Shown piece by piece: positions 1 to 64,000 of a DNA stretch of 64,000 bases. This DNA is from Dysidea avara (Eukaryota > Porifera > Demospongiae > Dictyoceratida > Dysideidae), in contig NC_089272.1 in NCBI RefSeq assembly GCF_963678975.1, positions 62,198,574-62,262,573 on the forward strand, in the 5' to 3' direction. Position 1 is the stretch's first letter. The number at the start of each line of letters is the position of its first letter. The notes beneath the pieces were generated by a model, which was given only the letters and a program-made list of their open reading frames with translations, had not been told where the DNA came from and did not search any database. Made by a program: the position numbers and the translations under genes.

Positions 1-420
1 GGCCCCTATTCGTTGATTATTAGTTTCTCATCCACCGCCCGCATCCTTCTTAAGCTACCGCATGGTAAGCCATTATTTACTCTGTGCATGCTCAGAAGAA
101 CATGTGATGCCAAACTCTTATAATTTTTTTGTTGATGAATGCTACAATGCGCTATATATCGCCAGGAGAACTGTTGTTTTCCTTAGCAAATTGCTGCAGT
201 GCCAGTTGCAATCGTGTTCTATCGACTTCGCTTTCAGTTGTCTGTCGAAAAACAGTTGGCGATCACGAAAAGTAGATTCAGCTGGTGAAGGAAATGTTTG
301 TAATTTGGACAAGGTCTGTACATCAGTGTGAAAATAATGGCATAATGGTAATACCCTCCCGCCCGCATCATAATAATTAGAAAGGCTGGATGAGAAACTA
401 ATAATCACCAAATAGGGGCC
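1..420. mobile_element. MITE, PIF/Harbinger-like, TIRs starting GGCC
   Basis: Both ends carry inverted repeats of about 30 bp that begin GGCCCCTATT and run into a shared TTAGTTTCTCATCC block. The right end is followed by TTA; the window begins at the first base of the element, so the left target duplication cannot be seen. Each end has a subterminal CCGCCCGCAT motif that recurs in other elements of this window. A left-truncated copy lies at 29245-29437. No transposase is encoded, so it is non-autonomous. Confidence 0.75.
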
Positions 421-1340
421 TTACTTAACTTACAAATGATGGAGGTTAATAGCTTAACTGTGGTTAGCACAAAAAGAATCATGCACACCTCCAGCCAGTT
501 ACGCACGTGATGCAGAAGGCGCCATTTGTTGGCCCGTGTGATCGAACTCAACTCGTCGTGCGTAAAAGTGCCCCACCACTCCCAATCCCGTTCTACGAAT
601 TCCACCACATACTCCCTTACTCCTAATAAACAAGGAATAAGGTGAAAGGTCAGATCCTTCTCCACAGCACGGGCTATGGAACTCTCGTCCAGATAGGCTC
701 GAGTTAGCTGCAGGGGCCAAAAATCCTACATCGAGCCATACAGATTACAACAAAGGCTCGAAAACGCAATAGCAGCTACGTGCTTGTCACCCACCTGCGC
801 TGAGAGGGGATCACGTGCACCTGATCTCGTGATTAAATAACCTGACCACTTGCCAAAAATTATAGTTAATGGTGATACCACCAGCATCTACTAAATGTAA
901 TTCGATGAATACTTAATACCACCAACAACCACAATACTAATAACACGTTACATAAGTAATATAGTTACTGTAACGAATCTAATATTACGTAATATTATTA
1001 CTACAAGTAACGAAGTTACTAGTCTCATTAGTAACGCCTAGCCACAACGAAGTAACGAGGCCTACTGAATGAAGCTTATTCACCAGCTTCTTACTTATAA
1101 CCAAGATTTGCATATTGTCCAACAGCGCAATCATGTCACGTGATAAGGTGGTAGTTTCACACGTGACAGCTTAAGGCTGTGGACACAAAGTAACATAATA
1201 TGTAATATTATTATAGTTACTTTATTTTATGGGTAATATGTAACTGTAACTAAATAGTTCAGTTGCAAGTAATATGTAATATGTAACTAGTTACTTTTAT
1301 AAAGTAACTTGCCCAATACAAAGTAACTTGCCCAACACTG
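421..1340. repeat. Repeat-rich block; right end is a GTTAC-rich transposon terminus
   Basis: From about 930 to 1340 the sequence is dominated by GTTAC and GTAATATTA words in both orientations. Its right edge, read on the minus strand, starts CAGTGTTGGGCAAGTTAC, a terminus often seen on short hAT-like elements. This edge cuts into the CARD exon of pseudogene A. I could not find the matching left terminus. From 421 to 930 I see no gene; the open frames there are short and unrecognised. Confidence 0.5.
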
Positions 1341-1540
1341 TCAGTCTGAGACTTGTTGAGTAAGAACTGGTGGTCTTTTCGTGTAAGGAGATTGTGGGAA
1401 TAAAGTTGAGGTGTGATAGTATCAATGTCTAGTTTGCTGATAATTGTTTGAGCACACTCTTTTAACACATCACTTGCCTCCATCTTTTTCTTAGAAGCAG
1501 TCTGTGAATTACTAGTACTGGGCAGTGAATGACGGCTAGG

Positions 1541-1574
1541 AAGAGTTTATAATGGTAACACATTATAAACTCTT
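1541..1574. repeat. Short palindrome (AAGAGTTTATAATG type)
   Basis: Near-perfect inverted repeat: AAGAGTTTATAATG, a short spacer, then the reverse complement. It abuts the 3' splice site of the CARD exon of pseudogene A on the minus strand, so its pyrimidine-rich arm forms part of that acceptor. Related palindromes with AAGAGTTCATAA arms lie at 15722-15765 and 44821-44846. Confidence 0.6.
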
Positions 1575-2395
1575 GCTGCTAGGATGAGGTAAAATACATG
1601 ACAATAATACACATACCTGTACTATTTCCACACACATTCATCACTGCATGTTGTCTACGTTATATCCTTACCTCTTTGGTGGTAATGGTTGGGTACGCTG
1701 ATAGACACTTGTCACAGAAGACTCTGAACTTGTAAAAGCAACTACTCTATCTTGTGGAGACAGGTTGGTGTTTAACGAGAATTTCTTTGGCTTGGGTGGA
1801 AGAGGCGGAGGTTCTTGTGAGTCTGTAGTTTCTGTGCCAGCAGCATCCTGAGTTTGCTGACTCAATTTCCTATTTTTTAGTTTGCTATAGCTTTCAGACT
1901 GCTTGAATGTACCGCCTTCTGATTTTGATATAACCTCAGATCGTAAACGAAATCCAGGTGTATTGTGTGAAGGTCTTCCGTACAAAAGTTCAGAACCATT
2001 ACAATCTGATTCTTGCATGCCATTATTGTGCTTGCCACAACTGGAAGAGACTCCCTTTGATTTTGGAGTTGATGGCAAGTACCAGCCAGTCGTGGTAGGT
2101 GCACTCTGATCAGTCAGTTTCTGGAGTAACTGGTGACTGTCACTACTGGTGAGATATGTGCTGCTAAGTTCAGGATCAACAGAAACAAGCTCTATCGAAT
2201 CACACAATATGGATCTCTTCTGGTCAGGATGAAGGAAACTAAAATAGAACAGTATGAAAACAGCAATATGCAAGACACAAGACTCAATATACACAAAAAA
2301 TGTTCACTACAGACCACAAGGTGATTTAGTTTGCACAATTCAAAAACCACTAATTCACATATTGGCCTTTGTTCTAACTAGACAAGAAACAATAG

Positions 2396-2417
2396 GTGTG
2401 TGTGTGTGTGTGTGTGT
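2396..2417. repeat. (TG)n microsatellite
   Basis: About eleven TG units in the intron between the PTB and linker exons of pseudogene A. Confidence 0.9.
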
Positions 2418-2956
2418 AGTGTATGACTTTTCCCATACAGTATTTACTTACTTATGAAGACTTTCTCTTAGTTTACTAAAGGGAGGGCAGTACATCCACA
2501 GTAGTCCTGGTCCGCCATGACAATTTCTTCCAGGCTCTATGAATACTTAGTGATTCAATGCAACCAGATCGCCGGATCTTATCTTGATCCCACGTTACAA
2601 GATGCTTCTCTGTATGGTAAGCATAGATATTGAAGGTGGCATCACTCTCCTTAATGGTGATGATGTGGAGTCCAGATAAACCAAGGATGGATGCTACTCC
2701 CTCGTTGATCAAGTAAACGACAAATACATTGGCTATAAGGGAAAAAGCATTACAACAATAATAATATTCTTATCATGTGCATGTAAAAAAAGTACACTTA
2801 CTAGCTCCAAATTAGCTGGGATCAGTGTATCTACTAGCACACTCCTGGGAAACTATACTACGTTTTGGTACCTTAGGAATGGCATAGTTTGGTAATGTAA
2901 GTAACACATTGCAATATTCAAGCCATTTTGCATGGTCTTCCTCTGATTCGACATAA

Positions 2957-3338
2957 GGCCACTCCAAATAAATTCTCTATTTCCCATCCTGGACTCAAGC
3001 ATATTTGAATGCGGGCGGGCGGTTCATTTCCATTATTTCATTATACGATTGGCAGCTTTTCAAGCCATTATTTGCCTTGCACAACCATAAAAGGCTGCAT
3101 AAAAGTATGCTTAAGCTTGTTCCTTCCTTTTGAAATTGCAAAAATTGCACAAACATGAAGTTTGTGCAGACTTGATAGCACTGCTGACACATGAGCTGAC
3201 ATGGTTTCAAATGAGCCTGTCAGTATGCAACAATAACCGGAAAATAATGGAAGAATACGGAATAATGGAATATAATAGAGCTGACAGTAACTAGATGCGG
3301 GCGGTGGACGGGAAACAGAGAATTTATTTGGAGTGGCC
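2957..3338. mobile_element. MITE inserted in the PH exon of pseudogene A
   Basis: Inverted termini begin GGCCACTCCAAATAAATTCT and extend about 32 bp with two mismatches. The 3-bp direct repeat TAA flanks both sides (2954-2956 and 3339-3341), as expected for PIF/Harbinger elements. Both ends carry ATGCGGGCGG motifs, linking it to the elements at 1-420 and 51094-51515. Removing the element and one TAA restores an uninterrupted local PH reading (…NDFLFY then VESEEDHAKW), so the insertion postdates the exon. Confidence 0.88.
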
Positions 3339-3771
3339 TAAAACAGAAAGTCATTTCCATTGTAGAATTCAATCTTAACAGCTAGATGGTTGTTGATGTC
3401 AGAAAAATATCTTCTCCACATCGGAGAACCGCTGTATCACTCGTAAAACTGGTTGTCCCTTACTAGAAATTCTCGAACACCAACAATCTTGCTGGCTGGC
3501 CATCCACACCAATACAATATGCCTTCAAGTACCACTGCACGTGAGCCTATGTAAGATATCACAAAAAACACACGCGGCTGTTGGTACATGTTACCAACAG
3601 ACCTTTGGTGTGTTTACACCATAAAGCAATAATAATAATAAAAATAATAGTAACACCATACACGTTTCACTTACTTACGGCTATAATGAACTGGGTAAAC
3701 CAGCCGGGCTGACTACCCAGTGCTAATCTTAAACTACTTATTAAATTATAAAAAACGACTTGAGTCAAGCA

Positions 3772-4003
3772 TAAGGTAAATGCGGGTATTTCCGGACAGC
3801 GTACAATTCCGGACACTTTGGTACCTTTATCAAGCTAGCCGAGGAACGAAACAACGGATTGCCTTGAAATTTCTGCTGTGAATAGCTATTCTTATAGGGA
3901 TTATAAAAATCAAAAAGTGTGTTCTAGTTGATTCATTCTTGGGTGCTATACACGAAGTGTCCGGAATTGTGCGCAGTGTCCGGAAATACCCGCATTTACC
4001 TTA
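3772..4003. mobile_element. Palindromic MITE, TIRs TAAGGTAAATGCGGG
   Basis: A 232-bp element whose two ends are inverted copies of about 48 bp with few mismatches; each contains two CCGGACA words. It has no coding capacity. Confidence 0.8.
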
Positions 4004-4297
4004 CTTACCCCTTGGCCATGTCTACCAATGAATGACACAAACTGTTATTTCGTGAACTGTGAAATGAGGCGTCCCCTTAGTTATCAGAATGGCAAACCGC
4101 CATCACTCCCACAACCAAGCCCTATAGATTTGCAAACACCACCATTCGACAAGCATAAAACACGAGATAAAACACCACAGTAAAAACATCCCAGACAAAA
4201 GCATTCACCTAATGATTCTATCCGACACCACTGCAACATCACAAAAACAGCCGACTATAACGGAGGTCATCCCATCTTCAGCATCTCATACCTGTAG

Positions 4298-4526
4298 CAG
4301 GGGCGGATCCAGACTTTTAAAAAGGGGGGGTTCCACTTTGGAATTGTAACTTCAGCCCAACTACATTTCCTATTTATAACTGTATACATAGCTTGCTACA
4401 CTACTCCTCAAAAGACTACTGTGACTGCTCTATTAGAGTATCTCGAGTAAGAGAGGCTGTTTCAAAAGGGGGGGGGGGGGGGGGGGGTTCCATGGAACCC
4501 TCTGAACCCCCCTGGATCCGTCCCTG
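4298..4526. mobile_element. MITE, TIR CAGGGGCGGATCCAG, 5-bp target duplication
   Basis: Starts CAGGGGCGGATCCAG and ends CTGGATCCGTCCCTG. The 5-bp direct repeat TGTAG flanks both sides (4293-4297 and 4527-4531). It contains a G20 homopolymer (4468-4487) and one copy of the CTCTATTAGAG motif. It is related to the larger element at 7470-7943, which also made a 5-bp duplication. Confidence 0.8.
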
Positions 4527-4564
4527 TGTAGAGAAGTACCTTACCACACATAAACGATTATGTA

Positions 4565-4725
4565 TAAGACAGGTTGATTTGTCTGTAGCTGAACTATCTG
4601 GATACAAAGTGACTAATTTGTAGCTGAATTATCCACAGGTGATTTGTTTGTAGCTGGACTTTGTACAGGGTGACTTGTTTATAGATGAACTCTCTACAGG
4701 GTGACTGGTTGCATAGCTGAACATT
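4565..4725. repeat. Degenerate tandem repeat, unit about 31-37 bp
   Basis: Four to five imperfect units built on GTGACTTGTTTGTAGCTGAA followed by a CTCTACAGG-like end. It lies immediately right of the MITE ending at 4526. Confidence 0.7.
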
Positions 4726-5908
4726 CTAATAAAGCAACTTGCTAATGCTGCTGAATGCATCAATAGGGGTGACTGTACTATTAGAGTACTTTGATCATGT
4801 TCTTATTTAATTTTGCATCATCAGTCAGTGACCTTATTTCCTGATTTTTCTATACTATTGACAGGCCTTACTTTAATTCATGTACACACTGATCAGCTCA
4901 TTTCTTAAGTGGTTTGCCAGGTAGGCATGAATACTATAGTTTTTTTTTTATTCACGGAACTCAATCGTGCAATTGTTAGCATCTTTGATTTTGCTTTATG
5001 TCTCCATGGTCTTTATCTTGATTCTTTTCAAGCCACCAAAAAAGGACTTCTACAAATGACTATGATGGAAATCTATCTTCAAACCAATTTTCAACTTATT
5101 CCTTGAAGTGGTTTACCCTGTAGCTAGGCTTGATAACAAAATCTTGTTTTACATGAATGATTGATCAGACATCCTAGAGTACCAGATTCATGCCAGACTT
5201 GGTACAAGAATTTGCTTTTGGACTCCTTCTAGGCACGCCAAATTTCAGTGTGATCAGATAACACATTTGTGTTTTATAACAATTGTTACAAAGTGTGTGA
5301 AAAGATGAAGAAGAAAGGGAAAAAAGCCAAGAAAAAAACCAAATCTTTGGTCATTAATATCGCAGGATGATTTTTCAAATTTGCTATGTGAGCTCCCCTA
5401 CCAGTTAGGCATCTCTGCTGTAAAATTCATTGCAATCTCATAAGAGATCACATGTGTGAAAATTATGTTGTTTTTCTTCCTGTCAATATAGCTATATACC
5501 TACAGTGTGGTATGCCAGCTTCTTAGGATGCACGACACGCTATAATTATATTGTGTGTCTTGATAATGTATGATTCAACACAAATGCAGCTATTGCTGCT
5601 GTATTACACTGTTAAAATGATTTATCGTAACAAATAGTTTGTTACTACTGTTTTGACAATTTTTAATCTTAATAACTAATTTGTTACTGTTGTAATTCCT
5701 TGTTTAGATAATTTTTTGCATCCAAACAAGAAATTATGCAATGGTGGCAACAAAACATTTGTAAAAATGACAAAAATTAAATTGTTTTGACAACGTAGAA
5801 AGAAACATTGACCACAAACTTTCTATAGAAATGGCTGTTGGCTCGTGAGACCTAACTGCAGATAATAGTCTACGTGTGCACATCAAAACCACAGCATAAA
5901 CATTTACT
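4726..5908. other. Non-coding stretch, nothing recognised
   Basis: AT-rich sequence with one isolated CTATTAGAG-type motif (about 4771-4797). I see no exon resembling the adaptor family and no clear transposon ends. Confidence 0.5.
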
Positions 5909-6266
5909 TTATAATTCTCTGTGAGTTTTATCACACTCATTTAAGCTGGAACAAGACAACTCCTCAAGCTTTTCAATGATAATTCTATGTCCAGTTCCAT
6001 AAGTAGATTGATGTAGGCAATACAAAAATTTATCAAACCATCCTCTGTCCTTTTTAGGTAATATCTTTATCAAATACTTGGCTTTCTCCCCATCATGTGC
6101 GTCACTTTTTAAGAATTGATGGTCAGCGGGTGTTAATAGTTGTTCATTGTTTAAGTGAGGAATAATAGCCAACACATCTAACTTCTTGGCCAACACAGTT
6201 AAACATTCTTTTAGCACTTGTGCTTGTATTTCTTCATTCTTTGAAGTAGTCCACACATTGCAGGAC
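5909..6266 (-). pseudogene. Orphan CARD-like exon (copy E)
   Basis: Open minus-strand exon with an acceptor (TATACAG at 6267-6273) in the same phase as the CARD exons of B, C and D, ending at its own stop codon. The protein is a complete CARD-like fold by pattern: LKECLTVLAKKLD helix, LLTPADHQFL, then KYLIKILPKKDRGWFDKFLY and a GTGH motif shared with all paralogues. It most resembles the copy D CARD (KGWFQSFLWCL). No PH, PTB or linker exon lies upstream on the same strand before 13 kb, where the DNA is filled with transposons. It is either the last exon of a gene whose front has been lost or an exon with unrecognised partners. Classed as a pseudogene because it stands alone, although the exon itself is undamaged. 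Confidence 0.65.
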
Positions 6267-6393
6267 CTGTATACACATATACAATGATGAAGTACTTATG
6301 TTCCAGTGTTTATAAAAATTGTTACAACTGAAATCAGAATTTATTGTTAAATTTGACAGCCAGTGTTTCTAATTAACTGTGGATAACCACCCC

Positions 6394-6524
6394 ATTTTAT
6401 TAGCTATTATCACAAAGTGATTAGAGCTAAAAATAGCATTTTATTAGCTATTATCACAAAGTGATTAGAGCTAAAAATAGCATTTATTAGCTATTATCAC
6501 AAAATGATTAGAGCTAAAAATAGC
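6394..6524. repeat. Tandem repeat, three copies of a 44-bp unit
   Basis: Three nearly identical units of ATTTTATTAGCTATTATCAC… each ending CTAAAAATAGC. The first two are identical; the third lacks one T and has one substitution. Confidence 0.9.
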
Positions 6525-6665
6525 ATTAAACTTCACAAACATAATTAGTATTGACTGATATATGACAGTGGGTAGTATAAGTCTATTATCGAGTGATGTC
6601 TATGATATTAATTCAACTTGTAAAGTTTACCAAGTGGTGTTTCTTTGTGCCTAAGCGACAAAACC

Positions 6666-8120
6666 GTTCACTTTTTGATAAAAGCACAAAATTTCTTATG
6701 GGGTTTGTAGCACGCGTACTAAGTGATTTTAGAAGGGGAGGCATGTAAAAATTCCTTTGGAACCCTACTTTTTGGGCCTTGACAGCAAAACTATTTGTTT
6801 ACATGGTAAACAATCAAGTTTAAAGGCTGGATCTAGTATTATACCAGTACAAAAGCCTGCAGCTGCGACATGATAGCCCATTAAAAATGCATGCCACATG
6901 AAAAAAATTGTTTTCTCAGCCTGGCAGTAAACAAAATGGATGAAAATACTATTTTCAAGGGGTTGTATTAAAGTTTTGCATTTCCACTGCACACAATTCT
7001 GTAGTATCATGTATACATCCTGATATGTATCGTTTCTTCATCGAAGGTGTATAACAAAAGTTATTGAATGATGAAGTTTTAATTAGTTACAGGTGAACAT
7101 AAAATTATCTCTGTGTATGTATGAATCAAACAATTATCTCTGCAATGTTGATCAATATTGTAGAGATACCTTGTTGTTTGGTATACACTAGATATTCCAA
7201 TGATTTAATTTGTGTCCACCTGTATCCAATTAAAACTTCATCATTCGATAACTTTTGTTATATACCTTCGATAAAGAAACGATACACACCAGGATGATCC
7301 TTGTACGTGATACTACAGAACTGTGTGCATTGGAAATGCAAACTTTAATAAACCCCTTGAAAATAACATTTTCAGTCATTGTGTTTATGCCAGGCTGAGA
7401 AAACAATTTGTTTCATGTGGCATTTTAATGGGCCATCATGTTGCAGCTGCAGGCTTAGTGTACTGGTCTCAGTGGCGGATCTAGATGGGTTTCAGGGGTT
7501 TCGACAGAAACCCCCTTTTAAATTTAGCTCAGTGGAAGTCTAAATACATAAACATTGTTGTACTGACAATTTGTCATATCAAACAACTATACTGTATTTC
7601 AGTAGCATGCAGCTGCACTTAACTGACACTATTTATAGCTATTAAACCCTCAGCAACATTTCACTTTTCATCTCCAACTGCATTAAAAACGATCGAGATA
7701 CTCTAATAGAGCAGTCAAGTAACTAATCTAATAGAGCAATCAAAGCTACAGCTTGTAGTCACTGTATTTGCCTTATAGTTAGCTATAGTATTTAAAGCAT
7801 TGGATTTATTGTAATTTCTAACTAAAAGTAACCTAAAAATCAATCTCAGAGCTTCTAAAATCTCAAAATTTTCTGGAGAAATCTCTTATTCAGCTATACC
7901 AACTTTCAGAAACCCCCTTTTAAAAATCCTAGATCCGCCACTGGGTCTAATACTAGATCCAGCCTTTAAACTTAATTTTTTCCATGTAAACAAATAGTTT
8001 TGTTGTCAAGGTCCAAAAATAGGATTCCAAAGGACTTTTTACATGTCTCCGCTTCTGAATTCACTTAGTACACGTGCTACAACCCCATAAGAAATTTGAT
8101 GCTTTTATCAAAAAGTGAAC
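6666..8120. mobile_element. Large foldback element with long inverted arms
   Basis: The left arm (about 6666-7096) and right arm (about 7216-8120) are inverted copies; for example GTTCACTTTTTGATAAAAGC on the left matches its reverse complement at the right end. The right arm is longer because the MITE at 7470-7943 is nested in it. The loop is about 120 bp. Short open frames in the arms are not genes. Confidence 0.85.
7470..7943. mobile_element. MITE, TIR CAGTGGCGGATCTAG, nested in a foldback arm
   Basis: Begins CAGTGGCGGATCTAG and ends CTAGATCCGCCACTG. GGTCT is directly repeated on both sides (7465-7469, 7944-7948). The opposite foldback arm (around 6830-6860) preserves the uninterrupted site, which proves the boundaries. 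A second copy, itself interrupted, lies at 43687-44459. Confidence 0.9.
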
Positions 8121-8239
8121 AATTATCTCAATTAGAGGGTCTTAGGTGCTGCACTAATATCATTAAGTCTCATGTAGATTCTCAACTTCAACCATTGATT
8201 TAATTAGTGTAAATGTTCTTCACTTTGGTTGACTGCTCT

Positions 8240-8760
8240 TCCACTTCAGGAACAGGGATTTCATTTGAATAAACAAGAGTTTAGAGATGCACTGTGCCTC
8301 AGGTATGGCTGGCAGTTCCAAGTCACTGTGTTTGTGGAACTGCCTTTAGTGTTGACCATACCATAATTTGTTGACATGGTGGCTTGACTTTTATCTGTCA
8401 TAATGAAATACGAGATCTCACAGCAGAATGGTTACAAGAAGTGTGCCATGATGTCGCAGTTAAGCCTCCTCTCTTACCTCTCACTAGCGAATCCATCACA
8501 CCATCTTCTGCTAACTGTAGTAACAATGCAAGGGCTGATATCCATGCTTTTGGGGCAGACAGCAGGGTGCATTATTTGACATAAGGGTTTTCCATCCCAA
8601 CGCACCAAGCTATCACCAGACCCGAGTCACTTCCCTTTCCGTAGACATGAGCTTGAGAAAAAGCGTGAATATGGAGATCGAGCATGCAATGTTGAATGCG
8701 AATCTTTCACCCCACTTGTTTTTTCCACTTCTGGTGGCTTGGACAAAGAAGCTACACGAT
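8240..8760 (+). pseudogene. Retroelement-associated C-terminal domain fragment
   Basis: Readable in shifting plus-strand frames: [16 protein letters not shown], then [13 protein letters not shown], then HNEIRDLTAEWLQEVCHDV, then a degraded ARADIHAFG segment. This is the pattern of a conserved domain found at the C-terminus of some animal retroelement ORFs (HNEIRDLTA…EVCH…ARLDI). Frameshifts and stops show it is dead. No reverse transcriptase is present next to it. Confidence 0.6.
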
Positions 8761-11219
8761 GAACAGAAATATACTAGAGATATCACAGAGAATTTCAGTT
8801 ATGCGAGTTTACTGTTTTAATCAGTACAAATAATATGAATATACAATGGCCAAGTAGGTCATAATGGGTTCTCAAGACCACCTGTGCCACTGAAAGAGAA
8901 AGAAATACATGTAGAAAATGCCTGGGCAACTGTCCAAGGGTGTCCACATTTTGAACCTCACATTCCAGCTGGCTAGTGAAATTTCAAGGTGCCAGAGCTC
9001 TCCCAGTGTCTCTAAAAATCCACTTGTGAAAAGCAGCCTAAGCAAAACAGTGGCATGGCTGTGGTACAAATGTGAGTGTATTGGTGGTTACATTATGTGA
9101 AAAGTGAACTTCACTGGTGGTGCAGATAACGATTATGTATTTACTTTAGTGAATACTAATTATAATTAACCTACAAACAATCACTGATCTGTTACTACCT
9201 AGTATGAAATAATTATAAAATCCCTGCTATGCTGACCTTCTGACAGGTTCAAGGTATGATAGGGATTACTTTATTTCATTGTAGGTAACTGTTTAGGATG
9301 TAGTGGGTCTTCACATCACTTTGATTATTAGTGCTCTTCATCACCAAATATCAACGTAAACTGTAAAGTATTAATTAAAGTAAATAATTGGTAGACATAG
9401 CTACGTCCTGTACAACACCAAGTTACATTCAACAGACTATGCTGCCATGATATAGAAAAACTCTATATCATATATCACCAAACTCTATATCATATATGAC
9501 CAGGGTTTATATCGTGATATGAACATATATCAAGATATAGATCTAGATCTAACTGTAACTTTGCAAGACAAAAACATGCGTAATTATCATGTTAGTTTAA
9601 AATTTAAGGTGGATGTATATACCAAAAGTAAAAGATACTCATGTTTACCAGGTTTTAAATGCTGCAATACAGTTGAGACAAGTGGCTGACACTTCATAAA
9701 ACCTCACAGTTTACTTAGGGGTTGGCATGTGTCCACCACTAAACCATCCGGCAGCACATAACGTAATTAAAAGTAAAGTACCACATGCTGGCCTCCCCCA
9801 CGTCATTAAACTATATCATTAATACAATAAATGTCATTATTTGTTATACTTGAAGCTTATTATTGTCAATTGTAGGATTAGTTTCCGTTATTCACTTCGT
9901 GTTTTTTTCGTTTCTCTTCCCCTGGAATAAAATCTATGGTTTTCACTCCAGTAAAAGCATAATATTTCTTAGTGTGTTACAATGATTTGAATACCTGTAG
10001 ATATTTTTTTACTCCCTATAACTAGAGCTGGGAGATAATTTAGATAAAAGATAATCTATAGATCCCTTTCGTATATAAGGCAATGTATTTGCTTATCAAG
10101 ATAATAGTAAATCTTTGTAATCTATTGTAAATCAGCCATGGTCAAATGGGAAAGGTGTCAAACTGGTTGGGAAAGTGATAAAATTTCTGAGTTACCAAGC
10201 ACTGCTTTATTTTATATGTGTTTACAAGACAATTCTATGATGTCACATCATTATCAAGATAAAATGGTGGTCAGTTATCGAGATATAGGTTTTACCATTA
10301 TTGCACCGCCTATACCTATAGCCACTTTAACTTTGGAGTTGTATATCAATGTTCTGTCTGAATTTCATATTTCCTTAAACCTTCAATTGTATCCACAAGC
10401 TTTACTAATCTGAGTATAATTGTTAGAAATTTGATTATTGCAAGAAAAAATTAGTAGCCGCAGCAATATTTTGAGGAAATACAGTATACTACACATCAGT
10501 AATTTATAAGGGAATGTTTAACTTGTGTCTTTAATTATACTTAGAGTAGATCTATTGGTTGAGCAATGGGAAGAACAAAATTAATATGACAGCTAGCTGC
10601 AATCCACAAGGTACATCAGATATGGTGCATCCGTAAACATTGAATGTATATAGGGAACTGTGATGAAAGATTTGTGATGACAGTGGTCATCCACAGATCT
10701 TGTTGTTCAATCTGATGATTGGGTACTAAAGGTACTAAGCGATACAGTAACTGGTAAAAAGACAAACAGTTGCTGTACATACTACTCATATGTGCTGTGC
10801 TTTGGTGTAATGTGAATTTGAAAATAGTTTTCTTGTCATGTTATGTTTTACTTTCGCTAATGCTTCTGCACTGGGATATCTGCGCACCACTCAAACACTC
10901 AAGTCTTATGCAGGTAAATCCTCCTGGGGCAGGACTCACATGGAGAGGCAGCTGAGCCTGAAGTTTCACATCAACTCCAACACTGCTAAGCAAGACAAGG
11001 ACAGCTGGGAATTTGCTTCCCCAGTTAATACCACCTACCCCATTGATGTTACAGTTGGGTAACCCCAGTTGATACCAGGCCACCAGGTCCCCATTGTAGA
11101 CCGGAGAATTTTTTAAGTAAAGTATCTTGCTCAACAACAGCAACTGGGCATAGCCAGTCATCAAACCTGGAACCTTTTGATTACCATGCCTACCCTTTAG
11201 ACATTTTACAACTACTGTA
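8761..11219. other. Non-coding, repeat-derived
   Basis: No gene recognised. 9425-9545 holds short inverted TATATCATATAT-type repeats. 9640-9830 is a diverged relative of the interior of the MITEs at 17486-18013 and 24235-24750 (shared CACCACTAAACCATC and CTGGCCTCCCCCAC). About 11080-11215 resembles 32590-32697 (GGAACCTTNTGATTA with a following pyrimidine-rich part) and may be a SINE-like repeat. Confidence 0.5.
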
Positions 11220-11410
11220 TAGCCTAAAGGGGCAAATTTTTCGAAGTTGAGCAATGTTACTAAAGATAAAATTTTTGCGTATTTGCAAAAACGCTCCTAA
11301 AATGTATTAGACTATGTGGAGGTCTAACTATTTCAAGGATAAATTTTTCACTGGCAACCTCCAAAACCGCAAAATCAGCAAAAATTTTCCCCCTTGAAAT
11401 ATTTAGGCTA
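11220..11410. mobile_element. MITE, TIR TAGCCTAAA…
   Basis: A 191-bp element with inverted ends TAGCCTAAA and TTTAGGCTA and an interior rich in AAATTTTT. A second copy (11862-12815) carries a nested Mutator-like foldback. Confidence 0.75.
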
Positions 11411-11861
11411 TAATTGTGGTATTATGATAGAACTAGCCAATATTTCACAGATCTTTCTACACTCATCAGAGTTTTATTTATAGCCAAGATTCTGACTTAA
11501 CCTTCTCACAGGTCCCCAGTGGGATAGTAATCCCATTTCCACATGTTAAGGCATGAAGCTTACATGGATCAGCATACATAGACCAGCTATATTACAAGTC
11601 TGTAATGTCTCAGGTGAACTTATCATCTAGCATCATACACGTAATCTATTTATATCTTTAAAAGAAACATAATTCTCATTTTCATGAGCACAAAGTAATT
11701 CACTCAGTTATTTGATAACTTAATTTGATTGAATAAAGCTGATGACTAGAATAGTTGCATGATTGATTGACTTGATATACATGTTTAGTATTTCCTGTAA
11801 AACACCATTGGAATCATTGTTTTATAATCAATATCATGGTAATAATTCACTAGTTACCGAA

Positions 11862-12815
11862 TAGCCTAAATATTTTAAGGGAGGATATTTTCAAGGTTGA
11901 GCAATGTTGTAACAAAATTTTTGCTGATTTGTAAATAATCCAAAATGTAGAGATCTATAAATATTTCAAGGATAAAATTGGGTGTAACTAATCACTGGAC
12001 TGGACTACTGGACTGACATATTTTTGGTTTTTACACATTCTGAGGTTGGTTTTATTGAGTCTTGCTAGCCAAGGGCCTTCAGAAAACTTGAAGTCTGCTA
12101 CTAAAATGATCAGTGTGAGGAGTGGAATAAGCAAAAATTTACTTCTACCTCTATTATGTTCTTCTACAGTACATATACCTATACTCCTTATCAGTATGCT
12201 GCAGGGAATGTGCTAGTTATGTTTAACCAATGATAAAGTCTTGGAGATAGTAGCAAGCTTGTACAATGCTAATAAATTTGGTTATATATTATAGTACACC
12301 AACCAGCACATGTAAGAACTAATCATGATAGCAGAAAAACCTACAGTTGTGCAATGAGTTTGTATATTGCATGTAGGAACGAATTTAACTACAATAGATT
12401 ATCTAGAAAGGATAGGTTGTGTCCAGGGGTCTGAGCTATTTAGTTCAAGAATAGGTAGCACAAATATAGTAAAATGATTTTTAGTAGCTATTGCTATATA
12501 TATTACAATCTCCAAAACGAAGTGTATAAATGTTGTAAAGCATAACAAATAGTGAGAAGTCAGTTTTAGCTTACTCCACTCCTCACACTGATTATTTTAG
12601 TAGCAGACTGCAAGTTTTCTGAAGGCCCTTGGCTAGCAAGACTCAATAAAACCAACCTCAGAATGTGTAAAAACCAAAAATATGTCAGTCCAGTAGTCCA
12701 GTCCAGTGTTCCAGTCCAGTAGTCCAGTCCAGTGATTAGTTACACCCGATAAAATTTTCACTGTTAGGCCCAAAAACCTCGAAAAACAAAATTTTTGCCT
12801 TAAATGTTTAGGCTA
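11862..12815. mobile_element. MITE (second TAGCCTAAA copy), interrupted
   Basis: Same family as 11220-11410 (shared TTGAGCAATGTT and terminal TAGCCTAAA/TTTAGGCTA). It is split at 11980-12747 by a 768-bp foldback; outside that insertion it would be about 190 bp, the same length as the first copy. Confidence 0.75.
11980..12747. mobile_element. Mutator-like foldback with a perfect 9-bp target duplication
   Basis: Inverted ends start GGGTGTAACTAATCACTGG and extend for more than 150 bp with few mismatches. GATAAAATT is directly repeated at 11971-11979 and 12748-12756; a 9-bp duplication with long inverted ends is typical of Mutator-like elements. The right arm has an extra internal duplication of the ACTGGACTGG block. 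No transposase is present. Confidence 0.88.
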
Positions 12816-14153
12816 TACAGCAACTGTAGCAGTAAGCACATGTTGCATAGTATCAGAAGACAACATTGGTTGTTGACAGGTGTTATCCCACTATACTTGT
12901 AAACTTCTTGAAGATGACAATGAATATTCACAACCCAGGTGTCAGATTTGTCTAATAGATTCAGAAATGAAAACATTTAGCTCTTATAGTATCACATGAT
13001 GAGTTATAGTTTTGAGCAATGCACCTATCAACGTCATTCCCTAGATACGTATATAAGGAATGGTGGGTATTCATAAATGTTACATGGTAAGTTCCCAACC
13101 CCCAGGGACAACTTTGTGTTACAAACTACAAATGCCATACAATGTACATACGTAGGGGAATTGCTAAGTACATACTTATTCTTGTTGCAAATGCCCCTAC
13201 CCTGTGGACAAATTCTACCCTACCAGGTAGTTGTGGTGCATAACATTCATAGGTACATATGTACATGTAGTCCATTAATAATAAATACCAGCAAATCTTT
13301 GAGCAACCACATACATATCATTCCCCCACATACACGTTTATACATCTTAGACTACTGGGACTTAAGGTTAAGGTGGGATATGTTAGTGGGAATCAGCTTC
13401 AGCGGAGGGAGCCCGCGGCATTAGAATGTGAAGTACAAAAACAACAACAACAAGTTGATGTTGTGCTACTTCTAAAAACCAGGCGCCATGCAGCTAGCTA
13501 ACTCATCTGGAATAACTATAGACAGTATATACTACTATGAATTAACCAACTATGTATTACTACTTTACAATAGGGTAGTTTGGGTTGTGCAATAATATAA
13601 TTAGCTATTTCTCGTATTTTGTAATTCATGAAATATTCGTAATTCGTTCAATTACGTTGCTATGCACTGCTAAGGAAGCGTTTGTTAAATAAACCGCTTT
13701 TACCAACATATTACGCACAAAACTATCTTCTAAACTGTTTTATAGTGTGACTAACGTGTTTTTTCCCACAAATTCTCTCGACAAAGCCTCAAAGCTGCTC
13801 TTCATTTTCGTTTGCGTACGTAAGGGATACGCCCCCTTTCAACTCGAAGCGATAGGCTATTCCTGGCAGTGTACGAGGCCTGCACCGTTGTTTTTCAGTT
13901 GCTAAATGCCTGAAAACCTCAAGGGGAAGGTAGTCTGAGGAAAGTCACCACACCCGTATTTCAGTCCGCCGAAAAGAAACCACCTCAGAGCAAAGTTCAC
14001 CTGTGCAGAAGTTTAATACAGACTTCATTTCACTTTTACTTCTTACGTAAAAGCTGCTTTTACCGTTATTAAACGATTTTGCTCACGTGGGTGCGTACGG
14101 ACAAACATAGGTAGATAGTTACACACACACACTTTTACGAAAACAATTACAGT
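12816..14153. other. Non-coding stretch
   Basis: No coding exon supported. About 13575-13800 shares sequence with 20410-20570 (TTGCTATGCACTGCTAAGGA, CTGTTTTATAGTGTG), so both are copies of one dispersed repeat. The 115-codon frame at 13077-13424 has no recognisable features. Confidence 0.5.
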
Positions 14154-14210
14154 AAACCAGGCGCACGCCCACAGCCGGCCTTCGGCCGGCTGTGGGCGTG
14201 CGCCTGGTTT
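14154..14210. repeat. Perfect 27-bp inverted repeat with a 3-nt spacer
   Basis: Left arm 14154-14180, spacer TTC, right arm 14184-14210, with no mismatch across 27 pairs. The arms are GC-rich (core CCCACAGCCGGCC) inside AT-rich DNA. It lies about 640 bp upstream of the gene B start codon. It could extrude as a cruciform or form an RNA hairpin; it could also be a tiny foldback transposon, but I see no target duplication. Confidence 0.95.
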
Positions 14211-14479
14211 AAAAACAAGAAGATACTATAGCGCAATAACAACACAGTGGTACGCAAGGTACTGTATTTGAGCCAATTCAGGAGAAATGACTTAACCTTC
14301 AACTGTCTGTAGTCACGGAGAAGCGACTTTCTTGTTCCGTCTTTAATGGCTAATAAAAAAAAATTATAGCTACGGAGATTTTTGAGGCGGGTAACTTAAG
14401 CACACGTCACGTGACCTCGTGGATTCGTTAGTTGAAAAATCGCTTCCCCTTCTTGAACTCGTGACTAATAATTATCTTA

Positions 14480-14525
14480 CGTAATGGGGATTTCCTAGAA
14501 ATCTGTTGACGAGTCAGCGAATAGA
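14480..14525 (+). promoter_or_regulatory. Candidate kappaB and AP-1-like sites upstream of gene B
   Basis: GGGGATTTCC at 14486-14495 matches the NF-kappaB consensus GGGRNNYYCC exactly. It is preceded by TTACGTAAT and followed by GAGTCAGC at 14511-14518. The same order (CGTAAT, GGGG-pyrimidine box, GAGTCAGCG, then GACTACG and CGAGTGCGCGG) occurs upstream of gene C at 52190-52325. Conservation between paralogues is seen; function as a promoter is inferred. Confidence 0.45.
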
Positions 14526-14852
14526 CTACGGCATAGATATTATTAACTCTTGATAGATTATCTATGACTGCGGCGAGTGCGCGGAAGTTCGGCGCCACTA
14601 TGATTCACAGTGATTGGGCGAGTCACTGACGTTTAAAAGTATCAGCTGAGATTACTGTGACTGTAGAACGCTAGTGAGGTACGAATGTCAGTAGTTAAGA
14701 ATGCTACGATTGGTTTAGTGCTAGTGGAGTATAAAGTTAATGTTTGTCAACTGTAGCCTTTGCTTGCCAACAAAGTGCGTAGGAGTCACATTTTGTTGAA
14801 TTCAATCGGCATGTCTATATGTAGGGCACAGAGGTCATTCAAGTGTGAGATC

Positions 14853-17800
14853 ATGTCTCGGTGTTCCTGGGGCAGGACAATTTTCAATGGTCCTGTGACG
14901 GTAATCTCAAGTGGTCAAAATGTAAGTAATGTATCAGTATTAGTAGTTAACTACACGTATGGATACAAATGCACACATTACAAAGGGTGACACACAAACA
15001 CTTGGTGTAGGTTAATCTCCGACTGGTCATCGCATTCAAAAGTAAATGGTCAGGCTACAAATTTGTGAGTGTAAGGTCAAGATGGGATGTAGATAAAGTT
15101 TACAGAATTGTAGTATGGACTATTCTTTAACAAGACGTTAATATCCATTGATGGTTTTTTGATATTGTGTGTAGTAGATTCTGTATTTTTGTCACTTTGT
15201 TCCGACACATGAAAAGTATGGGCAATCTAGTTTCTGTGTGTTATACTTGTTGCATTGTAATATGATGTTTTGCTTAATAGTTCATACAGGAGAATGTATT
15301 GTGGTTTGTAATGTATACAGTGAAAACCTTTGCTAATTAACCACTGACCTTATCAAGGCAAGCACATAACTCACTTAGTGGGGGTCGATTGCCTTGCCAT
15401 AGTATTGTTGTGTCATGTCTAGTAGGCCATGTCAACTTGATTATATAGTTGTTTCATGAGCACACTTTCATATAAGAAAATACCACTAGAAACTCTTGTA
15501 TTCAAGCCTTGTATTCTTCCAATGCATTTAATTAATCTTCTTCAACAAAAGCTAGCTCAGAGACGCACCATGGCAGCAAACAAGTTGCCATTTCAAGACC
15601 ACGCCCCATTATTTGTATTGTGTGTTGATTTGTACTCCTTTTGTCCTGACTTCTGTTATCCTCTGACTAAAAGTAACTAAGTGGTTGCTTTGTATGTATA
15701 ATTTTTTAACACTGCTTGTACCAAGAGTTCATAATATTTGTATATATAAATATTATGAACTCTTGCTTGTACCCACACAGTTTATTCATAATGTTAATTT
15801 ATTTTTATATTGTAGAGCCCTGAATGCAGTTATTTGGAGGCTGTGTGTGGTGTTTGCAAAGATCAACCGGCAACATTAAAAGTTTACAAGGAGTCAACAC
15901 CTAATAACAAAGACCTTATACAAGAGATTTCATTTACGTGTGTGAAGCATGTTGACTATGTGAAAGAGCGATATGGAAGGATCATTGTGATCAAAATGTT
16001 TGAGGGTAATGATAACTTTTCTTTTTATGCTGAATCGGTTGCAGCTACTACAAAATGGTTTAGATATTGTGGACTACTCTTTTCTATACCATGTTATGTC
16101 ATTCCGAACATTCCGGAGGAGAACTTGGTTTCACAATGTTTTATTGATGAGTGTGATGACCCTGAAAAGTTTAATGCAAGTATGTGAGTATGTGTTTTTG
16201 TCACAGCTCATGTATGTACTACTACCGTATGGAGGGAAATTTTGGCACTGTTAAAATTTGGCGAATGACCATGAATTTACCAAATTTTCCCCATCCAAAT
16301 ACTTTACTAGTCAAGAAAATAGCTAACCAAGCCTCGAACTAATCAATTTTCTACTCAACCAAGGGATACTGGGCCAGGAATCACGCAAGAGCCAAGCCTG
16401 CCTTGACCACCTTACTAGGTAGCTATCTACTGTATGCGTGGTATCCTCAAACCTCACGGTGTGACAAGTAGCGATTCCTACCATATTAAGTATGATATTC
16501 ACTGTTCCAGAGGGTGTAGATCTACTGTCTATGTAGTTTTACCTTTTAGTTATAGATGACTCCCGCTGAAGAGGCGTGACACTCCCAGTTCTTGCTTCAG
16601 ACAATGATTAGTAATCTAATTAATTAAATAGGGCGTGCGCTCTGCTAACAATTCGCCAAATTTTATTTTGCCAACAGTGATATTTTGCTTGATTCGCCAA
16701 TTTTTTCCTTTAAAGTTTCCCTCCGTACGGTATAATTAAGTCATTGTATAGTGAGGTCATCTATACAAATTGACCATTTTACAAATCCCCAAAAATGTAT
16801 TATTTGTTAACCACCTGGTCAGGTAATTTATGCCCTAAACAGGGATGGACAAATTTGACAGTTTAGCTACCATAGAGTCTGGTTGTTAAGTGCATCCGCT
16901 CAATAAAACTTTACATAACTGTTTTAATCAACACACATTTGTGCCTACTAAAATGCTGTGACAAAGATTATTATGAATTCACTTTCTTGGGTGTGATTTA
17001 CATTCCCACATTTACCAGTATTTGGAGTCTAGTTTGGAGTCTAGTTTGGAATCTAGTTTCTGAACAAATATTTAATGTGAAGCAAGACCATTGCCATTAG
17101 TAGCTAGGCATAGCAAAAAGTGTGTTATTATTGGCTACGTACTGCTTGTACTAGTGCTGAAATGATTATTCGACTAATCGGTCGGCATGACACTATTCGT
17201 TTCATTAAGACATTATTCAAATATTCCTTAGCACTTTGTACACTGTGATCAGATGGATAAAGCCGGTCTTGAAACTTTGGATTCTGGAAAAGTGGCATAT
17301 TTATGCTGTAAAGATTCTGTTTTAAAAGAAACCGAAATGCATAGCTCCCAAGCTTTACCTTGCTCCTTAACAAAAGGTTTCAGTACTTATTGAACAGAAA
17401 TACATGCTTAAAGAATAATCAGATATTCTGTTGTTTTGTTCACAACTATTCGAGTAGTAAAAATTGCCATTCATTTCAACACTAGGGCCCAAACGAACTT
17501 GGATTGTCAGGGTTCGAACATTCATCAACTAAAGTTCACAAATCTTTCGAACTTTTAAATGGAGCTGATTCCTGTTTATAAATTATAGATCACAGCATAT
17601 TAAATGTTAAATGCATGTCTCACAAGTTTGCAACACACACATGCAGTTGTACTGACTCAACAGTTTTACTGAGAAAACTTGAAATTGAATACCACAAGTT
17701 AAAATGTTTGTGGTTACTAGGTTTTAAATACATTTTACTACTGCTATACAGATGAGACAAGTGATGGCACCACATAGAAACCTTAAAACCTCATAGAGGC

Positions 17801-20800
17801 ATGGCCTGTGACCACCACTAAACCATCAACACATAACTTAATTAAATGCCTAATACCATATGTCTGGCCTCCCCCACATCATTATGCAACAAAGCAAAAT
17901 GGATAGCTTAACTGTATCACTATCTAATTAGTAACTATAGTTTGAACTGTTCAACCCACATTCGAATGTTCGTTCGAACGAACCTTCGAATTCATCAAAG
18001 TTCGTTTGGGCCCTAGTATGTATCACATGAAATTTTGTGTCTCACTCCTTTTTGTTATATATGTAGCTACACCTCGTGTTGGAGCTTTGTGGTCATCTAC
18101 ATGTGCCTAGACATGTGCTTATCAATCATTATTAAGTACATGCGTGCATGTAAGAAATAATATGCACTTAGTATATACGTGTGCTGGACAACCAGACTCT
18201 ACGGTAACTCTATATGTTTTGAATTTCTGTAAAGCATACAGTACATGACAGACATCATATACCTATGTTTTTACTTTCATCAACTATAATAATCTTATCC
18301 TTCCTTCTTTTCTTTTGGAAAGAAGGTTCAAATTCAACTTGGTATTACAAGTTATGGCTACAAATATATGCACCTATAGTTTCCAAACTTATCATAATGC
18401 AAATATTAGATAAATTCTGAAATGGTGCAATCAACAGTGTACAAAAGCTGGCTTTGTTCATGCCTTGATTTCATCTCTGTATATTCCATATTTTATATCA
18501 TACAGTGTATTACAAATAAAAATTACTTGACATTTTATTTCCACATGTGTCCATATGGAATCCCTGTATTATAAAAGTCAAAGTGTACTATAATACCTGT
18601 AGCTGCTTATACAGGATTTTGAATCAGTAACTGTAATTACTTTGTATCCAAATCTATTAGATAGGCACCAGTGTTGGCTAATTTCTGTGTGTTTTTAGTA
18701 GCCTGTAAATTATACATGTTGTTAAAACTATTCATGATCATCTAAAATTATATTTCCTTCTGCAGTTTGTGCATGGGTGGTCTACATAATCAATGAAGGG
18801 ATTGCCTTGGAGAACACTACCTTGACTGGGCTCTGCATTATCACTATTCGCAGCAGTGATGCCACATTTAACATACATAATTTTCACACTGGGAAACATC
18901 TGCTGTCTTGGAAGCGTGCAGCAATAAGGAAATCTGGTTGTATAAAGTCACTTGTGTTCCTAGAGGCGGGTAGGAAATGTGCTGGTGGTCCAGGATTGTT
19001 GTGGATGCAACATCCAATTCCAAAGGCGAAAGAATTACAACAATGCCTCCATGAGTAAGTTTGTTATAGTAGATTGTAATGCCTTAAATATTGGTGTTTA
19101 AAAAAATATATATTGTTTACTAGTTTTCTATTCTATGGACCCGATGGTATCAGTCAACCGAGAGTATCCACCCATATTGCGTGTGACTCAGCAATGATCA
19201 AGAGCTATCATAAAGGTTGTGGTCGCGAGTCAATGCAAGCAAATGATGAAAGCCAGCATGTGGATCTTCCATGTACATCTTCGTGGTTGTTAAAACAAAG
19301 TCCGTCTTTGCAGGCATTAAAGGACACATCTGGCTTATCACAGAGTTCAACTGCTTCTAGTGGGTACTGCTCAGACACCAGTCAGTGTGATCCTTCTAGG
19401 GAAGATTTTCAATCCAGTACTACCAAAGTAATTCAACAACAGGGCTCATGTAAACACCACAGTTCTCTAGACAGAAATAGGAAAGGAAGCAACAATACAA
19501 ACAATGATGGTACAGCTACTCCCTCAATAAACACATCAAAACATTCAACTGGTCAAATGTATGAAAACTGCTTTGTGAGAGCTTCTTCATCAAAGCAATA
19601 TGAAAACTTTTCACCTTTGAACCCTCTTTTAACCCCTCCCCTACCTCCTAGATCTGTCAAAAAGACTCCTCTTTATGAGAATCAACCGCCAGTACTCAGC
19701 AATCCAAAGACAAGTCCCGAACACCCTTCAAATAACTGTTCCTCCACTTCAACTGTAGATTGCTCAACACAGACACAGTCCACATGTGAACCAGTGTCTC
19801 CAACAACTGAGAAACTAAGCAGGTAAATATTAGTACTTCATATCTGGGCGTGTAATGTACAGTATATTTTTGTGTACTGCATTACTGTTAGTGTTCAGTC
19901 TGCTAGAATTGCCTGTTACTTTATACACACTATAGTCTCCATGACTCATCTGTACCAGATCCCAATACCATATTTACATAATACAAATTCCTTATATTGT
20001 CTATGCAACAAAGTGTTGAGTTATGAGAAGCAATCTAATTGGTACTGCTGCTATTATAAAAAATATACTTATGCTACCTACCACATATAATGTTACAAGT
20101 GCTCGAATACATGCAATTGTGCATGATAAAAACTCACTAAAAAGGGATGTGACAGCTGTTTCGCTCATGAGTGTTCCTCTGTCAATGAAGACATGCGAGC
20201 AAAATGGTTGCCACACCCCCATTTAAAAATCGAACGCAATTATGCATTCGAGAACTTGTGACGTTTTGTACGGGCTATACTATACCTGGAAAACTGGTAG
20301 TTATAATAAGTATGCATGAGACTTTTTATGTTCACAAAATTGAGCACTCAACCATGAATTTATATTCATGCTATTGCTATTATTAATAATATAGATTTAT
20401 AAATACTGTAGTTTAGCTAATTCATCAGTTATATAGTAATTTGGTAATTATGCTGCTATGCACTGCTAAGGAACTGTAACTCTAACAAACTGCAAATCAC
20501 ACGCACAAGTATCTGGTCAACTGTTTTATAGTGTGTCTGTCATGTTTTCTCATGCGAATTGCTTAGGGAAAGTGTATTATTTTTTTAAGATTTATTATTA
20601 AGACTTTACAGCACGAAGGTCTGTAGGACACCTGTGGTTAGGGTGGTATCATGATATTGCCCTAATCACATATCGATATCATGATATTGCCCTAATCACA
20701 TATCGATATGATATCGCCCTAACCACAGGTTGATATGATATTGCCCTGTGGTCAGGGTCAGAGTAAGTTGGAAGCGTAATAAGTGCTATGAAAAGTTTTC

Positions 20801-23800
20801 GTGTTAATTGCATTTTGAGATTGTGAAGGTGGGATATAGCATTGAAGGAGGGAAGCGGTGGCCGTGATAGTCATTTCTAACCTTCTTGGTGGGTGGCCCA
20901 TTGTTGCTATCGTTCATCTGGAAGTTTTCTTCATCTTTCTAGTTTTGTGTAATCCTGCATGCCACTACAGTCTTAGTGAAGTACGCTGCATAGGATGACC
21001 TCTTGGGTGTTTACTTATACTGTTTTCTCAGGTGGGACTCCCCTCTCTCTTTGTCTTTCTAGCTTGTCAACAAAGACATTTACTGCATCCGTGGCCTGGC
21101 ACGAGATCTCGTGTGATTAATATAGCCCAAGTATAAAAACCTAACCTATTCAGTGAGGCTTAACAGGGCTTATTGTGCCAAGGCCATGTACTTGTCATAT
21201 TTCATCAATCAGGAAGTATTTCAGCACCCAAGGAGGCCCAGTATGCTTTTCAATACAAAACCATTGGGCTCACGTGCACGCTTCCAACCTCCTCTGGGTC
21301 AGGGTAATACATGAAACATGGCCTGTGGTTTCCTTTGATCTGAGGTGTCATTGTGGTATATATTTACTAACTGTGTCAGGGGTAGTGGAGCAGGCCGAAG
21401 AGTGAGCATACAACACATACGATATTATTCTTGGGAGTCTGGGACCCCCCAGGAAATTTTTCATAGTTTAGAACTGCTCTGTTAGAGTATCTTGATCTTT
21501 TCTTGCAAGCGCATGGTTCAGGTGGGGGGCCATGCTCCCCCATTTCTACCACCTATGTACTGTATGATACAAAATTTTGGTGAGAGAAAATTTTGGCAAT
21601 TAGAATTTGGTGGATAAATGCTTGTCATATTTGCATTCTCTCTATTTAGTTTACTAAAAAATTGAACAAAAATTTTCTATGGTGAATTATAGTCATTCCC
21701 CAAAATTATACAGTATTCCATTTCATGATCATTCTAGGTGACTGTCTTATTAGTAAGAGTAGTACAACAGTGTGACAGTTCTATTAAAATTTTTGACTGC
21801 TCTATTAGAGTATCTTGATCTTCTTTAACAGAATTGTGCAGATATTTGTACCGGTAATGTTTTGTAATTGCTTCAGAATGCCAACATGATTCCTTACTCC
21901 TACACATAGCTATTATTCCTGAAGCTGTGTCGTCATAATCACCCCATCCCTAAAAAGTAAACAAACTTGAAATCTCGTACAGCCTGTAGAATTTGAAATC
22001 TAGTCTTACAACAGATTTTCCATGTATTTCGAGTTCTTAACGTCATGTGAGTCAAATATTCTGGATATTCTGCTTTGAAATCTTGCCATAAAGTCTTTGA
22101 AATTTGGAAAGATTAGAAATCTTGTACAGGATTTGTTTTGACTTGTAGACCCCCTAGAATAAGCAACAGTGTTACAGGATAAACCAAACTACTTACTGTG
22201 CATGTGCATCTTTTTCAAAGTGAATAGTAGTCCAGATAAGTCTTAGCAGGAACATGGATTGAATGTGTGCGGTTGCCTATATTGTCTAGTTTGTGAAATA
22301 GTGATTTTATCACTGTATGTAGGTATATGTTGTGCTTTATAGTTCTCAAAGTGTCCCACCATTTTTACAGTATGCAATATTGAATCAGTTAATTGGTATC
22401 TTTAATTAAGGTATTACTGATTAAGCAGATGTCAAAATTGTATACTGTACATGTCTTTATCACACAGTTTTGGTCTAAAATACCACCCTTAAAACAGCCT
22501 CACAATACCTTCACGGTGCCTTAGCAATGTTGTTTAGGTATAACTAAGCCGTAAAGTGCCTTCAGTACAACCTGAAGCACTTACAATAGGTTGCTACATT
22601 TGTTCAAAATTATTCAGTGGAAGGACTGACTGATGTCTTTAGACCATCATAACTTGATAATGGCTAAGGCTATGGGCTTGATTTTTTCACTGCTCGACGT
22701 CGTTTCAGCCCAACATACAGCAATACATCATAGACTTACTTGTGTCTTACTTTGTAAACAACGAAAGTTTGAATTCAGCGAATCTACCAAACTTTATTCA
22801 GCTATCAGCTATTCAGTATATTGCTCTATGTAAGTTGCATGATATATTTGCCATACTTTGTCCGCTAACCTGCTTTGTGTGCTGATTCTCCAAACTTAAG
22901 TCGTGTCAAACTTTCATTGTTTACTGTATCTTTACTGACAGTGCAAGGTGTCGATTAGTAGAAACATTGTGTGATGGCTTCCATACAAATTGTCTTGAGT
23001 TTTCTGTTGTGACTGGAGTGATTGCAGAGGTCCTTGACTTCTTGACGTGTTCTTCGTTTGTAGCAGGCTGAACATAGCTGAAAACAAAGTGAAATGGCCA
23101 CATTAGCAATTGATAGTTGGGGTGCGAGTTCAGACAAAAACAATAAGCCTGGCACCTTTCTTTCTTCTAATGCAATATGCATGGGTTCACCAGTCATAAT
23201 AATGAATACACAACCAAGTACTAGGAAAAATTAGGAATTGTAAGTTCGATTTAATAATCAGTCTATACCTGACCTTCCTTGTTTCACTACGTTTACTTCT
23301 TTGATCCTAATCAAGCTTAAACTTCTTAATTTTTCCTGTACAGGTGTATAAGCACGCTTATGAGAAATTTAACTGAAGTATATGCACAACTCTCAAGAGT
23401 GCACGGTACTCAAGGGAGAGTGCATATAATTTATTTCAGTATTATCCCAAGCAATCATGCTCTGAATCATTTCTGATGGACTATGGTACTTCATTATAGA
23501 ACTCAGTCCTGGATATTTTATAAAATGGACAAAATATGCTTGATCCATGCAAAATGCCACACAAATCACTATTAACACAGATGATGTAGCCTACCTGTAG
23601 CACAGTCTTAGCTATAGTCATTCCTCTAATATTGTATTGTGTATATGTGCTTTACACATGTTGTTAACATGTTATACAGGTCTTTGTCTGGTGGTAGTAG
23701 CCCTCCTCCTATGCCTTCAAAACATCAACTAGAAAGACTAGCTTTTCAAAAGTGCTCCACAAAAATGGTAGACAGTTTGAGCATAGCAACTATCCAGCCA

Positions 23801-25871
23801 TACTTAATGGATCAAGGATTGCTAACTCAGAGAGACATTGAGATTATGATGCACAGGTACATGACCAATCATGAAAAAATTATACACCTTATTTCTGAGC
23901 TACCAAGGAAAGGAGATGGGTTCTTTGAAAAGTTTATGCTTTGTCTTTGCAACTCAAAATCTGGAACTGGACATAATGATATTATAAGGTCTCTGACAGT
24001 GTCATTGAATGAGGTTAAGATAGTTCATTCTAAAGGAGCTGAAAAGGTACATTGTCAGCCATAGTGTTTAAAGATCACTGTGCGTTAATCCCAGTACATA
24101 AAATTCAAAAGTTCTGTTGTGTAACTTTCAAATCTGACCAAACCAATATGACGTTTTATAATAATTATCAGTCAGCAAGCTTGGTCTACACAGCCCCTGA
24201 GGACATATTTACCTGCATCCATTATTACATTAGAGGCCCAAACAAACTTAGGTGAATTCGAAGGTTTGTTCAAACAAACGAACATTCGAATGCAGGTTGA
24301 ACAGTTCAAACTATAGCAACTAATTAGATAGCAATACAGTTGAGCTATCTATCTTGCTGGGTTCCATAATGATGTGGGGGGAGCTAGACATATGGTATTT
24401 GGCATTTATGTGTTGATGGTTTAGTGGTGGTCACAGGCCATGCCTCTATGAGGTTTTAAGGTTTCTATGTGGTGCCAGTCACTTGTCTCAACTGTATAGC
24501 AGTAGTAAAATGTATTTAAAACCTAGAAACCACAAGCATTTTTACTTGTGGTATTCAATTTCAAGTTTTCTCAGTAAAACTGTTGAGTCAATACAACTAC
24601 ACGTGTGTGTTGCAAACTTTTGGGACATGCATTTAACATTTAATATGCTGTGATCTATAATTTATAAAGAGGAACCAGCTCCATTTAAAAGTTCGAAAAA
24701 TTCGTGAACTTTAGTTGATGAATGTTCGAACCCCAAGTTCGTTTGGGCCCTATATTATATTGCATAATCTGGGGTACATGATTAAAAGGCTGATGGCACT
24801 GAGTTTGGAATGTAGGGCAAACAACACAGTACATTTTATGATTAAAAAGCAACTCTAATTGAGAACTCTACTATTCATAGAACATTCAGATAAACCCAAA
24901 CATGTAGCTGAGGTAATCCTGTGTGTATTGTATATCTCAGTATGTTGTATACTTACCAGTAGTCAAAAAGATTTTATCCATCTATGTATCAAAGAGTACA
25001 CGCCTACTTAAGCTCCTAATTAAATTTCTACCATATGATAAACTCAAGCTCAGCCTCCTACAGAAACTCGACCTACAAAAAGATGCTAGACAGCTAAATA
25101 TGTTGGGTGGTATGGCTTTGTGCGTACACATCAACTTTGACATATCTCACTGATAAATTAGTGTGCCTCCATGTATGCCTACAAAAAGTATCTCATCCTC
25201 ACATCTGTTTCAGGACAATAACTTACACAATAGCAATTGGTTAGTGGGTGTGGGTTCATGCAAGTCTACAGACAGCAGTGTCATGCACACATACAGAATT
25301 TAATGTACCTACTGATACAGAGCTTAATTTAATTCTTATGGTGCCAAGGACAAATGCCCGTACATATTCACAATTGTAAGGACAGACTTTAATTGTACAG
25401 ACACGGGGAATACTTTACACTGTTGGAATTGGAATAGAGAGTTTCCATAGTATTGCTTTCATCACTATGGTTGAAGGTTTTGAGGTCAACTACAAGTTGA
25501 CTTGACCATACACACTGAAATTACCAAAATATGTTATTTCAACATCCTAAGTGATCAGTTATATTGACCATCCCTAGTTATTTTGACTGATTTAGTTCAA
25601 ATGCCTACCCTAGTTACGACCACCTTTAGATAGTCATTTTAACCAAAATTTCTGTAGTTTAAATTTACCCATGGAGGTCAAATTGATCCATTTGAATTTG
25701 CTGTGTGGTTTTTGGGTGATGTGGTTTCATGGGACTAACCTTTGTGGTCCCTACTACAATACAGCACTATTGTACCTTATGATACAGTAAGACATAGAAT
25801 GTATGTACACCTCACTCATCACCAGACTATTACTTTTTCACTAGATGCCAGAACAAACTACTGCGAGTTGA
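14853..25871 (+). CDS. Dok-like adaptor with CARD domain (copy B): PH-PTB-linker-CARD
   Basis: Six exons with GT-AG sites: 14853-14921, 15816-16179, 18766-19054, 19124-19822, 23680-24046, 25845-25871; phases 0,1,2,2,0; 604 aa. Residues 1-144 form a PH domain (start NGPVTV, C-terminal helix with TKWFRYCGLL). Residues 145-241 are an IRS/Dok-type PTB domain with IRKSGC and EAGRKCAGGPG, keeping both arginine positions that contact phosphotyrosine in Dok proteins. Residues 241-474 are a Ser/Thr-rich linker with three YEN motifs (YENC, YENF, YENQ; possible Grb2-type SH2 sites) and PPLPPR (SH3 ligand). Residues 474-596 hold a CARD-like domain (LISELPRKGDGFFEKFMLCL, then GTGH). The last exon adds MPEQTTAS. 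ATG 14853 is chosen because copy C starts identically (MS-x-CSWGRT); the upstream reading differs in frame between the copies. Likely a cytoplasmic, membrane-recruited scaffold. Pairing of Dok and CARD is unusual; the role is inferred. ATTAAA at 26086 may be the poly(A) signal. Confidence 0.88.
15722..15765. repeat. Short palindrome (CAAGAGTTCATAATA arms)
   Basis: Inverted repeat with AAGAGTTCATAATATTT arms around a TATATA centre, at the end of intron 1 of gene B, about 50 bp before exon 2. Same family as 44821-44846 and 1541-1574. Confidence 0.8.
16223..16732. mobile_element. MITE, TIR TACCGTAYGGAGGGAAA, in gene B intron 2
   Basis: Left end TACCGTATGGAGGGAAA, right end the reverse complement with one difference; both ends continue into TTGGCGAAT-type subterminal repeats. 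It lies 43 bp after the donor of exon 2. Confidence 0.8.
17486..18013. mobile_element. MITE of about 528 bp, TIR GGGCCCAAACGAACTT, in gene B intron 2
   Basis: Starts GGGCCCAAACGAACTT and ends AAGTTCGTTTGGGCCC, flanked by TA. The interior has several TTCGAA words. A second copy of similar length in reverse orientation lies in intron 5 (24235-24750). Confidence 0.85.
20092..20268. repeat. Small foldback in gene B intron 4
   Basis: Arms TTACAAGTGCTCGAATACAT and its imperfect reverse complement ATGCATTCGAGAACTTGTGA. No coding content; the short frames over it are chance. Confidence 0.6.
20632..20760. repeat. Tandem repeat with ATCATGATATTGCCCTAA units
   Basis: Three to four units of about 35 bp centred on TGATATTGCCCTAATCACAT, bounded by inverted CCACAGG/CCTGTGG and GGGTCAGG-type ends. 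Intron 4 of gene B. Confidence 0.75.
20761..23679. other. Remainder of gene B intron 4
   Basis: No exon supported. It contains two CTCTRTTAGAGTAT motifs (about 21473 and 21795) and a dispersed repeat at about 22630-22745 that also occurs in reverse at 38290-38495. Confidence 0.5.
24235..24750. mobile_element. MITE of about 516 bp, reverse copy of 17486-18013, in gene B intron 5
   Basis: Ends AAGTTCGTTTGGGCCC and begins with a slightly worn GGCCCAAACAAACTTAG. The interior matches the first copy in the opposite orientation over essentially its whole length. Confidence 0.85.
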
Positions 25872-27605
25872 AGACTTGTCTGAGGTGTTTGATTTCTCAA
25901 AAGATTTATCACTTATAACTGCTGTTACAGTACTGAAAACATCCACTTAAAAATGCTATCATGTACTATACATCATTTGTAATGGTTTTTAATGGCACAA
26001 TCTTGTATCAAATTTTTTTGTGAAATTTCCCCTTTTTTAGTTGTATACTGTACATAACTATGCATAATATTGATTTATGTAATGTATTAAATTATTTTTA
26101 AACACTGAAAGTATATACTGAGGAAAAAAGTGATAACTTAATTATGAATGTATTTCAGGTACCATTATAGCTACCGCTGAATATTACAAACACCTGTATA
26201 CAGTATCCAGCTTTAATGTACAGTACAATACCTACATACACATTATGTTTGAAGTGCATGTTATTTTTGCAGGCGTATGAACTTCAGGATTTTTTCAAGC
26301 TTTCCAAGTAGGCTACCAACATATTGTAGCATAGAGTAAACCCTGATGGTCACAATTGTTTAAGAAATCTTATTGAAATAATAAGAAATTGCGCACACTC
26401 AAAACTGCATTGTGTCTAATGTGCACCACTCAAGCTTTAAAAACACTGAAATAATTATATGTGAACAAACAACTCACATTTTTTTGCATAGTACAGTATC
26501 ACTGGTCTGTGGTTTAGCTATCATGGTTGTCTCAGCTGCTGTCATTTCTAGTGGATACAAACAAGCAATTGGTCAGTTTGTCTTGCTAGTAGTAGTTCTG
26601 ATATCTACAGATCAGTTCATCTGCTCCCTTGTTAAGGTCTTCAATCACGGCAAGTTTCCACTTTATTCTAGGTACATCATGAACTAGTACTACATCTCCA
26701 ATGTTGATTCTTTGCTCATTGTTTCCAGTACTCCTATGGGTCTCTAGATCTCTCAAGGCAGTCAGGTACTCTCGTTTCCATCAAGTCCAGAAGTGCTTAA
26801 CAACGGCTGCTTGGGTGTCTTCATAGGTCAGAAACATCTCCAAAATCTGGATCATCGAGTTCATCAAGGTCAGTTGTACAGTGAGGAAATGTTGTAATTC
26901 TCTTACCATAGAGTAAGTGGGCTGAGGTAATTGGCTCAGGGTCTCTTAGATCTGGCATTACATATGTGAGTTGCCGATCATTCAGTAGTGCCTCTATCTC
27001 AACAATGACTGTAGCATGTGTCCGCCCTAAGATTTTCTTAAGGGTTGACTGTGAGACCAAAAAGTCTTTTCCAAAATCCCCCAAGCCATGGGGCACATTT
27101 GGGGATGAACGTCCATGTAACGCCTTTGTGCCAAAGCTTCTAACAATTCAGTAGAAGTAAACAATGTCTTCAGTTTTTCTGCTGCTGCCAAAAAGGTGGA
27201 ACCATTATCTGATAGTGGTAACCTAGGAAGTGATCATCATCCAGCAAATCTACAAAATGCTTGTAGAAAGCATCCTACTGTCAGGTCATTGATGATTTCC
27301 AGGTGGACTGCTCGGCATACAGCACAGGTAAACAGACAGAGGTAAACTTTGCATTCTCCTTCAGTGGTACGGACTCACAAGGCACCAGTAAAATCCACTC
27401 CAGTAATGGTGAAGGGATCTGTGTAAGTGACTCTAGACTTCACAAGTGGAGGGGGGTCAGGAATGGTGTAAGGTTTTCCACTAGAATTCTTGCATACTAC
27501 ACACTTGGTAAAGACAGTGCACTGGATGTCATAATTATATCCATTTCAAGTTAGCTTGTGTTAACTCAGATGCTGTTAGAGGTCCTGTATGTTTTGATGA
27601 ACTAG

Positions 27606-28323
27606 AATGTCTGGTGTTGTAAATAAATTGATACACATCAAGACACACGGTAGTGTGTCGTGCGGCCCAAGAAGCCGGCGCGTAACACCCGTGAGTATAT
27701 TGACAGGAAGAAAGAAAACGCAATTTTCGCACCTCCGTAGCTCTGTGCTGCCTTGATGAAACAAGACGATTTTTGCTGTGGACACTCCCTCCACCTTCAG
27801 CACTCCACATTCCAAATTTGAGCGAAATCGCTTCAAGCGTTCCCGAGATATGCGACTTCAAAAATTGGCTTAGTTTCTTGGTTTTTTTCTTCTTATTTTT
27901 CTTCCTCTTTTCGCACACTTACAAAAACTGCTATACAACGCGAACGCCATATCCGATCGCCTTGAAATTTGGCACACAGAAGGGGAGTATAAAGGCGCAT
28001 CTCTGTACCAACTTTGGCTGGAATACGATAAACAGGCAAAGAGTTATGAGCGATTATTCACGAACACTTTGAGTAATACGGATACCACCAGAGGTCACCA
28101 CCGTAAACTCTTTAAATTTCGATCTCGGCTGCTAGTGAGGCATAATTTTTTCACCAACAGAGTAGTTAATTTGTGGAATTCTCTTCCAGCAGATGTTATT
28201 TCTGCACCAACTGTGGCATTGTTTAAGAAGAATCTTGATGATTTATGGAGAACAAGATATGGGCACTCTCAAGGCCTGCGGCCTAGCTTGACAGTCTTGT
28301 ACTGCCAAGCAATTTTTGTCCAT

Positions 28324-28355
<32 letters not shown>

Positions 28356-29244
28356 CAATAACACCAATAAGTTGTCACGCCTACAGGGTAAACCGCGTAT
28401 GGGAAGAAGCTGAAAATCGGTGGGTGAATAGGTTAACTATTGAACCTCAAACCTTTTGTGGTTTGAAAGAAATCGAGCTAAAAACCAGGAAGATACAACG
28501 AAAAAACCAATAGTGTGTAACAATACAGAGGGACAACTATGACTTACCACTGTACCAAGTTTTGTTTGCAAACAAACAGCCAAACACGTACTATGGATGA
28601 TTTTATAAGAGCCAGTCTCATTGAAGCTGCATAAATGTTTTCGTAAATACACCTAGATTTGAAATACCCATAACTCGGCAACAAAAGGTACTATGACTCT
28701 CAAAATCGAGTATGAGGTGGGTAATAGATGCAAATGTAATGTGGTAGTGTTTAAAATTTGAAATCAACCTCGGAAGTGCTGTATCAGGCGTAATAAAAAG
28801 TGTCCGGAGTTAGGAGCATGCACGAAATTTACACATAGTTGAATTTTGGAGCGCAGCTCCCCGACGAATGGAGATATTTTGATAAAACTTGCAGGACTGA
28901 TGCACCATAGGATAGGCTTTATCACCATATTTTAAGGATTAAGTAATTCGCTTGCATGGCGGAGATAGAGCACCAAAAGCAAAAACTGTCCGGAGTTAGG
29001 CTCACTTACCTTATGTTAAACCCATACATTTGGGCCTACCGAACCATAGTCTGTATTGCCACATGTAGACGGACTTCAATCCTACCAAATGGGTCGTTTA
29101 ACCTCTTATTATACAAAATTTCATTACCTTCACTGCAGAGCGGAAATTGTACACCGCTATTTGAGATGTATTGCCAATCCAACACTGTATGTCAATTTAA
29201 TTTTTAATCAGTAGGCCCATGACCTCAAATTTCTGGTATTGAAC
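27606..29244. repeat. Composite repeat insertion inside the BEL/Pao remnant
   Basis: Separates the RNase H and integrase parts of the Pao element. It holds an unidentified repeat (about 27640-28070 and 28365-28650) that appears to be one unit interrupted by a LINE tail at about 28075-28350, followed by unassigned sequence with two GTCCGGAGTTAGG words (about 28812 and 28988). Confidence 0.55.
28075..28350 (+). mobile_element. 5'-truncated LINE tail with (ATA)n end
   Basis: Open frame ending at 28326 reads HNFFTNRVVNLWNSLPADV and FKKNLDDLW, the usual C-terminal signature of CR1/Jockey-type LINE ORF2. It is followed by an ATA-repeat tail and A-tract (28325-28355). Only the extreme 3' end is present. 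Confidence 0.7.
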
Positions 29245-29437
29245 AGTTGGCGATCACGAAAAGTAGAATCAGCTGGTGAAGGAATTGTTTGTAGTAAGAA
29301 AGAAAGACAATTTGGACAAGGTCTGTACATCAGTGTGTTAATATTATAAAATAATGGCATAATGGTAATACCCTCCCGCCCGCATCATAATAATTAGAAA
29401 GGCTGGATGAGAAACTAATAATCACTGAATAGGGGCC
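29245..29437. mobile_element. Truncated copy of the 1-420 MITE
   Basis: Matches about 249-420 of the first element (ACAGTTGGCGATCACGAAAA through the GGGGCC terminus) with a 13-bp internal difference; the left half is missing. TTA follows the terminus. Confidence 0.8.
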
Positions 29438-30216
29438 TTAGGTGAATTTTTTGCCAAGACCAAGTGGCACAAAAATTCACTTGAATTGTCGTTATTAAAA
29501 TGTTTACCATAAACCTACCATCACAGCCATTTCTTGGCCGCCACCTTGGATTTTACATCTTTTTTCACCATAGCCTTTTTGAGGGCCGCACTGTTTTTTT
29601 ACAGCTTGGCTGTTTTGGATTAGATAGGCAGTAACAGCTAGTAATTTGCTTAGCTTACTGAATCTTGTTACATCTATGAGGTGCTGGAGCCCAATACCAG
29701 GTGATTCAGTAGTGTTGACTGGTGGTATGTCAACCTCCTCATCAACATCTGTATGAGTAGAATTTCTGCATGTGGCCGTATTGGCCATCTGGGTGGTGAA
29801 TTCAACCATGTTGGACCTTGTCTCCATTGAATGAATGAGTTCAATTGATCAAAGGTTATTCCTCGGGTGAGCAGATCAGCCGGGTTGTCAGCAGATGGGC
29901 AATATCTCCATTCTATTGAAACTGATCGTATTTCATTGACTTGATTGCTGACAAAGGTCTTCAGTGGTTTCTTGATAGTAATACAGTAATGGCTGTCGGA
30001 CCAGAAACAAACATTAGTGCCAGTGCTTATAGATGTTGAGATAAAACCATATAGTCTTGGTACCAAGTACAGCAGCCATCAACTCAACTCTAGGTAGAGT
30101 GTGCTACTTGAGGGGTGCAGCTCTTACTTTCAACATTATAGTATTGCTGATCGTGCTCCTTGTTGAAAGTATGCAACAGCTCCATATATTATGTATTTGG
30201 ACTGGAATCTGCCAAA

Positions 30217-30218
<2 letters not shown>

Positions 30219-30274
<56 letters not shown>
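30219..30274. repeat. (GT)n microsatellite
   Basis: About 28 GT units inside the BEL/Pao remnant. The poly-Cys/Val and poly-His/Thr frames here are artefacts. Confidence 0.95.
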
Positions 30275-30276
<2 letters not shown>

Positions 30277-31595
30277 TGTAACTTCAGCTGGTACTACTAT
30301 CGCAATGCATTGACGTGGAAATGGCATTGCTGTGGGTTGGGTAATGTCAGTGGAAAGCTTGTACCAAGTCTTACTTAGAGCTTCACTTAGTAGGGTGTCC
30401 CATTTCAAATCTTGCTGCCATAGTTGCTGTAAGAGCAGTTTAACAGTAATGGTGACAGGTGTTGTTAGACCTAGTGAATCAAAGATGCTCGAGGTCCACT
30501 TCAAGATATTTCTCGCTTCGTTGCTAACAAGGTGAACATTGTGGTATCTGGATTAGGTAGGACGCATACTGTGTCTGAGTGAGTATTCCACCACTGATAA
30601 GCCTAGTACTTTAATTGGATTCGTAGTGTCAGCTACATTTTGTGTATGTACCACACTGTTCAACTGTGTGCTGTTAGATTCCTAAGACCGTAAATTGAAG
30701 CTAGCACTGCCTTGAATGGATCTGGATTGTTCAAAATACTTTACAGCAGCTTCTTCATTGCAGGAGCCTGACACAACATTGTCAATCTGGATATTATGGA
30801 GGAGATCTCTGGATGTTGATGAGTCATTCTAGTTTAGATGGTAGTGTATAGTAGCATTAGCATGAAGGGAGAACATATTGCTCCAAACAATACAACTTTA
30901 AAACGAAATACAAATTGGCTGCTTGAATCAGCCAGATTGGAGAGCCAAAGGATATGTGTAAAGTCTCTGTCTACCTCATCTGATGTACATGTAAAAATGC
31001 CTTTTCTATGTCTGCAGAAAATGCAAAGTTGTGCTGATGGAAGCATAACAAGATTGAACAAAGATCATTTAGAAATGGGGGCCCAGGGTTGAGGCAGTCA
31101 TTCAGACTGGGCAAACTTGATGACTGTTTACAGCTGCAGTCGTAGATGATTCGGATTGGTGTAGTTGATGGCTCTTTTGGGTGATCAGTCCTCCATGGGA
31201 ACTTGAGGCAGTATGTACCATTTGGCTGCAAAGTGATGTTATTATCTAGTTACTGTTGTAGAAAATCTGTGTCAGTGTTCTGTTTCATTGGTGTGGTACC
31301 TGGTTTCATTGGTGTGGTACCTGGCTACAGATTCCACCTTCCAGAAATTATCACAATCTGTATCTTCAGTGATGCAGGAAAGGGTCAGAACTTGTGAGCA
31401 GGTGATGTAAGCTGACTGGGGGATTGGTAGTAGGCCGGATAGGAGATAACCCAATCTTGATTCAACAGCAGTTGGTCCATTGCCACGGATAATTCGATCT
31501 TGTATAAATTGCCAATAGTAACCAGCTCCAATTAAAATAGATATGTTGAAATTCTCATCATGGTAACTGGATGGGCTAAAAATAAAAACTAACAT

Positions 31596-32703
31596 GCCAT
31601 TTTTATTTGTTAATACTTATAACCATCCTTTACGGTGCTAGGAATCATGCACAGTAGTGTTAGTCTCTGTATGGATTGTTGGGTAGGGAAAAAATATAGC
31701 AGCCAATTACATTATTAGGAGCTTAGCTTAGGCTCTTAGTAGTGGCTGCTTATATTAGGCTCCTATAGCAATGGATGCTTAGGCTCCTAGTAACAGATGC
31801 TTAGGCTCTTAGTAATGGATGCAATTTTCGCACGATACCATACACTAATGACTTTGTAGCAAACTTGAATATCAAGATCAAAAGCATACAGGCAGAAAGT
31901 AGTCTATCCAAACAATGGCCTTGAGTAATTATTGCATATAGATCCTCTATTCTATCCAGAGATCCATTGCTGTAAGGCAATCTGTCAGCTTTCTAGATTA
32001 TAAATTTCCTGGACATGAAATTTATACAGGACTGTTGAGTCCTGTAGACCTTCAGCTTTTATGCTGTGAAATAAAAATAAAATAAATAACAGTATAATAG
32101 ACTTCCATTTGTGCGTGCATGTGTTGTATGCCTTATAAAAACATACTGTATAATGTAGGTACATGCATATGTATGTGCACACGTATGCGACCTGGTCTGG
32201 TTTGTGGTATTTCCACTTAGCACAACTTGACAACTCATTACCTATCTTGTGAACTAGTTAATTAGCTACTTAAAACATTTTCAATTCAACGCATAGCATC
32301 AAAATTTTTAAAAGGGGATTCATTAAAATTAATGCACATGAAGTTATGGTTTTATCACACCTGCATGATCTCATGCTCACACATAATTCTACTGCATATT
32401 ACCAATAATTATAACATATTTTATTCAGTGAGTATAACATTCAAGCACACATGCAATTTGTACTTATATATTTAGTCAGGGAAGGACAGCACGATCAGCC
32501 CCATGAATCAGCTGCACACTATTGTGTTAATATGCAGTAGCTAGCTATGTTCCCCAGTTTTACAAATGAGTAGTCAATGGAGAGTTAAATCAGTTGCTCA
32601 AGGAAATAACAGTAGCAGTCACCTCCTGGTCATTAATTCTGGAACCTTGTGATTATCAAGCTGTTATCCTCCAACAGTCCTGCTACTGCCTTTCTTTATA
32701 CAG
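31596..32703. other. Non-coding stretch downstream of gene D
   Basis: 31719-31809 is a degenerate tandem repeat of GGCTCCTAGTAATGGATGCT-like units (about 23 bp, four to five copies). 32590-32697 looks SINE-like and resembles 11080-11215. TTTATT at 32420-32425 would be an AATAAA signal for minus-strand gene D, about 280 bp past its stop. Confidence 0.5.
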
Positions 32704-35700
32704 TTAACTATACTCCGTTATTTCTGCCTGTAAACGTTTAGCAAGAGCACTCTCACCTACAGATCGACTGCATAATGCTTTCAAAAGTTTCTTCCATGAT
32801 TTCTCAGCTTGTGTGTTCCCCAGCCATTCTCTAAACATGTGTCTGCATGCAATCCTGGAATCCTGAGTGTCATATTCGATTCTTGTCAACTCACTCGAGG
32901 GAACACCTAACTGGAGACCCATCTCAAACCACTTGGTAGACATGAATGGGGTGACCATTTCTGTAATGCTGGCAATATCTGAAAGAAGTAATAAGGAATA
33001 TGTAAAGTATTACTATGCTTTAGGGAATATTATAGTGTAAGTACTAATTTTAAAAGTATGACATTTTGGTAGGTTGCACCTAAATTATCAGCTATCCCAA
33101 ATGACCATATACAATTGCATTTCTGTGAGTTACAGTTATAAATGTGACTTTTACTGACCCACAATGTCACTATCAACAAATAAAACACTTGGCGAATATA
33201 AAGATGATCAGGAGTCAAATTATGAGTCATTATAGTATTGAAAGTTTAAATACTGTACCAGCTTGCTCAGTATCGGAGAAGAGGAAGTTTCACCCTTCTC
33301 TACATTTTCCTGTATTACTCCTACTAGCTCTTACAGAGTATGTAATATCTTCTCTTTATACCATAGATAGAGTACTGCCAAAACACTGCCACTAAGAAGT
33401 GTCACAGAAACTCATAAAAGTAGTCAACTTTGTGCCAATAATTCTAATATATGTAGTGGTTACTTACATGAAAAACCTAACTGGTATGCTTATGTTTGCT
33501 ACAAATTTTGGGAATAATAAAATTAATAAGTAACTCAGGAATAATTTTGAGAATAATAAGTGTATAAAAAAAGAAATGCCGGAAAAAAAGATTTTGGAGC
33601 TTAATAGCCTTAAGCCTAGTGGCACGGGTTTGGTAAGTGTCTATCCTTAGTCATCATCTGCATGTAATAAAATGAATGAGGTGTTAATTTTCTGTATTGA
33701 CATTTTCCTTGCAGGTGCTTACATAGAAGCCGCAAATTTATTATTAAATGAAGCACTTACACTACTGTAAGAGGGAGTAGATTATTTGAAACACCAGCAG
33801 ACAGAACATGGCTATATACCATGCCCCTTAATGATCTAGTTGTGCACTGTATACAACAGGAACACGAGGAGGTTTATAAGGTAGCAGGGGTCATTATAAT
33901 AAAAATTGCTTAAACAAGGGGGATCACCATCTGAATTGCAAAATTAATTCCTATTTAAGCCCATATAGCTAAAGTACGGATAGCTACATCTGCACATCAA
34001 AATAATGATTACCCTCCTTGTATACCGCTTTATTGTGTAATGATCCTTGTAACTTCATTCTTCATTAGTGAACTACTATATATAACATGGCCAAGGCAAA
34101 CACCTGCATGGACTGCTCTATTAGACTAAGTATATATCTTGATGTTTCATCTGTGAATATTTTTAGATACCTGGTAAAGCAATGGTCTGCCATTCTCCTC
34201 TTTAATATATGATACACAATTTGCGTAGGTAGCATAACTATAGTTTATGCTATGTGTACCAGTCATGCATGAATGTGTGGTAATGAACTGTAACTTGAAA
34301 AGAAGGGGATGGTGTATGCATCAATTAAGAGCATTAACTATAATGACTATAATGTTACATCATTTACCAAGTGGTAGTTTTATCTCCGCATTAGTTGGTG
34401 TATTCTCTTTTGGAGGTAGTAGTTGATTGTCACCAGTAACCTACGTACAATGTACAATAAATCAAAGACACCAATTTCATAGCAACCAAGTTACAAAGTA
34501 GGGATTTTTGTACAGTGTATGAAAAGAAGGAGAATTAGGCTCCCACAAAGCATGAAGAAAAAATTAAGAATAAAAAATATATAATAGTCTAGAGTGCTAT
34601 TCCAGCATAATTGCTAGCATATTAGGTGGGTAATTCAAACAATGGAACTTAATTCCATGAAAATAGATCAATACTCCCTAATAGAGCAGTCAGTAGAATC
34701 CTTAGATTGATACTCTCTGATAGAGTAGTTACTTTGTAGTGAAATATTTTATGTAACAGAACATCTATTGATTAAATGTTCCAGAAATGTTTTTAACCTA
34801 GGAGTATAATGCAAGCATAATGGGAACACTGAAAAGCATAATAAGTGAAAATATTTTGGGAAATTCCTGAAAGTATTTTTGGCAAACTTTTGAGTGCATA
34901 TTTGACTCAGGCTTATTGTATTTTGCTTCAATTTGGTTTACTTTCTACCCTTATTATAGTCAATATGCTTAGCAAGATCTCAAGAAACTACACATAGGTG
35001 TAACAACCTTGGGGGGGGGGGCAAAGGGGCTCTAACCCTTGCAATTTTCTGATTGTAAATTGCAAAAAGATCGAGATACTCTAATAGAGCAGTCAATTAC
35101 TCTAATAAAGCAGTCTCAGCATCCAGAGAGGCAGTGTAGCAAATTATGAACTTGAATTTTATGTGCTTAATAATCAATGATACAATGTATATTTGGTGGA
35201 GGGCAGCCATTCTTAGCAGGTATTGATTTTTTTTTTTGCTCTTGAACATTGTGCCCTACGAAACCGAGAGTCTAGAACCCCCCTATCTAAAAATAATCTT
35301 GCTATACACCTATGCAATACTGCAACTAGAGGCTACCGATAGCTACCATGCATGACAATCTATTATGTATATGATCACCTCTTTTGTGACATTATTGCCA
35401 TCAAGTTTTGTATCACTTGCACATTTCCTCAACTCTTCACACTTTAAAACAAGTTCCTCATGAATCACATCATGTCCAGTTCCACTTGTAGTTTGTTTTA
35501 AGCACCACAAGAAGGATTGAAACCATCCCTTTCGCTTTCTAGGTAAATTATTCACCAAAAATTTTGCTTTATCTCTGTGTGACCGGCTGTCACTTAGTAA
35601 ATACTGTCTGTCATTATCATCAGTGAATAGCTGTTGCCTCTTTAATAATGGTTGAAGGATTGCAGCATGTAGTTTTCTAGTTAGCACTGGGAGACAAGCT

Positions 35701-37606
35701 TTTAATGCCATTTCTTGAATATCATCATGCATTGCATCCCAAGTAGTGGAACAATTATCTGATTCACTAACATAGAACAAATAAAATATGCACTATATAT
35801 GTACAAATGCCACTCAACCAAAATCATGAATATAAACTAATGATGATGTAGTTCAAATGGTAGGAAACGTTGTTACATGACTGCATGTTAGTGAGCTATT
35901 AATTTGCAGATATAGTTTGTCTATAAACCATGAAGCACAATGAGATAACAGCATGCAGGATTTTGATTCAGCAGATACCAAAAATAAGATCTTTACCAAT
36001 ATTATACAGTGTATATACACTCATACGGACAAGCCTTACAAGCTTACCATAGCATTATATTTCCCAAGCTAACATTTTTACATTTCAGTGTATTCTTCAA
36101 TCAAATGAATTTCCACAATAATCTGTACCTAACTTTGCACATCACTGTAGCATCGCTTGAAAATATTAAATACTAAATATATATAATTCTTTTTGGAGTA
36201 ACGTCCCTGGGATTTGTTTAAGAGCTTGCACTATGTATGGTTAAGAGGTCTGCGGTTTACTGGCATATGGATATGATGTACAGTGCAATTATACGTATCC
36301 AATATACATACACAAACCTGTCATGACACTTCTTTTTAGATCTGTTTGTTAGATCTGGTGGCTGTGGCCAGCTAGAAGATGACTCTTGCTTTTTGTTCAC
36401 TGAACTAAGGTTAACTTGACATGTTATTTGCAATTCCTGATCAGTAGAATGATGTGTGTGGAGTGTAGAGATTTTATGGGTCAACACAAAGGATTTGGAT
36501 AATGACATGGAAGATGAAATAGTTATACTGTCTGAAGCACTTGTGCTAGTAGTAGTAGAATAATTGAGATCCTGACAACCTGAGTCAATAATATCATCAT
36601 TGCAGTCTTGATTGTCAGAATTTGCAGAGAAGTATTCATCAGAGTCTGGTGATAGTGACCTTTCTGAGTCAAGAAACAATGATGATTTTTGACAATCAGC
36701 TTCAGAAGATGAATGTGTTGTGCCGTGAGTCAAGAAAGGATCAACAGGAAGACTAGTCGTCATTGGGTATGCTTTACTGTCTGCGTATGATCCAGAATTA
36801 ACTGAGCTTGTAAGAGACAAATCACATTCCTCTTGAGAATTTCCACAGTTAGATCTGAATTATATCCACATGCATGACATGAACTAGTAAATCAGTTTTA
36901 TATATACTAGTCTACTTACTTTTGAACACATTCACAGATTTCTGAAGCATTAAAGTTGAGGCTGTACATCCATAGTAGACCCAAGTGGCGTATCTTCACA
37001 TATACCATAGATCCAATATTATCACATATCAGCAAATCAGTCATATTCCAAGAATGCAGACACTTTTCAGTGGACACATCAAGAATTCTAAACATATGCT
37101 CACCACCTCTATTGCGGAGATCAATAATGTGTACACCTCGGTATTCACGATCATGATAAAACTCACTCTCAACTAAGAACACTATCCAAAGGTTTGCTAA
37201 ATAGTTGGTAAAAAGTTCAAAACAAACAATCAAAGGTATAGACTACATTAACATCAGATACCTTACCAGTGTCCTTATATTTCTTGTTGAAGTTCTTTAT
37301 TGCAGCTTTATGGTAAAATCTTGGCACATCAGGAATTAAATAATTTGGAAATGTCTTTAGAAATCTACAGCACTTGAGCCATATATCATGTTCTTCATCT
37401 GAGTCAGCATAAAATGACAGTGCTTTTCCATTATATATTATATCAATACTATCCCTCACACCAACTTTTGTACATTTAATCGTAATACAGTTTTCTTTTG
37501 CAAAAGAGACTTCTGAAGTAGAATGTTTCCTTGAAAATAACAGTTTAGCCTGCTCATTTTGTGCATCACCACAAACCGCTGTTAAACACATCTCTTCATA
37601 GTCCAA
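32704..37606 (-). CDS. Dok-like adaptor with CARD and Death domains (copy D): PH-PTB-linker-CARD-DD, 5' partial
   Basis: Exons on the minus strand: PH 37606-37267, PTB 37196-36920, linker 36854-36318, CARD 35766-35379, short exon 34440-34368, Death 32978-32704. Every junction has GT-AG ends and phases 0,1,2,2,0,1, leaving one open frame of 629 codons. The first five match B and C exon for exon. The PTB exon keeps the fold pattern (YRGVHIIDL, LGLLWMYSL) but lacks the arginine-rich EAGRRC segment, so phosphotyrosine binding is doubtful. The linker is acidic and Ser-rich, without YxN or PxxPxR. The CARD reads FLVNNLPRKRKGWFQSFLWC with GTGH. The Death domain reads FEMGLQLGVPSSELTRIEY, CRHMFREWLG, SWKKLLKAL, a canonical six-helix pattern. 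Reading through the CARD donor would give a stop at 35343 and a form without the Death domain. The first exon, expected beyond 37606, was not found. Role in death-fold signalling is inferred. Confidence 0.83.
34441..35342. other. Gene D intron between CARD and short exon
   Basis: No coding content. Contains CTCTAATAGAGCAGTC motifs at about 34675 and 35069 and a poly-G run near 35010. Confidence 0.6.
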
Positions 37607-40600
37607 CTACAAGTAATAATGATATGTAATATGTGACTGGGTTTGTCAAGGGGTCTTCCACCTTCTAAAGTTTAATGCTTCATGCATTACCATGCATTAC
37701 CATACATACGAGTAGGATAGGGTATCATGTTTGCTTGAAATGTGCTAAACGAAGTAAGTGGATGTGTTTGAAAGACCAATATTCTGTCAAACACATGTTT
37801 ACACAAGACTTGGTATAGAAATAAAAAAAGCCATCTACACCTGCAGCTATACTAGTTGATATTAATCACTACTTCAGACATAGCTATATATACTATGGAC
37901 ATGCAGGCTATAAATTAATTATAATAACTTGTCCACTAGGCACTAGTATAGCTACAGGTGTAGATGTCCTTTGCTTTTATTTCTGTGATCCATACTCAAA
38001 TGTAAATTTCAGTATAATACACTTGCTTGTTTACCTTTTTTAATAACATAAATACAGGTGAATTGCAGCTATGTTCTATCCAGTATACAGTGTTACAAAC
38101 ACGAGAAGCACCTCAGCAATTAATCCTGAAATTACGACTGAACGTATGCCCTAGCTACCAATTGCCATAATGTGAAGTGGCCATTCTGCTTCAGTTTTAG
38201 CTAAGGTCCACCCTTATACACATTACACAGTTACAAATGAAGAACAGTTCAAGAATTGGAAATTAAAGCATTGAAGCCACAATGGGTTACTGTCAATCAC
38301 CTTCATGGTAGTGTAAACAACATGTGACACAAAGGAGGATGAAGGTAATTACTGTACCTCCATGATGCAGGCATTGTAGCTGCTGTTGTTGGTGGAAAGG
38401 TATGTGTTGGGCCAAAGCAACATCAATCAGTGAAGAAATCAAGCCTGTAGCTTTATCCATAGTTGAGTTATGTTTGGCTGGAGGCATCATGTCAGGCAGG
38501 CAGTTGGGCAGTCAGTCAGTTAATTAGTTAGCATAAAAGTCAGTCAAAAAAGTTTTAATATTTCATAGAAACTTGCTGGAAGGGTTTAGGAGCACTACTC
38601 TGAGGGCTTAATGCTGGCGAGCTGTTATGAAGGAAACTATAGGCTGGTTTTTGGGTGATATTGTTGGTAAGAAAGCCAAAACCTCCATCATCCCTACTAT
38701 ACAGTACTACATACCATACTGTATGACAACAACCATCTCTCAAATAAACAACATTTATTGTAGCTACACTAGACAAAAGTTACACTGTTAAATCTGAAGT
38801 GCTATGGTAGCACTTAGAGACTGCAACAGTCAACATTAGCACTTTTAGGTGCTACCATAGCACAGTGTAATAACATGTGACTAAAGGTGTGCATGTTGCT
38901 AAGTAAGTATGTATGTACATGTGACAGTGTTGAAATTATATTGAACAGTCTAGCAAATTTACTGTACTCCATACATGCAAAGTCAGTTCACATGTGCATT
39001 CATGATTATATTCATGGCCTATTTCATAATAACTATACATAACATCTCACTGTCACACTGCACCTGGAAGGGTTAGCAAATGCTTGTGCATGCATAAAAT
39101 AAGACACTAAAGACAGGTCAGACTTTACTTGCTACACGAGTTGGTTTCCTCACCTTATCGATTTTAGCATTTACTTTCCATAGTACACTTGTCTTCTATC
39201 CATTGCTTCTTTGTTATCATCATATACCTAATGAAATCAATAAACGAACTAGTGATGGTAATGTAGTGAAGGTCACTACTAATGCCTACCACAATACTCA
39301 CTATTTTTGTGTAGTGACGTTCACTACAGTAGTGAACAATTTTTTTCAGTGTGCCATGACACTAGAGACATGTGAGGAAATTAAAGCCACTTGATTGGCC
39401 AGACCATCATGTGCATGGCCATATTGTGAGTCACATGGTTAGTTTATGAGAGTTGTGCAAAGTTTGTAAAGTGTGTCAAATATCAAGTCATTAAGCATAT
39501 ACATAATTTTGCACTCTGGAATGAGTTATATTGCCAGGCCTGGCAACCAGGATTTTCAGTGCTGGGTACATGGGTTATTTTCATAGAAAAAGTAGTGGGA
39601 TTTAGTGTGTCACTAGCTATCCACATGTAAAACCTAAGAGATCTGGGGGTACCCCCTCTCCTCCCCCCCACTTGACTGCTTTCTATGCCCCTGCGGGCCC
39701 TCTTTGTTTGCTAGTATATTGATCTTTCTATTGTTAGTGGATTGTGGACCTTTTTAAAAGATGGTGATTCATCCAAACCTACTGAAACCTCTCAGATATG
39801 GGCCTGATTATTTCTGTAGAAAACTTTGAAACTTTAAAACCACATGCACTGTTAAATGCAAGGTATTAATGTTTATTGTAGAGGCTTAATTGATTTGCTT
39901 GGTGGCACAACTGACAACATTTTTTTGATGATAGTATGTGTATACATGTACCTTGCAGCTAAAGTAGTCACAATACAAGTCAGCCCAAGCTACTATAGTG
40001 TATATATGTGAACTCTAAAGAGCTGCATGCATTGACCTCAAGGAATGCCTATAGCTCTTGTTCTGTATTAGCACTAACACGCATGCCAAAGTATAGCCTA
40101 TTCTAACCAATATAACTCAGTATATAGTAGTCAGCACTCTTAGCTTGAATACTAGCTATATTATACAGTTCTCAGTGGCTGTGCCTACATTGCATGTACA
40201 TGTAGCTAATGAACTAAGCTAGTGAGATTGTAGCTATAGCTGTTAACAGTTTGTAGTAATCAATCCACTGACATGTGGGAGGAATTTAGAATCCTTTCCC
40301 AACGAAGAGCTACCTGCGATCTAGATAAATTCTGGAATATATACACCATAACTTACGTATAGCATAATGGTGTCAACTTCAGCTACCCCAGATCTATCCA
40401 TTATTGGAACAATCTACCCATGCACTGACACTATTGAATCCCAATCTGTACAAGTATTTTTTAGCTAGCTACACCAAGTGATTTGTTCCCCTTTTCCTGA
40501 AAATATCAGTTACTTTTTAATGCTAATAAGCTAAGCTATAACTACCTTGAGCTATACTCACTGTAAAAAAAAGAAAGGAAAAGCACGTTAGTAGCTACGT

Positions 40601-41370
40601 ATAGCCGTGTGCTGCGATGTTGTCATCAATTTTTTTAATTGTACTATATTATATAAGTTTCATGATGATATCTAGTTGAAACCAGCTATAGTTACATATC
40701 TTCATAATTACACATTCACTGAACCCCGGACCCTATGCAACTGTACTTGTGTTAGCTCACTTTCTGTACAGGTGACTGGTGACTCTGATCCTCGCTCTGA
40801 TCAGTGAGGACCGAGGGCTGTCCGCGAGTCTCAGTGATGAAGGTCAATCTCAGCGAGGTCTAGCTACGTACGTATACACAGGTAGGCTCAGTAGCTACAG
40901 TCTACTTGAGCTGGCAGCCAACCGACAAATGCCGCAGATACAGTTGGTTTACTCGTAGCTATACCTCGCGGCTCTTGAGGTTGAATGTACGTACGTGTAT
41001 GCTACAGCAGTTCACCCCTGCAGTTGTAGTTAACCGGATGCCTCACATGACATATCATATGATCTCATGACAGCACTTAATTCATGAGCTGACTGCAGCA
41101 TCTCATGATTACAAAACAAAAACCATCAGCACTTGAACACCATGCCATATTCACGTGAGTATATACCATGTAATATTCACAGGCGCCTCCAGGAATCAAC
41201 ACGTTTCTAAATTTTCTGTTGAATGCACACAGAGAGATCTGGGGGCCTGCTTCACCAGGAAATTTATGAAAATTGGGCACTCTGTGATTGAATCTGATAA
41301 AAATTTTATTTTCAAAGCTGACCGCCGGCATTTTGAACTTATGTTGGGAAATACATGCAGTGAGGAATTA
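37607..41370. other. Upstream side of gene D: repeats, no exon identified
   Basis: 37628-37670 is a partial TGTGACTGGGTTTG-type terminus. 37820-37975 is a small foldback (CATCTACACCTGYAGCTATACTAG arms, imperfect). 38290-38495 is a dispersed repeat shared in reverse with 22630-22745, and its ACACAAAGGAGGATGAAGG word recurs at the right edge of the window. 38775-38870 is an inverted repeat with GTGCTATGGTAGCAC arms. The missing first exon of gene D should lie here or beyond, but I could not recognise it. Confidence 0.45.
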
Positions 41371-41387
41371 ATTGATAATAATAATAT

Positions 41388-43013
41388 ATAGTCCAGCAGA
41401 TGATAGTAAGGCTTGTGGACCTGATCTGATTACTGGATTTTTGCTAAAGTTCTGTGCTGAGAGTATATCTGTGCCACTATTATATCTATATACAAAGTCA
41501 ATGGAGACTGGTACTTTGCCACGTGACTGGGTCACAGCCAACAATGTCCCAGTTTACAAGAAGGGTGATAATTGTGATGCTTCTAATTATCGCCCAATCA
41601 GCCTTACCTCTATTGTTGTTAAAATTATAGAGCATATAATTCACTCACAGCTAACTTCATGCTTAGAGACTCATGGTCTCATATTAAATCATCAATATGG
41701 TTTTCGTAGACATCATTCAACAACTCATTTGTTGGAAGTTACTTATATGATTGGGCACATACTTTAGAATTACGTTAGAGCTGCCATTGTTTGTTCCTTG
41801 ACTTTTCTAAGGCATTTGACACTGTCCCTCATTCGCGTTTATTATTAAAATGGGAGAGTCTTGAAATAACTGGTGATTTGTTGAACTGGATCAAGGCTTT
41901 TTTAACTACTCGAGCTCAGCAAGTTGTTGTCAATGGGTCTCACTCTAGTTGGTTGCCTATTATTTCAGGAGTGCCCCAAGGCTCTATCTTGGGCCCACTG
42001 TTGTTTATTTGATATGTTAATGATATAAAATCTGTGATCTCACACTCCTATCTAAAGATGTTCGCTGATGATCTTACTTTGTATCGGAACATTGCCAGTG
42101 TGAGTGATTGCGAGTTGTTACAATGGGATCTTAGGAGGATATATGAGTGGACCTTGACTTAGTTGTTACGACTAAATCCACTCAAGTGTGAAGCCTTACC
42201 AACAAGTGCTGTCCTTTACATTTTAATTACTACATTGGATCTCATTTGATAAGCTGGGTTCAGAAAGTGAAGTATCTTGGTGTTTTTGTAACTTCAAAAT
42301 TGAATTGGTCCGACCATTGCAAATATTGCGTGCATAAGGCTATGGTTTGTCTCAATCATCTTCGTCATATTATGTTTGGTGCTTCATTTTCAGCTAAGAA
42401 CATTGCGTACAAGTGCCTTGTGAGACCCCATCTTGAATATGCCTGTCCTGTTTGGTCTCCCTTTACTTCTTCTAACATTAAATTGATTGAATTAGTGCAG
42501 CGCAGAGCAGCACGCTGGATCTGTAGCACCTGGAATCCACTATCACATCAGTGGTCCAAATCATTGGATGACTGTATTAGTGAATTGCAATGGCCATCCC
42601 TGCAGTCTAGATGGCAATTCTTGTCACTGTCAATTTTGTATGATATTTGGAAGGGGCGTACTGGAATAAACTTTAGTGATTACTTTGAGTTCAATACACT
42701 GTGTATAAGGTCACACTCCAAAAGTGTTTTCTTCTACTATCAATGCTTTCCGTTATTGTTTTTGTGTATCCGTGGCATTCTTGTGGAACACTATTCCTGA
42801 GGACATTTTGGCCCGAAGCCAGGTTAAACATTTCAGATCTAGATTGAAACAGTTTATTTTAATGTGATTGTTTAATTCTGTACTTGTATTGTGTATGTTG
42901 TTCTGTTTTTGTAATTGTATTTTTGTAACTGTAAGGATTGTATGTAAGGGTATCACCTTGTACAGGCACATGACTTTTGTGTATCCCTTTAAACAATTTG
43001 ATAATAATAATAA
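41388..43013 (+). pseudogene. Dead CR1/Jockey-type LINE, reverse transcriptase part
   Basis: Reads in several frames: [83 protein letters not shown] (catalytic FADD present), VKYLGV, then the C-terminal domain (YKCLVRPHLEYACPVWSPF, RRAARWI). A frameshift around 41765-41790, stops after GPLLFI and in the palm, and later frame changes make it non-functional. It is 5'-truncated and ends in an ATAATAATAA tail at about 43001, like the LINE tail at 28350. Confidence 0.88.
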
Positions 43014-43686
43014 GAGGGGCTTTTTTGGCTGAACCTTGCAATATGGTCTATAAATTTATTTTATGTCATAAAATATTTCTCCATACTATATATGAACTAC
43101 TCAAAACCACCTACTGGACCTTCATCATGCAGCATTGGGCAAATTGGGATATTAACTATAGTTTTTTGGTCATTCCATATTAAATTATCAAAGAAATTAA
43201 ACTCTTTCAAATTTGGCACTAAGACAGTGCATCATAAGTCAAAGTCATTCACCAAGTTTCATTTGATTCCTTTGATCACATTCCGTGTTATGCCTGTTTG
43301 CTTTACTGTAGGTGTTTGTGATTGCACAATACTTCTAGTACTTCAACTATACAGCAAGGCCTGTCTAGTTGGGTCATTGCATAAAAATGGTCACCTGATT
43401 TAAACTGACCATTGTAACAGTCTCCCTAATTGTGTCATTTGTGTACACATGCAATGGCATTAGTATAATATGTTTGATGCAACCACCTCCTTAATAAGGG
43501 AGGCCCACAGGTGACTGGAATGGACATGTTCACTATTGCTTTTATGCTTGGTGATTAAGTAAATTTGTAGTAGTTAATTTAATCTCATTAACTAAATATA
43601 AGTAAATTGTATAAATTCTGTTTTCAACATCAGCTTGACTTTCTGCCTTGTTGGACCTTGAATAGAGCACATGTAAAGTAGTGAGT
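43014..43686. other. Non-coding stretch
   Basis: No gene or clear repeat termini recognised. Confidence 0.4.
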
Positions 43687-44459
43687 CAGCAGATGGGTTT
43701 CTGGGGTTTCGACAGAAACCCCCTTTTGAATTTAGCTCAGTGGAAGCCTAAATACATAAACATTGTTGTACTGACAATTTGTCATATCAAACAGCTATAC
43801 CACTGTATTTCAGTAGCATGCGTGCAGCTGCACTTAACTAACACCATTTATAGCTATTAAACCCTCAGCAACATTTCACTTTTCATCTCCCACTGCATTA
43901 AAAACGATCGAGATACTCTAAATAGTCTAATAGAGCAGTCAAGTAACTACTCTAATAGAGCAATCAAAGCTACAGCTTATAGTCACCATCTTTGCCCTAT
44001 AGCTAGCTATAGTATTTGTAGTTTAACTAGGCTACATAAACTTAGTAAGTTTCTCATCCTAGCTCCTGTACTCAAAATGTCAGTGCAGGAGGGCGGATTT
44101 TTATTTTATTTTTTACTAACTAGATAGCTGAATCAGCTTGCTAAAATAGCTCAAAATACACTTTTCTTAGACTGCTCTAGCAAGGTACCAACTATTAAAG
44201 GTGCTAATTGGCCTCCCTTATCCCTGCAGTGGTGCCTTGATGAGGTAAGAAAAACAGCGATGCAGGTGGGGATGAGAAACTAATAATTAAGTTTATATGG
44301 CCTAAAACATTGGATTTATTGTAATTGCTAACTAAAAGTAGCCTAAAATTCTATCTCAGAGCTTCTATAATCTCAAAATGTTCTGTCATCAGATGCCTTA
44401 TTCAGCTACGTATGCCAACTTTCAGAAACCCCCATTTAAAAATCCTAGATCTGCCACAG
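43687..44459. mobile_element. Second copy of the 7470-7943 MITE, interrupted
   Basis: Closely matches 7485-7943 (GGGTTTCGACAGAAACCCCC through CTAGATCTGCCAC). Its middle is interrupted by the PIF-like MITE at about 44030-44302, at a point where the other copy is continuous (after GCTATAGTATTT). Confidence 0.85.
44030..44302. mobile_element. Nested MITE, GGCC-ended with TTTCTCATCC subterminus
   Basis: Left end GGCTACATAAACTTAG and right end TAAGTTTATATGGCC are imperfect inverted repeats, followed on each side by a TTTCTCATCC/GGATGAGAAA block also present in the 1-420 element. It is inserted into the MITE copy 43687-44459. Confidence 0.7.
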
Positions 44460-44820
44460 GCTGTGAGTGATGGGATCCATGCAAAGAGCTCTGAATACAG
44501 AACAGCCAAGCTGTGACAGACTTTAAGGTAAATCAAAACCAGCAACCAAAAAATTGCTGCAATGGCTAAATTTCAGCTAGACCAATGCTTTTTAAACTTT
44601 TAGTTTATAACTCTCAATGATAAAGTTATTACACCCTATTCTGTGTTATGGATTCGAGCAGTGTCCCTGTCAACCATTGTATTTCATAGAACACTGTATA
44701 TATGCAATACAAGTGCAAAATACTGTACTAACAGTGCAATTTACCATGCACTACTTATTATGAATTATTTGTAAACCCAAATTTGTACCGCATATACCAA
44801 ATACGTTGTGTGCCACACAA

Positions 44821-44846
44821 CAAGAGTTCATAATTATGAACTCTTG
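44821..44846. repeat. Perfect 26-bp palindrome
   Basis: CAAGAGTTCATAA followed directly by its reverse complement, no spacer. Third member of the AAGAGTT(C/T)ATAA palindrome set. Confidence 0.95.
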
Positions 44847-47800
44847 CACACACGTTCATGTCATGCAATTGGTGACCCCAATGGGCCCAATATATGCCAG
44901 TGCGGGTGAATAAAAGCCGAGGATACAAGTCCAGCCATTTAGAGTATCCATTGCATTAACAAAATTATACTTAAAAGTCTTAGTCCTGCTGCCACCTATT
45001 TGCTCCACTAATGTTTGGCTTTCACATACATCCAATTACAATTGTATAAATAACTTCATTTCAAGGTAACATACAAACGTGAAAATTTCTTCATTCAATG
45101 CTGTATGCTATGGCTCACAGCTCAGTGACAAATCTCAATCAATATAACTTTAATAATCTGAATCATTTAAGTTAGTAAATTTGTTGTGTGACTGTGTGTG
45201 AAGGATCTTCTTTGCAAATTTGGTCACAAATTCACTGGTATGTTGAGCACATTTGTATTAAATTGAAAATTCTCTCTTACGTGCTAAATTATTGTAAGGT
45301 TACCAAAATTCTCATGCAAGAAGAGCAGCATGTGAGTGCTGGAGAATAACATACCTAGAGAATTCGATTTGCAAATAACAAAAGGCAGTGATTGCACTGT
45401 TGAAATTTAGATAACAGACATACGTAGCTTCAGTGCAAAGGACATTATTTCATGATCTTTTTACTGTACATAAAAATGTTGATGAAGAGGTAGCGCACAG
45501 CCATATATTTGTGTATCCTACAGTGTATATAAAATATAGCTAGAGGCTCTCACAGTACTATTCTGGATACCTTAGGACTCCATTAAATGAAAGTCGTCTG
45601 GATCTCAGAGGCTTAATTAATTGTACTGTGTGTTTAATACAAATGGCACCTAAGACAATTAAATACAGTGTATTCTGATTATTATGATGTCCATATTTCA
45701 GGATGGTTCAACTCTTGAACTGTTTTATTGTACTATTGCATGGATACCACATATGATGCCTCAAGTAAAGCATAACTTTTATCATTTCTTGGAAGTAAGT
45801 CAAATTAGATAATAGTGGAATGGATGTGAAGAATCTGATCACCAGGCAGTTAGTGAGGAACATGCATACACTATTCACTGTGTAATGAATGCTTTTGAAC
45901 ATTTTGTTGTGAAATAATACTGTTCCAGATTAATTGTTTACACTTCATGAGCTTTAGCTAGAGAAAGAGTGAGCTATTCATTGTGGCAAAACCAAAAAGA
46001 TGCAAACCAAGAAACCGTTATCACCAGAGAGTCTGCAAGGGACACTTGATTCTATTATAATGACTTAGCACAATGAGAAACATTCAACAGGAAAAGGCTG
46101 GAATTAAATTTTTATGAAATCCCTACCAGAAAACTGGATTGATTTTGTTCTCTCAAGTCTAAAAGTAATGATAACTGTTATAATGTGGCTAGCAAGCTGA
46201 AACAAACAATTTTTGTAAAACAAGAAAGTCAAGAGAGCAAATGTGACTGGGCCTGTGAATATAATTATGTAGGGCATGTGAACACATAAAATTTGCCTAC
46301 CTTTTCAAACTTTAAGGCCCATAACTTTTTGTACCAATGCACTGTGGCTTTGAAATTTTCAGCAGGTATTATGTAACTGATTGGCTTTATACAAGTAGCA
46401 GAATGCAAATCTTTTACTCCACTACTGAGATATATCCTGTTGTGTGACAAGGTGTATACGTAACTACGGTATACATAATGATGCCTTCAGGGGTTTATAG
46501 CATTCAATTATTTTCTGACATCAATTGTAATACCTCAGATTTGGTAATTGGTCAGGTTATCAAGCAATTTTGGGTAAAACTTTTAACCCACAGAAGCTAT
46601 TTTGTAAAATTGCTATGCAACAAATTAACCTTTGGTTACTATGGCAAGATGCCCAATGCTGACATCTGTCCAACAGGTGGAATATTGTTCTAGGTATACA
46701 GGACAATCCAAAACTGCATTAAAATAAACTATAGACCATTTTGCAAACTTCACCCTCCTGTCTGCCGGACTATAATATAATCAATTGTATGACCTCATAT
46801 TAATGGGTATAATGCAATTGGCCTGGGGGAAGGAAATAAAGTCATTATATCCATTAAAGTACTGAGACACAACACAAGGAAGTTTGTCATATTGTTTTAC
46901 AAAATTATTCATGATATTGTTAATATTCCACTCCTGTTTACATTTGTCAACTTCAAGGGGTAGCGATCTTAAACACATGCACACAACCAGCAATCTATGT
47001 AGATTTACCATCACACAGTGTTGATTGCAGCTCATTTATTTAGATGATATCGATTTTAAGGATAAGATTAGAATGTATTGGACTACTGCAATGTTGACAA
47101 CATGGACGTAACACTATACTATACTGCAACGATAATCTAACATAACAAAACGAGTACCACTATACGGTGGATTGAATCTACTGTAGTTGGTTAATGGCAC
47201 AATTTGTGTGAGGAGCCCAAACTGATACATGATAGGCTTAACATTATGTTAGATACAATTCAGATAAAACTTGCCATTAACTATTATTAAAACTTCTGTT
47301 TTCCCTAATTGGAGTCCTAATTTAGCTAACAAGCTTTAGATTCCAGGCTTTGATGCAATATGCGCATATTGATTAATTGTACAGGGCAGATCTATGGTAG
47401 GAATTAACATACAATTTACTAGTAAGGGAGGGGGATCGAGTGTTAAAGCAAAATTTTTAGCAGGAGCTTAAAAGAAACTTCATGGTTGATGTGCCAGTGC
47501 AACAGTGTGAAAATCACACTAATGTAGCATGTGGAGAATGTAGTCATTGAATAAGCATAATTCATGCACCGTGAGTCACCTATTTTGAAAGAAAATAATG
47601 TCTATAGCCATGGAACTATCACACAGAGGGCACAGCAAAAATTAGCTATAATTTATGGCTTAAGTTTATGCAGTTAAATGTCAAGGTGTCTAGATATGAG
47701 CATGAAGCATACGTATATTTTCATAAAGGTACTAAAATTTAAATATATAAATATTTGTCATAAATTAATGGCAATTCTGCGATATAATGACTATTGCATG

Positions 47801-49516
47801 TGTGAAGCTTCTGAACGCACAGCCCTTAAGTATTCCTGTTAAAACCTTATAATTTCACTAGAACAAATTTTGCAAGGAATAATTTCAGCAAAGCATCAAA
47901 ATAATTTATGTAGCAAATGGTCTTTAAAATAGCACTAATATATGTTTATGGTTCATCAGTACATATACAGCCATACAAAAAGGTACTATGATTCAACTGT
48001 AAGATATCTGGCACAATGGTGAAATAGCAGTGGACAGACAAAGAAGAAGAAGAGGTTTGTGCAATTTCAGCTTACGCACTGCATGGTCGTTTCCTCGTAA
48101 AGTTTAGAAGAGCGTATATCATTCTGTATGCATGTTCTATTAGAGAAGTTCAATAGTCTATTAGAGTATTTAGAGTCTTAGTGGCTTTAATTTAAGCTCT
48201 TACTCCTAAAGTATAATTTTGATCATCTTTTTAGAAGAGAGCGTAGACCTTAAACTTTCTATCTTTTTGTTGTCTATGCTTAAAAGGTAAGTGTACTATA
48301 TGTTGTACCCAGCTATAGCTCCCCAGCTGTCATTAAGAGTGTGTCCTTATTTTCTGCTGGTAGCTATATACAGTCAATAACAATGTCATAATTATCGTAT
48401 CAGAGCTAGTCTGCCTAATGTGGGACTGGGACAATTAAGCTCTACTTTGCAAAAACAATGAAGCAAAAAGCTATATCAATTGTGATATTGTCAAGACTGA
48501 TTTTAAAAGGTGCAACATATACAGTATTTGTATAATAATTAATAAAGCCCAACTTTGTTGTTTATCAGCTTCACTCCCACATATATATATATATATAACA
48601 AAAAAATTGCAGTAAACTTTTTACTTAGCTAGTTGATCATTGTTTTTTAACAGATATATGAGCTTGAGTCAGAGTGGCTGCTTTTAACTGTTCTTTGAAT
48701 GTGTTTCTTGATATTAATTATGCTGTTCCTTGTCACTGATATCTATGATGTCAGACTAAGTTAGAGTAGCTAATCTAGATTTCTTGACAATAATTGTACT
48801 TCTACTGATCAACTTTTCAGTTGAGTCTCTGCTATCACTTTTAGTATCAGAAGTCTCCACTCCTCATTCTATATCACCTTCCACAATTATGATATGTGAC
48901 TGGGTCTGCGAAAACAGGACTTGATCTTTGCCTACTTTTTCAAACTTCTTTCACTCATACATTTTTATACCAACATGCTATAGCAATGAGAATTTTAACA
49001 CTTAGTAAGCATTTAATTGGCTTAACACGATGCAAGTTACAGAATGCTATTATTCTGTTCTAGTGCTGAAATATAACCTTTAGTGTGATAGGGTGTAGTT
49101 TTGTGCCCACATGCCCTGTTTTCACAGGCCCGGTCTTGTGTGGATCCCTCAGTAAATTCTTGATCTGCTATTAGATGAGCGATCTTGCATGGTTGTTTTT
49201 GCTATAATACGTGAATTCTCTCCCTCAAAGCTAACACTACACTAATAGTGATTACAGTCATTTGTCTCATCGAGATACTTTTGTCTCCTAGCTCTACCAG
49301 TATATAATCAGATGTTGAAACGAAGATCATGCAAGATCATACTGGCCATGCATCACCAATTATGTACACAAAAGAATCATTGCCCATAGCCATTAATTTT
49401 TCTGTTAGACACTAACCCTGACTCAAAATCTTCATATAATTTCAAGTTACATTGAGCACACAATCTCCACCTCAGTTAGTAAACATCGCAATTGCTAACT
49501 GACAATACTGTCCTAT
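44847..49516. other. Long stretch without recognisable genes
   Basis: AT-rich sequence with only short frames. About 48895-49141 is a MITE-like element with TGTGACTGGGTCTGCGAAAA at the left and an imperfect inverted copy at the right; 46242-46460 is a diverged relative. 48134-48175 has two CTATTAGAG motifs. Confidence 0.5.
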
Positions 49517-49524
49517 TGTGTGTG

Positions 49525-49622
<98 letters not shown>
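49517..49622. repeat. (GT)n microsatellite, about 105 bp
   Basis: Almost pure GT run with minor interruptions at its left end. Open frames over it encode Cys/Val or His/Thr repeats and are artefacts. Confidence 0.97.
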
Positions 49623-49623
<1 letters not shown>

Positions 49624-51093
49624 ACCCTCCTTCCTGCAAGCCATGGGGCTGGAAAGAGCAGTGGTAAAACTTTATTACAGCCATGGCAAATGTATATCCT
49701 AATAAAAATCCACACACTATACTACTTCTACTGCAGTTGGTATCATTGTCTAAGATACCCTTTTTGGTTTTTCACATGCAGCTGGCACAGCATGACTCAA
49801 AATTGTCTTTAACAGTTCAAAAGGCACCCATGGATGACTTTAATCAATGGACACGTTCATGTGTACTGTCAGTACATATGTACACAAACCGACTTATGTT
49901 CATCTCCTTTAAAATACGTAGATATAATGCATGGTCTCAACCATATGAACTGCGTGCATGGAATGGTCCTTCATGATATGTTTTCAGTCTTTATTGAAAG
50001 CTTAATTTCTTTTTTACAATCTACTCGATAAGATTCCATTAATATTCTCTGCTGATTTAGCATAGAAACTGTTTATAACTACTACACTGTCATTCTTTGT
50101 GTTATGAATATACCGTTGCTTATCTCATGATCAGGTGTCTCAATTGTGAGAGAGCACAGAAATCAATGCATACAATTATTAACTTAAAATTTAATGTGAA
50201 TCAAATTTCAGGTTATTAAAAAGTTGTGTATCCTATCACTTACTATACCTTTCTTTTTATTCTTTTATTATAAGCTGATTTGCCTAGGATTTAGCATAAC
50301 AAAATATACAAATTTAGCTTGCTTATAACGACTTTTAATATTACACAACTGATCTATAGTGTGGTCAGTGGCCTCAATCATGGCAATTTGTAATAAGCCC
50401 CAGTCTCAAACAGTTTTGGAAAACAGCTTGTAGGGTTAGTTCTAGCAGTCACCATGTTGAAATATTGTGTATGTTGTAAACAAGTTGAATGTCAAGTGGT
50501 GGTAGTGGTGGTTGCAATAATTATACGAAAGTATTTCAGTGTAACTACAGGGTGTAAACATTTATACATGATTGTAAGTCTTGAAATCTGTCTGCGAAAA
50601 AATGTTGGCAACGCTAATTGCAGCTCAGAAAGCATGCGTGATATACACTACTCTCCCAGTTATAATTTAGATTTTGACCCATCTAGCAGCAATATTCTCT
50701 CTGCACTCTTTCAATTGTAATTGTGGGTATGTCTTTAAACAGATGAGGGCCCCAAACAGAGTATGCGTACTATAATTTACATCTACTTCATGCAGTTTTA
50801 AACTTGCTGCAGCAATATCTTAGACTAGCTCTCGACCATTTATACTGGATTGCGTAGGTGCTCAGGCTATTCTGTGGGAAGCAAGATGTTGACAATTGAG
50901 GAGAGGCTATGAAGGACATGCCCAGGTTTTATAATTAGAGATTCAGGTTGTCTTGGGACATGGGGCTGGTATTGCATTACTTTTCCATGCAGCTTGCACT
51001 GGTATAGGTGTGGAGCCATGCAGAGTGAGTAAATCATCAGAAAAACTGAACTACTTTAGCTACCATTAATTGTACTGTACATATTAATTATTA
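49623..51093. other. Non-coding stretch
   Basis: No exon or repeat boundary recognised. Confidence 0.4.
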
Positions 51094-51515
51094 GGCCAGG
51101 CCAAATTAATTCACAGTTTATCGTCACCGCCCGCATGGGTTTTTAGAAATAGAGCAATAATTTCATAATTCATTATTTCTCACGTGATAATCATTGCTTA
51201 CGCTTCTGAACTCGTTTTTGTATATTAAAACATGGTGTGTGCAACAAACGTGACAATTATTCCCAGCCTGGACTCGTTAGTACCTTCAATAAATGGATTT
51301 CTAAAGAGAGATTGCATAAACGAATAGCTAAGTATTAACAGTGACGTAATCAAATAAGGTCTGCAATCATTGTTAAAGTAGCTAGCAACTGTGTGAAGCT
51401 ACTTTTAAAATGTTTTTCCATGTTAAAAAATTATGAAATATGAAAAATGACCTCCCGCCCGCATGACTTTTTCAAATATCCCGGACGATAAACTGTCAAT
51501 CAACTTGGCCTGGCC
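51094..51515. mobile_element. MITE, PIF/Harbinger-like, TIR GGCCAGGCCAA, TTA target duplication
   Basis: Termini GGCCAGGCCAA…CAGTTTATCGTC are inverted over about 32 bp. TTA flanks both sides (51091-51093, 51516-51518). CCGCCCGCAT motifs sit inside both ends as in 1-420 and 2957-3338. Confidence 0.9.
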
Positions 51516-52189
51516 TTAAGTATGCATGGACTAGATCCCTGCCCAAGAGGAGTAGCTACTCACTGATACACTGATTATAATATCATCGTCACGTGATTAA
51601 CCTTTGAACATTAGCCACATCATAATGACACACATTACTTGAACTGATTCACACTGCATGCATGTTAAGTTTGGAGTGGATGCATGCTCATATCATTTTG
51701 AATTTTGTATAAACTGTAGTGTAGTCTTCAGTTGACCCGATTGTGCTCTGATCAAAACGGCCAGCTTTTTGATATTGTGTTGAATCTACTTAGTGGGATG
51801 TTGTGTAGCTTCAGCTGAGACTGGCAGGCTCAGTGGAAGATGACTGAGCCCGAACTGATGGCCTTGTGAATGGCTCAGTATGCCTTTGAATAAGAGGAAA
51901 TTTGATTCAGGACAGAAGGGAGTGCCGTGGCTTGCTTCATTGTAGTTTCTTCCGCTCGGTTTCTTCAGCAGTAGCTCAGTACTCGCTCAGTATCTACCCA
52001 TCCTGGTTCGCCCCCAAAGAACTGCTTGATTGCTTATTGCTTCACCAAGTTATCATAGCTATATCTAGCGTATAGGATCCCAGATGTTAAAGCATCATCC
52101 TTCATTCCTCGTTTCATTCCGCTAATCATCATAATAATAATATCCTAGAATATTCGGAGAGTTGGATTAACATGTGATTGCGTCATTTG

Positions 52190-52325
52190 TCTTGCGTAAT
52201 GGGGCTTTCTAAGGGAATTTTTTTCAATCAAATTGTTGTTAACCTCCTCCACAATATTAGTGTAGGAGAGGAGAGCCCAAGATTCATGATGAGTCAGCGC
52301 GTAGACTACGACGAGTGCGCGGAGC
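52190..52325 (+). promoter_or_regulatory. Candidate regulatory block upstream of gene C
   Basis: Contains TTGCGTCAT and TTGCGTAAT (C/EBP-CRE-like), GGGGCTTTCT at 52201-52210 (one base off kappaB), and TGAGTCAGC at 52290-52298 (AP-1/MARE half-site), followed by GACTACGACGAGTGCGCGG. The order matches 14480-14590 upstream of gene B although spacing differs. Confidence 0.45.
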
Positions 52326-52608
52326 TACGCCATTTATTATTGTGCTCGTGTGATTTGAGTCATGTTGAAAAGTACCAGCTGGACCGTTCAGACTTAACCG
52401 AAGACTTAACTCTCCGTTGTAGTTAATATATAGTGAGTTACGAATATGATGCAATGAATGAAGTTTGTTTAGCGCTTGTTGATCAATGTTTGTCAACTTT
52501 GTCTTTGTTTGCCAACAAAGAGCGCGTAGGAGTTGCCTTTACCATACCAACTATATTTACATCTTTGTGTGTAATCATGTAGGGCACAGGTCATTAAAGT
52601 GTGAGATC

Positions 52609-55600
52609 ATGTCTGGGTGTTCCTGGGGCAGGACAATTCTCACTGGTCCTGTGATGGTGATCTGTGGTCAAAATGTAAGCATGACATACAGTATCAGTAG
52701 TTAACTACATGTATATTGTATATTGATATAACTCCGCATTACAAAAGGTAACACACAGATGCTGTAGGTCGATGTGCAACCACAGTTGTCAAATTCAAAG
52801 GTCAATGGTCAAGGCTATACATTGTACTGTAGCATGTGAAAAGTTGAGATGTGATGTTTCTTTCACAGCTGTGTGTAGTAGTTTTTCTAGTTACATCATA
52901 TTTGTGACCCGGTCTGGGAAAACTGCCTATTTAAAAGTATCGAGAAATGCCGGTTTTAAGTAGATGGTGTGTTGTAACTCGCCAATGGTTGAAGCTATGT
53001 GTACCAAATTTTCACATGTTTTACACCAATTCCTTATCTTCCAGAGTATCCACTGTGCAAGTAGCCAACGGGTAGGTAAAAACAGTGGACCCAGGGACCC
53101 ATGGAAATCCAACTCTGCTTGGAATTTTATACACCTCACAGTATTCTATGTTTGTACTAGGTACCTTTGCAAGTAGTCTTGCATGGCCAATCCACTTTTT
53201 CTCCCCTCACGGCGTCTTGCATGATGTTTACACCAATTAGATATTGTGAGCGCCTCTAAAAAGTGTCTGAAGCTGACCACATTTATAGGCCACTACCTGC
53301 TGCACAGTAAGCATATTAGTCTATTATGCCGCCTAGTTACTAGAGTAGTTTAGGAGCATTGTGCAAATGCATCATGACGTATGAAGAGCTGCTGGAAATT
53401 GCTTAGCTTGGCTTAGCTGGTGATTATTCGTCTTGTGCACAGTGGGCATGCTAGTCTATTATGTCACCTAACTACTAAAGTTTAGAAACGTTGTGCAAAC
53501 AAATACTCTGGGAAAATAGCGAGTGACCTGTAATTAATGCAGTCAGCTTCAGACACTTCTTCAGAGGCGCTTATAATTTCTAATTGGTGTAAACATCGTG
53601 CGAGACGCCACAAGGGGGGGAAAGTGGATTGGCCATGCAAGACTGCTTGCAGAGGTACCTAGTACAAGTATAGAATACTGTGAAGTGTAAAAAGTTCCAA
53701 GAAAAGTTGGATTTCTGTGGGTCCCTGGGTCCACTGTTTTTACCTACCTGTAGCCAACAACTAAGTTTCCCACCATTTTAGAGTTTTAAAACCGAGGTTG
53801 ACTGTATCAGGTGAGCTCCAAAAGCGGTGGTAAGTGGGGTGCCTGGAAGGGGGGCAACATGGTGTTCAAAATTGAAAAGGAAGGCATAGGGATAAATTAG
53901 GCCAAGTTTTGGGCCATTCAGGTTTCAAAATTGGCAAAAATGAAAGGACATTCACAGCAGAGATATTTATTCAACACCACAGAGCTGTACAGCCACATAC
54001 AGCCATCCCCAGGCTGACCAGAGCTCCATTAAGGCCCCACACCACACATACAGATTGCCACAGGGCTTGGAAAAAGCAGCCAGCAAAACCAGACCACTCA
54101 AGTCTAGCTGATTTTGATTGTGGAATTAGATAGTTTATTCATGTAGCTTTATGTCCTGAGTGAAAAATCGAATCTGCTGACATGGATGATAAGACCAGTT
54201 TTCTTAGACTGGGTCACACTTGTGGCTGGATCTGCAAAAACTGATCTTATCGCCCAAGACAGGAAGTTTCACTATCAAATTTCACTGTCACAGTCGACCA
54301 GAGTAAAGTGGTCTGCTTTTGCTGGCTGCTTTTTTCAAGTGCAGTGGCAAGCTGTACGGGTGATCTGGGGTCTTGATGGAACCAGGAGATAGCTGTGTGT
54401 GTCTGTACAGCTCCGTGCCATTGGACAATGACCTGTGCTGTAAATTTCCTTTCATTTTAGCCTGTTCTGAGCCCTAAATGGCCCATAACTTGGTCTAATT
54501 CATCCCAACACATCAGTTTTAGAACACCATTTTTCCCTCCTTCCAAGCCCCCCACCCTTTTTGGAGCTCGTCTGATACAGTCAGCCTCGGTTTAAAAACT
54601 ATCTAAAATGGCAGGAAAGTTAACTGTTGATTACTTCTTCAGTGGATGATCTGGAAGGTAAGAAATTGTTGTAAAATGTATGAAAATTTGGTATGTGTAG
54701 CTACCACCATTGGCCAGCTACAACACTCTGAATATTTAAAACTGATGTTTCTTGATACGTTTAAATGGGCGATAAGACTGGTTTTCCCAGATACAGTCAC
54801 ATTTATTGTTTGTTCCTGACTAAATTAAATGGCTAAGAAAAATGCGGCTGGTGAGACTATGTGTGTAGCACACATCAAGAAATTATGTTAGAGATTGTAA
54901 TAAAATTACTGGAAGCAATTTCAAAAAGAGATGATTGCATTGGTATCAAATCAAGTCATAGGAGATTTAAGGCAAATTTTGCCAGTCAAAAAGATGCCAA
55001 TTAACCTACAGTACATTCTAGTGTGATATGTAACACAATATACACTGTATACAGTAGATACAGTACCGCTCAAATGTAGTGTCGTCTTGCACAAGTACGA
55101 GCGATTAAAAAACAAGTAATCAAAGGGTGTGGTTTTGCTGACGAGCATTCATCCCAAACGAAACGGGATGAATGCTCGTGAGCAAAACAAGTACCACATC
55201 CTTTAATTACCTTGTTTTTTAATCGCTCGCACTACTGTACTTTATGACTAATATTGTCTGTATGTAAACAATTGAGGTAATCAGACAAATATTATTTACA
55301 CATTGGGGAGAGGGGTGTAATTTCAATTCAATATCTTTGTGAATATATTGTAGTCTTATGAAGATATGCTAATTACTCTCCATTGTATAGAGACAAAGTT
55401 TGGCATAGTGCTGGAGTAATGTGTTACTAGTCTTTAATATTGTAAAGTGACGTTTTCCCTGAAGTTGTTATGTACCAAACTCATTGCATTAATACTGATG
55501 TTTACAGTAATGTAGCAAGAATTTCTCTAATGAACAAACATGTCCACTAGCAATTTCTAAACACACTTTCTAGATTACACTTACAAGTGTTGTGATCTAG

Positions 55601-58600
55601 TTTCATATGCTATACATGTGTGTGACCAAATTTTACAAAACCGATCCAAATTATACATCAGGCTAAATCCAATGACACCACTATTGGATAGCTACACTAT
55701 TACACTGTTGGTATCAACTCTCAAGCTAGTTTTTGGTGTTGTCTTCTGGGTGGTATGGTGAGCTTGAATGTCAGTTTCTGGCCTTGTGAAGGATCTGGAT
55801 TGACAAGAATCAGGTGGATGGCCTAATAATATAGTTGGCCAGATGTTGATTTTCCCTGTCATCTTGTGTATGGACTTTGTCTGAAGTCTTATCTCTTACC
55901 TACCCCACCACCCTCCACCCCTGTGAGCACTCATGATACTACTTTGCTCATTCAACTGCTCGAATATTCTTACTACAAGTATTGGAAAGGTAATAAATAG
56001 ATATATCTCTTGTGTAGATTTCATATGCGTGCTCACTATTCTTGGTGGTTTGAATTCATCTATCTCAAAAATTCTCATGTATGAGTTGGATCGATTTCCA
56101 AAATCCAGTCATTTGTTGTAAAAATGATCATTCATGGTATGCTAGGCAATGCTTGGTGGAGACTGTAGTTCAGGGGGGGCAATGTGTTGTGGTTTCTTGT
56201 GTATATAGCAAAACCATTACTAATTAACCACTGACCTTATCAACCACAAGTAGACTATGCTATTGTCTTGTAATTCATATGCCATGCTTAACAGAATGTC
56301 CATGTAAGTGTCCTGACCAACACGTGTGATGATGAATTAACCACCCAATCACTTGGACAATTATAGAAGTGGTATATGGGCTTTTGTACATGGAATAATG
56401 TCCACTTGCTCAACCATTGGATATTTAGTACAATAGGGTCTTACCTTTGTTAGTGTTTGGTTAATATGTGTGTAGCTACTTGTTTACCTTTTGACAAATT
56501 GTAGTTCTTGACACAGTTGGGACAGGGTTACCATCTAAGTCAGGTTGTCATCCGGGTCAGCGCAATTTCAACCTTGTTCCATGTGCCATATTTACTTGTA
56601 TAATTATTTCCTTATTTTATTTTGTAGAGTTGCAAAAACAATTATTTGGAGGCTGTATGTGGCTGTAGTGAAGCTCAGCCAGCAAGGTTAAAAGTGTACA
56701 AGGGATTAACACCTAGTAACAAAGAAAAACCAAATGTGCGGACAATCCTTTTTACAGATGTGAAGCGTGTTGACCATGTGAAAGAGCGACATGGAAGAAT
56801 CATTGTTATCAAAATGCTTGAGGGTAGTGATCACTTCTCTTTCTACGCTGATTCAGTTGTAGCTACTACAGAATGGTTTAGATGTTGTGGGCTGCTCTTT
56901 TCTCTACCATTTTATGTCATTCCAAAGGTGCCAGAGGAGAAACTGGTACCACAAAGTCTCATTGATGAGTACGATGACCCTCAGAAGTTTGGTGCAAGTA
57001 AGTGAGCTGTATACAAGTGTGTTTTGTCTCAGTTTGTGCACTGGCAACTGGTTACTGTAAGGAGTATTGTCCTTAACAATAGGGATCTTCAAAACAAAAA
57101 AGATTGTCACCAAAATCCCTGCCATTAAAATTATTGTATAGTTACTGTATGATACAAAAACATCTTGTATAAGGAAACCATACTGACATGTTGATACCTT
57201 ATATAGACAGCATAAAAATATTTAATGTGGCAATAAATAGGATTGAATACTTTAGCTGCATTTATAACATTAAGCTGTGCTACTAAAATCTGAGCACTGT
57301 GACTTCTCTTTTCCTTGTTGTACATATCTTGTATTTATTTAGTTGAAAACTATGTACAGTGGATCCTCGTTTATCCGAACCTCAATTATCCAAACACCTC
57401 AATTATCCGAAGAGTAGTTCAATGAAGATCTGTATATAAATCAATGGGCTTCAGTTATCCAAACAAATTCAATCATCTGAACACTTTTGGCTAACTATAA
57501 GAACAAAGCTGTTCAGATAACTGAGGATCCACTGTACTGTATCTATCTGTAAACATGTTTCTACAGGATATGTTGTAACTTTATTGTACTTGTTTGATAT
57601 TCTGTAAATATGTTGTGGTAAATTACGCATGTTCATCAAAACCTCTCTTTTTTACTGCAGCTTGTATATGGGTGGTACACATACTCAAGGAAGGGATTGC
57701 CGTGGACAACACCACCTTGACTGGAGTACATATCATCACTCTTCGCAGCAGTGATGCCACTTTTAATGTACACGACCTTCATTCTGGAAAGCTGTTACTC
57801 TCTTGGAATAAATCAGCAATAAGGCGATCAGGTTGTATTGAGTCACTAGTGTTTGTAGAGGCAGGAAGGAGATGTAGTGGAGGTCCAGGATTGTTGTGGA
57901 TGTACCATCCAGTTCCACTCATTCCAAAATTACGTCAGTGCCTTCATGAGTAAGTGACTGTATTAAAAATGATGTTTTGTATTTTTGGCTTTTCCTGTAG
58001 TTTTGTTTACTTTGGGCCTGAAGGTATCAGCCAACCACAAATATCTGCTCACATATCATGTGACTCAGCAATGAGCAAAAGTTATCATGAAAGTTGTAGT
58101 GGCTTTGATTCATTACAAAGGAGTGATGAAGGCCAGAGCATGAATCTTTCAGCACCACAAATGAAGTCATGGTTGCTAACATATAATCCATCCTTGCATG
58201 CTGCAAAAGACACTCCATGTTCGTCGCAGGGTTCAGCAGATTCAAGTGGGTACTCTTCAGACACTAGTCTATGTGATCCTCATGGAGAACTGTCGACTGC
58301 TAAAAAAATGTTTCATTTACAAGGATCTTACAAACTTCTTAGTTGTCATGATAAGAAAAAGAAGGGAAGCTGCGATGAGGGTTCTGTTGTCATGAAAACT
58401 TCCTTAACTTATCCACCTTACAAACCAAACAATTATGAAAATGTTTCACTTAAAGACCCTCTGCATACTCCTCCCCTTCCTCCAAGATCAGTCAAAAAGA
58501 CTCCATACTATGAGAACCAAACAGAAGTCATCAGTAAGAAGATAAATTCGAAACATTCTGCTAACCCTTCTCCGACGTCACCTAAAGATTGTTCAACACA

Positions 58601-59752
58601 GACACAGTCCACATGTAACCCAGTGTCACCCACAGTGGAGGAGCTTAGAAGGTTAATGTCTGTTGTGTTACTGTTTATGTGGTTTGATTGGTTAGGGAAA
58701 TTTTCAAATTGGCGGGATGTTATTTTAGTATATGGCTTGGCATTAGTCACAAAGCTTTGTAGTGTATAGAAATTCACCGGTTTGCTAAATTATATTCTGA
58801 GCCAACCAAAGAGCATCTATGTATATTCAGTATGCAACAATGTTATGCATGATATTATAGACATTGCCTTTTTTTTGTTTTATACATTACTATTTTGTTG
58901 TCTGCACAGTTACGTACTCTCACTGTTGTTTTGTTGCAGGTCATCATCTAGCAGTGATAGCTCTCCTGTACCATCAAAACATCAACAAGAAAAAAAAGCT
59001 TTTTTGAAGTGCTCTTCAATAGTAGTGGACAATTTGAGCATACCAGCTATTATACCACTCTTAATGGAACAAGAACTGGTTAATGAGAATGACGTTGATA
59101 TTTTGATTAGTCAGCACAAGACTAAGCTTGAGAAAACTATGCACTTGATGTGTGAACTACCCAGAAAGGGTGAAGGATTCTTTGAGAAATTTATTCTGTG
59201 TCTTTGCAAGTCAAAAACTGGAACTGGGCATGATTTTATTCTAAAGTCTTTAACAACTGCACTGAATGAAGTGAAGGGACCTCAGCCTGAAGAAAATGCT
59301 AAGGTAGTCATTCTAACTGTTTACGTATAAATACCATTGTTACCTTGATTCGCTGTCACCTTTACATATTGATCCTAATTAAAGTCCATTACTTGTGTTG
59401 ACTGTCATTGTTACGGGTGTGTGTGTACCTGATGCTTTATCCAACCTATCTTAGTAAAGTATTTAATGTCCTAGGCACTTGTGATGAGCACCTGTTAGGT
59501 CTGACTCATTTATAGAATGTCCGGCCGGGTCTGACCCGAATTAGTTCACTTGTGAAATAAATTAATTATCAGCTTGACAGTGTAGAAGTGGATCATATTC
59601 TAGTCCTGCAGTAGCCCTGCTTCTTTCATGAGCCACGCCCATTTATCAGGATTGTGTGTCTTTGTCTGTAGTCATAGAGCTTCATTGTTATTGCCAATTA
59701 CTAAATTGTGTTACTTTTTCACCAGATTCCAGTGCAAGTTAGCGACATCTGA
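52609..59752 (+). CDS. Dok-like adaptor with CARD domain (copy C): PH-PTB-linker-CARD
   Basis: Six exons with GT-AG ends: 52609-52674, 56628-56997, 57661-57949, 58001-58651, 58940-59303, 59726-59752; phases 0,1,2,2,0; 588 aa. PH at residues 1-145 (TGPVMV start; TEWFRCCGLL helix). Dok-type PTB at 145-242 with IRRSGC and EAGRRCSGGPG, so both phosphotyrosine-contacting arginine positions are present. Linker 242-459 with YENV and YENQ (YxN, Grb2-type) and PPLPPR, plus SSGYSSDTSL. CARD-like domain 459-580 (MCELPRKGEGFFEKFILCL, GTGH). The final 27-nt exon encodes IPVQVSDI and the stop, parallel to copy B. Closest to gene B in sequence and organisation; intron 1 is enlarged to 3.95 kb by foldback elements. 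AATAAA at 59918-59923 fits polyadenylation about 165 nt past the stop. Proposed role: scaffold linking tyrosine phosphorylation to CARD assemblies (inference). Confidence 0.88.
52904..54800. mobile_element. Composite foldback of 1.9 kb in gene C intron 1
   Basis: Outer ends TGTGACCCGGTCTGGGAAAA and the inverted TGTGACTGTATCTGGGAAAA continue as matching arms of about 150 bp. Two further inverted pairs are nested: 53060-53755 (arms with GTGGACCCAGGGACC, about 240 bp) and about 53865-54560 (arms with GGAAAAAGCAGCCAGC). The whole unit could fold into a multi-arm hairpin. No coding sequence. Confidence 0.75.
55095..55235. repeat. Foldback palindrome in gene C intron 1
   Basis: Arms AGTACGAGCGATTAAAAAAC and inverted GTTTTTTAATCGCTCGCACT, with a second inner inverted pair GAGCATTCATCCC/GGGATGAATGCTC. 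Confidence 0.85.
57357..57534. mobile_element. Pogo/Tigger-type MITE in gene C intron 2
   Basis: Ends CAGTGGATCCTC and GAGGATCCACTG flanked by TA on both sides; the interior repeats TTATCCGAAC/TTATCCAAAC words, typical of pogo-like Tc1/mariner termini. A related end (CAGTGGAACCTC) may be present at about 60172. Confidence 0.85.
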
Positions 59753-59917
59753 CATGTATATCACATAAAGAAGAAATTATTATATTTGCATATATTTGTT
59801 TGTAAATGTGAAGTCTTTTTTATATTTTGTAAAGTATCCCCTTTCTCACCTGTATACATATGTATTATGAAACCAAGTGCACGCACCAATGATAATGGTT
59901 TGTTTATCATGATTTTT

Positions 59918-59923
59918 AATAAA
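59918..59923 (+). terminator. Candidate poly(A) signal of gene C
   Basis: AATAAA hexamer about 165 nt after the gene C stop codon. Confidence 0.5.
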
Positions 59924-61699
59924 AAATATTATGGAAATGTTTATGTCTATTATTTGGTCTATAGTAATAGTATACAGTATAAAGGTTTTGTTATATATAT
60001 GCTTATATAGTTGAATACATGTATGTAAGTGTAGCACGACTACTGTACCAGCTGTCGCACAGTATGAAAGGGCATGGTTATTATACATCTTAATACATGT
60101 ACATGTAGTGTGGGACATTGTAAAATGTTTGCGAGTAGCATGCTCATCATAATGGTGACTAGAATACTGTAGTGGAACCTCAGTGATCAGGACCCCACTT
60201 ATATGGATTCTCAGTTAAGGCCACCACTTGTAGATTCCTTGTTTCCTGTCTCCCGCCCGCATGGTAATTTTAGAGCCGCATGCAAATTTATTATTGCATT
60301 TGACAGTCACATGACTCAAGTATTAATACTGGAAGGGAGTTCTCAATCAGTTGTGTAGTCGTGTCATGGGATGAGAAAACTAGTGTCATGGTGTATTATT
60401 GGATACAATGTATAAGTGGACTCTGATGTGAGTTTCTGATGTAATTTAGGGCATGGAATCTGGCGTGAATCTCTTCAAGTAGCCATTGGTAAATTCAAGA
60501 GTCCCATTCTCAATCTGTTATTAATGTGTAAAACATTCAGAAAATCCATACTGTTAAAGTTGATGATACAGAGTCAGGTTAGTAACAGTACTAGCATGTG
60601 TCACCACAGCTGGTCATAAAATTGCCTGGATAATTTTGAAGCCTGATAGGTAATGAAAAGCACTGAGAATTATATGCATGCCAGTTTAAAAGGGAAGATT
60701 ACACAATACATGTGCTCACGAATACAAAAATAAGTAATGGACCAGTCATTTACTCTAATACAACAGTCGGAAAATACTGATATACTCCAATCAGTTTTTG
60801 AACAAAGACACATTAGGCTTGATTTGTGAGCACAGCTCAAAAGCATAATAATATTATTATTATAGTCTGGAACCTATTCTGGCATTTGCTCGATTATTCA
60901 TCTAATTTGCTGTGTGCCTATTAGATTGGTCAGAGCATTATATGAAGCCATGTGTACCCAGTCAATGTTGTACAATTTATTGCAATGTTCATTGTATTTA
61001 CATTGTATACGCAATTGGTATGATATTTGATAGGATATAAAACTTATCTAAAGTAGAATTTTAAAATTGTATTCATTGAAAAGTTACGATGACGTTCATA
61101 TTATGCCATGAACTTGATAGCAAATCTGAAGCACATTTATTATTTCATTACATTTTTTCTATTGGTTTTAATAACAGCATGTAGGCATTTTTGCTATAGT
61201 ATGTGCGTGTGTGTAAGTCAGCATATGTGGACATTAATTTATGACATCACATTATTATTGTACAATATCACACAAAAAATGCTGTAAGTTTGAAAATCAC
61301 AAATGCACATATAATACATTGGTCAGCATTACCAGCCTCAGAGCCATAGCGTGAAGCCTATATAGCTCAACACATAGGGTGTACTCACTGTTGGTAATGA
61401 TAATGTTGAAGTATACATATATACTTCAAGCTCTCCTATTAGCAGGCCTGCCTGTTAGTATATAAATCTAGAGCAATTTTGTGTTGTCACATTATGTATG
61501 TACGATAGTTAGGGAGCTTTTCTTTTTCATACTACTTCATGATCAGTTAAGCATTCAAAGTACAGTATGAGCATCTGAGCAAATGGCAGAACAGTCATTA
61601 AAATAACAAAAACATTCTTCAATAACAGTTACAAAACACAGAATAGTCAGTTATACAAATGTTAACACACAGCTGACATAAGTAATATTGTTGATTGCT
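59924..61699. other. Non-coding stretch between convergent genes C and G
   Basis: No exons recognised. About 60250-60310 carries a CCCGCCCGCATGG motif like the PIF-type MITE subtermini, without clear ends. Confidence 0.45.
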
Positions 61700-63277
61700 T
61701 TACCAATTTGGTATTAAATGTTTGGCAAGAGCACTCTCACCAACAGAATGACTACGTAATGCTTTCAAAAGTTTCTTCCATGATTTCTCAGCTTGTGTGT
61801 TCCCCAGCCATTCTCTAAACATGTGTCTGCATGCAATCCTGGAATCCTGAGTGTCATATTCGATTCTTGTCAACTCACTCGAGGGAACACCTAATTGAAG
61901 GCCCATCTCAAACCACTTGGTAGACATGAATGGGGTGACCATTTCTGTAATGCTGGCAATATCTAAAGGTATAGCAATACAGTGTAAATTGGTTCACATT
62001 AGTCAAAGTTGTGTACATTCACTGCTAGATCTATTCTATGCTAGGCACTCATTGTATTAATAAAATTGAGGCCTGAGCACCACAACAGTAATATGACTGT
62101 TCTATTACAGTATATTGATTGACTGCTTATCTATGAAGTACCGTTTTGATCTATGCGTTCTCCAAATGTGACCGGATTTGCGAAAAGGGGTCTTCCATAA
62201 ACATATCCAATTCTATGAACTCGGAAGACCATAACTCATTGTTCAAGAAGTAAATTAACCTGACAATTTCTCCATACACTAAGCACTGTTGGTACTCGCT
62301 ATAATTATACTGACCAAATTTCAAGGCAGTAGCTATTTCCAATCTGAAGTCAAAATTGTTAAATTGAATGTGTGGGGAAACCCCTTTTCGCAAATCCATG
62401 TGCTACCAAATTATAGATGAATGATGCTGTGAGCAATATGACAATATTTTAGTCAAACTGTGGTATCTGTTTTTGATACTGTCCAATATTTGACTACTGC
62501 AAATACCGTGGATTCTAAAACACAAATTTTAAAATAAATTAGCCTGTACATAATTATGAAGATGTGTACTTGTAGTACATATGAATGGATATGTATCAGA
62601 GGAGGTTGGACGCGTTCACATGAGCTGTACTTTAATTGCATTCTTTGATTTGGTGTTTCACATGATCATCAATAGTTGCAATACAAAACTGAAAAACGGT
62701 GGGGATCATTAGATATTCAGATCGTCCTTTGTGTAAGCTTCAAGGCAATGTACTTTCTTTTGTAATCAGTGCTTGAATTCCGGGTGAAATTAATAAGTTG
62801 TGGTTTGGTGTACACTACTTCACTAGCCTTCACGTACGAATTCTATTAACGAAACATGAAATGACTCAGTGAGATCGCGATGTATTAACTTCCTCTACAA
62901 AAGGGATTTTGTGTAATTTGTTTTAGTGGTGCGTAAAGTGCGTCCAACCTCCTCTGGTTATGTATATACTGCAGTCGGCTTTCAATGCAATTCTACCATT
63001 ACTGAAAGTGATCAGGGTCTAACTCTACAACTACAGAACATTCAATTTAGCCATGCTACAATATCAAGTTGACAATACCGTACTGTTTATGGAATATCAC
63101 AATCGCTCAGCACTATATGCATGCGTAGCACATGAAAGACAGCAAACACATGAAAATAAAAGGAATGGTAAATTTTGTTATTAAGATGATGTTACGTCAC
63201 TTACCAGGCTGCTGTTCTATATCCACAATAGCTGTTATACTCCCCTCTGAATGTGATTGCTGATTATAACCAGTAAC
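61700..63277 (-). CDS. Last two exons of a second Death-domain adaptor copy (copy G)
   Basis: Exon 63277-63205 (73 bp) and Death exon 61962-61700 match the last two exons of gene D in length class, phase (0 then 1) and splice sites. The Death domain has the same FEMGLQLGVPSSELTRIEY and CRHMFREWLG sequence but ends LAKHLIPNW rather than LAKRLQAEI…, so its last helix is altered or shortened. The 73-bp exon begins VTG like that of D but is otherwise diverged. Upstream exons (CARD and beyond) would lie past the right end of the window; the 0.7 kb available holds none. Confidence 0.72.
62167..62402. mobile_element. MITE, TIR TGTGACCGGATTTGCGAAAA, in the gene G intron
   Basis: Left TGTGACCGGATTTGCGAAAA and right CCCCTTTTCGCAAATCC are inverted. 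Same terminal family as 52904-54800 and 48895-49141. Confidence 0.8.
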
Positions 63278-64000
63278 CTACAATGTGTAATACACCTATT
63301 AATATTAACATTTGAGTGTACAATGCAATGTAGTGCGTTAAGGTACTTCAGCAAAAAAGTTCAGTGGAAGGGAACTGGTTAACTAACAGCAATCAGACAA
63401 ACTTATATGAAATAGCATCAATCAGTTTAAAGTGCAGGGATCATAGAGATAAAAGCAGGAAACAAGGGAGGCCTGTACTATACTAGTTAATTCCTAGAGT
63501 ATTTTGAAATAGGGATTAATGTCAACCAGTATTATCTGCAGCTCCTGTATTTTATTTCTATAATCCCAGGGCCTACTCAAATATAAAACTTCTCTTACAC
63601 TTGTTTGCTTACTTTTGCTACCAGCCAGACATAAAAATCAATTAAGCAATTTGCAACTCGGTGCATGCTGCTACTCTCTATGACTGGAAAGTGATGCAGC
63701 CATTCTGCTAATTCAGCCTTTTATATTACAAACAAAGAACAGTACAAGAAGCATCTCTGTGATAAATCCATTCACCACGGAAATCACCACAAGCGCAAGC
63801 TTGTCAATGAACCATCATCACGTAAAATAGCCACTCTGCTTCATTGTATTTTCTACTTGTTGCAAAATAGTAACAGTACAAGAAGCACTTGTTTAATATT
63901 ACGGACAATTCTTGTGACAGCCAGCTGACTGGCGTTACTACAAATCAAAACCTACACGGTAGTGGAGAAAGAAACAGGACACAAAGGAGGATGAAGGTAA
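63278..64000. other. Right edge, non-coding
   Basis: Contains two related blocks with ACAAGAAGCA and CACTCTGCTTCA words (about 63740 and 63880) that resemble 38095-38200. The final bases repeat the ACACAAAGGAGGATGAAGG word of 38330-38350. Confidence 0.45.

Follow-up and report, generated by a model that had tools for sequence, protein, structure and literature searches.

Based on the exon structure of a 64,000-nt stretch of DNA (the window), we suggest that the gene called copy D is probably one of at least five clustered, related genes for a docking adaptor, in which a PH-like/PTB front is followed by a Ser/Thr-rich linker and a CARD-Death back, and that this back end has moved between fronts. 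Coordinates are positions in the window unless prefixed C1. Copy D is read on the minus strand, and its exons are the following.

37267..37606, minus strand: PH-like exon (C-terminal part of the domain; phase 0 in, phase 1 out; PH support weak)
36920..37196, minus strand: IRS/Dok-type PTB exon (D alone is without a Pfam match)
36318..36854, minus strand: Ser/Thr-rich linker exon, from direct exon reading
35379..35766, minus strand: CARD exon, exit phase 0
34368..34440, minus strand: 73-nt exon between CARD and Death (phase 0 in, phase 1 out)
32704..32978, minus strand: Death-domain exon with the stop codon (PF00531 match)

The five introns between these six exons are all GT-AG, and the entry phases from the PH-like to the Death exon are 0, 1, 2, 2, 0 and 1. 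The joined frame stays open for 629 codons without a lesion and terminates with TAA. Direct reading bears out the earlier note on this DNA, in which the CARD exon was said to end in phase 0 at 35379, with the 73-nt and Death exons continuing in phase to a stop.

That note also treated D as special, which it is not: D is one of five loci, and the other four are stronger in Pfam. Loci E, F, H and I, at most 0.3 Mb away, repeat the exon order, strand and phases (0/1/2/2/0/1) of D, and all are open. Since the layout recurs in this way, two readings were rejected: that the frames of D are open by chance, and that D is a unique fusion. Copy E, for which a reading of 719 aa starting at an ATG is possible, extends beyond the window:

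63205..63277, minus strand: 73-nt joining exon, at the same place as in D
61700..61962, minus strand: Death exon with stop, the protein being 92-93% identical to that of D
C1:62264213-62263829: CARD (beyond the window)
C1:62265176-62264469: linker (beyond the window)
C1:62265507-62265228: PTB (beyond the window)
C1:62265922-62265565: PH exon (beyond the window)
C1:62269896-62269804: candidate first exon (beyond the window)

D, E and F each have a joining exon of 73 nt; those assigned to H (70 nt) and I (49 nt) are tentative, that of H not being the top-scoring one and that of I tying for the top score. The phases of the CARD donor and the Death acceptor are kept at all five loci. Among the ten Death copies at C1 62.05-62.615 Mb, six, namely those of the five loci plus the decayed copy G, lie downstream of a same-strand CARD no more than 4 kb away; under circular shifts the mean was 1.07, and six was reached in 285 of 100,000. 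A same-strand CARD lies within 6 kb downstream at 19 of the 24 PTB places, five of these 19 having a Death domain too.

When the five loci were compared, pN was below pS in every segment pair but one (49 of 50), namely the joining exon of F against that of I; for PH, PTB, CARD and Death this held in all ten pairs. The Death exon is thus under purifying selection, and its identity is the highest or joint highest of the four domains in every pair (10/10). A stray insertion of the Death exon was rejected, given pN<pS and the kept phases. Because layout and phases recur at five loci and Death is under purifying selection, it is very probable that a single gene contains the CARD and Death exons, with the PTB upstream.

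The stop at 35343 given in the earlier note is met when the CARD donor of D is read through, and such read-through yields a short tail and a stop at all five loci. This might be taken as a sign of two head-to-tail genes, a PH-PTB-linker-CARD gene ending at 35343 in a retained intron and a Death domain in a separate transcript. We regard this as very unlikely, because the tails differ (VIIYIIDCHAW, VIICAL, VTSCILCIIMYILFI, VTSYVDL and VFDHCV, with VII common to D and E and VTS to F and H), the donor and acceptor phases are conserved, and D, E and F have the 73-nt joining exon. The same difference in tails led us to reject intron retention as a conserved way of ending early. The two-gene arrangement also draws on copies B and C, for which a 27-nt terminal exon after the CARD had been claimed; a matching candidate was found in each:

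23680..24046, plus strand: CARD exon of copy B, a PH-PTB-linker-CARD gene
25845..25871, plus strand: candidate 27-nt terminal exon of copy B (8 residues and a stop)
58940..59303, plus strand: CARD exon of copy C
59726..59752, plus strand: candidate 27-nt terminal exon of copy C

No Death exon was found in B and C. On the other hand, the 27-nt exon motif (at most 5 mismatches) was absent from the 1.2-4.2 kb scanned at each of the other eight loci, including D, E, F, H and I, which again argues against separate genes.

With the one-gene reading preferred, the proposed order PH-PTB-linker-CARD-Death stood for PTB, CARD and Death at the five loci, whereas the PH-like domain gave only matches below the Pfam cut-offs. 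The PTB family profile has the IRS-1 PTB as its best PDB match (E 6.5e-6), and at E<=1 PF02174 matches five of seven family members, with 0.00034 as the best value; D is outside these five. The CARD of D scores 18.3 bits with PF16739 and 15.9 bits with PF00619, both below the cut-off for D alone; PF00619 matches seven of eight family members at E<=1, and the family profile best matches caspase-9 in the PDB (5e-4), with the RAIDD CARD at 0.0069. PF00531 matches all five Death-bearing copies; the Death exon of D reaches 26.5 bits alone (cut-off 22.6) and 22.1 bits in the whole-model scan. The Death profile matches THOC1 (0.0075), followed by RIPK1, FAS and PIDD above 0.05. In model H, with its predicted splicing, both domains pass: CARD has 32.9 bits against a cut-off of 23.9, and Death 30.3 bits against 22.6. 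When the candidate first exon is included, PF00169 matches the PH-like domain at E<=1 in three of seven copies (Q 20, P 16 and F 15.4 bits; cut-off 25.1) and gives no match in E, H, B and C; in the PDB, the PH profile matches the spectrin PH (8e-4) and, weakly, the IRS-1 PH (0.059 in one search and 0.39 in another). No NACHT match was obtained in models D, E, F, H and I.

Two arginines in the PTB alignment occupy what we take to be the phosphotyrosine-binding positions. Both are present in B, C and P, and only the second in Q and J; D, E, F, H and I lack both. The second is therefore found in all five CARD-only copies versus none of the five Death-bearing ones. Lysine takes the place of the first arginine in F, H and I and, in I, also of the second, and D and H have an arginine one column off an arginine site. 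Since the second arginine is missing from all the Death-bearing copies, the phosphotyrosine input proposed earlier is doubtful, and the receptor-docking step of the mechanism suggested below is weakened.

A first exon is expected ahead of the PH-like exon of D, but no start-codon exon was found by motif or profile in the 12.4 kb upstream, so 37606 cannot be taken as the gene start. The first-exon motif is present in seven of the eight other loci with at least 2.3 kb of upstream sequence; F has a weak candidate only, which is no better than its control (5.9 vs 6.0). The motif was drawn from these same loci and the pattern set after the candidates were known, so these hits are not independent. 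The P/Q candidate scored 43 against up to 42 in the reverse-strand control and gained weight solely because a similar motif occurs in E, H, B, C and J. The upstream match in B and C is a candidate first exon; the candidate in J has no ATG in its frame. A reverse-transcriptase-like ORF lies upstream of D at 41372-41764.

The presence of this ORF, the lack of a first exon in D where most other loci have the motif, and PH and PTB identities that are among the lowest would fit the view that D is a chimera in decay that lacks a functional first exon, so that only the other loci encode the five-domain protein. We consider this rather unlikely: the open codons of D carry no lesion, its PTB compared with that of P gives dN 0.29 and dS 1.14, and its Death and CARD are close to those of E.

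According to the PH-PTB tree, the five Death-bearing front ends represent three lineages, and CARD-only relatives belong to two of these; D joins P and Q (support 100/99), and a single clade of the five was rejected (AU p 5e-46). In the CARD tree the five Death-bearing copies group together (support 89/93, not a strongly supported clade), the node joining D and E is weak (75/56), and the CARD data reject a D+P+Q grouping (p 0.027). Between D and E, dS drops from about 2 for PH and PTB to 0.38 for CARD and 0.16 for Death. It thus seems that the CARD-Death back end has passed from one front end to another, and D looks like a chimera with a front like that of P/Q and a back like that of E. Alternatively, Death may have been lost repeatedly and the CARD tree misplaced, as the modest support for the clade of five would allow.

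We suggest the following mechanism for the encoded protein, a putative docking adaptor. Its PH/PTB half would attach it to a membrane receptor or to the tail of one, perhaps without phosphotyrosine. The CARD-Death half would nucleate homotypic assemblies, the CARD with a caspase or NLR and the Death domain with another Death protein, in the manner of RAIDD. Receptor engagement would then lead to a death-fold signal, and we infer that membrane or receptor inputs are bridged to death-fold partners in this way. Within the cluster, the CARD-Death back end may have moved among PH-PTB fronts by recombination or gene conversion, the phase-2 introns flanking the linker being the likely joints of exchange.

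It is also conceivable, with little probability, that the Death-bearing proteins act as dominant-negative or decoy adaptors, in which PTB and PH have ceased to bind their usual ligand and CARD-Death titrates partners. The absence of both arginines at the five loci and the weak or absent PH matches agree with this; however, the PH and PTB exons keep pN<pS and are therefore still selected for something. Returning to docking adaptors, we tentatively propose, at rather less than even confidence, a plug-and-play cluster in which recombination at fixed intron phases joins interchangeable PH-PTB fronts to interchangeable backs (CARD, CARD-Death and perhaps CARD-CARD). Evolution would thereby rewire the path from receptor to death-fold output, much as was done artificially with PTB-DED chimeras; since the phosphotyrosine arginines are missing from every Death-bearing front end examined, gain of Death may accompany leaving phosphotyrosine control.

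As a rule, adaptors that act close to receptors and adaptors of the death-fold type are separate proteins. The closest known counterpart is a Dok/IRS-type PH-PTB unit joined to a RAIDD-like CARD-Death unit. The likeness to Dok/IRS lies in the order of a PH-like domain and a PTB whose family profile best matches IRS-1, and the linkers of B and C contain PxxP and YEN motifs. In contrast, the Death-bearing copies lack the phosphotyrosine-type arginines, the PH is below the cut-off, and, to our knowledge, Dok/IRS proteins have no CARD or Death domain. RAIDD/CRADD shares CARD followed by Death as a single C-terminal unit, and the RAIDD CARD is among the CARD profile matches. It differs in that the five loci have PTB and PH-like exons upstream, so their CARD is not N-terminal, and in that the best CARD and Death matches are caspase-9 and THOC1; we know of no PH, PTB or linker in RAIDD.

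The engineered PTB- or SH2-DED chimeric adaptors of Howard et al. 2003, as described in PMC2575513, likewise join a phosphotyrosine-type docking domain to a death-fold domain, but they are artificial and contain DED instead of CARD-Death. Genes with CARD and Death domains are also described in large numbers for the sponge Dysidea avara, namely its NLRC/NLRD receptors (PMC12909245); unlike the five loci, these are NACHT-LRR receptors, and the words "PTB" and "phosphotyrosine" are absent from the main text of that paper. The earlier statement that no protein with the order PH-PTB-CARD-Death had been described agrees with the partial coverage of the open-licence literature, in which none was found.

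If the two halves are indeed carried by a single chain, the family would offer a natural parallel to the engineered adaptors by which tyrosine-kinase signals are rerouted to caspases. Likewise, if front ends of three lineages do share one kind of back end across five genes, the rewiring of adaptors by exon exchange would become directly testable in one animal.

Copy D, on the minus strand of the window (C1:62198574–62262573; C1 is contig NC_089272.1, and plain coordinates are window positions), was analyzed against the whole genome (551 Mb, 108 contigs). Its predicted exons, all read from the sequence, are as follows.

37606–37267, minus strand, PH-like exon
37196–36920, minus strand, PTB exon
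36854–36318, minus strand, linker exon
35766–35379, minus strand, CARD exon
34440–34368, minus strand, joining exon of 73 nt
32978–32704, minus strand, Death exon

When joined, these exons leave only GT-AG introns, with entry phases 0, 1, 2, 2, 0 and 1, and 629 open codons ending in TAA. All that the earlier note had read directly from D was correct. Judged from the sequence, the PH-PTB-CARD-Death architecture is very likely real, and D is probably a working gene. Upstream of D lies a reverse-transcriptase-like ORF (41372–41764), whose RVT_1 score of 28.5 bits is below the cut-off of 29.6; downstream of D, at 30139–30552, is a Pao-type retrotransposon peptidase (PF05380).

As genome queries, the D CARD and PTB gave 46 and 9 places, respectively; 150 places were scored for the Death exon, of which the best 18 all lie on C1 at 62.2–63.4 Mb. 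In the neighbouring DNA, four further loci (E, F, H and I) carry PH, PTB, CARD and Death exons in the order and strand of D, and a sixth (G) has decayed: stops interrupt its CARD and Death matches, and its PTB is reduced to a scrap. The predicted models of D, E, F, H and I share an identical phase series, and internal stops are absent from all five. The joining exon is 73 nt in D, E and F; the lengths for H (70 nt) and I (49 nt) are best guesses among several candidates. The Death exon of H ends at C1:62463852, and the linker of I contains two additional exons (117 and 126 nt) that keep the phase.

A conserved early end after the CARD was also considered. Read-through past the CARD donor gives short tails that differ among the five Death-bearing loci, which argues against it. 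A candidate for the 27-nt terminal exon proposed in the earlier note is present in B and C, two CARD-only relatives in the window, and was not found, at up to 5 mismatches, in the five Death-bearing loci or in the other CARD-only relatives (J, P and Q).

The association of CARD and Death was assessed for the 10 Death copies on C1 at 62.05–62.615 Mb and the 30 of the 46 CARD places in that stretch. Six of the ten (D, E, F, G, H and I) have a same-strand CARD no more than 4 kb upstream; under circular shifts the mean was 1.07, and six was reached in 285 of 100,000 cases, compared with 19 of 100,000 under random placement and strand. After merging two PTB searches (24 places, the two parts of copy A counted once), 19 places were followed by a same-strand CARD at no more than 6 kb, and five of these also by a Death match within 9 kb, counted over 30/46 CARD and 10/150 Death places, the remainder lying elsewhere. 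These counts indicate that PTB-CARD is the usual arrangement, with CARD-Death as the rarer ending.

Several other places in the genome should be mentioned. Two PTB places (C1:62137578–62140555 and 62163461–62166310) are each followed by two same-strand CARD matches, possibly a third kind of back end, PH-PTB-CARD-CARD. PTB-CARD pairs at C8:22259590 and C8:22770036 show that the family extends beyond C1. Copy A (1259–2955, minus strand) retains remnants of PH, PTB and CARD and is probably broken, since its PTB is spread over two frames. A CARD exon at 5909–6295 (minus strand) is nearer to the CARD of D than to that of B and has no PTB or Death matches nearby. A partial Death exon at C1:62455734–62455946 (plus strand; 86% identity to that of F) has no listed CARD nearby. 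Fifteen more relatives of the D Death exon, some with stops, occupy C1:62.7–63.4 Mb, with none of the 46 CARD places beside them. PF00619 (CARD) matched at least 127 places at E ≤ 0.001, with 150 of 331 candidates scored; CARD is strongly expanded in this genome.

Based on Pfam (E ≤ 1), Death was recognized in 5/5 members (best 5.8e-9), CARD in 7/8 (best 3e-9) and IRS-type PTB in 5/7 (best 0.00034), D not being one of the five. Against the PDB, the PTB profile matched IRS-1 (6.5e-6); the CARD profile, caspase-9 (5e-4) and RAIDD (0.007); the Death profile, THOC1 (0.0075), RIPK1 (0.054), FAS (0.065) and PIDD (0.086); and the PH profile, spectrin (0.013) and IRS-1 (0.059), then unrelated kinases. 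Scored whole, the D protein gave 22.1 bits for Death (cut-off 22.6) and 14.5 for CARD_2 (cut-off 28.2), which makes it a weak member. In the whole models, both CARD and Death exceed the cut-off in H; in E, CARD does and Death scores 22.5 bits; in F and I, Death exceeds it and CARD does not. No PH or PTB family matched the whole models of E, F, H and I at E ≤ 0.1.

The PH-like exon matched PF00169 in 1/7 members (0.029, E ≤ 1), and D matched Mcp5_PH (E 0.0015; 19.2 bits, below the cut-off of 25). In E, H, B, C, P, Q and J, the PH exon is preceded by a short candidate first exon that exits in phase 0 and fits a pattern like R-x-[VI]-x-x-G-x-[VI]. As this pattern was derived from candidates already seen, the count across loci is not independent. 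H and C contain a second match, and B and J overlapping donors. The pattern was not found in 12.4 kb upstream of D or 7.0 kb upstream of F; for I, 335 bases were examined. A profile of the seven scored E at 26 and Q at 31 bits, both being part of it (reverse strands ≤ 11.5), gave a weak candidate in F not above the control, and found nothing upstream of D. With the candidate exon added, PF00169 matched 3/7 members at E ≤ 1, namely Q (0.001, profile positions 2–100 of 105), P (0.018) and F (0.027), Q and P being scanned in this form only; E, H, B and C were unmatched. In E, the addition gives an ATG at C1:62269896 preceded by an in-frame stop, and 719 residues.

Among ten pairs of the Death-bearing loci and five segments, pN was below pS in 49/50 cells (Nei-Gojobori), although dS is saturated in several. 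The sole exception was the joining exon of F and I (dN 0.61, dS 0.41, 16 codons); joining exons are too short for a verdict either way. Among the four domains, Death identity was highest or tied highest in 10/10 pairs.

Trees of ten loci (D, E, F, H, I, B, C, J, P and Q, with P, Q and J trimmed to BLAST matches) differ between the two halves. In the PH-PTB tree, the groups are {D,P,Q} (100/99), {E,F,H} (98/97) and {I,B,C,J} (99/98); a single clade of the five Death-bearing loci, a group named beforehand as AU p-values presume, was rejected (p 5e-46), as was D+E (p 1.5e-9). In the CARD tree, D, E, F, H and I form one group (89/93, not starred), with P and Q paired (90/88) and {B,C,J} together (99/98); D+P+Q, a group suggested by BLAST identities rather than beforehand, was rejected (p 0.027). 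An error in the CARD tree would leave repeated loss of Death as the alternative; no Death was found within 2.3–2.7 kb downstream of P and Q. D groups with E weakly in the CARD tree (75/56), despite 66% identity and dS of 0.38 there; for PH and PTB, the dS between them is about 2, and for Death it is 0.16. Apart from the CARD and Death exons with a few bases around them, D and E share four short aligned pieces (34–81 columns), one in the matching intron and three out of register, which are probably repeats. Such a pattern points to conversion or recombination confined to the CARD and Death exons. The Death exons of D (32978–32704) and E (61962–61700) show 95.7% DNA identity over 255 columns, including long stretches that agree even at silent sites, whereas the introns around them do not align in register; gene conversion limited to the exon is likely here.

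In the open-licence literature, partly examined, no description of the PH-PTB-CARD-Death order was found, including the parts seen of PMC2246300 and PMC13012725. Many CARD and Death genes are described in a sponge in the portion consulted of PMC12909245. PMC2575513, in the part seen, cites Howard et al. 2003 for adaptors that couple a DED to PTB or SH2 and can divert tyrosine-kinase signalling into apoptosis; these are artificial, and their death-fold part is a DED. What is new here is the combination of domain kinds already known, plus the evidence of exchanged halves.

The earlier note had credited D with a phosphotyrosine input, which is doubtful. The region of IRS-1 Arg 212 and Arg 227, which bind phosphotyrosine, aligns with the family PTB profile. 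In the ten-locus alignment, Arg occupies the first site in B, C and P, and the second in B, C, P, Q and J. Neither site is Arg in D, E, F, H and I, where the residues are, in that order, Leu, Thr, Lys, Lys and Lys at the first and His, Gly, Gly, Gly and Lys at the second, with an Arg one column off the latter in D and H. Across ten of the 24 PTB places, the second arginine is thus present in 5/5 CARD-only and 0/5 Death-bearing copies, the latter spanning three front-end lineages. PTB domains can bind independently of phosphate, so docking of the Death-bearing proteins would still be possible. That they act as docking adaptors feeding a death-fold output is a plausible prediction, about evenly balanced.
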